From: Cyanodermella asteris
Lineage: Eukaryota > Ascomycota > Lecanoromycetes > Ostropales > Stictidaceae
Reading direction: 5' to 3'
DNA length: 64,000 nt
Assembly: GCA_900618795.1 (NCBI GenBank)
Contig: UYJD01000009.1
Span: forward strand, 186,001-250,000
The position numbers were made by a program, and so were the translations under genes. How positions within the stretch are numbered: position 1 is the first letter of the stretch; every line of letters begins with the position of its first letter. The notes under the pieces were generated by a model. That model was not told where the DNA came from. It saw nothing but the letters and a program-made list of their open reading frames with translations, and did not search any database. This document shows, in pieces, positions 1 to 64,000 of this stretch.

Positions 1-469
1 GTCGTCCGCCTTTTCGCCACAGTCACCACCTCGTCGCCCTTCGCTGTGCCCTTAGCTCTTCCTCTTCGCCCGCCCCAGTCACTCTCTTCCACTTTCGCAG
101 GGATACCTGCAGCGGCCACGAAGCGTCATCATCCTGTGACCGGCATTGCCATCCCTGTCCAGCCTGCTGAACAATACACCACACAGACACCTGTCGGCTA
201 TCGACAATTCCCTTCTCTCTTCCATTCTGGCATCGTCAACCACCCTGTTGGTCCGTCATTCGCGGTCATAATGGGAGGGGCCGCGCCATAGAATCCACCT
301 TCTTTCCACACACGACTCGAGTTCGGCTGCGACGCAACCACGACCTTTCGTCGCATAATCCCGCATTCGGCCCTGCAATCGCTCAGCCTGGCGCTGCTGC
401 TCGATAGTTGACGAACTTTACGATCACTTTTGATACCCCCTTCCCGGCTCGTTGTCGTCCAATCTCATC
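1..469. other. Intergenic/5' leader of the flippase gene
   Basis: No convincing coding region. The stretch is pyrimidine-rich, with many CTC/TTC runs, as is usual for promoters and leaders of fungal housekeeping genes. It probably holds the core promoter and 5' UTR of the P4-ATPase gene that starts at 470. Short open frames here have no recognisable content. Confidence 0.6.
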
Positions 470-3400
470 ATGGTCGACTTTCAGAACACCACCAGCGCTC
501 ACAATAACGGCGAGGCAAACGATGACCCCTCTACAAAGTCCGTCAAGCGCGCCCGCTGGGCAACGCAACGTGTCAAGAGCACGAAAGGCGATGCTAAGCG
601 CAAGTCGATCCTCGGTCGTTTGAACAGGGCTACAAGCAAAAGGGTATCTAGCGGGTCGTCGGGACGAGAAAAGCGTCATTCGGCTGGTACACACACGACA
701 GATGGTGAACTAGAAAAGCTGGAAGATATCGAAGAGGAACAGCCCGAACAAGCCAGAACGATCTTCTTCAACCGACCTTTGCCCGACTCTGCCAAAGACG
801 AAGAAGGCCACCCGTTGCAGCATTTCAAGCGAAATAAGATCCGGACCGCGAAATACACACCGTTGAGTTTTGTGCCCAAAAACTTGTATCTCCAGTTCCA
901 GAACATTGCCAACCTTTACTTTCTGTTTACCATCATTTTAACCGTAAGTCGACCTGCCTGCTCCCGATGATAATGTGGCTGACAGACGCAGTTCTTCGAC
1001 ATCTTTGGTGCCGCAAATCCCGGTCTCAACGCAGTTCCTCTTATCGTCATTGTTGTGGTCACAGCTATCAAAGATGGAATCGAAGATTGGAGGCGGACCA
1101 TGCTCGACAATGAGCTCAACAACTCGCCGGTTCACAGGCTCGTCGATTGGGTCAATGTCAATGCCGCCGGCGACAAGATCGGTCCGTGGCGACGCTTCAA
1201 GAAGGCCTGCTCGCATGGAATCGCCAACTTGTGGCGCTCAATGAACAAAAAGAAGCTTGCGGAAGGCATCGAAGGTCCCGGTCAGGTATACGCCGAACGT
1301 GCTTTAGGTGGACGTCCCTCAATGGCACGACGATCCATCGAGACTCAGCGCAACTCTTTCGCACCACCGCGCGGTCGCGAGGGTGACATGGAAATGACGC
1401 CCGGCCATCGGCGCACGGATACCGAGATCTCGTACGAGGAAAACACTGCCGACGCGATAGGCGTTGCCGTGACCGACAGACCTAGCGATGAAGACAAGAA
1501 AGGCAGCCTCATCAATCCCCTGAAAGAGTCACAGAACAAGGCCCGTTTTGTCAAAGATTACTGGAAGAGCGTTCAGGTTGGCGATTTCGTGCGTATTTAT
1601 AACGACGACCAGATCCCCGCAGACGTGGTCGTTCTTGCCACCTCCGAGCCGGATGGAGGCTGTTACGTCGAGACCAAGAACTTGGATGGCGAAACGAACC
1701 TCAAAGTTCGCCAATCGCTGAATTGCGGCCGTCAAATCCGCCACGCTCGGGATTGTGAGAGAACCGACTTCACCATTGAAAGTGAGCCGCCTCATGCCAA
1801 TCTATATGCCTTCAGCGGAGTCGCAAAATGGACACAGCGAAGCCCAAAGAACCCACATGCGCCAGGCAGGGAGATGGCCGAGCCCATCGGCATCAATAAC
1901 CTCCTTCTACGTGGATGCAATCTGCGAAACACGGAATGGGTCCTTGCAGTTGTCGTCTTCACTGGCGAGGAGACCAAGATCATGTTGAATGCCGGTATCA
2001 CGCCATCCAAGCGATCACGCATCGCCCGTGAGCTCAACTGGAACGTCATTTACAATTTCACCATCCTTTTGATAATGTGCTTGGTCTCTGCCATCGTCAA
2101 CGGTGTCGCCTGGGCCAATGAAACAAGATCGCAAGCTTACTTCGAATACGGCTCTATCGGTGGCACGCCGGGTATCACGGGATTCATCACTTTCTGGACG
2201 GTCCTCATTCTTTTCCAGAACTTGGTGCCCATTTCCCTGTACATCTCGCTGGAAATCATCAAGACTTGTCAGGCATTCTTCATCTACAGCGACGTTGACA
2301 TGTACTACGAAAAGCTCGACTATCCCTGTACGCCAAAATCCTGGAACATTTCCGATGACCTTGGACAGATCGAGTATATCTTCTCCGACAAGACCGGAAC
2401 GTTGACGCAGAACGTCATGGAGTTCAAAAAATGTACTGTCAATGGCGTTCCATACGGCGAGGCATACACTGAGGCTCTGGCTGGCATGCAGAAGAGACAG
2501 GGTATCGACACAGACGCCGAGGGAGCAAAGGCGTGCAAGCAAATCGCAATTGACAAGGTTAAGATGTTGGCAGATCTGCGAGAACTGAACGACAATCCCT
2601 ACCTCGTTGATGACGAGCTCACCTTTGTCGCACCGGACTTCGTGAACGATATGACTGGCGAATCGGGCGAGGAGCAGAAAGCGGCCAACATTCACTTTAT
2701 GCTGACACTTGCTCTCTGCCACACTGTTATAACCGAACGGACTCCGGGCAATCCGCCTAGGATCGAGATTAAGGCACAATCTCCCGACGAGGCCGCGCTC
2801 GTGGCCACCGCCAAGGACTGCGGATTCACCTTCCTTGGTCGACAAAACGATATGCTTGTGCTCAACTGCCTTGGCGAAGAACGGGAATACGAAGTGCTCA
2901 ACATCCTCGAGTTCAACTCTTCGCGAAAGCGCATGTCTGCTATCATCAGAATGCCGGATGGCAAGATCATTCTCTTCTGCAAAGGTGCTGACAGCATCAT
3001 CTACAGCCGTCTCAAGAAGGGACTGCAAACCGAGCTGCGTCAGAGCACAGCCGAGCATCTCGAGGTCTTCGCGCGTGAAGGTCTCCGTACCTTGTGTGTC
3101 GCTCAGAGAGAGTTGAATGAGACCGAATACCGTGAGTGGAACGAGGAACACAAGATTGCCGCCTCTGCGGTGGAGAACCGTGAAGAGAAACTTGAGGAAG
3201 TCAGCGACAAGATTGAGCGCGAGCTCATGCTAATTGGCGGCACTGCCATTGAGGACAGGCTTCAGGACGGTGTGCCAGACACAATCGCTCTACTCGCGGA
3301 TGCCGGTATCAAGCTGTGGGTCCTGACTGGGGACAAGGTTGAAACTGCCATCAACATCGGCTTTTCTTGCAACCTGCTTGGAAACGACATGGAACTGATC

Positions 3401-5080
3401 AACCTGAAGCCCGAGGAAAACACCATCGAGTCGGCAGAACAAGAGCTCGATAAGCGTCTAGCAATTTTCGACAAGACAGGCTCTGACGAGGAGCTGAAGG
3501 CGGCCATGAAGGATCACTCTGCACCTGGACCTAAGCATGCTCTCGTCATAGATGGCGACGCACTGAAGCTCGTTCTCGATGAATCTCTTAAGCAGAAATT
3601 CCTCATCTTGTGCAAAGAGTGCAAGGCCGTTCTTTGCTGCCGTGTCAGCCCTGCCCAGAAGGCTGCGGTCGTGGCCATGGTCAAACGTGGTCTGGACGTC
3701 ATGACACTTTCTATTGGAGACGGGGCCAACGATGTTGCCATGATCCAGGAGGCAGACATTGGCGTTGGTATCGCGGGTGAAGAAGGTCGACAAGCTGTCA
3801 TGTCGTCAGACTACGCCATCGGTCAATTCCGATACCTCCAGCGTCTCGTGCTGGTCCATGGTCGCTGGTCGTACAGACGCCTTGCTGAAACCATCGCCAA
3901 CTTCTTCTACAAGAATATGGTGTGGACCTTTTGTTTGTTCTGGTACCAGATATACCAAGATTTCGACGGTGCCTACCTGTTTGACTACACCTACATCTTG
4001 CTTTACAACCTCGCCTTCACATCACTACCAATCATCTTCATGGGTATTTTGGACCAAGACGTCAGCGATCGCGTTTCGCTTGCGGTCCCTCAACTCTACC
4101 GACGCGGCATTGAACGAAAAGAATGGACACAGGCCAAATTCTGGATCCACATGGCCGATGGTATCTACCAGTCCGTCGTTACCTTCTGGATGGTTTATTT
4201 GCTCTTCGACAGTGTCTTCGTTACGCACCAGGGCAACAACATCAACGATCGCGAGAGAATTGGTGTCTATGTTGCATTCGTCGTTGTCATCGTCAACAAC
4301 ATGTACATTCTCATGAACACTTACCGGTGGGATTGGCTCATGGGCATTCTCGTCAGTTTTTCCATTCTGCTCATCTTTGCATGGACCGGCATCTACACTC
4401 AATTCACTGCTTCGGGCCCGACTCTTTACCACTCTGCACAACAGATCCTCGGACAAGTCACTTTCTGGGCCAGCATTGTGCTTATTTCGGCGATTTGTAT
4501 GTTGCCGCGTTTCGCAGCCAAGTGTATCCAGAAGGTGTACTTCCCATACGATGTCGACATTGTCCGCGAGTGGGTGCAGCAAGGCAAGTTCAGGCATTTG
4601 GAGGAGGCTCAAGAGGCCGATGCCGCCTCCGAGGATTCTGCAGATGTATCTTCAACATCAGGCGTGTCTGCTTTGAAACAGCAAGCCACCAACGAACCCG
4701 GCACGATTGCCGATCGCGTCCCCAACGACCGATATGACGAGTCGCGACCAATCTACCCACCCAGCATTGCAGCCACGACCACCACCGCTGGGCAGCATAA
4801 GAGCCAAAATGGTAGCGACGGCACTGACTACACCAACCACGCCAGCGAACGTCGTGTTAGCCTCGGACGATCACCGCTTGACAACCGGCTCAGCGGCGAG
4901 AGACCACGACCGAGCTTCGACCGCTTGCGGTCGAGCATGGATGTTATGCGTCCTAGCTTCGAGGAGAGTGGACATATCACCAGCGCTGCGAGCTTGGTGC
5001 GGACACACAGTGGAGATCAGACACCAACGTTACGAGGTTTCGACTACAGCAGACAAAGAGGCCCGAGCCCATTGAGATAG
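470..5080 (+). CDS. DNF1: P4-type ATPase, phospholipid flippase (Dnf1/Dnf2-like)
   Basis: Exons 470..943 and 992..5080 give about 1520 residues, close to yeast Dnf1 (1571). Known family role: with a Cdc50-type partner it moves phosphatidylcholine/ethanolamine analogues from the outer to the cytosolic leaflet of plasma membrane and endosomes, supporting polarity and vesicle traffic. Seen: N-terminal flippase region (NIANLYF, NPGLNAVPL), the actuator loop LDGETNLK near residue 389, the phosphorylation motif DKTGTLTQN with Asp near 624, KGADSII in the nucleotide-binding domain, LTGDKVETA, and GDGANDVAMIQ near 1067, followed by about six C-terminal membrane segments and a Ser/Arg-rich tail. ATG 470 is chosen because the upstream in-frame codon is only a TTG. 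The intron could also end six bases earlier (adding Thr-Gln), but alignment to Dnf1 spacing favours 991. The tail (GHxPSFD-like and RS-rich) may be phosphorylated. Confidence 0.95.
944..991 (+). other. Intron 1 of the flippase gene
   Basis: A 48-nt intron with donor GTAAGT and acceptor GCAG. A GGCTGAC-like branch sequence lies near the 3' end. Removing it joins the ILT and FFDIFG codons in frame, reproducing the spacing of the first membrane hairpin in Dnf1 proteins. Confidence 0.88.
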
Positions 5081-7092
5081 GTTCGAACCTTGAGGCGTCG
5101 CCGATACAGCAGGCTTGAAAGCGTTGACAGTCAAGACAGTTTCGAGGACAGAGGACACCGCAGCGCCTACCAGAGGTCTTCGAGATGAGGAATCAAAGGA
5201 CCAGCACGTAACGACAGCAGATGAGAAGGAATATTGTACATAAAAAAGCATCGTATGGATGGGAGGATTGTCTGAATTCGCGTCGTCTGATACACTCTGG
5301 TGTTACTATAGAGAGGGGCAGTGTGGGCACCGAAAGTGAAACCCTCTCCACGCGATGTCCTCAACGCCTTTGTGCCGGACCGCCACCATCTTGATATTGG
5401 AGTTGGACTTTGTTTTGATTGTATTATTCTTTTTGGCTTGTATGTATCAAGATGCGATGTTATGCTACGGCTGTTTGGTATGGAGCCCGCTTCCTGTGCT
5501 GGCCTGGTCAAATGCGGACGTGGAGGAGTACTACAACGAGGATGGAGAAGATGGAGGACTGCAAGAAGCACAAGAGGTCATCACCTCAGCACCGCTCTTC
5601 GCGATAAACTACACAAAAGACAACACAACCGTCACATTTCCTTGCAGTACGATTGGGCTGGCTAGACGCGGCTCAGATCGTTGAAACGGACGAGTGGACC
5701 GACCAAAGACAGGAGGAATTTGAAGCAGACTTGTTGCCGTAAAGGCACGGCGCGAACGGAAAGGGTCATCGATTTCACATGCGCATAGCGAGCGTTGTTT
5801 TCCTGTTTTTTGTTTCCTCCACATTACCTGAGTTTGAGCTTGAAATTACAAGCGAATGAAATGAAAAAAAGTCCAAAATGGGTTCACGTGTCTGTCGTGA
5901 CTTGTGCGTCCAGCATTACCACATCTATCTATGAGTGTGTCATAAGCTTGAATCACCAATTCTCTTGATGGTCACGTGGTGAGAATTCCCTTTTCAATCA
6001 GCTCTGGGTCATCTTCGTTGTCTTGCAAATTCACCGTGTTGGCGACTCACACGGTCTGAAAATAGCTTGGCCCGTACACTGCTTTTGCGCTTGCGATCTC
6101 ATTCTGCGCCTCAAAGGCTACTGTTTACAATCGGTCTGGGTAGTTGTAATTGCCGTTCCCTCACTCTGCGTCGGCTTTCATTCCACCTTGACCTTCGACC
6201 ACGAATACGCACTGACTTGCGGATATTCCTCCGTCCAACTGTCAACAGACTGTGCTTTTTTGATCACGCCCGACGCGCCGGCTTTGGCAAATGCCTTCGA
6301 CCCTGATCGCTTAGGCTTCATCCTCTTCGGCTTCTGTCGCTGGTTTACTCGAACGGTGTAATGGGAATCACGGTGTGCTCTAGGTCCTACCATCATAAGT
6401 GGGGAATCAAGACCGCGGCACTCAGTTAGCACAAACAGAAAGGAAAAGGACCAAGCAACAGCTGGCAAAAGAGTCAATTCATGTCTGTGTGTGTATCTAT
6501 CGCGCTGACTCCCTAGAGGAGAAAGAGAATAAAAGGGTAAGAAACCCGTGCGGGGTGAGTCAGCACGCCAAGCTAGAATCTACCCGAAAAGGGCAATATG
6601 CTAGTGAGGGCTTGCAATCACCACGACAGGCTCAATAGATGTGTGGCGTGTGTTGCGGCCTACATTCGAAGTCACGTGAAGCAGATTGCTTAATTCCTCA
6701 AGTCGTGGCCTTCAAGTCACGATGGCGACCGCGAAGAATACAGTGCGAGTATCAAGACTGAACACTGCCATCAAACGACGATATGAGTTCACTCCCTGAA
6801 GGCACTGGTACCCTGAGCATAGAGGATGCTTCACCCGTGCCAATTCATGCCCATCGTATACCTTGTGTTGAGTAGGTGAACTGCCGAGAAATTATTTCAA
6901 TGACGATAACTCGCGCGCTTCATCTTTGCGCAACTTTTGCGTCGAGACCGATTGTTCGTCCTGGAAAGACTCAGCTATGAGAACACGTACAGGGCAAGCT
7001 TGCTTATTCCCCTTTTCCGCACCACGTCTTCCCACTTGGTCTGTCCGCCTCCACCACAGCAACTGATTCGACAGTCTCCTGTCGACTCCAGC
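5081..7092. other. Gene-free stretch
   Basis: About 2 kb without a supportable gene. The first several hundred bases are probably the 3' UTR of the flippase; an A-rich run near 5860-5875 could contribute to 3' end formation. Open frames up to about 115 codons occur on both strands but show no domain, no spliced continuation and no codon bias, so I treat them as chance. Confidence 0.5.
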
Positions 7093-7249
7093 ATGGTCAA
7101 ATATGATTGGGTTGGACAGTTTGCTGATCTGAAGGTCGTTGATCCGGCCGAAGAGAGTAGCACTGAACCAATTGTCAATATCAAGCCCATTACAGGGAAG
7201 CGCAACGCTTTGAGCGAAAAAGAAATGGGACACGTGCAAACGCCAGACC

Positions 7250-9130
7250 ATGTGTTCGGCCTCACGAGAAGGTCAAAGACTGGAATATCTGCGCGAACGC
7301 CTCCGTGGATGGTCAATTCCCCTTGAGATTGCTCGGATGGTATGCAACTACGTTGATACCCAGCAAAGCCGGCCGGACGGCCCAGTTGACCAGCTTCGAA
7401 GCCCAGAGCACATTAAAAGGTTGAAAAACCTCCGCCTCACGAGTCGTTCCTTCGCTACGGCTGGAGGCGAGGTACTTTTCAAACGACTCGATTTCAGTTT
7501 CGTTCGGTCAGAAATCTGCAGACGCACTATACATCCGCCAACCGACAATGCAGGCCGACACGGAACGGATCTGAATTGCAACTATTGCTATCAGGCTCCG
7601 ACAAGGATGATCTCCCTTGCCGCAAGCGCTTTTGTCTCACAGGTGCAAGAAATTTGTTTCAAGATCAACTTGGACCTCCATCAAGAGCCCCTGCTGTACT
7701 ACGGCCAAAAGCTTCCCTCCCTCAAACATCTTGACCAGTTTGTTGGTATCAAGGTAGTCCGCATCATCATACAGGACTCCAACGAGAAGATAACAACCGA
7801 CCAGCCAATTCCCGAAGCCAATAACCTCGACATGTGGATCACGATCATTGAAACCGTTACCAAACGATTGAAGAACTTGGAAAGAATCGATCTGAGCTAT
7901 CCCGGGTTCCACGAATCACGCGTTGCATACCTCCCCGCTCTTCAAAACGTCGGCAGTATTCGCCAGCTAATTCGTAGCGCATCGACGAGAATTGTTGTTC
8001 CACAACCAAAAGACCTACGTGAAAACAATCGAGATGGTCAGGTTCATGCACCAAAGCCACTCAACGGGACTCCCGGTCTGATGAATCTCGCGAGAAGCGT
8101 ACCCGGTATCATCGATATTCGAAATTATCCGAATCTACACTCGTTGGACCTCAAGATGCTCGAACCAAACAATGCTCTAGATGCAGGCCGCATACCCCAG
8201 AGAGTAGATTTCACCAAGTTCGTCTGCAGCGGCTTACGCAATTTGAGACTTCACTCGGTTTTGAGCGATAACATCATACAGGTCCTGCACAATTCGAGAG
8301 ACTCGTTGGAATGCCTCGAGCTGGCTCACTACTTCAGGACCTGTACGACGATCTTGCACGGGAATTCGCAGGCCACGATGTGGAGATCCATCTTCAGGTA
8401 TCTTGGACTTTGCCCCAAGATGACACACCTGAGGTTTGAAGGAGGTCGGTGGGCCAATCCCGACATGCCTCCCGGTCCCAAATGCTGGTCAGTCATCACT
8501 GCGCCGACAATGGGCATCCCAACTCTTGCGATACTGAATCTGAAGAAGATGTACTTCGATTCTGCCAGCCTCGCGAGATTGATATCGGAGAATCGCACCT
8601 CGCTACGGTACCTCACGTTGGAGGAGCGTCAGCTCAAGATCGATCCGCCTTACGACCATCTTCCCTGCGTGGCTGATGGTCATAAGCCACAAAGCACACT
8701 TACCTGGATGCCCATCTTCGAAAAGCTGAAGCTTTGTATCCATTTGAAGGCTCTGGAAGTCCTCAAGCTGCAATCACGGCTCCCAAAGGACAAAGCCTGC
8801 TGCACGAAGCTCGGCCACGAGGAATACATCTGCCTTGATCCGTCCGAGCACGTTGCGTTCGATCCACGACGCTCTGTCGATCACCTTCAGAGCATTATCC
8901 ACAGTGGATTTCCGCGTTCGGACCCTGAGCGAGAGCCTTTCCATCTGTTAGGTGAAATTGTGAGATCCGCCTACCTTGGGGGACGCGACCGCTTGACTGA
9001 AGCTGAACAGATTGAAAATATGCTTCCAAGCCAGCTCGAGCCTGGAAATGTGAATGCATATCTGGCTTCGCTCTGGCCACTCAGACACATCAGAGAGGAC
9101 TGGGCACATTATGATGAGGTTTACCCATGA
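7250..9130 (+). CDS. F-box-like/leucine-rich protein, copy A (C-terminally truncated)
   Basis: A 626-residue frame related to the gene at 10408 along its whole length. Both have an F-box-like N terminus (PLEIARMVCNYVDTQ here, PLEIARIICGYVDTQ there), then RSPE-x-I, an LRL-x-x-R-x-F segment, and many spaced leucines as in degenerate LRRs. Known F-box proteins tether substrates to SCF ubiquitin ligases, but no substrate can be inferred. Two oddities suggest decay. The stop TGA at 9128-9130 lies where copy B has TGG in YPWDPINGLR, and the frame beyond it still reads DEINGVREC for 25 codons. The N-terminal part has no good counterpart in frame; ATG 7093 in another frame begins MVKYDWVGQFADL, which resembles the start of copy B. 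The true start may therefore be upstream, through an intron I cannot place or a frameshift. Confidence 0.7.
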   Translation: MCSASREGQRLEYLRERLRGWSIPLEIARMVCNYVDTQQSRPDGPVDQLRSPEHIKRLKNLRLTSRSFATAGGEVLFKRLDFSFVRSEICRRTIHPPTDNAGRHGTDLNCNYCYQAPTRMISLAASAFVSQVQEICFKINLDLHQEPLLYYGQKLPSLKHLDQFVGIKVVRIIIQDSNEKITTDQPIPEANNLDMWITIIETVTKRLKNLERIDLSYPGFHESRVAYLPALQNVGSIRQLIRSASTRIVVPQPKDLRENNRDGQVHAPKPLNGTPGLMNLARSVPGIIDIRNYPNLHSLDLKMLEPNNALDAGRIPQRVDFTKFVCSGLRNLRLHSVLSDNIIQVLHNSRDSLECLELAHYFRTCTTILHGNSQATMWRSIFRYLGLCPKMTHLRFEGGRWANPDMPPGPKCWSVITAPTMGIPTLAILNLKKMYFDSASLARLISENRTSLRYLTLEERQLKIDPPYDHLPCVADGHKPQSTLTWMPIFEKLKLCIHLKALEVLKLQSRLPKDKACCTKLGHEEYICLDPSEHVAFDPRRSVDHLQSIIHSGFPRSDPEREPFHLLGEIVRSAYLGGRDRLTEAEQIENMLPSQLEPGNVNAYLASLWPLRHIREDWAHYDEVYP

Positions 9131-9208
9131 GACGAGATCAACGGAGTTCGGGAATGCGAGATTCTGCCATTTGATGCGCGAAACTACGCGAGAAGCTGCT
9201 CAGGATGA
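9131..9208 (+). pseudogene. Orphaned C-terminal codons of F-box-like copy A
   Basis: Directly after the TGA of copy A the same frame continues for 25 codons, beginning DEINGVREC, to a second TGA at 9206. The tandem paralogue reads WDPINGLRF at the matching place. This is best explained as the former C terminus, cut off by a TGG to TGA change. The residues further on no longer align clearly. Confidence 0.65.
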
Positions 9209-10407
9209 TGAGGGATAGGTACCATCCTCTTTTCTCGGCTATCCAGGCCGGGCGAGGGGGACGCTGTGCAGTGATAGGAAGAACGCGTCGCACAAACTTT
9301 GCCTTCTGAGGGGATAGCAGACCGATGAACACTGTATGTGCTTGTCTAACCGCTTGCAGGCTGCTGGCTGGTTAGACACAGTAGAACAGCTTCGGGACAA
9401 TTCAATATCACAATATCCCATGCTCAATTTTAGGATCATGATACTACTCGTCTGTAAATGGAGGTTCCCAGACAAATCGAGCACGGTGATATTGATTCGG
9501 TTGTATGGTTTCCAGTACGTCATCTATCGCCGGCTCAAAGTCGACGGGCTTTGTGTAGAGATATTGCAATGGTACGTGAGTATGAAGAACTGTTAAAGAC
9601 CGACTTGTAAGACGGATCTGAGTGACGAAGTTGGCTCTGGGTGAAAAGATTAGTCAGCATGAGTATAGGAGGCATCGAATCTTAGGCTGACGTCCGAAAA
9701 CGAGACCTTGATCGTATTCTCGGTCGTTACCGCACTTTGTGTTTTTCGACTATTGTATCAGACTGCTGTGGAGCTACGTGAAGGATAGTTCGTGGATGTA
9801 CTTGTGTGTGTGCTTAATGATGGTCAATATGAAATTCATTGACAGAACGCCCGGCGAACGACAATGGTCAATTGCATCCCGGCCTTGTAAAACCTGAAAC
9901 TCACTAGTCAAGTCAGCATCATGACCAAAACGTCTCTTCCACGCAGCTACACTCGTGTTTCATCTAAGTGAAGAGCAATCTCAACGCTGATGGCATCGAA
10001 CATGGTCAATCGAGCTCAAAGCGAGTCCGGTGTAGCTACAATGGCAGTGTGCGCGCGATAACAACCTGGCTACAATCTGATTAAGCAAGCGGCTGTCAAA
10101 ACGCGTCGGCGTGGAGCAACAGGCAGTCATGACTAGGATTTCTTCACAAGGCTCTGATTGACCGCTACGCGTGTGGTCAACGGTGAAGTCTGAACCGCAT
10201 TCACCTCCCGCAACTTCCACAGCGTTGAAGCTGCTAACATGTGACGCGTATCAGATCTGTCTCACAATATTTCTGTCCAGGTCTTTCACTAGACCAGTTC
10301 TTTGATTAATACTTTCTCTTCTCCCCGAAGCGCCAGAGAGCTCCTGTCGCTCATCGATCCCGCTGCAAACTTGGTCCCCACACAGAGCGCAACACTACAT
10401 TCTCACC
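9209..10407. other. Intergenic between the two F-box-like genes
   Basis: About 1.2 kb with no supportable gene. The last 100 bases before 10408 are pyrimidine-rich (TTTCTCTTCTCC near 10313), consistent with a leader for copy B. I see no repeat or mobile-element boundary that would explain the tandem duplication. Confidence 0.5.
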
Positions 10408-12267
10408 ATGTCCGAGCAGCTATTGGACCACAACTTCGCACGTCTGAGTCTCTCCGGTGGTCCCGGAGCAATCAACTGGGATCTCGACATGCCGAATGTG
10501 TACCGCTCTGACGGGCCGGTCCACTTCCCGCTGGAAATCGCGCGCATCATTTGTGGCTACGTCGACACTCAAGAAAACGACCAAAACGATGCCCTCAACA
10601 ATCACCGAAGCCCGGAAACGATCGGTAACCTGCAAAGGCTTCGCTTGGTCAACAGAATGTTCGGTCAAGCGGCGGGTGAGTTTTTGTTTCGGAGAATCGA
10701 TCAAACCCTCACAAGAACAAACGTGTGTCCTGACAACCTCATTTGGAAAAACCTCGAAAGCAAGCTTCACAATAGCATCTTTGCCGAAAGCGTCAAAGAA
10801 CTGTGTTTCCGAATCCGCCTTAAGCAGTCTCTAGGGTGGGAATGCTACAATGGCTTCCCCGGCGAGTTCTCTTGTTTCTCCAACTATCGCAACGTTTCAG
10901 TTGTTCGCATTATTCTCACCGATAGCATCGAGAATTGGCGCGCTACACACGGAGACTATTCCAAGTTTGATCTCACCTTGTGGATCGATGCTTTGAGGGC
11001 AATCATCATGGAGCTACCAAAGTTAGCTCGGCTTGACTTGAGCTGTCCGCCGGAATTCCAAGCAGATTTGCGCTCCTTGATGTGGTCAAGCAAGGAATCT
11101 CACGCAGTACGCTTCGAGTTCACGAAAGGCGAGCTAGTGAACCCGCTATCACAGTCGGGTTTGATTTCATTGGCCACCTTCAGGGCTGCTATGGCTGCTC
11201 AGGCCGTCCCAGTCTCACTGAACACAGTGACCACCTCATGGTCTTCATTCGATCTAAGAATGCCACAACTGAGATTTGGGCACCCGCGGGGCATGTTGTC
11301 TTATGATCTCCGTGGGTATTCATGTCCCAAGCTGCAGGTTTTGGTTCTTGACACGGCCTGTGTCCTGGGTCTCTCTTATTTTCTGGCCGGCTCGCGCGAT
11401 ACCTTGAAGTCGGTCACTGTCAAATCCCTTCGCCACCTCAAGGAGCGTTATGTTGGCAATGGTATGATCGAGTGGAATGAAACCTTTGACTCGCTAGCAT
11501 TATGCACCGCGCTCACGCGTCTGAAGATACAAACCATCTGTCTCAGCCAACCGTATCGAAGTATCGGTCTGAACAGCTCGTTGTATCTTCCCGCACTCCA
11601 GCAGCTAGAGCTGGCAGGGGTCATCATCTGTCCTAATAATCTCACGCGCTTGATCACCGCAAATTGCAGGTCGCTAAGGCACATCAAACTCGAAGTTGTC
11701 AAGCTTGACTGCACTGATCTGCCCGCGTCTCCTTTGATCGACGGCAGGCAGCGTTGGCTGCCAGTTATCCAATCACTCTTCCGCTGCAAGCTTTTACACA
11801 GGCTTTGGGTCTACCGACTGCAGGAACTGCTCGAATTGGAGCCTCCACTGCCGAATGACAAATGCGACGAAGCCGGCGTTTGGATCCCCGTGTCATTTCG
11901 CGACAACGAGCATTTGCAAGCCGTCGCCTACTCCGAGAATCCGGATTGCAAAGGGTCCCGGGATGTGTTCCACCTGCTCGGGGAGCTACTAAGAGAGGTT
12001 GCGCCTCGGCGCTGTGATGATCAAGAATGTCGCAAGGATCTGCCAGGCGAATTCATGGAACGCCGGACGAGGATACAAAGTCACTTGGCCGATTTCCTTA
12101 CGTCGCTTTATCCTCTGAGAGATGTCAAGATGGGCAGAGCGACGTTCTGGGACGTCTATCCGTGGGATCCTATCAATGGACTGCGCTTCAAGACGCGTCC
12201 ATGGACTCTGAGGTTGAAGGCTGGAGCGTGGCGGAAGGTTGATGAAGGCGACGACCTCGAATTCTGA
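10408..12267 (+). CDS. F-box-like/leucine-rich protein, copy B
   Basis: A single-exon frame of 619 residues starting at an ATG preceded by CTCACC. Residues about 44-100 hold the F-box-like segment (FPLEIARIICGYVDTQ, then RSPETIGNLQRLRL and FGQAAGEFLFRR). The remainder is leucine-rich with irregular LRR-like spacing, ending in YPLRDVKMG and WDPINGLRF. By family knowledge, such proteins could act as SCF substrate receptors. No transmembrane or secretion signals are seen, so a cytoplasmic or nuclear location is likely. It is the intact member of a tandem pair with the gene at 7250; the divergence is high (only short blocks identical), so the duplication is not recent or the family evolves fast. 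The fold assignment rests on pattern only. Confidence 0.8.
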   Translation: MSEQLLDHNFARLSLSGGPGAINWDLDMPNVYRSDGPVHFPLEIARIICGYVDTQENDQNDALNNHRSPETIGNLQRLRLVNRMFGQAAGEFLFRRIDQTLTRTNVCPDNLIWKNLESKLHNSIFAESVKELCFRIRLKQSLGWECYNGFPGEFSCFSNYRNVSVVRIILTDSIENWRATHGDYSKFDLTLWIDALRAIIMELPKLARLDLSCPPEFQADLRSLMWSSKESHAVRFEFTKGELVNPLSQSGLISLATFRAAMAAQAVPVSLNTVTTSWSSFDLRMPQLRFGHPRGMLSYDLRGYSCPKLQVLVLDTACVLGLSYFLAGSRDTLKSVTVKSLRHLKERYVGNGMIEWNETFDSLALCTALTRLKIQTICLSQPYRSIGLNSSLYLPALQQLELAGVIICPNNLTRLITANCRSLRHIKLEVVKLDCTDLPASPLIDGRQRWLPVIQSLFRCKLLHRLWVYRLQELLELEPPLPNDKCDEAGVWIPVSFRDNEHLQAVAYSENPDCKGSRDVFHLLGELLREVAPRRCDDQECRKDLPGEFMERRTRIQSHLADFLTSLYPLRDVKMGRATFWDVYPWDPINGLRFKTRPWTLRLKAGAWRKVDEGDDLEF

Positions 12268-12413
12268 CATGGGTTGCACTAAATTGAAAGACTATAATCA
12301 GCCGACTGACGGCGGCAAGCTACACGTACGTATACAGAGCATAGTACACCTTCCCTACTTCAATCCCATGCCATTCTACAAAATCTGTAAAGCTGTCTAT
12401 CTCCGAGCCCTCA

Positions 12414-13700
12414 TCAATTGCTATAGTACACCTGTCCGTCCATCAATCTCTTCGCCGTGCGAAACACAGTCGCTTCCGTCACATTTCCGCTGTTATCCGT
12501 TCTAGCCCCAACCTCTATCGTCCCACTTGCATGTGCAATCCTGATTCCATCTCTCTTCAGCGCAACCTGTTCGACACACTCATTCACCACTGTCCCCTCC
12601 AGCCTCGCCGCCGACGCTGTGCACAGCGCCCCAGTCAAAGGAATCGCGCGATGCGGCTGCTCATCCGAAATGAATCGCACCAGCACATCCATCTTCTCCG
12701 CCTCCTGCACTTTCCCAGAGAGCGTCTTCTGAGTTCCCGGCGGCGCGACGATTGCAACTTTGGGGATCGTGCGTGGCACGTCCTCGGTCGTCTTCGCCAC
12801 ACCCATCTTCACCGCCGCTTGTCGCCGCATACGAAACAGTAAATCCAGCTTGTCTTTTTGTTTCTCGAGAAAGTCGGTGGGAAGAATGGTCGGGTCGACA
12901 CCGATGTCGGATGCTTTGACGAAGACGCTCGGGTTCGCGGAGTCAACGCAGCTGACTCTGTATCCCTCAATCTCATCCACCGCGTTCCCTGTCGGAAGCA
13001 GCTTGCCCGTCTTCGCTCCAGCAGGGTCCAGAAAATCGAGCTGTATCCTCGCGCCTCCGCCGTGCACACCATCGATCTCATAGTCCCCCGAAACCATGGC
13101 CTGCCCACCTTTAACCGGAAATGTACTCCGAATATACTTCTTGGTATTCGTGTTGAAAATCCTCACCACCGCCATCCGCTCGTCCGAGCTCCCTTCCCCA
13201 TAATCGTATCCGTCACCCAACATGCGCTGATTGAACGCGAACGGCCCGATCGCGGAAGACATATTCCCGCAGTTTCCCGCCATGTCGATCACGGCAGTCT
13301 CGATCCCGAGTCCGACGAACGTATATGTGACGTCTGCGTTGGAGTCCGATAGAGATGGCCCGACGAGGCAGATTTTGGAGAGGCTGGAGATGCCGGCCCC
13401 GAAACCGTCGAGTTGCCGGCCGTTGGGGTCGGGCGTGCCCATTGCTTGGAGGAAGAGGGAGGAGCGTTCCGATGGCGAGGAGGGGAGGTGTCGTTCTTCG
13501 AACATGAGGGCTCGGGAAGTGCCGCCGCGGTAGTAGCTGGCGGGTATTGCGTGTTGCATGGTTGAAGAGTGGCGGAACGCTATGAGAGAGCGGACAGATG
13601 CAATAGTGAAGGGGTCTTTGAGAGATTGGGTTGAAGATCCTGTCCGACACCTTCCTGCCAACTGTTTGGACACCGACCGCATGTAAAATGATTTGAGCAT
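12414..13700 (-). CDS. PrpF-family (DUF453) isomerase
   Basis: Single exon, 428 residues from ATG 13700, or 381 from the internal ATG at 13559. The mature part starts AIPASYYRGGTSRALMF, the glycine-rich signature of PrpF proteins, and continues with DGFGAG, GNCGNMSSAIGPFA and GGARI. Known members (bacterial PrpF, methylitaconate isomerase) have a diaminopimelate-epimerase-like fold and shift double bonds in methylaconitate or methylitaconate-type acids. The first 47 residues from ATG 13700 (MLKSFYMRSVSKQLAGRCR and on) are rich in Arg/Ser and lack acids, as in a mitochondrial presequence, which would fit a role near the methylcitrate cycle; this is inference. Still longer in-frame sequence upstream exists but looks non-coding. 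The substrate cannot be named from sequence. Confidence 0.85.
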   Translation of the reverse strand: MLKSFYMRSVSKQLAGRCRTGSSTQSLKDPFTIASVRSLIAFRHSSTMQHAIPASYYRGGTSRALMFEERHLPSSPSERSSLFLQAMGTPDPNGRQLDGFGAGISSLSKICLVGPSLSDSNADVTYTFVGLGIETAVIDMAGNCGNMSSAIGPFAFNQRMLGDGYDYGEGSSDERMAVVRIFNTNTKKYIRSTFPVKGGQAMVSGDYEIDGVHGGGARIQLDFLDPAGAKTGKLLPTGNAVDEIEGYRVSCVDSANPSVFVKASDIGVDPTILPTDFLEKQKDKLDLLFRMRRQAAVKMGVAKTTEDVPRTIPKVAIVAPPGTQKTLSGKVQEAEKMDVLVRFISDEQPHRAIPLTGALCTASAARLEGTVVNECVEQVALKRDGIRIAHASGTIEVGARTDNSGNVTEATVFRTAKRLMDGQVYYSN

Positions 13701-14526
13701 CGTGTGAGGACGGGACAGTCCTACGTGTGGAAAGAAAGACATCAGGATCTCTATGTCTTGCTTGACGTTGACATGCCGGATCTTACAGTAATGCAAAAGC
13801 GCTTCACGTCATAGTCGTTTCCGTCTTATGGATTCAAAGCGGCGGGCCAACACGCGTATCGAGCTCACGTACCACCAGAGCCCTGACTACAGTTCTACTT
13901 GTAGTGGACGATCATATCGCGTGTCGCGACGAAGGTTTAGCCTCGGCCGAACCAGAGGAACAACTCCGATACTCCGGGAGAAAGCTCGGCGCAAACAAAA
14001 TTCCTGCCGCTCTCATGAAAAGAGGCGGAGAGCCTGGGTCGTAAGCTTGTCAGCATTCAAAGATGTGCCAACATATGACAGGATGGATGTTGAGTTTCCA
14101 GTGCGTTTCTCAAACGCGGAGACGTGATGCTTAAGTCACCAAGCGGCCGGCGCAAAAGGCGTTGGCGATCGAAAACATGATCTTGAGCATCACACCACTA
14201 GCCAGTGGAGCTGGCTACATTTGTTCGCCGTCTGCTCGTTCTCAAGGTCTAATGTCATATTTCCAGCTCGTTTCGAGGTATGTGATGGCTGTGCTGGACG
14301 CTTGGCGGGCTCGTTAAGGTGGGTATGCAAATTATGAAGCACATGTATATTCGAACAACACGATACGCTGAGTTGAGCGAAAACACCTCACGCGGAAAGG
14401 CAGGAGCCTCAGTATTTCATTGCATTTGCAACGCACATAAAGCCCAATGGAGCATCAAATTCTCTGTATTCCGGGATGATAGCTCACTATCAATGTATGC
14501 TCTCATGTTGATCCTGAAGTTCTGAT
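13701..14526. other. Intergenic, divergent to PrpF and 3' of the SDR
   Basis: About 0.8 kb. It contains the upstream region of the PrpF-like gene and the 3' flank of the SDR at 14527. A 100-codon open frame from 13828 is Arg-rich with no domain and is not supported. Confidence 0.5.
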
Positions 14527-15507
14527 CTACGAGCCACCCATCTTGTTCACTGAGTCCAGACCTGAGGTCGCCTGAGTCTCTCCAAATGGCCAGCCAACAA
14601 TATCGATGTTGAGCTCCTTCGTGCTCTCAATCTCCTTGGCACGAGCCTTGAGTTCGTCGACATCCCAGTTCGTGTACAAGAACTTGCTCTTGAGAAATGC
14701 GGCTTCCGGGCTTGCTAGCCAGACGTTGAAGCTCGCAGGTAGAGACACTAATTAACAGCAGTCAGATTCCAGTTTCTCCATGGTAGGCAAAATGCGACGT
14801 CACTGACCATGATCTTCATAACCCATTGCGGCCACACCGCCAGCCTCCTTGTTCATGTCCGTGTCCACGACACCAGGCTGAGTGTGGTAAATCCTCATCT
14901 CGGGCTTCGAAGCCGCAACGCCCTCCCATAGTCGCCAGACCGCGATCTTGGAGATGCTATAGGACGTGTATCCCACCATACCGGTCAAATGCGCAGCAGC
15001 CGAGCTTGTCTCAACCGCCACCGCATTCGGAGCAGCGTGCCGAAGGAACGCTCGAGCAACGTTGAGATTGCCAACCAGATTGGCCTGAACAGCAGAGACG
15101 AACTTGTCCGGATCAGCGACCTCCACCGGCTCCGGGGGTCCCGCGAGCGCAGCGTTCGCAATCACCACGTCGAGCTTGCTCGATCCGAGGAACTTGGCGA
15201 ATGCGGCGTCGACGGCGGCTCTGTCGGTGTGGTCGACCGGAGCGACGAAGATTTCGGTTTCAGGGTAGGACTGCTCGAGGGAGGCTCTGGTGTCTTTGAG
15301 GGGCTGCTCGCGGCGGCCGAGGAGGGCAATGCGTGAGGCTCCTGCCGCGGCAAAGTAGCGGGCGGTTCCGGCGCCGATGCCTGTGCCGCCGCCAGTGATG
15401 AGGATGGTCTTGCCCTTGGCGGAGAGTTCGGGGCGGCTAGGGGAGAGGGCAGGATAGGTGCGATCGTGCCAGACCTTGGTGGCGGACGGAAACGGGGCTT
15501 TGACCAT
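14527..15507 (-). CDS. Short-chain dehydrogenase/reductase (classical SDR)
   Basis: Two exons, 15507..14808 and 14747..14527, give 306 residues. Seen: a Rossmann glycine motif TGGGTGIG near residue 38 (NAD(P) binding), the NAAL segment (NNAG-like), Ser in ETSSAAAH, and the catalytic YSISK pair after GYTSYSISK, followed by QPGVVDTDM. This is a full classical SDR catalytic set. The 60-nt intron splits a Val codon (G in exon 1, TG in exon 2) and has a GTCAGT donor and TTAATTAG acceptor. The C-terminal exon (SLPASFNVWLASPEAAFLKS) matches the usual SDR end, where residues following the domain contact the substrate. Cytosolic oxidoreductase; the substrate is unknown. It is transcribed away from the regulator at 16125, so a shared promoter region of about 0.6 kb is possible. 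Confidence 0.9.
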
Positions 15508-16124
15508 CTTGAAGACTTGTAGATGTAATTGGAGATTAATATGGAAACTGGTCTGGTCTCGTAATGCGACAGCTTGGTTGTCCGATAACGCTCATAATTG
15601 AAGAAATGATGAGTTTCTTAAATACGGCCTCGCTCTCATACTGAACACCTAAGAGTTGAACATTTGTCATCTTCTTCGACTTTGTATTAGAAAGATCGCA
15701 ATCATGTCGGCATGCGAAAGCGTATTGCGCGGCTGCGTGCCTTGTGAAAGAATGACAAGCTGCGCTGCATGGTTGCTGGAGCTATGCCGACGACGCGGGT
15801 CCACGAGCAAGATTCCATGGACGGAATGGAACAATTTGGGGCTGTCTCCAAGCATGTCAATACCGCTCTGCATTCAACGTTGATTACAAAAGACATGCTT
15901 AACATGACCCGGGTGCAAGGAGAAATATGACCCCAGCAGCTTCATACGGGGGAGGCTAACCAGCTCAGCAAGTTCTTCAAATTGTTCCGCCCGATCGACT
16001 TTCTTGGCTGACAAATGAGGCTCAGCAGCTATGTATACAGACTCACGACCACCACAGCATGGTAACTTCCGGTTTAGAATTCCCGCCGAAAATTCGAAAC
16101 TCCTGATAGTTTGTTGGCGGCAGT
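15508..16124. other. Divergent promoter region between SDR and transcription factor
   Basis: About 0.6 kb lying between the starts of the SDR (minus strand) and the C2H2/Zn2Cys6 regulator (plus strand). No coding signal. Shared regulation is plausible from the arrangement only. Confidence 0.5.
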
Positions 16125-17979
16125 ATGGAGTCTGTGTTGCGTTGCAAAGAGTGCAACAAGCCGTTTGATAAGGGTGAGTCCACCGGCGACATTCAATCTT
16201 GCCGAGGCCGAGCTCACTGACTGGGTGTCAAGAATCGACTTTGAAGCGACATGGATACTATTGCCGCTCTCGCAAAGCCGACCATGCCCCGCGTGCTCGC
16301 TCGTGTATACACTGCGCGAAAGCAAAAGCCAAATGTGACAATGAGCTGCACGGTTGCTCGAGATGTGTGCTGAAGGGGACCCAATGCCGATACCCATCAG
16401 CTGCTCCAGCGTCCACAAAAAGAAGGCGTCTTGACATTTCCGACAGTCCAAAGGAGCTGGTTGCTCCGGCTGACCTCGGATTTGGCACTACCGATCCTTT
16501 ATCCGATGGCATTGTCTCTCCGACAGCACACACACCTGTAACGGAGCCTTTGGACTTGGGTTTTGATTGGGGTTCTCCAGAATTTGATTTCACCAATCTC
16601 ATGACCGCTTCCGAAACAGACAAACTGGCTCCATACTTCCCATCGACAGACCCTAGTCCCCCAGATAAGTACTCATTCGATCCGACCACGTCAGTGTCCG
16701 TCGGACCAGCCGAACCATACTTCAACCTCCCTTTCCTCACACAACCGACTCAGAGCCCGCGATCACTCGTCACGCGACAAAGAACCAATATCGGGAAACA
16801 AAAGCCCTTCAAACTCCTATTCCAGTCTCTCAAGTCATACCCCATCATGATGCGAAATGCATGGGTTCCGCCCTTCGTCTATCCGCAGCTCACAGACGTC
16901 ATCGGCGAGGATGGGACAGAGAGCTGGTGCAACTGCGTCAGCCTCATCAAGATGCTCGGAAACGGGGTCAGTGGAAGTCGAAAACTGTTCTGGAAGAATG
17001 TGCGAATGGAATGCGAGCGCTTTCGAGCAGAGGTACGGGGCACCAGGAACCACATTGGGCGGCGCAAGAGGATCCTGACCCGCTCGCAGTGCAATCAGAT
17101 GACAGGGTGGCAGATGCTTGTTTCGATACAAGCCATCTTCATCTACATCGTCATACGACTCGATGAAGGCGAGACAGACCACAACAATATCGACGCCCTC
17201 ATCGTCGCAACCACAGCCGTACGTTTCGTGCACAATATCAGTCAGCATGTTGCTGACTCCCCCAGATGCTCTCGCAACGACTCAACTCCATGGCCGCAAA
17301 CTGGGTCTTCCCCAGAGACTCATCCATGACGACTCCCATGAGCCCTTGGGAGAACTGGCTCTTCGAAGAATGTTCTCGACGGTACGTGGCCCCCCGTCCC
17401 CGTGCCTTTTCGGCCCACCGCCCCTCCACCTTTTCACCAATATCTTTTCTCTCTAATTCCATCGTTTCATCCCTTCAACCCCCTTGGTCCTCTCAAAGAC
17501 TAACGTCCTTTAGCCTCTGCACCATCTTCCAAGCCCTAAACCTCCTAATCCACTTCCCCCCTTCCTCCCTCTGCGACCTCGCCTTTTCCGGTCTCCTTCT
17601 CGCACCCCTGCCTACCCATAATAAAGCCCTGTGGGAAGCAACCTCCGCCTCCGAGTGGCAGGATGAGATTGACCAACACAGCCGACCCAGCCGTCACGAC
17701 CGACACGATAATAATTCATCTCGGACAGGGGATGGTTTGTTGGTGCCATATGGACTCACGACGGCGGGCGAATTGGTCAGACTGGACGAACAAGGACCGA
17801 GAAATTGTCGAGATACAGTGACGATGGCGAGGATGGCGGCGATAGCAGGAAAGGCGGGGATGGAGAGGGCAGTCGAGGTGAGGGATTTGACGAGGACGCC
17901 GGCGAGTTGGGAGGAATGGTGTTCGGGGTGTGATGGGATTGGGGGGCTGATCATGCTTACTGCGTCGCTGGTTGCATAA
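16125..17979 (+). CDS. C2H2 + Zn2Cys6 fungal transcription factor
   Basis: Four exons (16125..16173, 16233..17218, 17266..17381, 17514..17979) give 538 residues. The first 35 residues form a C2H2-type finger, split by the first intron: RCKECNKPFDK, then ESTLKRHGYYC. It is followed at once by a Zn2Cys6 cluster, SCIHCAKAKAKCD through CSRCVLKGTQC (C-x2-C-x6-C, then C-x2-C-x6-C). This paired-finger architecture is known in Pezizomycotina regulators. The rest holds a Ser/Pro-rich region and an alpha-helical C-terminal part (WENWLFEECSRR, then LCTIFQALNLL) like the fungal TF homology region. Intron 1 is 59 nt with GTGAGT; intron 2 is 47 nt; intron 3 is 132 nt and ends after a CTAAC branch point. 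Intron 3 is a multiple of three and stop-free, so a retained form would also stay in frame. Nuclear; targets unknown. Confidence 0.87.
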
Positions 17980-18332
17980 AGGGCCGTATGGGGATATCAC
18001 GATCGAGGGTCGATTGTATGTGAGTCATGAAGTCACAAAAGAGAGATATGGATGAACAAATGAATGAACAGTATGACCATTATTATTATAACTTGTCTGT
18101 CTGTACAGAGCTGTTGAAAGTCTCGGGACCATTTACCAAAACCATGAAACTGCTTGTCACCCGTTGTGTCATTCCAACTGTGCCATTTTTCTAGATACAT
18201 AATATATTGGACACGCCATTTTGTACTCATTGGAATCGAATTTTTTGCCCTTCCTCTTTTTTTTTTCTTCTTTTTTTCGTTTTTGCCGTGGCCTTTTCGA
18301 TTTCAGGTTCTGCTTTTCGCTTCCATTCCGCT
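17980..18332. other. Convergent 3' region with polypyrimidine tract
   Basis: About 350 nt between the convergent regulator and SLT-like genes. On the plus strand, 18239-18290 is a nearly pure T/C tract, with runs of up to ten T, which reads as an A/G-rich tract in the 3' UTR of the minus-strand gene. No gene is seen. Confidence 0.6.
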
Positions 18333-20111
18333 TCATGAAGTGGTTGTGTGAAAAGCATTGAACAAGCTCGAGAACAACTGCACCACCGCCAGGGTTCCAG
18401 AAGAGCACTTGGCAGTCACCTCCGGAATGCTGCACGGGCTCTCAGCACCCGTCCAACCCATAAGGCGGTTCGCAACATCGCTCGCATAACAATGCGTAGC
18501 AACACCGCAGCCGAGATCATTGTTGACATATGTCCCACTGTTGTAGATCCTGGCCGTGATATAGTATCTCGCAGCATCACTGACCGGGCTCTGCTGCGCG
18601 GCTGCATCATAATCTTGCATCAGACCAGCGCCCTGGGCGTTACCCGGCGCGGCATTACCAAACACGCCGTCGTCGATCATGCCTTGGATCTCCGTGTCCG
18701 GGCAGGGCGTCTTCATCACGCCGTTCTCGTTGCAGTTGCTGGCGCCCTCGTAATCTTGGAGTAAGCCCGGGTTCATGTGTGCGCCCATGGTGGGGTTGAC
18801 GCGGACGCAACCGTGCGATTCTTGCATGACGAGCGCGAGGATGAAGCGTGGGTCGAGTTTGGAGCCAGCGGCGGCGGTTTGGATTGCGGACTTTACTGTG
18901 GCGGATTCGTCGTCTGAGTTGGGGCCGAATTGACCGCAGGTTTTGCTAATGAGGTTGTCGTGGTTGGATGTCCACATGTCGTCGAAGGAGGTGACCCAGT
19001 CGTCCATGTTGGGGAAGTTGCTGCCGTCTCCGGTGTAGAGCTTGTAGTCGACAGGCGAGGTTGCGTTGTCGGTGGAGGAAGATGCCGAGGATGGGGAGAC
19101 GACTGAGAATGTTGGAGTTGCGAGCTGCCTCTTGAGGAGAGGTGTCTGAGAAAGGGGCACTATCGGCACAGATGCGGATAGGGTGGGTTGTGAAAGGACC
19201 GAGGCCGACGAGACCTGTTGCGAAGACTGGATGCTAAGCATTGTAGACGCTGAGGATGGAAGCACCGCAGGTGCTGAGCTCCAAGCCCATGGCAAAGCGG
19301 ATGCCGAAGCCGTTGTTGCAGCCAAGGATGAAACAAAAGTCGAAGCTTGTGTCAACACGGATGTCGATGGTTCTGCAGGGATTGTTGCAGCTGAGCTTGA
19401 AGTTGAAGACTGAAGGGCCATCAAGGTTGATAGCGATAACGGTAACAGCGACGATACCGGCGGCGATGCTGGTGTCAGAGCTGTGGAAAGAGCTGGCTGT
19501 GCAAGCACTGATGCCGACAGTGTTGGAGCCCAAGACCACAGTGAGGCGTGCGATGATGAAAGCAATGCCGATGCTGATGTTAAAGCCGAGGAGAATACAG
19601 CAGTCGAAAGTGTCGTCGCCGACTGTATTTGGTGCGGCTGAGCGAGCGCCTCAGCAACCGAGACAGTATTGCTAGAAGTCAAGGAGCTGGCACCGTTTGC
19701 AGTACTTGGTAGTCGGACGCAACTGTTCTTTGCACACAGCCCGCACGGAACACCTTCCAAGCAGACGACCTCGCCAGGCTTTGCACATGACACGAAGCCG
19801 CTCTCGCAGGCGTTGTTGCTTTGGGTCAGCGCCGAAAAAGAAGGGATCGTAGTCGGTACCGCCACTGACGATGCTGTCGTCAACGAGGAAAGAGGTATCG
19901 AAGCAGCCGCAGTGGTTTTTGATATCGTTGTGGCGGCAGAGATTGCCAGATTCTGTCCAGCCCTTGATACGGATGTCTGGAATGTGGTGTAGGACCCAGT
20001 TGCATTCGTTTGTTGTAACCATGACCGAGGTTGCAAAGTGGGTTGAGAGTGTAGGGTGGTTTGGGAAGAGAGAGCGACGGCCGCGCTGATTAGGGAGACG
20101 ACTGGCGCCAT
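18333..20111 (-). CDS. Secreted Ser/Thr-rich protein with lysozyme-like (SLT) domain, long form
   Basis: Single exon, 592 residues. An N-terminal hydrophobic start (MAPVVSLISAAVALSSQTTL) looks like a signal peptide. A Cys motif (CESGFVSCAKPGEVVCLEGVPCGLC) is followed by a long Ser/Ala/Thr-rich mucin-like linker (about residues 125-335), then a C-terminal domain from YKLYTGDGSNFPNMDDW. The segment ILALVMQESHGCVRV, then NPGLLQDYEG and GAGLMQDYD, matches soluble lytic transglycosylase/GH23-like folds, with Glu in QESHG as the likely catalytic acid. In bacteria this fold cleaves peptidoglycan; in fungi secreted forms might act on chitin-like or bacterial walls (inference). The linker is likely O-glycosylated. 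A shorter relative lies at 61868. The very C terminus (LAVVQLFSSLF) is hydrophobic, perhaps a weak GPI-type signal. Confidence 0.85.
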   Translation of the reverse strand: MAPVVSLISAAVALSSQTTLHSQPTLQPRSWLQQTNATGSYTTFQTSVSRAGQNLAISAATTISKTTAAASIPLSSLTTASSVAVPTTIPSFSALTQSNNACESGFVSCAKPGEVVCLEGVPCGLCAKNSCVRLPSTANGASSLTSSNTVSVAEALAQPHQIQSATTLSTAVFSSALTSASALLSSSHASLWSWAPTLSASVLAQPALSTALTPASPPVSSLLPLSLSTLMALQSSTSSSAATIPAEPSTSVLTQASTFVSSLAATTASASALPWAWSSAPAVLPSSASTMLSIQSSQQVSSASVLSQPTLSASVPIVPLSQTPLLKRQLATPTFSVVSPSSASSSTDNATSPVDYKLYTGDGSNFPNMDDWVTSFDDMWTSNHDNLISKTCGQFGPNSDDESATVKSAIQTAAAGSKLDPRFILALVMQESHGCVRVNPTMGAHMNPGLLQDYEGASNCNENGVMKTPCPDTEIQGMIDDGVFGNAAPGNAQGAGLMQDYDAAAQQSPVSDAARYYITARIYNSGTYVNNDLGCGVATHCYASDVANRLMGWTGAESPCSIPEVTAKCSSGTLAVVQLFSSLFNAFHTTTS

Positions 20112-21690
20112 CTGTGCTGAGGTTGGGGATTATGTCAGGATTGGACCTTGGTAGGAGTAATTGCTTTTGAGAGCGGTAGGTTCAGAGTTGGATCGAAGCA
20201 AGTTGCTCGAAGTCGCTTGATGTAGATGTTGGAGTACTTGGTGTTGTGATGATCGAGGACTAACAGGACTACAACGCATGCATCTTATAGACATTGTGAC
20301 TAACAGCAAATACTGGAGGCTGTTCACTAGCCTCGGAATCACACTGTGGCAAGATGAGGCTGTACACAAACGGGAGGTGACTTGCGGAGTCAGTGAGTGG
20401 CAAAGAGAAGCAATCGTTTCCCAACCACCATTTGGGGATGGGAGTGTGATTGATGAGGACCAAAGCACCGCTGGCCACTCTAGGTAAGGCTTTAGGGGAG
20501 GGTTATTTCCCATGGCTGCTAGCAACGAAAGGTGCGCCAGCGCCAGCCTTGAAATTGCTCTGGTAGACATTGCTATGGAGACGGTGGCCACAATGAGGAA
20601 GAGGTCGGGGAAGAGCCAGCATTTGAAATGAGCTGCCATTATTGGTCTTTGTTGGCTGGAGTGGTGAGGTCGTGCCCAGCAATGCTTGGTACGTAGGTTG
20701 GCCGCCTTGATGCAAGCCCTGCCTCCGAAGTCGACCATATGTTGGGGTTTCCGCGACTGCAGAAACTTGGGGACCATGAGAGGCTGGGTGCATTCAGTTG
20801 CGTCGCCCAACCTGGGCCAGCGACCAGACATCGTTGCCGACATGGAAAGACTTATGTGGCTCTTCTTTTTGGCGGAAATTGGCGGCCGAGAATAGGATCG
20901 TTGCTATCTGGCCAGTTGCTCCTTCGCATGCGAGACATGCATAAAGTGCATGAAAAGAGAAACGGTCTGGTGCATCGCCTCTCATTCGTGACCAGCAGAG
21001 TTCCGATCAACACTGGCTTTCAACATGTCTAATGGAGGGGCAACTTGCATTGTCATCGATTACCGTGGGGTGTACGGTGTTGAGAGGTTGGCCGGCGAGT
21101 GGTTGTATGGGACCTACCTTTGTGTTTGAGTCACGCTACTTCGAGCTTGTCGGACCGTCCAGACTGGGAAGTCGAGCTGCAGGCTGGCATTTTGTAGCTC
21201 TGGTTCCAGCGCGCGTTTTTGTTGCGGTCATTGACTGCTTGCGCGTGCTCATCTAACTTGGAACCCTGGCTTCGATGGCCAGGATTTAAGAATGTGAAGC
21301 ATGGTATTCCTCATACCACAATGGCGGACCTGAAGCGGAGGGGCAGGTGTCTCAAGCCATGATAGCCAGCACTGCAATACCAGGCGACACACTCGAAACT
21401 CTCCGACAGAAAGTGAGGTCGATGAGCATGATGTAGACACGATCGTGCTGGTGTTTGGTGTTGATTGTGGCGGTGCAGCTGACAAAGCGCGTCACATGAT
21501 GCACGTGACGGTTTCGACTCTCGAAACGCGCCAAGCCATCCCATCTACACGCTTCATTCACGCTTGACGCGATCTTGACGACGCTCCTCCGATGGTTTAT
21601 TCACCATGAGAGATGTCCGAGTATGACGTTACTTTAGGCTAGCCACGAAATGATGCTTGCATAGTTTCCGCTCTGAGAGGTCTACAAGAC
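20112..21690. other. Gene-free divergent region
   Basis: About 1.6 kb upstream of both the SLT-like gene (minus) and the PIP-box protein (plus). A 237-codon open frame on the minus strand (20130-20843) has no recognisable domain and no protein-like composition; I regard it as chance. No repeats or RNA genes recognised. Confidence 0.5.
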
Positions 21691-24303
21691 ATGGCACCAA
21701 TGAACAAAGCCAGCGCAAGCCAAACACGCCTAGACGGCTTCTTCACCAAGTTCAGGCGTTCTGAGGGGCCACCTGCGCTGGCCAATTCACTATCATCACA
21801 CAATGCAAATCCAAACCGCGAGCCAGCGTCTGCTACGATCGTTCCGACAGTTCGGCCCGCACCACCCTCAGAGCCTAGCCGTAGAACTGTCTCGGTACCA
21901 AAGCGGCCCAGAGACGACGACGTCCGTGATGAAGACGGCCACGTCGACGCCCAGCAGCCTGCAAGGAAAAGTCCTCGAATGTCTCCTGATGGCGAAGATA
22001 CCAAGCGATCTTTCAGCTACGACTTCACTTCGAGCCTAAGTTCACTCAAGAGCCCAACACCTCAACCCTGGGGCTCTTCTGCACCTGTGCAAGCGACAAT
22101 CCCCGAAGGGAATACCTCACGACAGCCTTCCCAGCCTCCAAGGCCACCCCAAGCCAGTAGACCATCGACATCCGGCTCTAATAAATCCACTATGGCGAGC
22201 TTCACTTCGAACAAAACTTCTTATTCGACAGCACAGAGAATTGTCAAGCATGGAGAAGAAATGGTGCGCAACTCTGACAGCGAAGGCTCGGATGACTCTC
22301 TGGAGGATCTTGACGACATCTTGGGTCCTCCGAAGACCTCTGCCAAGTCATCATCTCCACTGACTGAGCTATCTCGAACCCCATCACCGCCCGAGGACGA
22401 TTTTGAGAGCGGCCTGAGACGCTCTGCCAGGACTGCCGAGAACGCTATATCCAGTGGCAAGCGAAGAGATCCAAAACAGCCCAAGGATAAGCTCAAATCG
22501 AACCTTGATGTGCTGCTTGCTCGGACCCGTGAGCGCCGAGAAGCACAAGAGCGAGTCGACCGGACGATGCAAGAAATCGAAAGGTTGCGAAAGAATGAGG
22601 CCCTGCCTCCAGCTATGATTGATTCAGAAACACGCATAAAAACCATGGTCAAAGAGACCGCCCAAGAGGAAAGTCAGGCGGAGCGACTTGTCGAGGCCAT
22701 CAGTCGCACAGAAGCCCTTGCAAAAACAAGCTCGTGGTCCGTTTTCGACTATGATAGATTGAAAAAGCGAAGGGCCCAGGTCAGACTGCCGGAGCTGGAC
22801 TGTGGTACTCAGCCTGCGGAGCCGTTCTTGCGCGACTCTGACCAGGTCAGGGACATGCTTGTTTCTGGAATCTTCAAACAAATCATCCGAGCTGCGCCTC
22901 TGACCCCAAGCATGTGCATATGGCTGTTTCAACGTTCATTGTACGATCCCCGCGACGATGTGCGATTAGCCTGTGTGGACGCTATATCCTACGACTCGGA
23001 CTTGCCGGTGCATGACTTGCATATCGCAATGCAGACCGAGCTTGGGAAGATGGGCATGAAGGAAGAAGTTTCAAATACAGACGAGCCGCCCATAAATTCA
23101 GAGCTGTCGCCAGCCCGCGAGCCTGATCAGGAAGAGATCGATTGGACTGCTCTGCGGCAAATAATGCGGCTCAGTCTCATCATGGCTCCTCAAATGACGA
23201 TGGAACACGCATTGCAAAATGTGCGCAATCTCGCATGCATGGCCATTGACAATACCATCGCGTCCGACGTGAGGAATCAGGGCCTTCTAACATCTGCGCT
23301 GGGGCGGACTTTGGAACGACTTCACACTGCTGAGCAGATCATGATCGTGCATGACGAGCCCAAGCTATCATCAGATGTCGCTCTCGAAGCTCTCTTCAAT
23401 CTAACAGCAGACGGAGCTTTTCGCGTGCGGATCTTGAACGCCATACCTTCGTCACATCACGCAACAAGTGTGATGCGTCGCAAGCTTGCTATGGCTTGGT
23501 TTTACAACGATAAGAACGAGCTTTACCAGCCTGTCATCCCCTTTTCCCGAGAAAGCGAATCTCAGCAACAAGGCTTAGCTCACTTCGTCAAGATCCGCAA
23601 ATACATGAAGCAGCACCGAGAGATCTTCAAGATCACCCGAGAAACAGATTGGTCTCTCCTGCTACCGAAAATGACATTTCTGACAATCGGCATTGGGAAC
23701 GGCGATCCGCCATCATTTGCTGATTCGTCCTCACAGAAGGGAACTTCAGCTGGGCAAGCTGAGGCGGCAAAGGACGCCGTACAACGCTATAACGACCTGG
23801 TAGATTGGTTCGCAAGCATCATCGGCAACATGCACTCTCTGATCGTCGATAAAGGCACCAGTCACATCACGCGTACCGCGTCGAAAGATTTGCTGTACGA
23901 GCTGAAAACGAGACTCATCTACTCGTTGAGAACAAAGCCCCCGACACGGAAGAATTTCTTCGACGAAGGGGACGGGGACATCAAGAGCTTCATCACCGCT
24001 CTAGGCGGCAAACAGCCATCCATCGCTGCGCTCGACAAGACGATATCGCAGGTTGTGTCACAAAAGGACGATCGTCTATTCGACACCAGCACTCAACAGG
24101 CCACTGAGCGACAAGCGACACAGACTACGCCCAACACTCTCCCTCCTCCCTCCAAGACAGATGCAGACACCCGAGCGCGACCAGAAACCACACCCCCAAG
24201 CGACTACCTCTCCGCCAGCGAGGGGACGCACGATATACACATGGGATCGTCACCAGAAGAAGACGAGTTTCTCTCGCCTCCGGAAACCGCTTCGCGACAT
24301 TAA
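21691..24303 (+). CDS. Nuclear protein with N-terminal PIP box; possible Smc5-6 loading factor
   Basis: Single exon, 870 residues. Residues 11-18 read QTRLDGFF, an exact PCNA-interacting (PIP) box (Q-x-x-L-x-x-F-F). Residues about 30-250 are disordered and Ser/Pro-rich with basic patches (KRPRDD, KRRDPKQPKDK) suited to nuclear import. A predicted coiled coil (RREAQERVDRTMQEIERLRK) precedes an all-alpha region from about residue 370 (GIFKQIIRAAPLTPSMCIWL and on) to 780. The C-terminal tail is again disordered and acidic. This order (disordered N terminus, short coil, helical-repeat C domain) recalls Nse6/SLF2-type factors that recruit Smc5-6, but I see no diagnostic motif, so that assignment is a guess. 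A replication- or repair-linked role via PCNA is the better supported inference. Confidence 0.78.
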   Translation: MAPMNKASASQTRLDGFFTKFRRSEGPPALANSLSSHNANPNREPASATIVPTVRPAPPSEPSRRTVSVPKRPRDDDVRDEDGHVDAQQPARKSPRMSPDGEDTKRSFSYDFTSSLSSLKSPTPQPWGSSAPVQATIPEGNTSRQPSQPPRPPQASRPSTSGSNKSTMASFTSNKTSYSTAQRIVKHGEEMVRNSDSEGSDDSLEDLDDILGPPKTSAKSSSPLTELSRTPSPPEDDFESGLRRSARTAENAISSGKRRDPKQPKDKLKSNLDVLLARTRERREAQERVDRTMQEIERLRKNEALPPAMIDSETRIKTMVKETAQEESQAERLVEAISRTEALAKTSSWSVFDYDRLKKRRAQVRLPELDCGTQPAEPFLRDSDQVRDMLVSGIFKQIIRAAPLTPSMCIWLFQRSLYDPRDDVRLACVDAISYDSDLPVHDLHIAMQTELGKMGMKEEVSNTDEPPINSELSPAREPDQEEIDWTALRQIMRLSLIMAPQMTMEHALQNVRNLACMAIDNTIASDVRNQGLLTSALGRTLERLHTAEQIMIVHDEPKLSSDVALEALFNLTADGAFRVRILNAIPSSHHATSVMRRKLAMAWFYNDKNELYQPVIPFSRESESQQQGLAHFVKIRKYMKQHREIFKITRETDWSLLLPKMTFLTIGIGNGDPPSFADSSSQKGTSAGQAEAAKDAVQRYNDLVDWFASIIGNMHSLIVDKGTSHITRTASKDLLYELKTRLIYSLRTKPPTRKNFFDEGDGDIKSFITALGGKQPSIAALDKTISQVVSQKDDRLFDTSTQQATERQATQTTPNTLPPPSKTDADTRARPETTPPSDYLSASEGTHDIHMGSSPEEDEFLSPPETASRH

Positions 24304-25063
24304 TGACGTGGTGGGGGCGTGGAGGAGCATCTGTGGGGGGGCTCTTTTCGGCGTACGCCCGCAGTCGCCGAGAAAGGGCAAGTTCTGTGATTCCGAGCAC
24401 CAGGCGGGCTGGCGCGTCATACCTGTCACAATGCACGAAATCGGCCCTGTGGGATGTGGGGAGTACTTTTCTTGCACATGTTTCGAATTATGTAGATGAT
24501 GTTACGATGCCGACGGTCGATTTCAATTGCTACTTGCAGATGTTCGTTTTCTGACGGGACGATTTCATGTCGATGTGGTGACGGACTGTGCTTTGAGATA
24601 GATCCCTTATGATAATTCATCCTGGCGTCGGCCCGTCGGCTGAATACATACCGCTGGTTCGAAATGTCGCCGTTGCCTTGATCCTTGGATTTCCGACCGG
24701 ATCGTGCGCACTTGAGTCCCACATGTGGTCGCAGACGCGCTGAAGCAGCCTCGATTCTTAGCGAATCACATATCTTCATAGAGTAGATCATCACGCGTGA
24801 TCGTCTCACGACCAAAGCGAAGTACAAAAACTCGTGGGAGCAAATGCTCGTGAGCTGCGTTCTCACTCGGCGAAAACGTGGGTCACGCCGAGTGAAACGT
24901 CGGGAAACTTCAATTTGCTGCCGCGCGACCGCTAACAGTAGTCGCACAACGATTTCACGCCAAAGCCCTTTAAAAAATGCCTCTTCCCACTCTTAGCTCC
25001 ACCTGCGATGCTACTTGATAACATTACTACAATTTCAATCATCTCAAATGATACCAACTCGAG
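24304..25063. other. Intergenic region upstream of the MFS gene
   Basis: About 0.76 kb. It contains the 3' flank of the PIP-box gene and the promoter of the MFS transporter, including a perfect 10-bp inverted repeat described separately and a CTTTAAAAAA stretch near 24970 that could act as a TATA-like element. No gene seen. Confidence 0.55.
24863..24895. repeat. Perfect inverted repeat with CGG/CCG half-sites
   Basis: TCACTCGGCG at 24863-24872 and its exact reverse complement CGCCGAGTGA at 24886-24895, separated by 13 nt. It contains CGG and CCG triplets facing each other with 17 nt between them, the general form of sites bound by Zn2Cys6 dimers. It lies about 170 bp before the start codon of the MFS exporter, whose convergent neighbour is a Zn2Cys6 regulator. 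Binding is inference. Confidence 0.55.
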
Positions 25064-26641
25064 ATGGCCGCCGCACTGACCAAATCCGAAAGCGGGTCCC
25101 GCTCCCACTCTCCCTCTCCCTCATCACGCCTCTCACTCTCAACTTCACCATCGCCTTCGACCACCAACACGCCAAATTCAGATGGAACTCTCACGCCAAC
25201 GGGATCCCAAACACCGACACAAGATCCTGAGAAGGGTCGCACCGCCGACGACGACGAAACAGCGCCCTCCACCCTCCCGCCCTGGCGCAAATGGCTCATC
25301 CTCTTCGTGACCTCCTGGTGCGCCTTCGGTGCCACCTTCAGCTCGACGTCCCTCTTCACCGCCATCAACGAAATCGGTACCTCCCTGCACATGTCCACCT
25401 CGTCCGTCTACGACGCCACCGGGGCCTCTCTCGCCGCCATGGGCCTCTCCTCTTTCCTCTGGGGACCGATCGGCGCCATCTTCGGGCGGAGGTGGGCATA
25501 CAACGCGTGTATTGGGGTCCTGGCGTTGACGACCATCGGGACGGCGCTTGCACCTAATTCAGGCACTTTCTGGGCGATGAGGATACTTGCCGGGTTTGAG
25601 GGGACGTATTTTCATGTTACGGGCCAAACGATCCTAGCGGAGAATTTCCCGCCTCTGCAGCGGGGGATGGCCACGGGGTTCTTTCTCTCAGGGACGGCGG
25701 TAGGACCGGCATTGGGGCCTTGCATCGCGGGTGTCATCGTCACATATACGGATTGGAGGGCGATACTGTGGTTGCAAACCGGCATGGTGGTGTTGGGGCT
25801 CGTGCTTTCAATCCTGATCATCCCGTCAGGAAAGCTGGAGAAGAGTATGATTAGCCGGAAGGCGCCGGTGAGGGAGATGGTTAAGTCGTTCAATCCGCTG
25901 CCAATGTTGAAGTTGCTGGTTTACCCGAATGTCTTGTTAACGAATCTGGGGTGTGGGCTGTTGAGTTGGTCACAGTATTTCTTGCTTGCGGCACCAAGGA
26001 TGGTTATTGGGCCGCGGTTTCATTTGACGACGCCACTGACGGTTGGTTTATTCTACCTTGCGATCATGGGTGGATTCCTGCTCGGGACGATGGGTGGTGG
26101 ATGGTGGTCGGATTGGACGGTCCGCAAGTGGATGGCAAAGCGAGGCGGCCTTCGCCTGCCTCAAGATCGCCTCAACGCTGGCATGATTTGCTTCTTTCTG
26201 ATCATACCTGCTGCTCAGCTGACGTATGGATGGGGACTGGTCTGTTCTAGTTGCTCGACTGCCATGGCAGGGTTAGCGTTGCCAGCCGTGACAGGATTCT
26301 TTGTCGCTGCGGGGTTGTTGGCGGCATTCGCCAGCTTGAACACATACTGTGCTGAGGTGCTGCCAAAGGAGAGGCGGAAGATAGTGATGAGCAAGTATCT
26401 GGTCCAGTACGCCTTCTCGGCGGCTGCAAGCGCAGGCGCCGAGCCGCTGATCGAGGCGATTGACTTTGGGCTGGCATCGACACTCGGCGCTATAATGGCG
26501 CTCGTGGCAGGAGCGCTGACTCTTGTTGTGGCCATATACGGCCTCAAGATGCAAATATGGTACGAAAAACGCTTTCGCGCTGGCATAGCAGCCTCAGGCG
26601 CTGACACGAAGCTGGCAAGGACGGTCTCAGCATCCACGTGA
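25064..26641 (+). CDS. MFS transporter, DHA1-type drug/metabolite:H+ antiporter
   Basis: Single exon, 525 residues. A hydrophilic Ser/Thr/Pro-rich cytosolic N terminus (about 75 residues) is followed by twelve hydrophobic segments starting at WLILFVTSWCAFGATF. Typical MFS marks are the loop 2-3 motif WGPIGAIFGRRWAYN (G-x-x-x-D/G-R-x-G/W-R/K-like), RILAGFEGTYFHV in TM4, and GTAVGPALGPCIAGV in TM5, the antiporter motif C that separates drug:proton antiporters from sugar carriers. Probable plasma-membrane exporter of small molecules; the substrate is not predictable. The ATG at 25064 is used because it opens a Met-Ala-Ala start; earlier in-frame ATGs are absent. The stop lies only 8 nt from the stop of the regulator on the other strand, so the mRNAs must overlap at their 3' ends. 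Confidence 0.93.
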   Translation: MAAALTKSESGSRSHSPSPSSRLSLSTSPSPSTTNTPNSDGTLTPTGSQTPTQDPEKGRTADDDETAPSTLPPWRKWLILFVTSWCAFGATFSSTSLFTAINEIGTSLHMSTSSVYDATGASLAAMGLSSFLWGPIGAIFGRRWAYNACIGVLALTTIGTALAPNSGTFWAMRILAGFEGTYFHVTGQTILAENFPPLQRGMATGFFLSGTAVGPALGPCIAGVIVTYTDWRAILWLQTGMVVLGLVLSILIIPSGKLEKSMISRKAPVREMVKSFNPLPMLKLLVYPNVLLTNLGCGLLSWSQYFLLAAPRMVIGPRFHLTTPLTVGLFYLAIMGGFLLGTMGGGWWSDWTVRKWMAKRGGLRLPQDRLNAGMICFFLIIPAAQLTYGWGLVCSSCSTAMAGLALPAVTGFFVAAGLLAAFASLNTYCAEVLPKERRKIVMSKYLVQYAFSAAASAGAEPLIEAIDFGLASTLGAIMALVAGALTLVVAIYGLKMQIWYEKRFRAGIAASGADTKLARTVSAST

Positions 26642-26649
26642 AAGAGATC

Positions 26650-28956
26650 TCAGCATGCCGGTGACCATCCATTTCCCCACAACTCTGGACCATACAGATT
26701 CTCTGAACCTGGAAATGCAGGAGCATCAAGAAATTGGAGGTCGAAATCTGGTTGCGCCAGGAACTCCTGGAATGATGGCTCAGCCAACGCCATGCCGGCC
26801 GTGACATCACCTCCAGCAGCTTGAGGGCCGGGCCTACCTACTGGGTTCGTCCCGGACAGCCCTTCATTGCTCTGTCGTGTTCCAGGATTCCTCTTCTCCC
26901 AGTGCTCCTCAATCGTGGCCATCATGGCATGCGCGTGGAGCGCAAACTCTTTGGCACCAAAGTTCCCGGCCAAGTTGAGTTGATCAAGCAGATCGACGGT
27001 CACCTGGAACTTGTCTCCATCGTCCGAGCTTTCTTTCATGCTCAAGAGGCTGGAAATGGCAAGGATTGAGCCGGATGAGAATAGAAACTGGGTGTTGAAA
27101 TAGTCGTATACAGCGAAGGAACCTTCGACCCATGCGTTGGTCAACAATCGATTGGAGTGGCGGGCACAGCGGATGCAAGTCTCAGCTATGGTCTTTGCAC
27201 TGTCGGCGACGCTTCCGTTCTGGGTTATCGCAGGTCGGGAGCGGGGATGCAATTGGTGGCGAAGTACGTTCAATAGCACAGGACGAGTGACAAGAGTCAC
27301 GAGCTGTGATGTGTCAGCATGAGAGGATGTCACCCAAACGCTAGAATATCAACCATCAACCCACCTGATTGAATCTCAAATGCAGATACACAATTTCCCG
27401 TCGATGCGATCCAGCCTGTGCATCATCCTTAAGCCGTAGATACTCTGGTAACGAATCGAGCCACTGAGTCAAGTCCTTGAGCACAGACTGTACCCTCTTC
27501 GCAAATTGAACTTGCTGTTTTCGCCGACTATACAACGACGATATTGCTCGTTCAGCGAGTCTGCAAAGCCCAATCGAATGCAAAATGTATTCGTGGTTTC
27601 CGAAATCGTCAGAACTTTGCAGGCCATTGCTGGGTGGGTCTACGTGAACATCGTCGTCCTGTATCGAGACTGGGTGACCAAGCTTGCATGCCCAGGTACG
27701 GTCAAGCGTGTAAGCGGTCCAGAAGAGACGGTTCCGGTGCTCTCTTATCTTTGCGTCTCGTAGTTGATATGCTGGTACGTTCAAGTATAGTCCCAGGGTT
27801 ATGCTCAACGTCACGGCAGAGCTGGCGAAAGAGTATGCAGCGTGTCGTCTGTTGAGTGCGAAGGAGTACACGGACTAATAACCACATCAGTAATGGTATC
27901 CATTGCAGTGTTCAGCCTGCACGTGGTAGTACTCACCAGCAAAAGGCAGACCTCGACAATTGTCACTTTCGGCCTTTCCGCCGGAACACTAATCATCCTC
28001 CGACCCTTCGCAAAGTACCTCAACCCTGGAAACTCAGCCTCCGTGGTCGCCGCAGCCTTGCTCGAATAAACCTCACCCAACGCAAACAGCACATAAAGCC
28101 GCGACACCTCAACCCGTTCACACAGCGTCAAATCCTTCAAACTCTGCTCCAGCGTCTCCAGAACCTCACTCCTCAAGACCATATGATAATAACTGCAAAC
28201 CGTATTCAACGCGACCTTGACCAAAAACCTTGCTCTCGCAGGATTCGGCCAGGGGCAAGGTTCCTCAGATAATTGCAAGATCTGTTCATCCGAAATGTAG
28301 TTCATCCGCGGGAAATGAGCCGAGGCACCATCCGTAATGGTCTGTCGAAGCCGCGTGGCGAACGCCGCGTCTGCCGCCTCGCCGATGTGAATCGGCATAT
28401 CGAGGGACGCGACGGGTAAGAACCAGGGCCGCGACTCGAGGAGCGGATTCTGAACGACATCTTCGTCGTCGGCGCCGGCGTTGTGAGCACTGCTGCCGTC
28501 GTTTCGAGTGACGCTGGGACTGCCGGTGGGTGCTTGGGCGCGGTCGCCTGATCTGAGGCGCTGGTTTTCTTCGAGTAGTTGTTCGATGTACCTCCAGTGA
28601 CTATCAGAAACTATCACGTCTTCGCTGAAGTTGTCGAATGGGGCACGTACCTTTCGCTGATGGTGATCTGCCTATCTCGGTCTGGATAGTGGCAGGCTTC
28701 GGCAGCGAGGTCGGCTTGCCGACAGTTTGTGCATGGGTGTCCACCGCTGCATTTGACTTTTCTCGAATGACAGCGCCGACATCTGCCCGATCGGTAAGCT
28801 AGCTTTTCTCATGGCGGTCAAAGGTAGTACGAGAAGAACTTTCTGACGCTTGACGTACGCGATGGATTTGGTGGGCTTCTGTATGCTACCGGTTTTCGAG
28901 ACCCTGGAGGACGTGGCGTCGGCGCGGGTCCGCCGATCAGCGGGCGTTGATGGCAT
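26650..28956 (-). CDS. Zn2Cys6 transcription factor with fungal-specific TF domain
   Basis: Five exons on the minus strand: about 28956..28855, 28802..28651, 28591..27937, 27874..27365 and 27303..26650, about 690 residues. Exon 2 encodes the zinc cluster CRRCHSRKVKC, then CTNC and a further Cys nine residues later. A short coiled coil follows (YIEQLLEENQRLR), as in dimeric family members, then the middle homology region, including YSFALNRRHAAYSF and RNRLFWTAYTLDRTWACKLG, the conserved R-x-R-x-F-W block. Introns of 59, 62 and 61 nt keep the frame with GTACGT, GTGAGT and GTGGGT donors. The first intron is uncertain: a GTCAAG donor at 28854 with acceptor at 28803 keeps phase, but other pairings are possible. 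Nuclear DNA-binding regulator; it may control the adjacent MFS exporter (inference from position). Confidence 0.83.
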
Positions 28957-29394
28957 TTCTCTGCAGAGTGCACTGGCAGGAGGTCGAGAGAACTTGGGTC
29001 ACGACCGGGAAGAAGTAGAACTTGGATTGGCGGTCGTCATTGTGCTGCTGAAAGTTTGGACGCGCATGTCGCTATGGAGGAGCGCGGCAGACATTTCCCT
29101 CGGCTTCGTCGGGTATTTGCCGAGCACACAAGACCCCACGAAACGCGTTTGACTCACGCAACGTAAGGTCCTCAACACCACCTGCATTGCTGGCTACGTT
29201 CATGGATCATTCGCTTTTCACAATAATTCATCTTCATACTACCTTCATGTGTATACAGCCGACAATGTCTGGCTCCAAGCGATGTACGTAAAAAGCCATG
29301 CTGAAATCTTCTGCTCCGCAGGTGCATGCGATAGAACCACTTTCACACCAAGTTCATGTTTATCTCTTTTGGACGAACCATGGCCTGATTGCTT
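28957..29394. other. Intergenic, upstream of the regulator and 3' of the WD40 gene
   Basis: About 440 nt. Probably holds the promoter of the Zn2Cys6 gene (minus) and the 3' UTR of the F-box/WD40 gene (minus). No coding signal. Confidence 0.5.
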
Positions 29395-32055
29395 TCATCC
29401 GCCTCTAGCGTAATGACTCGTTCGTGTGAAGAATTTTGCCCCTTCAATGACCTCAGTCTCCCCATTCGCAAAATCCCAGCCCACAATCTTTGGATCCTGG
29501 CTGCAGCATATTATCCTGCGTGCATCAAACTGCAGTTTGAAAGCTCTGGCATTGCCTTGCTGTGCAGCTTGAAGCGCGGTCGCTGCTGCTGCTTGTGCAG
29601 CATGTTGTTGGGCGACGGTCATGTTCTGGAACATATTTGCAGGCATGGGCGGATGGTGGGGGTTGGGAAACTGCTGAGGCTGTTGTTGTTGTATTTGCGG
29701 ATGGACGGCGACGGGATCAGCTTGGGCATTCTGCTGATGTGCGGCTTGTTGATGAACCGCAGATGCAGGCGCTGCTTGCTGTGGTGAGGGCGTCTGACCT
29801 GGCGTATGGTTTTGGACCTGGACTGGCATCGCGCCAGTGCCTTGGTGTGTGGCGGCCGCAAGCCCGGCAGCAGCGCTCGCAGCAGATTGAGTGCTGCCAT
29901 TGCCGTTTGAGGCTGGCCCTGCGGGCGTCGCTGGGGCTGCGGGGGTAGCGTGAGCGGCATGAGGGGGGTTCATGAGCTGCAACTGCTGGGCTCGTTGTCG
30001 ACGTTGTCTTTGCATAGCTACCAGCTCAGAGGTGGCGACGAGGGGAGGACCTGCCGCTCGCAAAGCATCTGTGACTTTGTACCTTTGGCCGACGCTCCAT
30101 CGACCGCCTGGCTCGCGTCTCCATACGATCACCGTCTCATCGTAAGAACCAGACACAATTCGCGACCAGCGATTTCCACCACCTCCAGGCGGCAGCTTTG
30201 CGCCAATGGCGGATTGCAAGGGCGTTGTTTGTCGTCTTCGCCGTCGTTGCCGGCCTTCTTGACGGGCCAGACGATCGTCAATCATCTCATCAATCTGAGC
30301 ATCCAAATATGCCTGGTCAGCGAGCATGGCTTCTTCTTCAAGAGACTCGCGAGTCCCAGGTGCGTCTCCGAAGTCAGCCTGAATGGTTCGCACGAGCTTG
30401 GTGTGGCCATTCAATATACCGACTTGCGCATTGGTAGCGGGATCGAAGACGCGTATAGTTTCATCACTGCTGCCACTGACGAGCCGCGTGCCATCGTACT
30501 CGATGCAAGCAACACCCTTGATATGCATCTTACAGTTCGTCTCGATTGCACCAGTTTTCAAGTTGAAGATCTTGGCAGTGCGGTCGCCTGAACCAGATGC
30601 GAGCTGATCCTGGAAAATGTGCAACGAATTGACAGCAGCACTGTGATGGTCGAGTGTCATGAACAGCGTGTACGGCGCTAAAGGTTCCCTCTGCTCTGGG
30701 CTGAGATAGCGCTCAAAGTCCTCCACCGAATGAAATTGCGACACGTTGATGATGTAGTCCGGGAAGATGCCGCCGCCAGGAACACCTCGTGTGGGATAAT
30801 CCTCATCGCCAGGTTTCACTTGACGTCGATTAAAGATACGGACAAGTCGATCCTTTGAGCAGGTGGCTAGATAGCGTTTGTCGAAGCGTACACAGAGAAC
30901 TGCTTCGCTATGCGCATCTGTGATTTTCTGCAACAGCTTGCCGGTTGAGAACTGCCATATGCCGATGTGGTGGTCACTGCTACCAGACACAATGATATCT
31001 TCCTCGGGAGATTCGTCAAATTGTAAAGACAAAACGGAGCCTGTATGTCCTGTAAGAGGTTTCCTCGCAAGTCGTTGCGTTTCCAGATTCCAGATTCTGA
31101 TGGTCCGATCACGGCTGCCGCTGACCAAGAATTTGTCGGAGAACTGGATCGTGTAGACACACTCACTATGTGCCTCTAATGCATGATCCTTGTGTGGGAA
31201 CTGGAAACTGGTGTATCGTCCCTGCAGCCAATTCTCTTCGAGTTGGGATTTGATTCTATACAACCTTTGATAGTCGAGTCGTGAGTCGCCAGATGGTGTC
31301 TTCACAACCAGGGATCGCGAGTGGGATAGGAGTCGCGGGGTCTGCGTATCGTCTGATAGTTCCGAGCTATTCGTGTTGTACCGTTGAAGGGTCGGCAGCT
31401 GAGGTTCCGTTGGGCTTGTCATTTCCTCGTCCGTCGTCTCTACTTGCGACGGAAGATCGGAGGCCGCCACGCTGCCCGCAGTTGCAACATCGGACGGGAC
31501 GGCATCAATCCTAGATATAGTCGGCGAGACGACTCTCCTCTTCGGTCCTCTCGAATTGGCATCGCTTACAGCTCTGCGCGACAATGGTTTTCTGGTTGCA
31601 GCTCTGCCGTGGTCACGTTCGAATGCTAGCACCTTGGGTATGTTCAAATACCAGCCCTCGTTCAGGAACTTCCGCCGCCAAAGACTTGTATCAAGGACGC
31701 GTTCTCTCCAATGTCTTGCCACCGAAGAAGCGATTACCAGCATCTCTGGCTCGAGGTGCGAGAAGATCTGAGCGGTCAGCTCGGGCGGGAGAAGCGCCAC
31801 AGGATCCAGATGGAGGCGAGGCGTCAACCGCTGGACAATGTCGGCCACGGTCGATGTTCTCAAGCTGTCCAACATGCGGTATGTATGCTCTGCTCTTTCT
31901 TCCTCCGTCAGGCTCAGGAGATGGGCCTCAATTGTACGCACATCCTGCCTTTCGTTCTCGGAAGTGTGCCCCATGTTCATGTCAGAGTCTTGACCAGCCT
32001 GATCCATGGGGGCTTCGGAATAGCCTTCGTCGACTTGGGAATCGCGGAAGGCCAT
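29395..32055 (-). CDS. F-box/WD40-repeat protein
   Basis: Single exon, 886 residues from ATG 32055; upstream in-frame sequence opens only with a TTG. The F-box is near residues 83-130 (LLPPELTAQIFSHLEP, then HWRERVLDTSLWRRKF). WD40 repeats begin near 310: HSECVYTIQFSDKFLVSGSR, DRTIRIWNLETQ, GHTGSVLSLQF, SDHHIGIW, KDRLVRIF, HHSAAVNSLHIF, GDRTAKIFNLKTG, SDETIRVFDP, GHTKLVRTI, YDETVIVWRRE. The last blade appears split: an Ala/Gln/Pro-rich insert of about 150 residues precedes IICCSQDPKIVGWDF near the C terminus. Known F-box/WD40 proteins (Cdc4, Met30, Pof1/Pof11) are SCF substrate receptors recognising phosphorylated partners. I cannot decide which one this corresponds to. It shares its upstream region with CDC24. 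Confidence 0.9.
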   Translation of the reverse strand: MAFRDSQVDEGYSEAPMDQAGQDSDMNMGHTSENERQDVRTIEAHLLSLTEEERAEHTYRMLDSLRTSTVADIVQRLTPRLHLDPVALLPPELTAQIFSHLEPEMLVIASSVARHWRERVLDTSLWRRKFLNEGWYLNIPKVLAFERDHGRAATRKPLSRRAVSDANSRGPKRRVVSPTISRIDAVPSDVATAGSVAASDLPSQVETTDEEMTSPTEPQLPTLQRYNTNSSELSDDTQTPRLLSHSRSLVVKTPSGDSRLDYQRLYRIKSQLEENWLQGRYTSFQFPHKDHALEAHSECVYTIQFSDKFLVSGSRDRTIRIWNLETQRLARKPLTGHTGSVLSLQFDESPEEDIIVSGSSDHHIGIWQFSTGKLLQKITDAHSEAVLCVRFDKRYLATCSKDRLVRIFNRRQVKPGDEDYPTRGVPGGGIFPDYIINVSQFHSVEDFERYLSPEQREPLAPYTLFMTLDHHSAAVNSLHIFQDQLASGSGDRTAKIFNLKTGAIETNCKMHIKGVACIEYDGTRLVSGSSDETIRVFDPATNAQVGILNGHTKLVRTIQADFGDAPGTRESLEEEAMLADQAYLDAQIDEMIDDRLARQEGRQRRRRRQTTPLQSAIGAKLPPGGGGNRWSRIVSGSYDETVIVWRREPGGRWSVGQRYKVTDALRAAGPPLVATSELVAMQRQRRQRAQQLQLMNPPHAAHATPAAPATPAGPASNGNGSTQSAASAAAGLAAATHQGTGAMPVQVQNHTPGQTPSPQQAAPASAVHQQAAHQQNAQADPVAVHPQIQQQQPQQFPNPHHPPMPANMFQNMTVAQQHAAQAAAATALQAAQQGNARAFKLQFDARRIICCSQDPKIVGWDFANGETEVIEGAKFFTRTSHYARGG
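29560..29990 (-). repeat. Gln/Ala/Pro low-complexity insert in the WD40 protein
   Basis: CAG/CTG- and GCN-rich codons encode stretches of Ala, Gln, His and Pro between the last recognisable WD strand pair and the C-terminal WD motif. Imperfect repeats of CAA/CAG and GCA are visible. Such tracts vary between isolates and lie as loops outside the propeller. Confidence 0.75.
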
Positions 32056-33957
32056 GTTCAGGGTTTCGCTTCGTCCTTGTTGCACCGTCGCGTAGGATGT
32101 GTGTTCAAACCGGGGCTGTCAGAGGGCTGACAATTGTTGGTGTAGTCTTGCTTCCACCCATGTCCGAAAATTTCAGTACACCTGCATATACCGCGTCAGC
32201 CAGAAGCAGGAGGTAGAGGATGCAGGTCGTGAAGCAGAGAGGAAGCTCCCAAAGACGTTAGACGCCGCGGCGGCAGACGGTAGACATGCGGTGACCCATG
32301 GTATCGGAAGCCTGGTCAGTGCACGCTCCCAGCGCTAGCGTAAGTGGAGAAGCGGCATTGGGAAGATGGACGAGGGCTGTCAAGAGTTGCCTCTCTCTTA
32401 CCTGCAGAAAAGGATCTCGGTGCGACTTCAAATAGTGGCCACAATAGATGTCGGCTGCGCGAAGCCGTTGTATGGAAGCTGGTCAAAGCTGCCGAGGGTG
32501 AGCGAAGCGCCGATCTGATGTCAGGGCAGATTCCGACAGCAAGACATGCAGCTCTCGGTATCGATTTCTCATGCAGCGCGATGGCCCGGCAGCTTGGGAT
32601 ACTGTCTTGCCGTCTGCTCTGTGTTGTATGGTGCTGGGACGCTGTTTCCAAGCTTCCTTCTTCTCCGCGATTGCAGTGCGGAAGGCGGAAAAAAACTCCG
32701 CCAGGGTCCAACAGCGACCAGGGGATCTTGAGACGTATCGCAGTACTGTAAGTATCTAAAGCATGAGGTTTGGTTGGCTCAACCTGGCTGTCTTCTCATT
32801 CCACAGCCCATACTCACGAAGCGGCCGTGATTTGGAGTTCTCACGAGTGACTCCTCAGTAGTCGCGTTTGGCTCAGAGACCGGTCAATGTAGTTAGAGTC
32901 CCGCCAAACACACGACTATTCTTATACAGTCGCCTCTTATTTTTGCACGCTGTGAGATATATACGTATATATATTCGGAAGCTCCATCAGCGCGTGCACG
33001 GATCGAATTCCGGAACATGTAGAGTCTGAAACACAAATAGAAGCTCAGCTGACATGTATCTCATGGGTTGTGTGAAAGACAAGTTGCAGGATTCGGGGGG
33101 CCGACGTCCTTGCGCAGAATGGGCAGTGGCAGTGTCTGATGTCGGTGTGTGCGACGGGAAGCGGTCGAGGGACACAATATGCATCTGCGCTTCTTGGTGG
33201 TGCAATGAAACATGGGCTGGTCAGGTGTCAGGCCCCCTAGCGTCAGGAGAGGGATGTGGATGTGAACGTGTTCGATCTTATTGCACTCTGCACCCTTTTC
33301 GGCGTCTGGGCGACGCTAAACTCCTTTCTGTGCAGCTGCTACATCTTCCTGCGCCGCCTGCAGCCACCAGCGGGCAGCGCCCTTCTCGCTCCACGGCCGT
33401 CACCAGGCTAGCAAAGATATACTGCCTCCCTCCTCATCGCACACTTCCAGCATCGTCCCCACTCGTCTTGAGATGCCCTCGAACACTCCGTCACCGCCGT
33501 GAGCGCCACCGACTCCTCGCAGACAGCCGTCGCCAGTGCTGCCCACCCCGCCTTGAGATCGACAGGAGCCAGCAATCAGCATCGCAAGCATTAGAGAGCA
33601 TCCAACCAGCCGTCGACCCCGAATCCAGTCGATCCACGTCCAATCACTCCAGCTTCCGTCGACGTCGTGATCTCTCCCTCGCCGACGTCTGCAACACCTC
33701 TGTCGCCATCTGTCGCCTTGACACCGCCTGTCCCCTGCGACACTCGCCCTACCCGGCCCTGCACACAACGACACCAGCCTGACGCTCCTTCTTCCATCCT
33801 GCACGTCGATAGCACAATTACACAACATCAAAGGCTAGTTACGCTACGCTCGCTCGTTTTCTCCACATTCGCAAACTCCCCAAAAGGCTTCACCGATGCG
33901 AGGCGGCGCGCGTTGAAGTTGGGCCGCTGTGCTTAGCCTGCACAACTTTCGAGTCTG
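32056..33957. other. Shared divergent promoter region of F-box/WD40 and CDC24 genes
   Basis: About 1.9 kb between the two divergent start codons. No gene is supported, although a 242-codon frame from 33054 exists with no domain. A 16-bp perfect AT-rich palindrome centred on ACGT lies at 32957-32972. The last 500 bases before CDC24 are pyrimidine-rich and probably a long leader. Confidence 0.5.
32957..32972. repeat. AT-rich 16-bp palindrome
   Basis: ATATATACGTATATAT reads the same on both strands. It sits about 1 kb before CDC24 and 0.9 kb before the WD40 gene. It could be a chance TA repeat or a binding site; nothing further can be said. Confidence 0.45.
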
Positions 33958-36861
33958 ATGGCCATTATCCCCCAGCAGACTGCTTCCGTTCTTTTCAAGA
34001 CACAATACACAAACCAGCTAGCCAAAGGCCCCTTCCCGCTTCCCACCCCCACCATGGATATCGATCAGAGCAACATCGTCAACACAAAGGGCGGTGTGCA
34101 GAGTTCGCTATACCAGATGTGCCTGGCCCTCCGCGCACGTCTTGGAAGGGTCCCGGAGTTTGAACCATGGCTGGAAGAGATGCAGGCAGATGAAGAGGAG
34201 GAAGATGCAGATACGGACCCCGTCACATCAATGTGGAACATGTTGCGCCGCGGCCAGCCTTTGCTCACCATCTTCAACGCTGTTGGCCCCGGCAAGAAGC
34301 TAGAACTCCAGTCCTCTAAATTGGGTGCAGACAAATTTGGCAAACAAGCAACGTTCATGTTCCTGGCGGCCTGCATGAAAGAGCTAGAGTTTCCTCCACC
34401 GGAGTGTTTCATCATCACTGATCTATATGGCACAGACACTACAGGTTTTGTCAAGGTTTTACGTGTCGTCAATCGCGTGCTGGACATCGCGGAGCAGAGA
34501 GGACAACTATATCATGCCGAGGGTGCCGAATTTGGCCTCAACGACAGCAAGCCCAAGTCGCATGCGGAAAACGTCATCAACGAGATTGTCACGACGGAAA
34601 GAGACTATGTTCAGCATTTGGAGCACCTTCAAGCCTTCCAGGATCTGCTTCTTAGAGCGAACAGCCTGCCTGGCGATTCGATCCACGCCATCTTCATGAA
34701 TTTGAATCAGCTTCTCGACTTTCAGCGCAGATTTTTAATCCGAGTGGAACAGCAGAATTCTCTTGATCCGAGTTTGCAGAATTGGGGTCAGCTTTTCCAT
34801 ATGTACCAGGAACAGTTCCGCGTGTACGAGCCTTTCATCGCCAACAACACACGATGTACCGAGACGGTGAACCGAGAATGGGACAAGATCCATGCGCTCC
34901 AGCTTCCCTCCTTCTATCAGACCATGGCAGACACCCAGTCAGTTCTTCTTGGCTTTCTGTTAAAACCTTTCCAGCGTTTGGTAAAATACCCTATGCTACT
35001 GGATTCTCTTGTGAAAAAAGGAGGATACGACGCCGAAAGGGTGGAGGATTTGAAAAAAGGAATCAAAGCCACCAATGATATCCTTGAATCCGCCAACGAG
35101 GCCGTCGCACGGGAAATGCGTGTGGCAGCATCACAAGATCTGCAGGTCAGCGTCGATGATTGGAAAGGCCACCAACTGTCTGATTTCGGAGAGCTATTGA
35201 TCTTCGGCGGCCAGACTGTTTTGAAGGGCGATGGTTCTAAAGAGGTTGAGCGGGAATACAAGATCTACCTGTTCGAGAAGATTCTCCTCTGCTGCAAAGA
35301 CATCAACCCCAACAAAGCCAAGAACAAGCTGAATATGAAGTCCGCAGCGAAAGGCAGGCAGCGGCTGCAGCTCAAGGGACGTATTTGGATTTCGAACATT
35401 ACCGACATAGTCACATACAACAAAGGCCAGATGTACTTTTTGCATGTGTACTGGAGGAGCGACCCAGCAGTCGAAAACTTCATTGTTCGCTTTGCGAACA
35501 TTGAAACCCGTGACAAATGGACCAAGACTTTGCAGAAGCAGCGACACAAGGACAATCGCAAGTCTCCGGCTGGCTCGACTGCCAGTCGAAACACAAACTC
35601 TGGAATTCATGGTCATGAATCATACTTGACAGGACGCACGCTGGTAGAAGAAGATGATGTTGATGAGGACGACGATACTCGCTACACACCAACGACAAAT
35701 TCCATGAGCAGCAATGGTGGCATGCCAGGCAGCCGCAACGCCTCGAACACAAGCCTGCGTGCCCGCTCGGCGACTGGCGGTAGTGGTCCACCAGGCCACG
35801 TCCAAATGCCTCCACCAAGATTCCCCATGCCTGATCCCTATGGCTCCCAGAATGGTGCTCCCCTGCGGGTACAGACGAACGGCTTCCCTCCAGGCCAGGG
35901 GGGGACGACTCCGAGCCAACAAGACATGGGCTCATACTTCTCGCCGACCGGTGAGTCTCCTTCGTCCTCAATCCGAAGCTCACAGGCCAGCAGCTTTTTC
36001 CAGTCCCGCCAGTCTAGCAACACGAACAACAGCTGGAGCATGGAGAACGCCAAGCATATGACAGCACCGGCTCCTGCTCGGCACTACGACCAAGACAATG
36101 GGTATGTGCGAGGGCAGAGACCTTCCTTGCCTGCAGGCGGCTATCAACACCCTCCCCTGACTACATCACGAAGCCGTGAACGCTCAGCTAGCAGCCCTCA
36201 CGTGCAGGCGCCTGGAGCGGATCGACGATCTGGAGGTGCCCATGTGCGAACACCGAACGACGACGAGCCGATGCCACCTCTGCCAACACACATGCAACAG
36301 CTACGGAATCCCATCAATCGGAGCCAGAGCAACTCTCCGACAGACACATTCCGGAATGCCCGGACACCACAGCAGCCGCCGCCACTTTCCAGGAACCCAC
36401 AGACATTCCCAAACAACAATTACGAACAGGCAGCCTATGGAAGCCGTCCTGACCCACGCTATCAACAGCATCCCTCGACTCAAAGGGTGAGGTCGCCTGT
36501 GCCACCTGTTGAGCAAGTGAGTGGGATACCAGGCGTGCAGCTGCCGAGCCAGCTCCGAGTCAAGGTATCCTTCGCACCCTACCCGAGTCATGTGACCATT
36601 GTGGTGCCGAACATGATCCGTTATCAGACTCTCATCGACCGGGTTGACTCAAAGATGGAGCGAATCACGGCATGTGCAATTGCCAAAAATACAGCTCGAT
36701 TGAAGTATCGAGACTCCGATGGCGACCTTATCACGATCGGTAATGACGACGATATCAAAGATGCCGTACAAGAGTGGATGGAGGCAAATGAGGCGGCGCT
36801 TCGACAGCAGCTGATGCCGGATTTCGAGCTCCACTGGGTGGAGCTTGGCCACCAAAGATGA
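33958..36861 (+). CDS. CDC24: Cdc24, Rho GEF for Cdc42
   Basis: Single exon, 967 residues. Order of domains matches Cdc24/Scd1: a CH-like N-terminal domain (about residues 45-185, SSLYQMCLALRARLG, then PLLTIFNAVGPGKKL), a DH domain (about 200-385, ENVINEIVTTERDYVQHLEH, then LLGFLLKPFQRLVKYPMLL with the conserved KPFQR-x-x-KYP), a PH domain (about 400-535, DFGELLIFGGQTVLKG), a disordered Ser/Pro/Asn-rich linker, and a C-terminal PB1 domain (about 867-960, LRVKVSFAPYPSHVTIVVP, with the acidic OPCA loop YRDSDGDLITIGNDDDI). By known biology it activates Cdc42 at growth sites and binds the Bem1 PB1 domain, setting hyphal polarity. All elements appear intact. The flippase at 0.5-5 kb also serves polar growth in other fungi, but the two are not adjacent. 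Confidence 0.96.
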   Translation: MAIIPQQTASVLFKTQYTNQLAKGPFPLPTPTMDIDQSNIVNTKGGVQSSLYQMCLALRARLGRVPEFEPWLEEMQADEEEEDADTDPVTSMWNMLRRGQPLLTIFNAVGPGKKLELQSSKLGADKFGKQATFMFLAACMKELEFPPPECFIITDLYGTDTTGFVKVLRVVNRVLDIAEQRGQLYHAEGAEFGLNDSKPKSHAENVINEIVTTERDYVQHLEHLQAFQDLLLRANSLPGDSIHAIFMNLNQLLDFQRRFLIRVEQQNSLDPSLQNWGQLFHMYQEQFRVYEPFIANNTRCTETVNREWDKIHALQLPSFYQTMADTQSVLLGFLLKPFQRLVKYPMLLDSLVKKGGYDAERVEDLKKGIKATNDILESANEAVAREMRVAASQDLQVSVDDWKGHQLSDFGELLIFGGQTVLKGDGSKEVEREYKIYLFEKILLCCKDINPNKAKNKLNMKSAAKGRQRLQLKGRIWISNITDIVTYNKGQMYFLHVYWRSDPAVENFIVRFANIETRDKWTKTLQKQRHKDNRKSPAGSTASRNTNSGIHGHESYLTGRTLVEEDDVDEDDDTRYTPTTNSMSSNGGMPGSRNASNTSLRARSATGGSGPPGHVQMPPPRFPMPDPYGSQNGAPLRVQTNGFPPGQGGTTPSQQDMGSYFSPTGESPSSSIRSSQASSFFQSRQSSNTNNSWSMENAKHMTAPAPARHYDQDNGYVRGQRPSLPAGGYQHPPLTTSRSRERSASSPHVQAPGADRRSGGAHVRTPNDDEPMPPLPTHMQQLRNPINRSQSNSPTDTFRNARTPQQPPPLSRNPQTFPNNNYEQAAYGSRPDPRYQQHPSTQRVRSPVPPVEQVSGIPGVQLPSQLRVKVSFAPYPSHVTIVVPNMIRYQTLIDRVDSKMERITACAIAKNTARLKYRDSDGDLITIGNDDDIKDAVQEWMEANEAALRQQLMPDFELHWVELGHQR

Positions 36862-38118
36862 ATGGGAAAGGGATCCCTTGCAACACATTTTACGCTTGAA
36901 CGACAAGAGCTATCTGTATCCTCATATTTGCTTATCCAACATGTTTACTCTCCAACGCACACGCTGTCAGTCCACGCCGTGTCGGCACAATGAGCCGGTC
37001 ACATATATACCCATCTCGCACGCAACAATTGGTCGCTACTCAGCAAATCTCTTTTGAAGGCATCGCTTGGTGTCCTTTTCTCATTCGAGCGCTGCAGGCG
37101 TTGTCGGCATTCACAGAAACAGGGAGAGGCGGGAAGCGCACGAGTAATGAATTTTCTTGGGGCGTGATTGGCAATGTAGTCCCTCATTTGTGTCTTTCTC
37201 TTGTTTGAGCGGGAATCAGGAGGCAAAAATGAGCAGGCGCAAACCGCTTGCTGCTGGTGTAGATAGGAGACGAAATGCGGAGCGAGAAAATGCATGTTCG
37301 CTTTCATGATCTAGGTCGTTCATGTGACCCGTCGCGTTGAAGTTTCCAAATCAGTGGTTGAAGTGACGTTCGGAAGATACTACCTTAACTGTAATTTCAG
37401 GGCTCGTCGAGCAGTCATAGGAAGTAGGTTATCGCAGGCACGCATTTCACCAGGGCTGGTGACGGCCTAGCGACTGGTGATTGGTCAACTGCGCCACAAA
37501 GTCGCAAGTAAGTCAGTCACGTGATGAATCTGCCTTGGGCCAGGCAGCGGACGAATGAGTCAAAAGCTTCAGTTCTCACATCGCCGCCTCGTGCATCATG
37601 CATCTCCTTTTCGGCTCAACTTCAGCTCGTTCCCTGGGACCTGGCACATTTCTCTATCGACCCCTCATCTTAGTCGCTTGTAATTGGTCTCTTGGCGAGC
37701 AAGGCTGTCACTGATGCTCGTGCCTGAATGTGCTAGACCAGTCCTAATTTGGGTGCCTTGCGTCGACCTTGCAAGGCCAATCTCTATATAGGTAGTAGCC
37801 ATCCTCTTTCCCAGCATCTGTCTCTTTTGTTTTCATCGACTGACAGCCATTGGTCCAAAACTTCATTGCACCTGCCTCGAATACTTCGACATTGCTATCC
37901 TCGGTGGGAGTTTGTCCAAGCTCTTTCATGCCGAGCTCAGAATATCAAATCAAGCTACTCAAATTGCACCTGCCCTGTTGCCTTGGCCGTGTCTGAAAAG
38001 ACCATACATACCCGTCTCCTCCTGACCTCTTTGCTCCTTGATTCATCCATCTCTCATCCTCCCATTACCAGAATCGGTAGCCAACCTGGCGAGAACTAAG
38101 CAGACTGCAAGAGGAGCC
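36862..38118. other. Intergenic/leader before the VIT/vWA gene
   Basis: About 1.26 kb. It holds the 3' flank of CDC24 and the upstream region of the VIT/vWA gene. The final 75 bases stay in frame with the VIT gene without a stop and encode the histone H3-like ARTKQTAR at 38089-38112, so the true coding start may lie in this segment. Confidence 0.6.
38086..38118 (+). other. Possible CTG-initiated extension encoding H3 tail residues 1-8
   Basis: CTG at 38086 is followed in frame by codons for ARTKQTAR-GA and then the first ATG at 38119. The context has A at -3 (38083) and G at +4, good for initiation. Starting here would give Met-Ala-Arg-Thr-Lys-Gln-Thr-Ala-Arg, the exact start of histone H3, and Met removal before Ala would expose Ala1. 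The alternative is an upstream exon spliced into this frame, for example through the CCATTACCAG acceptor at 38071. Neither is proven from sequence. Confidence 0.5.
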
Positions 38119-41100
38119 ATGTCTCGAACTCCGGCGCGCACCGCAGGCTGCTACTTTTGGCAGCCTAGCGGAAATTGGGGCAGCTGGAACCAGCTACCCA
38201 TGGTGGAGTGCAAGGCACATACCGTCATCAAGGGCTCTGCCACTCGCACCCGGTTGAAGCAATACTACAACAACGTCAACTCCAGCGATATCGAGAAATG
38301 CCAGTATGCTTTTCCCTTGTACGATGGCGTGTCTGTCGTTGGTTTCAAATGCCAGATCGGAGCCAAGGTGCTCCAAGGTATTGTCAAGGAGCGCGAGGAA
38401 GCCAAACAGGAGTTTAACAAGGCGGTTGCTGCTGGTGAGAGTGCTGGTCTGATGGAGCAGAGTTTGTCGGCCAGTGACGTCTTCAGCACTACTCTTGGTA
38501 ATATACCCAAGAGCAGCACGGTGATTGTGACCGTTGAGTATATCACCGAACTGAAGCATGACCTCGAGACCGACTCTTTGAAGTTCGAAATGCCAACAGG
38601 TGAGTCTACTGCTCAAGTTGCCGTTATGTTGTACTAACCGCAGTAGGAATCGCACCTCGATACGGTGGATCACAAGACGCTCACCTGTACCCTTGCGAGG
38701 CACATCTCTTGCCCGCAGCGAAGAATTTCGAGTGGACCTGTGACATACATAGTCCGACTGCTATTACCAAAGTTGAATCACCAACCCATGCCGTCTCCGT
38801 CACCCTCGGTCAACTCTCAACTGAGGCCGAGACTGACGAGCCCGACTTCAAGAAATGTTCCGCCAAAATGACAATGCAGAAGGAATCCGGCTTGTCGAAA
38901 GAGCTGATCCTGACGGTCAAGTCCAAGGGTATCAAGGATCTGGTTGCACTTTGGGAGACTCATCCTGAGGTCCCGAACCATAGCGCCCTAATGACCACGC
39001 TCGTACCGAACTTTGCCCTGCCGCAGATCAAACCCGAAGTCGTCTTTGTTTGTGACCGAAGTGGAAGCATGGCTGGCAGTTCGATTACGACGCTTGTGGA
39101 TGCGCTACGAGTTATGCTGCATTCGCTTCCGGCCAACGGCATCAAGTTAAACATCTGCTCTTTCGGATCCCACCATTCGTTCCTCTTCGATAAGAGCCAG
39201 TCGTACACCAAGCAAACCTTGAAACAGGCGTCCGATCACCTCAACAACTTCGGCGCTGACTACGGCGGGATCGAGACCGAGCGACGATTGAGCAACGCTA
39301 TGGCGACATTCCGCTTGAGATCATCCTCCTGACGGACGGCGACATCTGGAGCCAAGAGTCCTTGTTCAACTATCTGAACGAGAAGGTTGCCGAGAGCAAC
39401 AAGCAGATCCGGGTGTTCCCTCTCGGAATCGGCCACGGTGTGTCGTCTGCCCTCATTGAAGGCGTCGCCCGAGCTGGAAGCGGCTTTGCGTCAACAGTCA
39501 TGCCAGGAGAGCGCATGGACCAGCGGTGCATGAGAATGCTCAAGGCGGCCCTGAGTCCCCACATCACCGACTACAAGCTCGAAGTAGTTTATGAGAAGGA
39601 AGGAGAGGATACCTTTGAGATGGTCGAAAGCGTCGAAGAGGCTAGCGAGCTTGCAATCCGCGCAAAGACCACCGAGACGAGCGAGACACCCAAGACGGCC
39701 GAAATCACCAAAAGAAAGAGCGTCGCGAAGAAGGTTATCTCTCTCTTCGACAGCAGCGCCAACGCCGACGACACGAAGGCCGCCGCGGCGAACGCCAACA
39801 TCCCCAAGCTGGATGCACCCAAGATCTTGCAAGCTCCGTTCAATATGCCATCACTGTATTCATTCTCCCGCAGCACTGTTTATTTGATGCTCGGACCCGA
39901 ATCTACCCAGCGAGTGCCCAAGACCGTCGTCTTGAAAGGGAGTCTAGATGGCAATGAGCTCAAGCTCGAGATCCCTGTCATGAACACCGGCAAGTTCCGG
40001 ACCATCCACCAACTCGCAGCTCGACGTGCGGTACAGGATCTAGAAGAAGGTCGCGGTTGGCCGTTCGCTGCAAAGACGGATGACGAGAAGCCGATTCGTG
40101 AAGCTCATCCTAGTTCATTTGATGATGTTGTTAAGGCTGAGGCTGTGCGATTAGGAACTACGTTTCAGGTCATGAACAGATGGTGCTCGTACGTGGCTCG
40201 TGAGCGTGCTGCTCGTAAGTCCAAGTCTTGCCAACATAATAACCTCTCTCAACCAAGCAGTTCCATTGACTTAAGCGCAGATGATAAGAAGTCCAAGGGC
40301 AAGATGGATATCGATCAACCCCACGCCCACGGTGGCGGTGATGCAATCGCCTCCGAGGCGGATCAATCATACGACAGCGACGAAAGCAACGACAACATGG
40401 GATTTGGTCTCTTCGACTACGACGACGACGACGACTCAGTGCTCATCGGCCAGCCCAGCAACAGTCCCGCTGTCGGATCTCCCCAGAATGTATCAATGAG
40501 GGCCCCGCGCAAACAGCTCGCCTCGAAAGCTGCGAGAATGGCAGCACCTGTAAGTGATACCCCTCTTTCCTCTGTTTTTGATTCCAGTTCTCTTTCTCAC
40601 GGCCAGCCGCCCCCTCCTTATTCTCGCAACGCCGGGTCAGTCCTTTCAACATCGCAAGGCCGACGAGTACCGTCACGGATGGCGGGGAAACAGCCGATGG
40701 CTCTGTCTATGGCTGCGCCTCAAGGAATGGACTACGGCACTGTGAGCAGCTATAGTGCGCCTCCTCCGCCTCCGGACTCCGCCTCCAACTCGGAATACAG
40801 GCCTTCGCTCAACGATTCGAGGAACGAACTGCCTCGCAAGCTTTCACTACTACCTACCCGGGGGGCGTCTGACAATGTTGTCTCTCCTCCAGGAGCTGAT
40901 TCTGGCGCATCACCCAGTGGCCACGCGAGGAAGATTCCTTTTTTGAAAGCAGCGGGACGACAGATGGAGAAAGCCTTTGGCCGCAACTCGACTCACACAT
41001 TTCAACAGGTCACCTCTGGAAGCGGACTCTTTGGCGGACCTGCCATTGCAAAGACCGGGACCGGAATGCAGCCGCAGGCGCAGCAACAGCAGGTGCAACA

Positions 41101-42782
41101 GCGCCAGGGAGCTGGCTTGTTCGGAGGAGGCCAACAAAGCCCGCCCCCACTATTTGGAACTGCTGCAACAACTCAGGCAATACCGTCGTTATTTGGATCC
41201 TCTGAACCGACGGCGAGTCCCTTCCAACAACAGCGAGCAGTGCCACAGATGCACGGCTCTGGACTATTTGGGGGGCCTTCCCGAAGCTCGCCGTCGCCGT
41301 TTACAACTACTGCGACAGCCCCTCAGGGACCCCAAAACCCGTTTGCCACTTCCGCATTCTCTGCGAATTTCCAACAGCAGCAACGATCGATATTTGGCCA
41401 GGCATCCGGCTCTAGCCCAGCGCCAGGTCAAGCGTCGCTTTTTGGGGTTGTACAGGACTCATCAGTCTTTATTGAAACAACACCTAAGGTAAGTGCCCAC
41501 CGCGAAAGCATTGGATTTATCATCAAATATATCTCGGATCCCCAAATCTCGTCACTATTCCCGGTCTTTGGTTCCTGCGCGTTCTCGTTCCTCGTTCCTC
41601 GTTTTTCCAACCAGTTCTCCTGGATTTTGATCCCTGGCTCCCAAATCCTCATCGTTCCTCTCGGTGAAATCCTCAGCAATCTCCCATCGTGGCACTTACA
41701 GTTCATGTGAGCAGAACAAATGCTTATATGATTTCTTGCAGGTTCCGCTGCCTCCACCCGCTCCAGCATCTAACTTTCTCGGAGGGGGAGACTTGGACTT
41801 CGCGTCCATGGAAGCCGGGGATGTCCTCGATCAGTTCGATTTCGAGGCTTTCATCGAGGATGGCAATCAAAACCCCGATAACTTTACCTTTGATATGAGC
41901 GATTTCGACGGGGCCGGAGCAGACGGGTGCGAAGAGGTCCTAAAGGAGGAGAAGGTGGAGTCTAACGAAGAATACTTGGGCGATGGCTTTGACAACTTCG
42001 ACGAGCGACCCAGAACGATGGTGGATCAACAGGCGCAAGAGATACAATGCTCTATGGCGCCGCCAAACGTGGCCCACCAAGCGGTAGCAGTACAACGCTC
42101 TTCGGCACCGGACAAGTCACAGCGCACACCCGTGGAGAGCACTGGAGTCGATCGTAACAGGGATCATGTAACAGAATTGAGTGATGATGGTGCTAACCTA
42201 CGTGTTTCACAGAGTAGCGCACCGGTTCGTGATATGGTCCGCGGCCAAGGCAGAGGCGGCCAATTCAGACAAAGGACTGCCGACGCAGGTCGCGGAGGTT
42301 TCGCTGGGGGACCCTTGGGCAGTTTCGGCGGCGCGGTAGCGGCCAGCACTCGGCCCCTCAAGGTCAAAAAGGAAGCCAGAGATTTCGACATGGGCGGGGG
42401 CGTAGAGCATCCGATGGCTGCCAAACCCAGGCCGACCCCCGTCCCGACGTTTGCTGACGATGCGTCGCGTGTCCGGTTCTTGATCTCGCTGCAAGCATTC
42501 GATGGCAGTTTCGAGACGAGTGGTGATGCGCACGCAACGCTCGCGAACGTTTTGGGGATTGAGAAAGAGAAGGTCACCACGGATCCGGGGGTCAAGGGGG
42601 CGGATGAGACGGCTTGGGTGACGGCGCTGGTGTTGGCGTACCTTGAGCTCAAGATGATTTCGGAGAAGGACGTTTGGGAGATGAGTGCCGAGAAGGCAAA
42701 GACTTGGTTGGTGGAGTTTGCGGCTGAGAAGGGGATGGATTTGAAGGAGTTGTTGCAGAAAGCGGAGGAGGCGCTCAAGTGA
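38119..42782 (+). CDS. VIT/vWA domain protein with histone H3-like segments and LFG repeats
   Basis: Exons seen: 38119..38599, 38647..about 39283, a frame change without splice signals, about 39283..40214, 40281..41488 and 41742..42782; about 1430 residues. A further 57-nt intron 40550..40606 (GTAAGT donor) is optional. The N-terminal VIT domain (YFWQPSGNWGSWNQLPMVEC to EYITELKHDLE) is followed by a vWA domain with the metal-binding DRSGSMAGSS and, in the second frame, YGDIPLEIILLTDGDIW. VIT plus vWA occurs in inter-alpha-trypsin inhibitor heavy chains and in vault PARP4; here there is no signal peptide, so it is intracellular. Then come an acidic patch (DYDDDDD), the H3 segment APRKQLASKAAR (40502-40537), LFG/GLFG repeats (41020-41455), and a conserved helical C terminus (VRFLISLQAFDGSFE, then WVTALVLAYLEL) like PARP4-type ends. 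The function is unknown. The frame break means either a damaged gene or a sequence error. Confidence 0.78.
38600..38646 (+). other. Intron of the VIT/vWA gene
   Basis: 47 nt, donor GTGAGT, perfect TACTAAC branch sequence ending 12 nt before the AG at 38646. It joins EMPT to GIAPRYGG in phase. Confidence 0.9.
39270..39320 (+). other. Frame discontinuity inside the vWA domain
   Basis: The first frame reads NNFGADYGGIETE and then diverges to a stop at 39330. The -1 frame picks up as RATIEQRYGDIPLEI and stays open for about 780 codons. In relatives of this fold GGTE is followed after about six residues by a strand of the type RRYxDxPLEILLLTDG, so a small deletion of roughly ten bases would explain it. 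No GT-AG pair fits and no slippery heptamer is visible. Confidence 0.7.
41010..41460 (+). repeat. Coding LFG/GLFG-type repeats
   Basis: Six to seven spaced motifs in the VIT/vWA protein: SGLFGGP, GAGLFGGG, PPLFGTA, PSLFGSS, SGLFGGP, RSIFGQA and ASLFGVV, separated by Gln/Ser/Pro/Thr-rich spacers. This is the pattern of nucleoporin FG domains that bind transport receptors. The repeats are protein-level and not a DNA satellite. Confidence 0.8.
41489..41741 (+). other. Long last intron of the VIT/vWA gene
   Basis: 253 nt, donor GTAAGT, acceptor TTCTTGCAG. It is longer than the other introns in the window and joins ETTPK to VPLPPPAPAS in frame. The first frame stays open almost to the end of it, so intron retention would give a shorter protein ending near 41710. 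Confidence 0.75.
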
Positions 42783-43199
42783 GACCGATAGTCACCAGGC
42801 TCAAGACGAAGGACTGAAACTTCGGGGACGAATGGTCTTGAAGCGATAACGTCCGGAGAGGTACTCACTCATGTCAGGTCGCGTGTAGGTAGTCAAATTC
42901 AAGAATCTCCAACCGATCGTTTTCCCCAAGTTCAGAAACGCCCACTGCTCAAAATAGCCCAACTTCATAACCCTTTTCTAGCTTTTACTCGTAAAGACAG
43001 GGCAACCAGTTCGCAAACGCTTTGTTAAAACTATCCAATCCCCTTTTTCGCTGCACCAAAGTCACCACCCCTCAGTTTCCAAAGTTTCCAAAACTCCCAG
43101 CCGCCACATGCGCCATCTCCTCATCTACAATCCCGAACCGTTCCCCTCCCTCCGGAGACAGGCCACACCCCGGAACTTCCTGCGAGTATCTAGCTCCTC
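42783..43199. other. Intergenic after the VIT/vWA gene
   Basis: About 420 nt with no supportable gene. It includes the presumed 3' UTR of the VIT/vWA gene and sequence beyond the truncated end of the S28 peptidase pseudogene. Confidence 0.5.
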
Positions 43200-43793
43200 A
43201 CCGATTCCGGCGCGTCGAGGTCCATGTCCACGCCGAAGACGGCAAACTCACTCCCATCGAAGCCCGGAAAATCCGGGTGATTGGCGAAATACGCCACATC
43301 CCCGGGCGCTCGGTCGATCGTATAGTACTCATACGAGCAACCCGCGGTCACGTTCGCGAGGTACCCGCTATTCGTGGGACAGGGATGACTGGCGCCGTAG
43401 TAGCGGTGTTCCCAGTAGACGGTCAGACGGTGGTGTGGTTTTGCGAGCTCGAGGGTGAGGTGAGGTGGGTGAGATGGGTGAGATGGGTGAGATGTCGTTG
43501 CCGAGGACGTGTTGAGCGGAGACGGGGTCCGGAGGTCGATTTCGGCCGCAGGAGTAGATTAGGATGGGGCCGCCGGGGGTGTAGTAGGCCGGGTTGAAGT
43601 AGGAGTGGTTGAGGAACGGTGCGGTTGTCGTTTTTGTTGAAGTTGTCGATGGGGAGAGCGACGGTGGGTGTCTCCACGTTTACATAGGGTCTGTTGTGTT
43701 AGTACCAACGTAGGTGGCTCTTGGAAGGGTGCCTTTTCTGGCGTCTACGACAAGTGCGAAGATTGCTAGTCTGAGGAACTGGAATGCAGCCAT
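43200..43793 (-). pseudogene. Serine carboxypeptidase S28 (prolyl carboxypeptidase-like) fragment
   Basis: On the minus strand an N-terminal S28 peptidase region is spread over three reading frames. ATG 43793 opens a signal-peptide-like MAAFQFLRLAIFALVVDARK; then VETPTVALPIDNFNK (the S28 'PIDHFN' block), SYFNPAYYTPGGPILIYSCG, and HRLTVYWEHRYYGASHPC (the conserved WEHRYYG). The match runs on to DVAYFANHPDF and then ends at stops. A TACTAAC...CAG near 43700 shows a former intron. A 9-bp tandem repeat lies between the second and third blocks. Intact members have about 500-560 residues with Ser, Asp and His catalytic residues further on; all of that is missing here. So this is a truncated, frame-broken host gene. 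In life the family removes residues after proline in secreted peptides at acid pH. Confidence 0.8.
43467..43493. repeat. Three copies of a 9-bp tandem repeat
   Basis: GGGTGAGAT repeated three times, with a related GGTGAGGTGAGG just before it. It lies within the S28 peptidase pseudogene where one frame would read Ile-Ser-Pro repeats. The unit is a multiple of three, so it does not itself change frame. Confidence 0.85.
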
Positions 43794-44522
43794 CGTGGAG
43801 ACTTTGGGTTGGGTGTACAGGCCTTCGGCCCAGACTTGAAGCGAAAGAGCCTTGCGTCACATTTGTACATGTTCGACTTCATGTCTCCGTCAGCTTCCAT
43901 GAGGCCAAATCTGGATAACTGACAGCGGGACATACACTAGCAAGCTGGTTCTGACATCGCATGCAAGACAGGAGTCCTTCGAGTTGAAAGTTGTGGAACA
44001 AATGGGGAAACCAACAGACGATCACAGGTTTGAGACTTCAGACGGCCAGCAAAGAGCTTGACGTGTGTATACCAGCAATCACAGACAGCCGAAAATTGGG
44101 GTATCCGTGAGTTTCATTGGCTGGCTTGGGTTCTTTCCGCAACCTTGCGAAAACGTGGAAGACTCATAATCATGGATAGTGAAAGGGGGACAGGATAGCG
44201 TTTAGAGCAAATTTCGCTCGGACTGAGAACTTTTCGGTAATCGATACCCAACATATCGCCAGGACGTTGTACAGAAAAAAAAAATTAAGCCGACATTCCA
44301 TGAAAATACCGCCCTGAACCGCGGGTTTGCCGATTCTTTCAGAACTGTTCGTCTCTATCTCCCGTTGACTGGATGATTATGCATAAAAGAGCAGCCTCTG
44401 AATGTGCAGGTGCAACAAACAAGAGAAGGTCTATCTCTGAGCTTGATAGCCTCAGAGTGATCAATATGGGCTTGTCAGGCTCTAGACCAAGCTTGCTCTT
44501 GCGTCAGGGGTGGTACCAGTTG
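43794..44522. other. Gene-free stretch before the 5S gene
   Basis: About 0.7 kb, no coding signal; includes an A10 run near 44276-44286 and the sequence upstream of the S28 pseudogene. Nothing else recognised. Confidence 0.5.
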
Positions 44523-44535
44523 GCAAAAGTACAAA
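44523..44535 (-). terminator. Pol III-type T runs after the 5S gene
   Basis: On the minus strand the gene end runs into TTTT and, a few bases on, ACTTTTGCC. Runs of four T are the usual RNA polymerase III stop signal. Confidence 0.6.
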
Positions 44536-44654
44536 ACATACAACAGCGAGGATTCCCCAGTGGTCACCCACCTGAGTACTAACCCGCCGATCTGTAGCTT
44601 AGATATGGCAGAGCGGACGGGATGCCTCGTTCTCTACAGTCTGTGGTCGTATGT
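44536..44654 (-). rRNA. 5S ribosomal RNA
   Basis: A 119-nt minus-strand match to fungal 5S rRNA. It starts ACATACGACCACAGACTG and ends CCTCGCTGTTGTATGT, so the two termini pair (ACATAC with GTATGT) as helix I. Internal landmarks are CATCCCGTCCGCTCTGCCAT (helix II/III and box A region) and GGTGGGTGACCACTGGGGAAT (loop E/helix IV). The copy lies alone among protein genes, as in Neurospora and many other Pezizomycotina where 5S genes are dispersed instead of being inside the rDNA unit. A few positions differ from common fungal sequences, so I cannot tell a functional copy from a mildly diverged one; the intact termini and promoter favour function. Confidence 0.92.
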
Positions 44655-44992
44655 GCTTGAGCACGCTTTCAAAAAGCAATATAATGCTGCGTTGCAGAAT
44701 GAGCCGGTCAGCTGGGACGGCATTACCAGGCTCAGGCGATGACAGCCGGTGCCACATTAGACCGCCCCGAAGAACTGTCCAATGACAACGCTGGAAAACG
44801 GACTCATCGAGAGCTAATTGTCTTCATGTTTGCCATTAATCGCATTTATGAAGACAGTGATCGGGTCACAGAATCTGCGGCTCATTTCCGGTACAGTATC
44901 ATGATTATCTACCTTATGCTATGGAATACGCCTGAGATACGTCCGGCCCAGCGCTAAGCCTTTTGTCCGGGGAACAACATGACCTCTGTATA
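44655..44992. other. Short intergenic stretch between 5S and subtilisin genes
   Basis: About 340 nt. Apart from the 5S TATA element near its left edge I see nothing; it also contains the 3' flank of the subtilisin gene. Confidence 0.5.
44679..44685 (-). promoter_or_regulatory. TATA-like element of the 5S gene
   Basis: Minus-strand ATTATAT, 25 to 31 nt upstream of the first transcribed base. Dispersed fungal 5S genes such as those of Neurospora carry a TATA box near -29, so position and sequence agree. Confidence 0.7.
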
Positions 44993-46813
44993 TCATTTTG
45001 GACCATTTTGGCTAGGTGCGGGCCGCCACCCTAGACAATTGTGACCACCGAAATCCAGTAAGCACCCTTCGAGAAACTCCGCGGGCCGGAGTTGTGTCAA
45101 ATGATGCGTCTTGAGGCCCATCGGGTCGTTTTCTGGGATGGAAAGCTTGCAAGCGATGACCCCGGCGACCAGCGGTGCAGCTGTGGAGCATTAGTCAATC
45201 TGCTAGGAGCTTCTCAGGATGTTTCTTACCCAAAGATGTACCGCTACCGGTCGGTGTATTCGGCGCGCCGACATAAGGTGCTCTGGGAAGATCTTTCGTT
45301 GGAAGGCCGTCCGGGGTCCACGCCGGAACATGCGTACCCGGTGCCCAGACGAAGAAATTTGCTGCTGGTATTAGTACTTCTGACATTCCGCTGCCTTACG
45401 CACGAGACTGTTGTAGTATGCAGACTATGACTCGGCCTCAGGTCTCATGAGAAGGGCACTTACCAGGTCTGAACTCGGCCTTTTGGTGGAGCATGTTGGA
45501 GCTTGGATTGTTTTTCTTGCCCGAGTCAAGGTTACCAACCAAGATAACTTCTTCTATGTCGAGTGGCGACTTGGTGTTAACCGACAAGGACCCATCGGTA
45601 ATATCCTTTGGGTTCTGTGTGGTCAGACTGCGCTTGAAACAGGTCAGTGAAACATTGGCAGCAGAATGGGCTGCGGGACATACTCCATTATTCCCCGCCG
45701 CAACGACGACCGGCACTCCCAGTTTGATGATTTCTTTGATAAGCTCTGTAATATTCCAGTTCGCGGACTCGCCAGGTTTGCTGTCGATGAATTCCAAAGA
45801 GATGTTGACCACTGCTCTGTGCTTCTTTTCCTGCCGTTCCAGTATTTCGAGTAACGCAACCATTGCCAGGGTTTCCGAAACCCTGTGCGCACCTCCTTCC
45901 TCTGAAATTCCTGCAGGACGGTCTGTGTTCATGCAAACAAGCTTGGCGAGCGGTGCGCTGCCACAAAGCTGGGATGCGGCAGATATAGCGACATTTGTAC
46001 CATGGAATGTCTGTTTGTCACTATCCTCCGAGTCGAGAAAGCTAATTGTAGGTCTTTCGAACTTCTCCCCTATCTGTCTCTGGACATTCGCATCGTAGTA
46101 CTCGATCTGGTCGGGATGAAAGTGTCCGCTTTCCTTCTGTGAGGATGTGAGTAAGTGGTCATCACAGTCAACCTTGCACCTACCATGGCTTTTTCATGCA
46201 TGCCGCTATCAAGAATATAGATTGTGACACCGTCGCCCAAAGGTTTACATGCATTGTATGTGAATGGATAGCTCTTTTTCTTCGCTTCATCCGTTGTCGT
46301 TGCGTAAACAGCGAATTCACTGTCAAAGTCGGCCTGAGTATTCGAGATGAATGAAGTCGCCCAGCTCTGCGAGATCAGGTTCTGCGTAGCGAAAGAAGAA
46401 TATGTCCCGAGTCGTTCGAGTCGAATGTTGCTCACCTGTACCGCGGTCAGTCGGAGGTACACACTGGCGACCTAGGCGGCTTGAAGACTCACTTCCTTTC
46501 TTGCACGGATCTTCTCCTCGATATCAGCGTTGAACATGCCGAAATACACCGACATTTTGGGTGACGAATCGCCATTGGGGTAGTCGATGACGCGAGTCAC
46601 GTTGGCCGGACCTCTTGTGCTAGGCACCGTTTGGCGTTCACACTGCCGATGCACGAAATCCAGGTGCTCTTTTCTCTGAGCTGCAGAGAGTCCAGGCTCC
46701 AAGGTAACGATGTAGGAGTTTGGCACTGTCCGCATTACATCATCCGCAGCGGCAGTAGCGGATTTCGTAAGCTTGGTGATGCTAATCACTGGCGCTCCTA
46801 GTTTGTCTGGCAT
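44993..46813 (-). CDS. Subtilisin-like serine protease (S8, proteinase K-type), apparently without signal peptide
   Basis: Five exons on the minus strand: 46813..46493, 46435..46184, 46136..45464, 45361..45230 and 45180..44993; 521 residues with all phases matching. Exon 1 carries an I9 propeptide (SYIVTLEPGLSAAQRKEHLD). The catalytic set is visible: Asp in IYILDSGMHEK, His in TFHGTNVAISAA, the oxyanion Asn in VVVAAGNNG, and Ser in GTSLAAPLVAGV. The last Ser motif is completed only by splicing intron 4 (49 nt, GTAAG, CTAAT branch). Unusual points are DSGM and HGTN in place of the common DTGI and HGTH. The first Met (MPDKLGAPVISITKL) lacks a secretion signal; an upstream mini-exon ATGTCAGCAACAG followed by GTAAGA near 46925 exists but does not join in phase. 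It may be intracellular or its first exon may be missing from my model. Confidence 0.85.
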
Positions 46814-47689
46814 GATGCCAACTCTCGATTGCTGTCTAGAAGGACAGCACCGTGTTCAGATGAAGAACGACCTTGAAGCAGCGCGACAAGATCATTAAAT
46901 ACATTTGTCTTACCTGTTGCTGACATCTAGACACATCGGTTGGATAAAAGCCAATTGGAGTATACGGCGTGATAGTGGCTGCATTTCAGCTCAGACCTTG
47001 AAAGTGATGACCAAAATAATGCACGGGCCGTCGGATCTACTCCAGACGAATGTTCAGCTCTGGACTTGACCAGGCATGGCTTTGTGGCAGCGTTCGCACT
47101 GAGCTGACTGCGGGTGCATGGTCAACGTGTGCTGGGTAGGTAAAGACATCTCAAAGTCTGCCCGCTAAGCAATTTCGGGGACCAGCGCCGCCACAGGATC
47201 CTTTCAACCCCTGTTGCTCAGCTGCACTGTCGCTGGCCGGCTTATATGACAAGTCCATCTAGACCCTGACACGATACTAAGCGAGCTCTCTTTCTGCCTT
47301 CCGAAAGGATCCAAAGGATCCTGCATTCGGCGGTTCGTGCCGCGCACCTTATTGTGACGAAGTTTGCTTCAAGGCTTGCAAAAGGTGGTCATTACTTGCC
47401 TGGATATTTTCTACACGCATCTTGTAGACCTCCAATAGGTATATGGGATTGACGAGCGAATTAGACTCTTAGAAACTACGCAAAGACCATGTAGTAAATT
47501 GATGCATACCTTGGGGTCCGCTACAAATGCCTATGATGATGAGTAGCAGATCAGCCGATACTATTCGATCTCGTTGATGGCTTCACATGCCACGTGATAC
47601 TCAAAGAGGGGACCAGAACGTAAAAGCATTATTGAATAGAATTACAGCCTCGAATTGGTACCAGATCGTCCGACTTGCAAGATGCTCAA
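46814..47689. other. Gene-free stretch upstream of the subtilisin gene
   Basis: About 0.9 kb. It should hold the subtilisin promoter and perhaps a missing first exon. No other coding signal, RNA gene or repeat recognised. Confidence 0.5.
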
Positions 47690-48673
47690 CTAACTTGAAC
47701 TTGCCGGCTGCTGCGATGGCTGTACTTGGCTAGCTGTCAGCTGCTTGGCCCCGTCTTCAGCAATTTGCTGGGCGCTGCTCGTGCCTGGTAAGGTGCCGGC
47801 AGTCTTCTTACCCGCGCGCGCCATGTATTCGTTCGAGTGGGCGACACCATCGCCGATGACCTCCGCTAGTCGGGCTCGCTCGGCCAGGACGCCGGGCTCG
47901 ATCGCAATGCGCTGACCGTGCTCGTCAAGCGTGGACTTCTGGCCATCGGCAACCTTGATCAAATACTCATTGATCTTGCTGCGTGAGGTGTCTTCGATGG
48001 TGGCGCTGCTAGTCAGCACCACGCGGTACGCATTGTCGTCCACCATGTAGGCCGCCGAGCGCACGATGCAGATGCCGATTACCGCCTTGGTGAAGTCGGT
48101 AAGGCCCGCGGAGGTGAAGCTGTAGCTAAAGATGAAGGCGTCCAAGCGGTTCAGACCGCCGAGCTCATCGAACGTGATCTCACTGTAGTGCCATGTTAGC
48201 CATGATTCTGAACGGGTTCCGCGCCAGGGACGCTGCTGCTGGCTTGATGATGTACTCACTAAACGCGATCGGTCTTCGCACTGCCGGAGGAAGCGCCTAG
48301 GATTTTGCCAATGGCACCTGCGACCAGGCCAGTCAGGCTCTCGGCGATCTTGCCTTGTACGAGCCCCTTGATGGTTTCGCCAACAAATTCACCAAGGGTG
48401 CTCTTCTTCGAGGAGAAAACCTCGACGGTAGCCCGTCGCGAAATGATATAGCTGATGTTTAGCAACTTTGGGTCTTTTTGGTTGCTCCTGTCCCAAAGTA
48501 ATCAGTATGCGAGAGCATGAGAGAGAAGAAAGGTTGGCTAACTCGATCTCCAGCAGGAAGTTGTCAATCTTCTCCTGTGCCCATTGTACAGCAACATGGA
48601 CAGCTTCTTCCTGCTTATCTAGCGCGGCTGCATCATCTTTCTCGACGAACCCTCGCACAGCGTCCGCGACCAT
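47690..48673 (-). CDS. Uncharacterised protein (three exons, N terminus uncertain)
   Basis: Exons 48673..48543, 48487..48260 and 48182..47690, 283 residues from ATG 48673. Introns of 55 nt (GTTAGC donor) and 77 nt (GTGAGT) keep phase. I do not recognise the family. Visible features: an N-terminal helix (ALDKQEEAVHVAVQWAQEKI), NISYIISRRATVEVF, a glycine-rich hydrophobic stretch LTGLVAGAIGKILGASSGSA that could insert in or lie on a membrane, SEITFDELGGLNRLDAF, and a Gln/Ser-rich C terminus. Sequence upstream of ATG 48673 in the same frame (GLVPGLFWNKQDHSRTLAI, then QLEFTPN) also looks like coding, so the true start is probably earlier. A frame starting MPLLMGKHRDENFVYK meets it at an AAAA run near 48762, as if one base were extra. 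The function cannot be named. Confidence 0.65.
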
Positions 48674-49883
48674 GATGTTAGGAGTGAATTCGAGTTGGAT
48701 TGCGAGAGTCCTTGAGTGGTCTTGCTTGTTCCAGAAAAGCCCAGGAACGAGGCCGTGAGACCATTTTATACACGAAGTTCTCGTCACGATGTTTGCCCAT
48801 AAGCAAGGGCATTTCGGCTCATAACATGATCATCTGATAGCCCAGACCTGGTCTCGGAGGTCTGGATCCAAAAAGGAGAATCCTAGCAACTACTCTAAGC
48901 GCTGCGACATATGTGTTGGACCAATCGCTTCTCGTGTTCTTGAAGGATCTATAGGAACACAAGCGTCATTCTGAAGATTGATCCAGACAGCTGGTGGCGT
49001 CTTTTCTGGCTAGCTGATGCATTCATGACGCGTGCAGTAAAGAGCAGATTGAAGCAAGCCGAACCGCTGGTAGTGGGACGGCACTTTTTGCCAAACCCGG
49101 CTGACTAATTGTCCAACCCGGCGGCTTCGGTGCGTAAATGCGCCCAAATCTGAACGCCATGCAGGTACGCGTCCGCCGAAGCTTTTACGCCACTCAGCCA
49201 CGACGCCGAAGGAACTTGAAGACGGGGTTGCCCAGAAATGGAAACCAGATACGACTCCGCTGCCCATACCCCACAATTCCCATTATCCGAGAGCGCCGGA
49301 ATTCCCTCAATTGCACTCCGCCAGCCACGGCCATTATTGTTCGTGCAAGACACGAGCTGAGTATGAGACACGAGCTCTCTTGGTTAGGCCAGTGGATGCA
49401 GCCACCATCACATTTCCGGCCAAACTCCAGCGTCTCTTGCAAGGCGTGAAGTAAGAATGGAGTCATCGGCCCGGACCAAGGTGTAGTCGACAGCTGAAGT
49501 GGATCAACGAATAACTATGCTATCCAGAGGGGGCACGCTATGGAGCAACCATTGGTCGGTCGAGCTGTGTTCACAGTCGCTGGGGTCAAGTCTAGAATCT
49601 TGAATGGCTTTATGAGGGTTGCATAGATGGTACAGAACATCTAGGCTATTCTTGGCAGGTGAAGCGCACTTCGATCTATCACTCCCTTTCTATTGCTGAT
49701 CAGGTCGTGGATCGCACTACTGCTCAGCCATCATCCTACATGCGCCTTCAAGCAATTGATGATTCCCGCGTATTGTTCTCTGGCCCTCATACGGACCTGC
49801 ACAATTTCCCCATCTCGACATTATTTTGCAGCCCTCAATCCAATGTTTAGCCTGCAACTGCCATCGGTCAAGGCTTCCTCTCC
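48674..49883. other. Mostly gene-free stretch between two unknown genes
   Basis: About 1.2 kb lying between divergent genes. The first 100 to 140 bases may be coding (see the gene at 47690). The remainder shows only short chance frames. Confidence 0.5.
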
Positions 49884-51212
49884 ATGGGTCTGACAGATTG
49901 GTTCAGAGAAGCGACGGATACGTTTAAAAATGCGGCAGTGTCCGTCATCGACGCAGCGGAAAGTCTCGCTCAAGAAGCGAAGCGAGAGTTGGAAAGAGCC
50001 GTCCGCGAAGCTGAAGAAGTCGTTAACAGTGTCACCGAAGGGGTCAAAGCAAAAGGTAGGGAAGTTGAAGATAGCATCAGGGCCGTTATTCCGGACTTCG
50101 AGGGTAAGCTGGAGGAAATAATCGATGATATCACATTGGCCGCCTCTTCGGCCGCCGAAGACGGTGTCGACATAACCGAATCTATCAACGCATCCGTGGA
50201 AATCGTCTTCCCAGAGATCGAGAAAGCTTTGGAAGCCGCCATAAATGCAGTCAACCAGCTTCTCCGCAGTGCAGCAGATGGGCTTTTTCGAGTCCTCGAA
50301 GGGATTCTTCCGGGGTTTCTCAATCGGCTACTCGCACCAGTGCGAAGTTTGATCGATTGGATCCTCGACGGGCTCAGATCACTCTCCGACAAACTCATCG
50401 ACGGGGTCAGATGGGCATTGGAAAAGATCAAGAACACGGTCCAGAGCTTGGTGAGAAAGATTGGCGAAGTTCTCGGGCCGGTATGGGACTTTATCAAGAA
50501 GCTGTGGAAGCTGCTGTTTGGAGCCGAGCCAGAGCAATGTCGGCTCACGTCGCAGTGGTTTGACGAGCGAATGAGACGCGCGGAGAAGGAGATGCTGTGA
50601 GTGCAAGCCGTGACTTATGGCTTGGGAATGCCGACCTGCTAACGCTGAGGCAGCTCCACAGGGCACCAGGTCGTGATCCGAAAACGCACCTACCTCGAAC
50701 TGCTTCCCCCGACTGAAGATCAGTGGAAGACTGTGGTTGGCGACTTCTTGGACAGTCATCCCTCTTGGAGTGCCTACCGCGCACAGATGATCAGTCTGCT
50801 CACCACGCCTCAGGATGGTCATTTGGCTCAACATTCCATGGACGAAGCGTTTATTGACAAGCTCGGTGGCCGTCAGCGAATACAAATCCGCGTGCTCCAC
50901 TATCGATGGCGGACAGAGGATTTTCGCAAGGTGTCCTCCGGCTTCTTAGGCATCTTAGCCATAGTCAGCGCCGTCGGAAAGGATGTTGAAGCGAAGCCAG
51001 AAGCGCGCAGTTCGAAGGCGATGAGGCAGATGCGCGAGCTGCCTCTAGAGATCGATCCTGCGACGGCATTAAGGATTTACCAAACTATCCAGGCTCACCT
51101 TTGGCTGCGAACCGTGGAAGTCACTCAAAGCCCTGTGGCCGTCGAGAGCAAAAAGACGCGTATCTCTCGTCAGATCTTGAGCAGGGACGAGCATGGGTGG
51201 AGGGAAGCTTGA
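49884..51212 (+). CDS. Uncharacterised protein with long amphipathic-helical N terminus
   Basis: Exons 49884..50596 and 50654..51212, 423 residues. The 57-nt intron has a GTGAGT donor, a TGCTAAC branch and a GCAG acceptor, and joins EML to STGHQVVIRKR. The first 210 residues are almost wholly helical, with alternating charged and hydrophobic residues (ESLAQEAKRELERAVREAEE, then EIEKALEAAINAVNQLL and LIDWILDGLRSLSDKLI), rather like apolipoprotein, perilipin or LEA-type amphipathic repeats that bind lipid surfaces. The second exon encodes a more globular region (YLELLPPTEDQWKTVVGDFL, then RIQIRVLHYRWRTEDFRK). No signal peptide is visible. I do not recognise the family; a lipid-droplet or membrane-surface role would be a guess. 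Confidence 0.72.
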
Positions 51213-51749
51213 TCATAGCATCATGCTTTGTCATGTTGTGTACATGTGGAGTGCGTCACTGCGTGCCTTTTAAGTTATTTGATCATTTGATTACGTTGAA
51301 GTCGACAAGTGAATGACAATCAGTGGCTGCGCTGTCATGATTCAGACTTCATGCGAGGTTTAGCTGTCCAACATCAACACCATGTCCGTCACCAGGGGCA
51401 GTCATTCCAACGGGTCGTCCTGCTGTTCTGCGTCTTTTTGTCAATAGACTCCATGTAGGCAGAGTCAGAGAAAGAGTGCTCACGAGTGCGAGCCGCCTAT
51501 TGTCCCTCATCCCACCTGGCACCAGCCGCAGGTTTAGCTATAAGAGCACGCAGCCCGCATACCTTTCTCATCTCTCCCAGAACACAACACACTCTCTCAC
51601 TCGAGATCACTAGCTTCCATAACAAGCTTTCATCTCCACATCATACCGCCGGCCGGTTCAGTTCTGTTCACACACCAACCCACCGCATTTCCAAGTCAAC
51701 CCCCACAAGCACATTCTCCACCAGCCTCCCAACGCACGAACCATCCAAC
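51213..51749. other. Promoter/leader of the small secreted protein gene
   Basis: About 540 nt with CT- and CA-rich sequence (CTCTCTCACTC, CACACACC) typical of leaders of highly expressed fungal genes. A TTTAGCTATAAGAGC stretch near 51533-51547 resembles a TATA box with downstream start region. No gene apart from the leader. Confidence 0.5.
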
Positions 51750-52150
51750 ATGAAGTTCTCTCTGCTCATCTGCACCCTTGTCGCCACCGCAGGTCTCACT
51801 TCCGCCTTCGCCTTGGTCGGCAAGGGGGTTCCTCCCTTCAACGACGACCAAGTCAAGGAGGCCTGGACCGACCCGAACATGGTCTTCGTCGAGGGATCTT
51901 GCTCCAATCACGGAAAGTGCGCCTTCAAGGGCGAGCGAATCTTCGGTCTGACCGGATACGACAAGTGCAGTACCGGATCCGTAAGTTCATTTTCTTTTGC
52001 TTTCCTCGCACCCGCCATTGTGTTGTGGAGCAAGTTTTATTTGACAAAGTAGATGACTGACGTTTGATTTAGTGCGATGGAGCTGAAGGCCAGCGGTGCA
52101 TCAAGACGAACGACATGAACACGCTTTGCCCGGGTGGTCCGCATTGGTAG
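51750..52150 (+). CDS. Small secreted cysteine-rich protein (effector-like)
   Basis: Exons 51750..51980 and 52073..52150, 102 residues. A clear signal peptide (MKFSLLICTLVATAGLTSA) is followed by a mature part of about 83 residues with six Cys: EGSCSNHGKCAFKG, GYDKCSTGS, CDGAEGQRC and NTLCPGG. An even number of Cys in a small secreted protein suggests three disulphides. The 92-nt intron has a GTAAGT donor and a TGACTGAC branch before TTTAG. If the intron is retained the frame runs on for 24 residues and loses three of the six Cys. The short size, signal peptide and cysteine content match the general profile of fungal effectors or antimicrobial peptides. I recognise no named family. Confidence 0.78.
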
Positions 52151-52844
52151 GGCGTTGATAACTCAGGGCGTCTCGAGACATTGGGAGACGGGAGACGTGC
52201 GAGATCTGATGGTCTTTGTGATGCGTGGAAGCTTCGATGTCTCGGGGAATGATGCTCGTCTGGAACTGAGGCTGACCTCGACTTTTTTTTACCTTTGGCT
52301 TCCGGTAAGCCATACCGACAGCTAGCTTTTACGTTGATCATGTTGCTGTGCACTGAGATGCTTCTTCTTGTCCTTGTAGATGTGCCGATTGCAGTGAACC
52401 TTCGGCTCCGAGGCGTATTTGAATGTACAATTGGTGCGACAAGTCGATGGATTCCCGTGGGAAAGACCTCTGACAACGCTCGAGTAGATGAACAGGCCAC
52501 TCAAGCTTCGTATGCCTATAGCGAATGCCGCCACCCAGCAGGAACAAGCCTCATCACCGCCCGCACGGGACACAATCTACGGACCGCCGATGAAGCACAT
52601 TGCCAGGACGAACATGAGCGTGGCCCGTCTAAACAGTGCAGCACACATTGTTCTTGCAATCGAGGGCACAACCACGGGATCGAGCCAGGTAGGTGTTCGA
52701 TGCACTGTGGACGCTAACAAGTCTTGTAGGACATGGCACTGATAACATGCCACCCATTAACGTCATTCAAGCGTCCTACCTGCATCCATTACAAATACAT
52801 TTACAATCTCATCCCCAGAGTCTGTATGCAACGAGACCCGCCAT
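52151..52844. other. Intergenic, 3' of two convergent genes
   Basis: About 0.7 kb between the small secreted protein and the large secreted protein. A 140-codon plus-strand frame from 52295 has mixed composition and no domain; I do not support it. Confidence 0.5.
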
Positions 52845-55800
52845 CTAAGAAGTCTGCCCCAACACCAACGCCACCGGATCACACTGCGTAACCGGCGCGC
52901 CCGTAACCGTATACCTCAACTTCTCCAGCATCAACGTCTCGATACCCGCCTCGTCCTGCACCAAGAAAAGCTTACTGTCCGCTCCGTTTCCAAAGTCACA
53001 AAGAACCAAACTGAACGCATCGCCCTTCGTAGTGACCGCAAACAACAGATTCGGGGTGCTGGAATCCCCGTCCGCATTGACAGGCTGCAAAACAACAAAG
53101 TCCGCCGCTTTGGGGATCTCGTCTTCGTCACTGAGCCGGATGCGACTGACGTTGTACGCCGCCATGGTATCCGGGTAGTAGTGCAGGACGCGCCCGGCGT
53201 CGTCCATGGCGGCGACGTTGTCGTAGGTGCCCCAAAGACCGGTGCCGTTGGTTCCTCCGGTGGAGGCGTCGCCGGCGTACAGGTTTCCGTCGTCACCGGG
53301 GACGAGTGCGAAGGCGTTGTGCGTTTCGAGGATCGTGGTGTAGGTGAAGCCGCTGTTGGCGCCGGCGGCGGCCGAGTCGGCGGCGGACTCAGCGGCAGAG
53401 CGGTCGGAGGCGTCGTCGTCGTCGACGTTATCGGAATCGGAGGTCGAGTCGGCGGATGTATCGTTGGGGTCGGTTGCGAACTCGGTCTCGCCATCGTCGG
53501 CAATGGTTGTCTTTTTGGTAAAGCGTTTGATCTTAGCGTCGGTTGCGGCTTCTTGGGTCTCTGATCCAGTAGATTGCGAGTCATCAGCACCGGTGGAGCC
53601 GGTGTCTCCGGAGCCGGTGCTGCCAGTCTCAGAGGATCCGGTTCCTGTTGAGCCGCTGCTGGTGCTGCCGGATCCGCTGTCAGTAGAGCCAGATTCGGTG
53701 GACTCGGATCCAGTTGAGCCTGAGCCGGTCGAATCGGATGCGGTGCTGCCGGTTTCACCATCTCCAGAGCCTGTAGAGCCCGATCCCGTGCCGCCGCTCT
53801 CGGCGGGTGTTGAACCAGATTCAGTGCTTCCGGAGCCGTCGCTTGGGGTCGAGCCGGAGCCGGTGCTTGCAGAGCCATTGTTTCCAGATCCTGTACTGCC
53901 GCTCGAGCCATCAAGAAGCTTGCAGCCCTGCAGCAGCGGCGGCGAATCATAGTGGCTCAACGGGATCGTCTTGACACCAAACAGATCAAGCTTGACATCG
54001 TTCTGCGCATTGGCAAAGTATTCGAACCCATTGTTGCAGGTCTCACTGGCGACCGGTGCGCCGGGGGTGCTGCCAGCGAAAGTGATGTTACCGAACAAAC
54101 TGGGCTCTTCAATGAGTGAAATGGCTTTCTTCCAGCTGATGGGAATGATTTCGATTCCGACGTTGAAGGAGACTGGCAAGCTGAGTCTGGCATCCGCGGT
54201 GATCGAGCCCGACGCCTCGAAGCGTTTCTTGAATTGAGGTTCGTAGCCTGTGATCTTTGAGCCATCGCCAATCAGGTCCATGGTGGCTTCGAAGTTGGGC
54301 CAGAGCATGGTGACGCCGACAATGGCTTGACCTTCAGCCTTGATGTTCAGCTTGGCAACGGCGTCCACGCCGACGAAGACGCCAGCGGAGAAGATGCCCT
54401 TGACGGACATGCCAAGGTTGGGAATAGCCTGGTTGAGGATAGGCTTAGTCTTGGTCTCGCTGAATATTGCGGTAGCAACGAGTCCAAGGTTCAGACCAGC
54501 CTGCATGTCGGCCTTCATGTTGGCGTTCAAAGCCTTGAGACCGTCTAGCAGGTTCCACTTGGCAACACCGGCGATGGTGACATGACCCTTGATACCACAG
54601 TCGACACAGTAGAGTGCAACGTCAGCTTGGGCGGCGCCCTTGGAGCTGGCCTTCTCGTAGATGAGAGCTGCCGCACCCCAAGGAGACGTGGCGCTGTTAC
54701 TTGGGCCCAAGTTGATGTCAGTCGTACCCGACACACTCGGGCTGAACTCAGTAGCCTTAGCAATAAAGTTGCCAACGACGGGGATGGCCTTGACGGCTGC
54801 GGCAGCAATCTGGAGAGGAGCGGTGGCAACCTTCACGGCGACCTTTACAACGGTTGAGACAGCCTTCTTGATCCAGCCCCAGAAACCGCGCTTTTGAAGG
54901 TGTCGCGCGGCGATGCCTCGGCGCTGGAGGTCACCGTCGGCGTTGTCGTCGACGAGATCATCTCCATCGAAGTCGACATCAGGGGCGAAGTCCTTGACAT
55001 CGCTACCGTAGTCGGTTGGGTTGTTCATGTCGAAATATCCGAGAGCATCATCAAGCTTCTGGTCGAAATCCGCAGCACCGCAATCAGCGGCAGGGAAGCC
55101 ATCGATGGTGGTAGAAGGAGCCTTGCCACAGCCAGAGCCATTGTTTGAGGTGAAGCCGCTGGATGATGTTGAGTTGGAGCCGCTGACGGGCGTGGTGGAA
55201 TTGCCTGCACCTCCGGATCCGACGTTGCTCGAGCCACTCGTAGATCCGCCTGTGGTAGCATCGAATGGTACACCGGTGCTGTTGTTGCCCGGAGGATAGT
55301 AAGTACCCCAAGCGAGGTCAACACCATCAAGTGCCTGCTCGATCGGGATCTCTTTCGTGACCTTCGCCGTAATTGTGTTGGTCGAGGGATCGGCAGTGAT
55401 GCCGTTGATGAGCCAAAAGGTGCGCTGATCTGCCGAAAGACCACAGCCCTGAGCGAAGGTGACCAAGACAAATTCTGGGGTATTGGCCCAAGCAGCTGCA
55501 GCATAATCGAAAGCTTCCTTTGTTGTAAAGCTGACCTGAATAGTGCTCCCGTTGCCCGAGCATGTTGTGCTCTTGACAAAAATCGAGTGGTCAAGGATAA
55601 CAGCTGGGTACTGGAGGGTGGTGGACAAGGATGCAAACATGTGCTCCGCGTTCGGGTCAGCGACACCTTCCGATGCATAGTACAGGTCGTGATTGTCGAC
55701 GGGTTTCAGGTTGTCGATTCTGTCGACAGGAGTGTCCCAATGGACTGCCGGAAGAAGGGTAGCCAAAGTTGAGGAGCCTGACGTGGTCGAGTTTCCGGTC

Positions 55801-56237
55801 GAATACGTTCCAGATGAACCATACAATGACCCGGAGCCCCCAGACAGACCGGCTTTGCCGGTTGGCTTGCACAGGTCAGCTGTGACGGTTGTGAAAATCG
55901 TCACCATCGGGCTTTGTGCGTTCGAGACCTGGGTAGCAACGAGTCCAGATGAGCCCTGAGCCGGTGACTGGGCATTGGATGGTACTGGGCTGGCGAATGC
56001 ACCATCAGGAAATCTCAGAACAGACGACAAAGTCGAAGTAGTAGAAATAGAGGTAGATGTCGTAGAGACGTTGGTGGCATTGGTGGCAGTCGTACCATTC
56101 GTAGAAGTCGACTGACCGGCCGTACCGGTAGAGAGCGTGGTGTTCTGAATCGCGCTGACAACTCTAGGATTTAGAGCGTTGGCGGGCTCAAGCATTAAAA
56201 GAGCGGCAGCCCCGAGGGCGGTAACGGAGAACTTCAT
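52845..56237 (-). CDS. Large secreted protein with DUF7029- and DUF7223-like domains
   Basis: Single exon, 1130 residues. A signal peptide (MKFSVTALGAAALLMLEPANA) is followed by a Ser/Thr/Asn-rich stretch with many N-x-S/T sites. About residues 165-310 form a domain (PAVILDHSIFVKSTTCSG, then FVLVTFAQGCGLSADQRTFW) of the type catalogued as DUF7029. Dibasic sites (LQRRG, LQKRG near residue 445) suggest Kex2 cleavage before FWGWIKKAVSTVVKVAV. About 450-760 holds a beta-rich domain (ALYCVDCGIKGHVTIAG) of the DUF7223 type. A Gly/Ser/Thr/Glu repeat linker (about 770-890) and a C-terminal domain with VLHYYPDTMAAYNVSRIRL follow. The proteins of this architecture are known only in fungi and have no assigned function; a cell-wall or adhesive role is inference. 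Confidence 0.87.
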   Translation of the reverse strand: MKFSVTALGAAALLMLEPANALNPRVVSAIQNTTLSTGTAGQSTSTNGTTATNATNVSTTSTSISTTSTLSSVLRFPDGAFASPVPSNAQSPAQGSSGLVATQVSNAQSPMVTIFTTVTADLCKPTGKAGLSGGSGSLYGSSGTYSTGNSTTSGSSTLATLLPAVHWDTPVDRIDNLKPVDNHDLYYASEGVADPNAEHMFASLSTTLQYPAVILDHSIFVKSTTCSGNGSTIQVSFTTKEAFDYAAAAWANTPEFVLVTFAQGCGLSADQRTFWLINGITADPSTNTITAKVTKEIPIEQALDGVDLAWGTYYPPGNNSTGVPFDATTGGSTSGSSNVGSGGAGNSTTPVSGSNSTSSSGFTSNNGSGCGKAPSTTIDGFPAADCGAADFDQKLDDALGYFDMNNPTDYGSDVKDFAPDVDFDGDDLVDDNADGDLQRRGIAARHLQKRGFWGWIKKAVSTVVKVAVKVATAPLQIAAAAVKAIPVVGNFIAKATEFSPSVSGTTDINLGPSNSATSPWGAAALIYEKASSKGAAQADVALYCVDCGIKGHVTIAGVAKWNLLDGLKALNANMKADMQAGLNLGLVATAIFSETKTKPILNQAIPNLGMSVKGIFSAGVFVGVDAVAKLNIKAEGQAIVGVTMLWPNFEATMDLIGDGSKITGYEPQFKKRFEASGSITADARLSLPVSFNVGIEIIPISWKKAISLIEEPSLFGNITFAGSTPGAPVASETCNNGFEYFANAQNDVKLDLFGVKTIPLSHYDSPPLLQGCKLLDGSSGSTGSGNNGSASTGSGSTPSDGSGSTESGSTPAESGGTGSGSTGSGDGETGSTASDSTGSGSTGSESTESGSTDSGSGSTSSGSTGTGSSETGSTGSGDTGSTGADDSQSTGSETQEAATDAKIKRFTKKTTIADDGETEFATDPNDTSADSTSDSDNVDDDDASDRSAAESAADSAAAGANSGFTYTTILETHNAFALVPGDDGNLYAGDASTGGTNGTGLWGTYDNVAAMDDAGRVLHYYPDTMAAYNVSRIRLSDEDEIPKAADFVVLQPVNADGDSSTPNLLFAVTTKGDAFSLVLCDFGNGADSKLFLVQDEAGIETLMLEKLRYTVTGAPVTQCDPVALVLGQTS
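53570..53910 (-). repeat. Gly/Ser/Thr/Glu low-complexity coding repeat
   Basis: Imperfect repeats of a GSTGSG/ESGST unit, encoded by GGN-TCN-ACN-GGN codons, in the large secreted protein. Likely an O-glycosylated, length-variable linker. Confidence 0.8.
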
Positions 56238-57663
56238 AACGACGCTGGAAAGGAATGACTGGCCACGAACGGGCGAAAGAGTGTCGAGAAGGAAGCCTCT
56301 GCGTGAGAAGACCTACATGAGGGGGAGCATCACGACTATATGTATGTCAAAGCCGAGAAAGTGATCCAATCGCTCACTCCGAGCTCGCTTGCGCTTTCAA
56401 CATTCAGAGCCAAGGTTCATGCTTCAGCTGCCACCGAACGGACGCCAGGCGAGCTGTAAAGCCGGCAAGGCGTTGTACTTACTGCTTCGAGCTCCCTCGC
56501 CGGGGACATGTGCAATTCAAATCACCGGGGCCTCCACTCTGCATTGTACAGTATTAAGCAGGTTGTGACATGGACAAGGTGCGACAGAGTCGGAAAACAG
56601 CCCGAAATAGACGCCATCTAATCTCCACGATATTCGGTTCCAGTTGCTGGGATGACCTTGCTAGCGTGAAGTTAGCGCCGGTACCTGAGATGTCAGCCAA
56701 GTGCGCAGGGTCAGAAGTCGGGGCTGCCGAGCACGATAGCAGATCCGTGGATCTGTTGGTCTGCAAACGTCCCGGAAACGTGGTTCTCGGCAGTAGATGG
56801 TTGAGAGCAGCGCTGAGTGATAATCTGGTCATCGCCTAAAGTGCCACTCGCTTGATTTGCACTCATAGTGCCGGGGCTTCAGGAGATGGACATTGCTGCG
56901 AAAACCCTAGCATAGTCCCGATGTCTCAGACTATCGAAGGGCTGCTTACTGTACAAGGACAACAAGCCAGCGTCAGCGAGACTTCGGAAGCAGCAAACGA
57001 CAGCAAGTAGCCTGTTGAGAGGCATGGCGACAAATACGATCGACCGGCTTCAGATGCAGAAATAGCAGACTTGATCGAGGCGTACATGCATATTCAAAGC
57101 ATCCAAATCGAGGCGATAGAGCCGAAGGAGTGGACACAGGGGCAAAAGCTTCCAACGACACAAGAAGCATCCCGTACTTCGCATAGTAAACAAAGGCCAA
57201 AACTGGAACGAGGCGTGGAAAAGAAATCTAGACCAGGAGTTTGGCCGGTTTGGTGCCTGCCAAGGCTTGTGGCGGAGGGTCGGGCTGGAGGCTGACCTCG
57301 TGGCGCAGCTGGAGAACAGCATGAACGATCCCCTCTACGCCACGCAATTTAAACATCTCGATCAGGGGCAGAGCGTCGAATAAATTCTTGACACTGCTCG
57401 TCACGCCTTCATCGTTGACAGTTCCTCTCTCGTCATCTCTGAAGTCCATAGTTCAGACTGCAGACCGCTCCACAACCTTTCCCTGATCGATGTGGAGTAT
57501 CGGGCTGATTTACTGTCGGCTCAAAGTATTACAGGAGCCTGTGGATAAATTTGTGCATTAAGCAGTCGGCTCCCCCTCCCATTCATTGGTTGCGGACCTC
57601 GCCACTATTGTCGATTCCTTTCACAAAGGGTATGGCGTTCATAAGATTACAATGAGGTATGCA
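56238..57663. other. Gene-free stretch upstream of the large secreted protein
   Basis: About 1.4 kb with the promoter of the DUF7029-type gene at its left and the 3' flank of the GNAT gene at its right. No coding or RNA signal recognised. Confidence 0.5.
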
Positions 57664-58260
57664 TCAAAGTGTCTTCTCAAACATTCTATAGTCGACCTTC
57701 GTACACAACAGCGGCGCCAGGTGTGGATAACTGTCCCGAAAACTATCAGACCTCACAACAACATATCCCAATCTTTCATACCAAGCCTGCCCCCAGCCCA
57801 TCAACTTGTGCTCAAAATCCGTCGGGACCAGCAACTCAACCTGCATTACCTTCGCGCCCCACCCCCTGCAGTGATCCTCCGCAAAGTCGATCAGCTGGCG
57901 GCCCAGGCCAGATCCCCGGCTGGCTGGACTCGCAACTAAAATCCCAAACTCCCCCATGGAATCGCTCAGTTTCTGAATTCTCACACACCCGACAACATTC
58001 TCCGGCGGTGACAGAGGCGATGTCGAGGAGGTCAATGCTAGCGCGACTTGTCCCGCCCGTAAGAAGGTTTTGACTTCAGCTTCGCTGGTTCGGTGGTAGC
58101 CTTGGATGAAAATGCCCGCCTGTGCTATTGTATAGACGTCGTCGATGAGTTTCGTGAGGTGCGCTACCAGAGTTCCATCTTCCGCTGCAGAAGTCGGAGG
58201 AAATGAGACATGAAATGCTTTTGTTCGTGATGGGACCGTAACGGGTGGAACGACTGCCAT
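57664..58260 (-). CDS. GNAT-family N-acetyltransferase
   Basis: Single exon, 198 residues. Acetyl-CoA-binding motif A is clear: GEFGILVASPASRGSGLGRQ (R-G-x-G-x-G), on the beta4-alpha3 turn, with LIDFAEDHCRGWGAKVMQVE after it. The motif B region is WYERLGYVVV, the usual Y-E-x-x-G-Y/F end of GNAT folds. The N-terminal part (DDVYTIAQAGIFIQGYHRTS) would form the acceptor pocket. Such small stand-alone GNATs acetylate amines, antibiotics or protein N termini; the substrate cannot be inferred. No membrane or export signals. The gene stands alone, transcribed away from the SDR at 59262. Confidence 0.9.
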   Translation of the reverse strand: MAVVPPVTVPSRTKAFHVSFPPTSAAEDGTLVAHLTKLIDDVYTIAQAGIFIQGYHRTSEAEVKTFLRAGQVALALTSSTSPLSPPENVVGCVRIQKLSDSMGEFGILVASPASRGSGLGRQLIDFAEDHCRGWGAKVMQVELLVPTDFEHKLMGWGQAWYERLGYVVVRSDSFRDSYPHLAPLLCTKVDYRMFEKTL

Positions 58261-59261
58261 TTTGAGACAACGCAGAGTCCGAATGCAACAAGTGGATGGT
58301 AGGTGATGCGATTGAAGGTCTCAGACATTGTATCGGTGATCGCGGAGTTCAAGTACTGTATAATTCGGACCTCGCGAACCATGGCGCGGTACTCGAATCC
58401 GCTTGAGTCCCGCTCTGGTCCCAAGTCCTGACTCGACAGACTCCTAGATTTTACCATCAAAGTCTGTACTTACAACGCGAGCGTGAGATGTTCCAGCAAT
58501 CCAGCCAATGGCCCCTCGACTGACACGTTCCTCGTCACCAAGTGAGTTCGAGGAACTTTTTTTCGGACAAGCCGATACCATCTCGCGCATGGATTCCATG
58601 TCTGCGAATACAAATTCCAACACTTCAATCTCAAAGTCTCACCATCAATGTTCGTTGGCTGAGAGACATCACACAATCGCATCGGCCATTAACGGGCCTC
58701 GATGGTAATTGTGGATTTTGAAGGTGTCAATTCTGAATGCTTTGGTACAGTGTGTCACCAATCGAGACCAGATCCGAAATCTAATTTTCGAGTTTGGCTT
58801 TTCACTACAGGCGACTTCAGGGAATTCATTTTGAGAATGAACCTGACAACCCAGAACCGTGTACATGAAAATCTTGAGACGGGCGAACAGAAACTGTCGC
58901 GAATGCAGCTATCCGCCTGTCTGTGATGCTACACATGCAAAGGCTCCTTTGCAGATACGCCAGCATGTAGGAGAGATGGTGAGATCGAAACTGTGACCAT
59001 AGAAACTCATGCAAACAGCCTCCCGAACTTATTGAGAGACTCGACCGCACCTCAAACGCGGCCGCCTACTTGGCCTTGTCCGCAGACCCTTTTGCCAACC
59101 TTTCTCGGCCGGCATGGGCGCCAAGTTGCTGGCAAGCTGACTCGCGGCCGTAATAGAGACCATGATGATTCTCACACAGTTATACAAGAACACATGGCCC
59201 TTCCCAAGTTCGTTCCCTCAATTCTAACCCCGCAATCAGCATCCGACTCGCGATCCGAATC
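58261..59261. other. Divergent region between GNAT and SDR genes
   Basis: About 1 kb, no supported gene. It probably contains both promoters. Confidence 0.5.
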
Positions 59262-60206
59262 ATGTCATCTCTGAAAGTTCTCTGGGACAGGATCCTCGTC
59301 ACATGCCCACTGATATACGGGCCTCTCCTCCCAGCCCAACCCCTAGCAAGAGCCGACTTGACGGGCAAAAACATCATCGTAACCGGCAGCAACATCGGCC
59401 TCGGCCTGGAACTGGCAACCAAATTCGCCGGCATGAACGCAAACGTCTTCCTAGCCTACCGAAACGCGACCAAAGCAGAAACCGCCCGCGCCACGATCCT
59501 CGACGAACACGCCAACGCTCGCGTCCAGGTCCTACCACTCGACACCTCTTCGTTCCAGTCGGTGCGTGAGTTCGCCTCCAACTGGACGCACGGTCCGATT
59601 CACGCTCTGCTGCACAATGCCGGGATCGCTCTGCCGCAGACGGACGACGCGTACACCGCGGATGGACTCGAGGTCATGTACCAGACCAACTTCCTCTCCT
59701 CTTTCCTCCTCACGCACCTCCTGGAACCGCACCTCGCGTCCGACGCACGAGTGGTCATGACGTCCAGCATGGCCACGTACGCCGGCTTCATCAAAGATGC
59801 CTTTCCCCTGACCCACAGCCCGAGGACGTGTGAGGTCGGATTCCACACCGCGGACGACAGCAAGAATTATTTTCCCTACTACGGCAACGATAAGCTCATG
59901 CAGGTCGCATTTGCGAAGCTGTTGCAGCAGCGTTTCGATCGGGATCCGGAGACGGGCCGGCTGGCGTTCGCTTGGGAGCCCGGGTTAGTTCGGACGGGGA
60001 ACGAGCAGTATGTGGCGGAAGCTGCGGCGACGGATCCGGCGTATGCGGTGGTGGACTTTTTTCTGTCCAAGACGGCGATTCCGGTGGAGCAGGGAGCGGC
60101 GACGGGGGTGTTTGTTACGGTCAGTGGCGAGCGGCATGTGGTTGGGAAGGAGGGTGGAGGAGAGTATTGGTCGAGATGCGGGGTTAGGTCGACGCCGGTA
60201 AGCTGA
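59262..60206 (+). CDS. SDR, retinol dehydrogenase/WW-domain oxidoreductase-like
   Basis: Single exon, 314 residues. Seen: NIIVTGSNIGLGLELATKF (TGxxxGLG Rossmann motif near residue 41), LAYRNATKAE (Arg after beta2, favouring NADP), LPLDTSSFQSV (the D after beta3), LLHNAGIALPQ (NAG), SSMATYAG with catalytic Ser, and YYGNDKLM carrying the Y-x-x-x-K pair, then EPGLVRTGN. Complete catalytic set of the retinol dehydrogenase-like group. A hydrophobic N terminus (LVTCPLIYGPLLPAQPLA) might associate with membranes. The substrate is unknown. It converges on another SDR at 60479, but the two are only distantly alike, so this is not a recent duplication. Confidence 0.92.
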   Translation: MSSLKVLWDRILVTCPLIYGPLLPAQPLARADLTGKNIIVTGSNIGLGLELATKFAGMNANVFLAYRNATKAETARATILDEHANARVQVLPLDTSSFQSVREFASNWTHGPIHALLHNAGIALPQTDDAYTADGLEVMYQTNFLSSFLLTHLLEPHLASDARVVMTSSMATYAGFIKDAFPLTHSPRTCEVGFHTADDSKNYFPYYGNDKLMQVAFAKLLQQRFDRDPETGRLAFAWEPGLVRTGNEQYVAEAAATDPAYAVVDFFLSKTAIPVEQGAATGVFVTVSGERHVVGKEGGGEYWSRCGVRSTPVS

Positions 60207-60478
60207 GCTCACAATGTATCATACTTGGCTTGAAGGCTGACTTGAAGTTTTAGGTTTCAATTTATTCGCAGGACAAGTTGGACAAGCTGTGGATACGCTG
60301 GTCTGCCGATGCTGGGATCTCGTGGATGTGAGATCTAGGATCTCATGCTTCAAAGTCCTGAAATGAAGGACAATCTGGCAGCCCAACTACTACCGAGCCC
60401 ACGCATCTTCGGCCCGTGGCAGACTTGCCAGACGACTATTAGTATCATGCTTGCAAATCCCTTTGGACGTCCCCAAAT

Positions 60479-61267
60479 CTACCACGGCAATTGCAACGGT
60501 GTCGGCAACCCCGTCCCCAAAACCGGCTCCGCAGTCCCAATATCCCCGGGTCCCCTCGGCGCCCAATACTGCCCCGTCTTCCCAAAATCAAACTCGTGCC
60601 TCACCCACTCGACCAAGCTCTTCGCCGCCACCTCCGGCGTCACCGCCCCGCCCTCGTCCCAATACTTATCGAACCCGACCCCCCTCGTCATCTCCGTCCT
60701 CATGAACCCGGGATGCACGACCGCAACCGCCACGCCCGCATCCCTCAGATCCAAGCTGAGTAGCTTGGCAACCATGTTCGTCGCCGCCTTGGACCCGTGA
60801 TGTCCGTACGCGCCGCCCCCCTCCTTCGCATGCCTCAGCGCAACGGACCCGGACTCGGAGCCCACGAGGACGAGCTTGCCGCCGGAGACCAAATGGCCCG
60901 CGGCGTGCAGCGCGGAAGCGAGCGCGACGGGCGCGACGCACGAGGTCGTGTACATTTCGACCTCGGCGGTCCAGTCCGGCGCGTCAAAGTCGTCTTTGAC
61001 GAAGATGCCGGCGGCGACGATGACGGTGTGCAGGGGCAGCGACCGGGGCAGGCTGGCGACGAGGGTCTGGGCGCAGTCGCGAGACAGGAGGTCGATGTCG
61101 GGGATGTAGGTGACTTTGGGACTCGAGGGCGCGTCCGGGGCCCGCGAGCGTGCGGTGCCGTAGACGTGGGCGGTCGAGTCGAGCGAGGCGTAGTGTTTGA
61201 GGAGTTCGGCGCCCAGGCCGCGGGTTGAGCCGATGATGAGGACGTTTTCTTCGGACGCCATTTTCAT
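60479..61267 (-). CDS. SDR, CsgA/sniffer-like
   Basis: Single exon, 262 residues from ATG 61267; a second ATG follows two codons later. Seen: VLIIGSTRGLGAELLKHY (nucleotide motif), TVIVAAGIF (an AAG in place of the common NAG), LVGSESGSV with catalytic Ser, GAYGHHGSKAATNM with Y-G-H-H-G-S-K (Tyr and Lys six apart rather than four, so the Y-x-x-x-K spacing is not exact unless another Tyr serves), and VVHPGFMRTEM after beta6. Cytosolic oxidoreductase of unknown substrate. The altered catalytic spacing is worth noting; it may be active in a modified way or inactive. Confidence 0.88.
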   Translation of the reverse strand: MKMASEENVLIIGSTRGLGAELLKHYASLDSTAHVYGTARSRAPDAPSSPKVTYIPDIDLLSRDCAQTLVASLPRSLPLHTVIVAAGIFVKDDFDAPDWTAEVEMYTTSCVAPVALASALHAAGHLVSGGKLVLVGSESGSVALRHAKEGGGAYGHHGSKAATNMVAKLLSLDLRDAGVAVAVVHPGFMRTEMTRGVGFDKYWDEGGAVTPEVAAKSLVEWVRHEFDFGKTGQYWAPRGPGDIGTAEPVLGTGLPTPLQLPW

Positions 61268-61867
61268 TTTATTTTTTTGTTTGGTGGAGGGCTTTCTTTG
61301 GATGAAGAATGGATTTGAAGGTAGATATGTTGGCTCACTCGATTTATCCTGACTCGATTAATTGGCGTTGTGCGGAAACTCGTCCATTCGCGTTTAATTT
61401 GAACGACTAATGTTGTCCATCGGCTTCCAGGATCAAGTCCGCACAAAGTCTCAACAAGAAGGATGATTGACACTTCAACCCTTTGGATGTTGGTGCAAGT
61501 AACAAGCTTCACGTAATGCTGCAAGTGAGAGATGACGTGGGTCTATCACGCCACTCCGGAGTCTACTCCACGATATGTGTAACCAGTTACTGGCTGATGA
61601 GGGCCAGCCATCGAAATCACGGAGGAAGTCGAGATGAATACGAACGATTGCAGGGATTCATGTCATACATTCTTTATTGCGAAGTGACATGAGATTCTTA
61701 AGGCGGATATTTGCACATGCTAGGGCGGGACAGATCTTGCAGCGCGAGTCAAAACTGTTGGATGACTTAACATAAGCGTCAGTCATTTCCAGTAACATCT
61801 AAATTACTTAGTGTTATCACTAGCTCAGTTTGAGGCCGAACAGCGTAAATACACAGTCTGTAGGTGT
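61268..61867. other. Intergenic between SDR and SLT-like genes
   Basis: 600 nt: promoter of the SDR (minus) and 3' flank of the SLT-like gene (minus). No coding signal. Confidence 0.5.
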
Positions 61868-62953
61868 TTACGCGGCCTTGTCCAAGGTGCAGCTGGAAGC
61901 TGACGAGCCTGTAAATCCCATCAGACGGTTGGCAATGTCCGAAGCATAGCACTTGGTGGCCACACTGCTAGGAGAGCTGAGGTCGTTATCAGCAGCAACG
62001 CTGCCGGAGTTGTACTTCCTAGCCGCGGTATAGTATGCCTTCGCATCTGTACCAGTAGCACCAAGTGCCTTCAAACCGTCACCAGAAGATGTGCCGGCAA
62101 CGCCGTCAGTGATCATCTGCTGGATGCTGGATGCCGGGCAGGGGTTGTTGACGGTGCCAGCGGAGGCAGGACCGCCAGTCGATTCACCGGTGTTGCAGGT
62201 GCCTGTACCGGCGTGGCTTTGCATGATGCCAGGGTTTTTGACGCTGTAGCTGGTTGTCCAGACGCGTACGCAGCCTCGAGACTCCTGGATGATGATGGCC
62301 AGAATCATGCGTGGGTCGACACCAGTGCTGTTGGCCGTGGACTTTATGGCTGCTTGTATGTCCGAGTTCTCCTGGTCAGAGTTGTTGGGCTGAGAGAACT
62401 GGGTGCAGGAGGAGGAGAGCGTGGCTTTGTTGGCGTTCCAGAGGGAGTCGAAAGAGGCCCAGGAGCCCATTGCCGGCCAGCTGGAACCGTCTCCTGTGTA
62501 CATCTTGTAGGCTGAGGCTGGTGCACTGGCAGTCGAGTCCGTTACGGTATTGGGAGCTGCGGCAGCCGGCGCCGACGAAGCCGACGGTGCTGCTGATGAA
62601 GCCAGTGGTGCTGCTGATGAAACCACTGGTGCTGCTGATGATACAGCGGCCACAGAGGCACTGCTGACAGAAGCCTCCATAGGCGCTGCTGAAGATGCAG
62701 CAGCTGGTGCGGAAGCTGCCGGAGCTGCCGGGCCAGCGACGACGATCTGTCCATTGTTGCATTCAGTGCCGGCAGCAACGGCTTGGAATTGTAGGCCTTG
62801 CGGCCCACAGAGAGCCCACTGAGATGAGCCGTTGCAGACCAGTGCGCCCAGCGTACAATTCTGCCTCGGCTCAAGCTCTCTTCGCTGTCCGAGAGGAGAC
62901 GCGCTCACCAGGAGCGCGTTGGCTGCAAGTGCTAGGACGAGCATGGTGTTCAT
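61868..62953 (-). CDS. Secreted lysozyme-like (SLT) protein, short form
   Basis: Single exon, 361 residues. Signal peptide MNTMLVLALAANALLVSASP, then LGQRRELEPRQN (a dibasic RR site) and a Cys-rich module (CTLGALVCNGSSQWALCG, then GTECNNGQI) resembling a small carbohydrate-binding type domain. An Ala/Ser/Pro linker (about residues 75-145) leads to the catalytic-like domain YKMYTGDGSSWPAMGSW, which contains ILAIIIQESRGCVRV, with the likely catalytic Glu, and NPGIMQSHAG. The end KCYASDIANRLMGFTG matches HCYASDVANRLMGWTG of the long form at 18333. Known SLT folds cut bacterial peptidoglycan; a role against bacteria or in wall turnover is inference. It has no C-terminal hydrophobic tail, unlike the long form. 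Confidence 0.87.
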   Translation of the reverse strand: MNTMLVLALAANALLVSASPLGQRRELEPRQNCTLGALVCNGSSQWALCGPQGLQFQAVAAGTECNNGQIVVAGPAAPAASAPAAASSAAPMEASVSSASVAAVSSAAPVVSSAAPLASSAAPSASSAPAAAAPNTVTDSTASAPASAYKMYTGDGSSWPAMGSWASFDSLWNANKATLSSSCTQFSQPNNSDQENSDIQAAIKSTANSTGVDPRMILAIIIQESRGCVRVWTTSYSVKNPGIMQSHAGTGTCNTGESTGGPASAGTVNNPCPASSIQQMITDGVAGTSSGDGLKALGATGTDAKAYYTAARKYNSGSVAADNDLSSPSSVATKCYASDIANRLMGFTGSSASSCTLDKAA

Positions 62954-64000
62954 AAGGAGAGTGTTGTTGTAAAGGATGGAAGATCGCGCCAGCGCGAATG
63001 TGAAAGTCAGTGGCGAAGTTCAAAAGAAGAAGCTGAGCATTGGCAGTGCCTTTAAAAGGGTATTGCACAGCGCTGGCAAAGTGACAGCTCAGTTACACGG
63101 TCGTCCGTCGTGCCTATTGTCCAGCAAAGGGTGTTCGACAGTGTCGTGCGAACAATGCACTGACATTGACCATTGTGATAGAAATCACCGGACAATGGAA
63201 TGTGAAGGCCTGATGGATACCATTGAGTTGACAATGGCGGACACGCGCGTGATATCTGCAACGCTCACACAGGCAGCTACGTCCAGCAACGCGACAACAA
63301 TCGAGTGGTCTTCAGGAATGATGATGAGGCAAAAGGAGAGAGTTTTGATGTTGTGCAGCGCTCACCAATCGCTCCAGGTCCAATCGCGGGGACGGCCGAA
63401 AAGATGAAACGCAAGAAATGTTTCAAGTTCTCGCGCGACCCGGAGAGCAAGGGAGAGCGGCGCGCCACCACGAGACCGTTTGTCGCGACCACACATTTGG
63501 CCTCTGCACAGTGACGGGCCATGCCACTGAACCTAGGCGGCGTTCAACATACTTTCGCCGCATGGCCAAAGCTGCCGGGCCTGTTGAGACCCTGTAGATT
63601 GCTGACAGCCGAGGAACAATTGTTTTCACGGCCGCATCTTGCTGCCACAGCCTCGCGCTCGACCAAGTCGGCCAATTCGACAAGCAGACTCGAACAAGTC
63701 CGAGTATTCGAATCCTTGCAGTTCTGGGCGTCCTGCTGTTGACAACCTCGTATGTGAAGGACGCATTCGTTGGGCAACGGACAATGCCACTCTACCGCGG
63801 CGCCAACTCCGTCAACGGTCGCGTAAGGTCCTTATCATGGGCTTGTAGTTTGGACGACGGCGTGGGGATATGAGACCTGATAGCGGCTGGAGCTGGAGAC
63901 AGGGTGCGAATGCCCCACAATGAGGAAGATGCAGGTAAGCAGTCATGGGGTTGAGAATCAAGACAGCCTGGGTCGGCTCTGAGGTAGCTGCAAAACTGTA
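62954..64000. other. Gene-free right end of the window
   Basis: About 1 kb upstream of the SLT-like gene. It should contain that gene's promoter. Open frames up to about 140 codons have no recognisable content. A gene beginning beyond the window cannot be excluded. Confidence 0.5.

Follow-up and report, generated by a model that had tools for sequence, protein, structure and literature searches.

The locus raises the question of why a gene for a VIT/vWA protein should encode two pieces of the tail of histone H3. The window, that is, the whole stretch of 64,000 nucleotides of Cyanodermella asteris DNA that was analysed, was translated, and both H3 segments were found within one gene in which a VIT domain is followed by a vWA domain (PF08487, then VWA_3 in two frames). 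The gene is a member of a VIT/vWA family found in filamentous Ascomycota and, as the sole PF08487 match in the 28.5 Mb genome, is the only VIT-domain gene of its host. Its features are as follows.

38086..38088, + strand: CTG immediately 5′ of the N-terminal H3 segment, flanked by A (−3) and G (+4); putative start codon
38089..38112, + strand: N-terminal H3 segment ARTKQTAR (H3 residues 1–8)
38119..38121, + strand: first ATG in the ARTKQTAR frame; a start there gives MSRTPARTAG and excludes the H3 segment
38086..38599, + strand: exon 1, with the N-terminal segment and the VIT domain; splice sites by eye and frame
38203–38541, + strand: VIT domain PF08487, profile match of 109.9 bits
38600..38643, + strand: intron 1, GTGAGT...CGCAG; by eye and frame
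39036..39493, + strand: vWA domain in two frames, with a break near 39275–39283
40215..40280, + strand: intron ahead of the exon with the internal segment; by eye and frame
40502..40549, + strand: internal H3 segment APRKQLASKAARMAAP, H3 15–30 with K27M, up to the intron donor
40550..40606, + strand: intron immediately 3′ of the internal H3 segment; by eye and frame
40980..41470 (approximate), + strand: linker with FG-nucleoporin-like GLFG/SLFG repeats
41742..42782, + strand: last exon, with a conserved C-terminal domain at approximately 42466–42779

As the initial annotation had proposed, ARTKQTAR (38089–38112) is in frame with the VIT domain (38203–38541). It does not touch the first ATG as described there: two codons lie between the segment and the ATG at 38119, and the adjoining codon is CTG. 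Comparison of the proteins places this CTG (38086–38088) at the first Met of the annotated proteins of relatives, in which (A/V)RTK follows the Met, and the CTG may serve as the start codon in the window gene. The second, exact segment reported for the same gene is also present, APRKQLASKAAR being encoded at 40502–40537; the next four residues are MAAP, and the intron donor follows at 40550. When the internal segment was aligned with residues 15–30 of the host's own H3, APRKQLASKAARKAAP, 15 of the 16 residues were identical and the sole difference was the replacement of K27 by Met; Ala stands at position 28 in both sequences.

The 28.5 Mb genome was searched with codon-degenerate patterns. The 23-base pattern for ARTKQTAR had exactly two matches, one in the window gene and one in the H3 gene, and its reversed control had none. 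The pattern for PRKQLA gave 10 matches (three for the reversed control), only two of which continue in an H3-like manner, again those in the window gene and the H3 gene. With reversed H3, the maximum score against the first 120 proteins was 49, inside the shuffle range (maximum 54). The pattern counts and their reversed controls bear out the earlier statement that the two matches exceed chance, and a chance origin of the segments was ruled out by the genome-wide counts together with the shuffles. A 40-residue H3-tail query against the host genome, at E values up to 10, found only the H3 gene; it also missed the window segment, so the empty result is no evidence against further copies.

The initial annotation had asked whether the DNA flanking the segments matches a copy of an H3 gene. 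The flanks agree with host H3 only at chance level (12/60, 11/60 and 16/60), and codons are shared at two of the seven N-terminal and five of the 15 internal identical residues. These comparisons of codons and flanks rule out a recent H3 insertion or gene conversion. Fusions to H3 were also rejected as the source of the hits, since the listed proteins showed no histone domain (44-residue query, 24 candidates scored, 13 proteins listed). Nine of these 13 have VIT/vWA domains and four are Fusarium proteins without a precomputed Pfam domain, two of which were rescanned for domains.

Among the relatives, 205 proteins were examined, and in 88 of these the H3 15–31 segment outscored each of the 10250 shuffles; the prevalence is inflated for a further 84 of the proteins because the query that retrieved them contained the segment. 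A Trichoderma harzianum protein, P0116, has H3 5–31. We place the proteins with the segment in what we take to be five classes of Ascomycota. A tail profile found 95 of 207 proteins (shuffled maximum 4.1 bits), 70 of which match by construction as it was built from 70 of the 88 tails. All 30 proteins with an H3-like N-terminus also have the internal segment, which occurs in 58 of the 175 others. The N-terminal copies keep R2 in 30/30 and K4 in 27/30, and annotated fungal N-termini include MVRTNQPAR and MARTKQTAR. Residues 2–8 of H3 are kept in the internal copy of 3/30 proteins with an N-terminal copy, in contrast to 35/58 without one. Eight proteins have tandem copies of the H3 tail, although the second copy is weak in P0137. 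The open-access literature matches listed, covered as titles and the starts of abstracts, gave no report of H3-tail copies in VIT/vWA proteins.

For 70 representatives, the mean pairwise identity was 0.75 in the segment and 0.07 in the flanks; the segment is therefore conserved across species despite diverged flanks. Both segments are conserved across genera, as the initial annotation had proposed to check, and because they are found in relatives the oddity of the window becomes a trait of the family. Its other concern, that relatives might have the vWA gene without the segments, was partly justified: among the best 120 homologues, which form the first sample, 99 do not carry the segment at the shuffle-based threshold. 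On a FastTree tree, presence and absence require at least 21 state changes, and the segment was thus frequently gained or lost. Our comparisons show that the segments are real and recurrent, lie within an unconserved linker and are selectively kept. Of the proposal of a histone mimic, the mimicry itself is strongly supported by the conservation across genera and the non-H3 flanks. To our knowledge, the histone mimics described so far are mostly short and come from viruses, bacteria or mammals; near-complete H3 tails are a recurrent feature of the fungal family. Intracellular proteins such as VWA5A and Dictyostelium Vwa1 also combine VIT and vWA, and many have a conserved C-terminal domain; the fungal family differs in its H3 segments and FG repeats, neither of which is mentioned in the available part of PMC10539598.

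The lysines of the tails behave differently from the other residues. P16, R17, L20, A21, S22, A24, R26 and P30 are kept in the internal segment, whereas the lysines are preferentially exchanged for Met or Arg. Changes to Met were counted at 28/97 for the segment lysines compared to 6/414 for other lysine columns; the corresponding tree-based counts were 31/143 and, for other lysines of these proteins, 8/552. Only 15 of the 88 tails have K9, K14, K18, K23 and K27 all intact, and 60 have no Met at any of these five positions. K14 is retained in 33/88, K18 in 71/88 and K23 in 68/88. Met is most frequent at K14 and is also seen at 9, 18 and 23, with Met at 27 in three tails. The Met may simply be a neutral isostere of lysine.

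Near-exact copies of the H3 tail in non-histone proteins suggest an imitation of H3 that would engage readers or writers of chromatin marks. The explanation that we favour, to which we give about an even chance, is selected mimicry, in which the VIT/vWA scaffold would carry an unmodifiable H3-tail decoy or bait. In many members, H3 1–8 stands at the N-terminus of the protein, where removal of the Met would free it, or H3 up to 1–40, most strictly 15–31, stands in the linker that follows the vWA part, or both; the segments would engage H3-tail-binding proteins. The N-terminal part, which keeps K4, could offer its ARTK end to readers of the N-terminus. The internal part would most likely be an unmodifiable H3 tail because its other residues are kept and its lysines are exchanged, with Met and Arg preferred. 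Placed beyond modification in this way, it may serve as a decoy or pseudosubstrate to which an H3-tail enzyme or reader stays bound, much as SET methyltransferases are held by K-to-M histones. We know of no well-known fungal methyltransferase that targets K14, and a simple SET trap therefore fails to explain all sites. That relatives without the segment are common, that gain or loss was frequent and that the window copy looks damaged all weigh against the functional part of the proposal, the putative binding or titration of readers, writers or chaperones of H3.

Inhibition of methyltransferases by K-to-M peptides is described in PMC6513997, as is EZHIP/CXORF67 of mammals, also a non-histone that carries a K27M-like H3 peptide. 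In the window the sequence is AARMAAP, in which an Arg stands before the Met at H3 position 27, as in EZHIP. The fungal tails differ from EZHIP in having Met at 27 in only 3/88, and more often at 14, and in a far longer match to H3. H3 K-to-M oncohistones share the lysine-to-methionine change in the H3 tail, but the fungal proteins are non-histones in which no histone fold adjoins the segment. The host genome encodes a SUZ12-type VEFS domain as well as SET proteins recognised by eye as E(z)-like, SUV39/DIM-5-like, SET1-like and SET2-like. Given K27M in the window and the genome-encoded parts of PRC2, an EZHIP-like action on PRC2 is possible if the window copy is expressed. More tentatively, and rather against our expectation, filamentous Ascomycota could have evolved a non-histone H3 tail, recurrent throughout a protein family, whose lysines were edited to Met by selection, a natural counterpart of the K-to-M oncohistones. 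One or two copies on the VIT/vWA scaffold, often with a free ARTK N-terminus, would hold or poison H3-tail enzymes, and some lineages might use a non-AUG start. The lysine-to-methionine bias leads to a prediction on unmodifiable H3 decoys that can be put to the test; if it holds, many fungi would have natural inhibitors or scaffolds of the H3 machinery, and the family would be a ready tool for finding binders of H3 15–31.

Functionless pieces of an H3 gene, captured neutrally by exon shuffling, could explain why the MARTKQTAR end coincides with the end of host H3 exon 1, within codon 8, and why some relatives hold H3 1–40 or 2–40. A segment identity of 75%, compared to 7% in the flanks, presence across many genera and non-random changes from lysine to Met make this very improbable. 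PAF15/PCLAF, a small PCNA-binding protein of animals, offers a different precedent. It is also a non-histone with an ARTK-like end and an internal H3-like lysine segment; according to PMC7060239 and PMC8034647 its N-terminal VRTK is read by the UHRF1 PHD like the ARTK of H3, and two lysines spaced as in H3 are ubiquitylated. By analogy, a PHD-type module could read the fungal ARTK, and modification, such as ubiquitylation, of the lysines of the internal APRK...SK could recruit chromatin factors. The MVRTNQPAR and MARTKQTAR N-termini, the frequent retention of K18 and K23, two SRA-domain matches in the host genome and a DNMT1-RFD match there that is weak but over the cut-off (27.4 bits) are in keeping with such a recruiter. 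However, modification-based recruitment should keep the lysines, which are often lost, often to Met, with K14 remaining in only 33/88 tails, and we regard a recruiter as rather unlikely. The fungal proteins also differ from PAF15 in being large VIT/vWA proteins with longer and more exact copies of H3 (up to 1–40). Less likely still than a recruiter is a nuclear localisation signal of the H3 type, which karyopherins would bind and which would act with the FG repeats of the probably disordered linker. H3 1–28 is such a signal, and Kap123 binds it through K14 and K23, according to PMC5677370. FG dipeptides number 734 in the linkers of 202 proteins (212 expected from composition). The precomputed Pfam lists of some members include PF13634, which we take to be Nucleoporin FG. 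These Kap123 anchors are nevertheless often changed, the FG repeats are equally common without the segment (mean 3.9, n = 117) and with it (3.3, n = 85), and a localisation signal needs neither the exact H3 sequence nor a free ARTK end.

A further alternative concerns only the window gene, which may be a recent pseudogene or contain assembly errors, so that K27M and CTG would be neutral and the mimicry real only in the relatives; we consider this plausible, though somewhat short of probable. The reading frame is not intact. A split in the intervening vWA domain places the two H3 segments, as assembled, in different frames, with VWA_3 profile positions 2–94 in one frame and 87–154 in another; comparison with relatives' proteins puts the break near 39275–39283, where about 13 bases fewer are present. 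Only 89 of 101 nearly invariant residues are kept, the second lowest count of 70. Together with the CTG at the expected Met, the broken frame and the lost residues indicate that the copy may be decaying, and given the broken frame and the lack of an ATG before ARTKQTAR, K27M may here be neutral decay. Four other Pfam-domain genes of the window (flippase, PrpF, MFS and CDC24) each lie in one open frame, and broken frames are therefore not a general fault of the assembly. Against a pseudogene or an assembly error, there is a single frame break over about 4.3 kb of exons with no other internal stop, the splice signals at the introns are intact, and the CTG is flanked by an A at −3 and a G at +4. 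ARTKQTAR is kept at 8/8 and the internal segment at 15/16 despite synonymous drift from H3, and the Met at 27 recurs in P0072 and P0035. Decay of the window copy is compatible with the other readings, all of them about the family.

Both H3-tail segments reported by the initial annotation were found in the window's VIT/vWA gene, in the positions listed below.

Features of the VIT/vWA gene (window coordinates)
38089–38112, + strand: codons for ARTKQTAR, in the open frame of the VIT domain
38119: first ATG in the frame of ARTKQTAR
38203–38541: VIT domain PF08487, 109.9 bits
40281–40549: later exon of the same gene, with the internal segment; borders by eye and frame
40502–40537, + strand: codons for APRKQLASKAAR, in this exon
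40550: intron donor after the internal segment, by eye and frame

The N-terminal segment had been described as touching the first ATG, but it lies two codons upstream of it. A CTG (A at −3, G at +4) stands immediately 5′ of the segment, and the window sequence has no in-frame ATG between the preceding stop and ARTKQTAR. The PF08487 match was the only VIT match in a profile search of the genome. With its next four residues the internal segment reads APRKQLASKAARMAAP, compared with APRKQLASKAARKAAP in the host's own histone H3 (locus L001); 15 of 16 residues are identical, K27M being the sole difference. Ala28 is shared with the host H3 but encoded by a different codon (window 40538–40549), whereas most mimic segments (63/77) have Ser28.

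A degenerate 23-base pattern, written for the alternative codons of ARTKQTA and two further bases, was searched in the 28.5 Mb genome. It matched only the window gene and the H3 gene, and the reversed control gave none, in agreement with the earlier claim that the match exceeds chance. A degenerate PRKQLA pattern gave ten matches (three for the reversed control), of which only those in the window gene and H3 had the H3 continuation. The alternative that the flanking DNA derives from a copy of the H3 gene fared less well: only 12, 11 and 16 of 60 flanking bases agree. Codons identical to those of the host H3 numbered 2/7 in the N-terminal and 5/15 in the internal segment, and by codons and flanks alike neither segment has the look of a recent copy of that gene. 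The N-terminal copy (38089–38112) ends where exon 1 of the H3 gene at L001 ends, codon 8 of the latter being split by an intron; this shared end point hints at exon capture.

Relatives were collected by three protein searches. The joined window protein as query gave 1374 family members, the best 120 of which were used. A query of the H3 segment plus the C-terminal domain of one relative gave at least 99 proteins, 84 of them new, and favours segment carriers because it contains the segment. A 44-residue H3-like patch added two VIT/vWA proteins and four others. The earlier proposal to look for the segments across genera was followed by an ungapped scan for H3 15–31 in 205 proteins (204 plus the window), with the maximum of 10250 shuffles as threshold. 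H3 15–31 exceeded all shuffles in 88/205, from many genera: the first search contributed 21 of its best 120 (of 1374), the carrier-favouring second 66 of its 84 new proteins, and the window makes up the total. A profile built from 70 carrier tails matched 95/207 proteins, the 70 by construction. Carriers include Trichoderma, Clonostachys, Xylaria, Nemania, Anthostomella, Thozetella, Diaporthe, Ophiobolus, Lophiotrema, Clohesyomyces, Corynespora, Alternaria, Vermiconidia, Exophiala, Rhinocladiella, a Mollisiaceae species and Xylographa, which we take to represent Sordario-, Dothideo-, Eurotio-, Leotio- and Lecanoromycetes. Carriers and non-carriers occur within one genus (in Exophiala, P0141 with and P0132 without the segment). 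Several relatives hold nearly the whole tail (H3 2–40 in P0159, 1–40 in P0140), and eight have tandem copies in the linker, with two profile matches each (P0188, P0178, P0149, P0156, P0171, P0181, P0155 and P0137, the second being weak in P0137). GLFG/SLFG repeats like those of nucleoporins were seen in the window linker (40980–41470) and in linkers of relatives; across 202 linkers, 734 FG dipeptides were observed against 212 expected. One fungal-type VIT/vWA protein, P0018, is assigned by one source to a Deltaproteobacteria MAG, probably through contamination.

An N-terminus with at least 5/8 residues of ARTKQTAR was present in 30 proteins, 17 of them exact, counting the window with its CTG read as the start; because annotation lets every protein start with Met, non-AUG starts in other members would be missed. 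Among random stretches of 26 residues from the interior of these proteins, 20/4080 reached this level, some being internal H3 copies. R2 was kept in 30/30 and K4 in 27/30. The residue after Met was Ala, Val or Thr in 29/30, and Met is generally removed before such residues; the ARTK-type end would therefore be predicted to be free. With proteins counted singly, regardless of relatedness, the internal segment accompanied 30/30 N-terminal copies compared with 58/175 of the others, and internal residues 2–8, mostly lost where an N-terminal copy exists, were kept in 3/30 compared with 35/58.

Among 77 de-duplicated tails, P16, R17, L20, A21, S22, A24, R26 and P30 were kept in 92–97% and K18, K23 and K27 in 74–79%; K14 (34%) and K9 (23%) were kept less, partly as a result of choosing carriers by 15–31. 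Mean ungapped pairwise identity over 70 representatives was 0.75 in H3 15–31 and 0.07 in the flanks. As A25, S28, A29 and S31 (75–82%) were kept no better than the core lysines, lysine loss as such is not exceptional; what is exceptional is the residue to which the lysines change. Substituted tail lysines became Met in 28/97 cases, compared with 6/414 at lysine columns elsewhere in these proteins. When changes were counted on a FastTree tree built from the VIT/vWA part, those to Met made up 31/143 at tail lysines (K14 13, K9 6, K23 5, K18 4, K27 3), 8/552 at other lysines and 11/211 at non-lysine tail positions 10–31; the Met share of the C-terminal parts is 2.8%. All five lysines were kept in only 15/88 tails; 28/88 had at least one Met at these sites and 60/88 had none.

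Exact H3 sequence recurs in a linker that otherwise varies freely, it stands at two sites of one protein, and its modifiable lysines change in a preferred direction; at the level of sequence this is best explained by selection to pass as an H3 tail while escaping modification. The most likely role would be that of a decoy or pseudosubstrate, H3-like yet spared modification. K-to-M histones are described as methyltransferase inhibitors, and the K27M-like peptide of the non-histone EZHIP as inhibiting PRC2 (PMC6513997); H3K9M is described as holding the SET domain of Clr4 locked to the tail (PMC12407891). Ranked second is a recruiter like PAF15, the closest design to the fungal mimic, whose N-terminal VRTK is described as bound by the UHRF1 PHD like ARTK and which has two ubiquitylated lysines spaced as in H3 (PMC7060239, PMC8034647). 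A karyopherin signal comes third; Kap123 is reported to need K14 and K23 of H3 (PMC5677370), which are often lost in mimic tails. The C. asteris genome has machinery matching the proposed mimicry: a SUZ12-type VEFS box, 19 SET-domain matches (E(z)-, SUV39-, SET1- and SET2-like proteins being recognised by eye), two SRA-domain matches and an RFD-domain match that is weak and lies in an open reading frame where no methyltransferase domain was seen by eye.

The window copy itself keeps 89/101 nearly invariant residues, the second lowest of 70 (133/155 and 195/241 at looser cut-offs), and the vWA domain between its segments is split, with profile positions 2–94 in one frame and 87–154 in another. 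Together with CTG in place of the expected Met, these features are signs of relaxed constraint, of a recent loss or of faults in the assembly; four neighbouring genes that have Pfam domains show no frame break. The H3 segments keep 23/24 residues, no worse than the rest of the protein. K27M may be without function in this copy; the case for mimicry in the family stands independently of it. An F-box/WD40 gene lies ∼6 kb upstream (29398–32118, − strand); a vWFA/VIT protein and a WD40 F-box protein are described as acting together in Dictyostelium (PMC10539598), a likeness that is probably coincidence.

Four Fusarium proteins of ∼970 residues (P0207–P0210), unrelated to the VIT/vWA family, also hold an H3-tail match. 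One source labels two of them reverse transcriptase domain-containing; no Pfam domain was found in the precomputed list for the four, two of which were rescanned. The P0207 match, an H3 2–38-like segment at residues ∼414–451, covers 37 residues and scores 118, where shuffles reached at most 51; for P0208 the two values are 111 and 46. The occurrence of such a match in a separate family suggests that H3-tail mimicry has arisen more than once in fungi.
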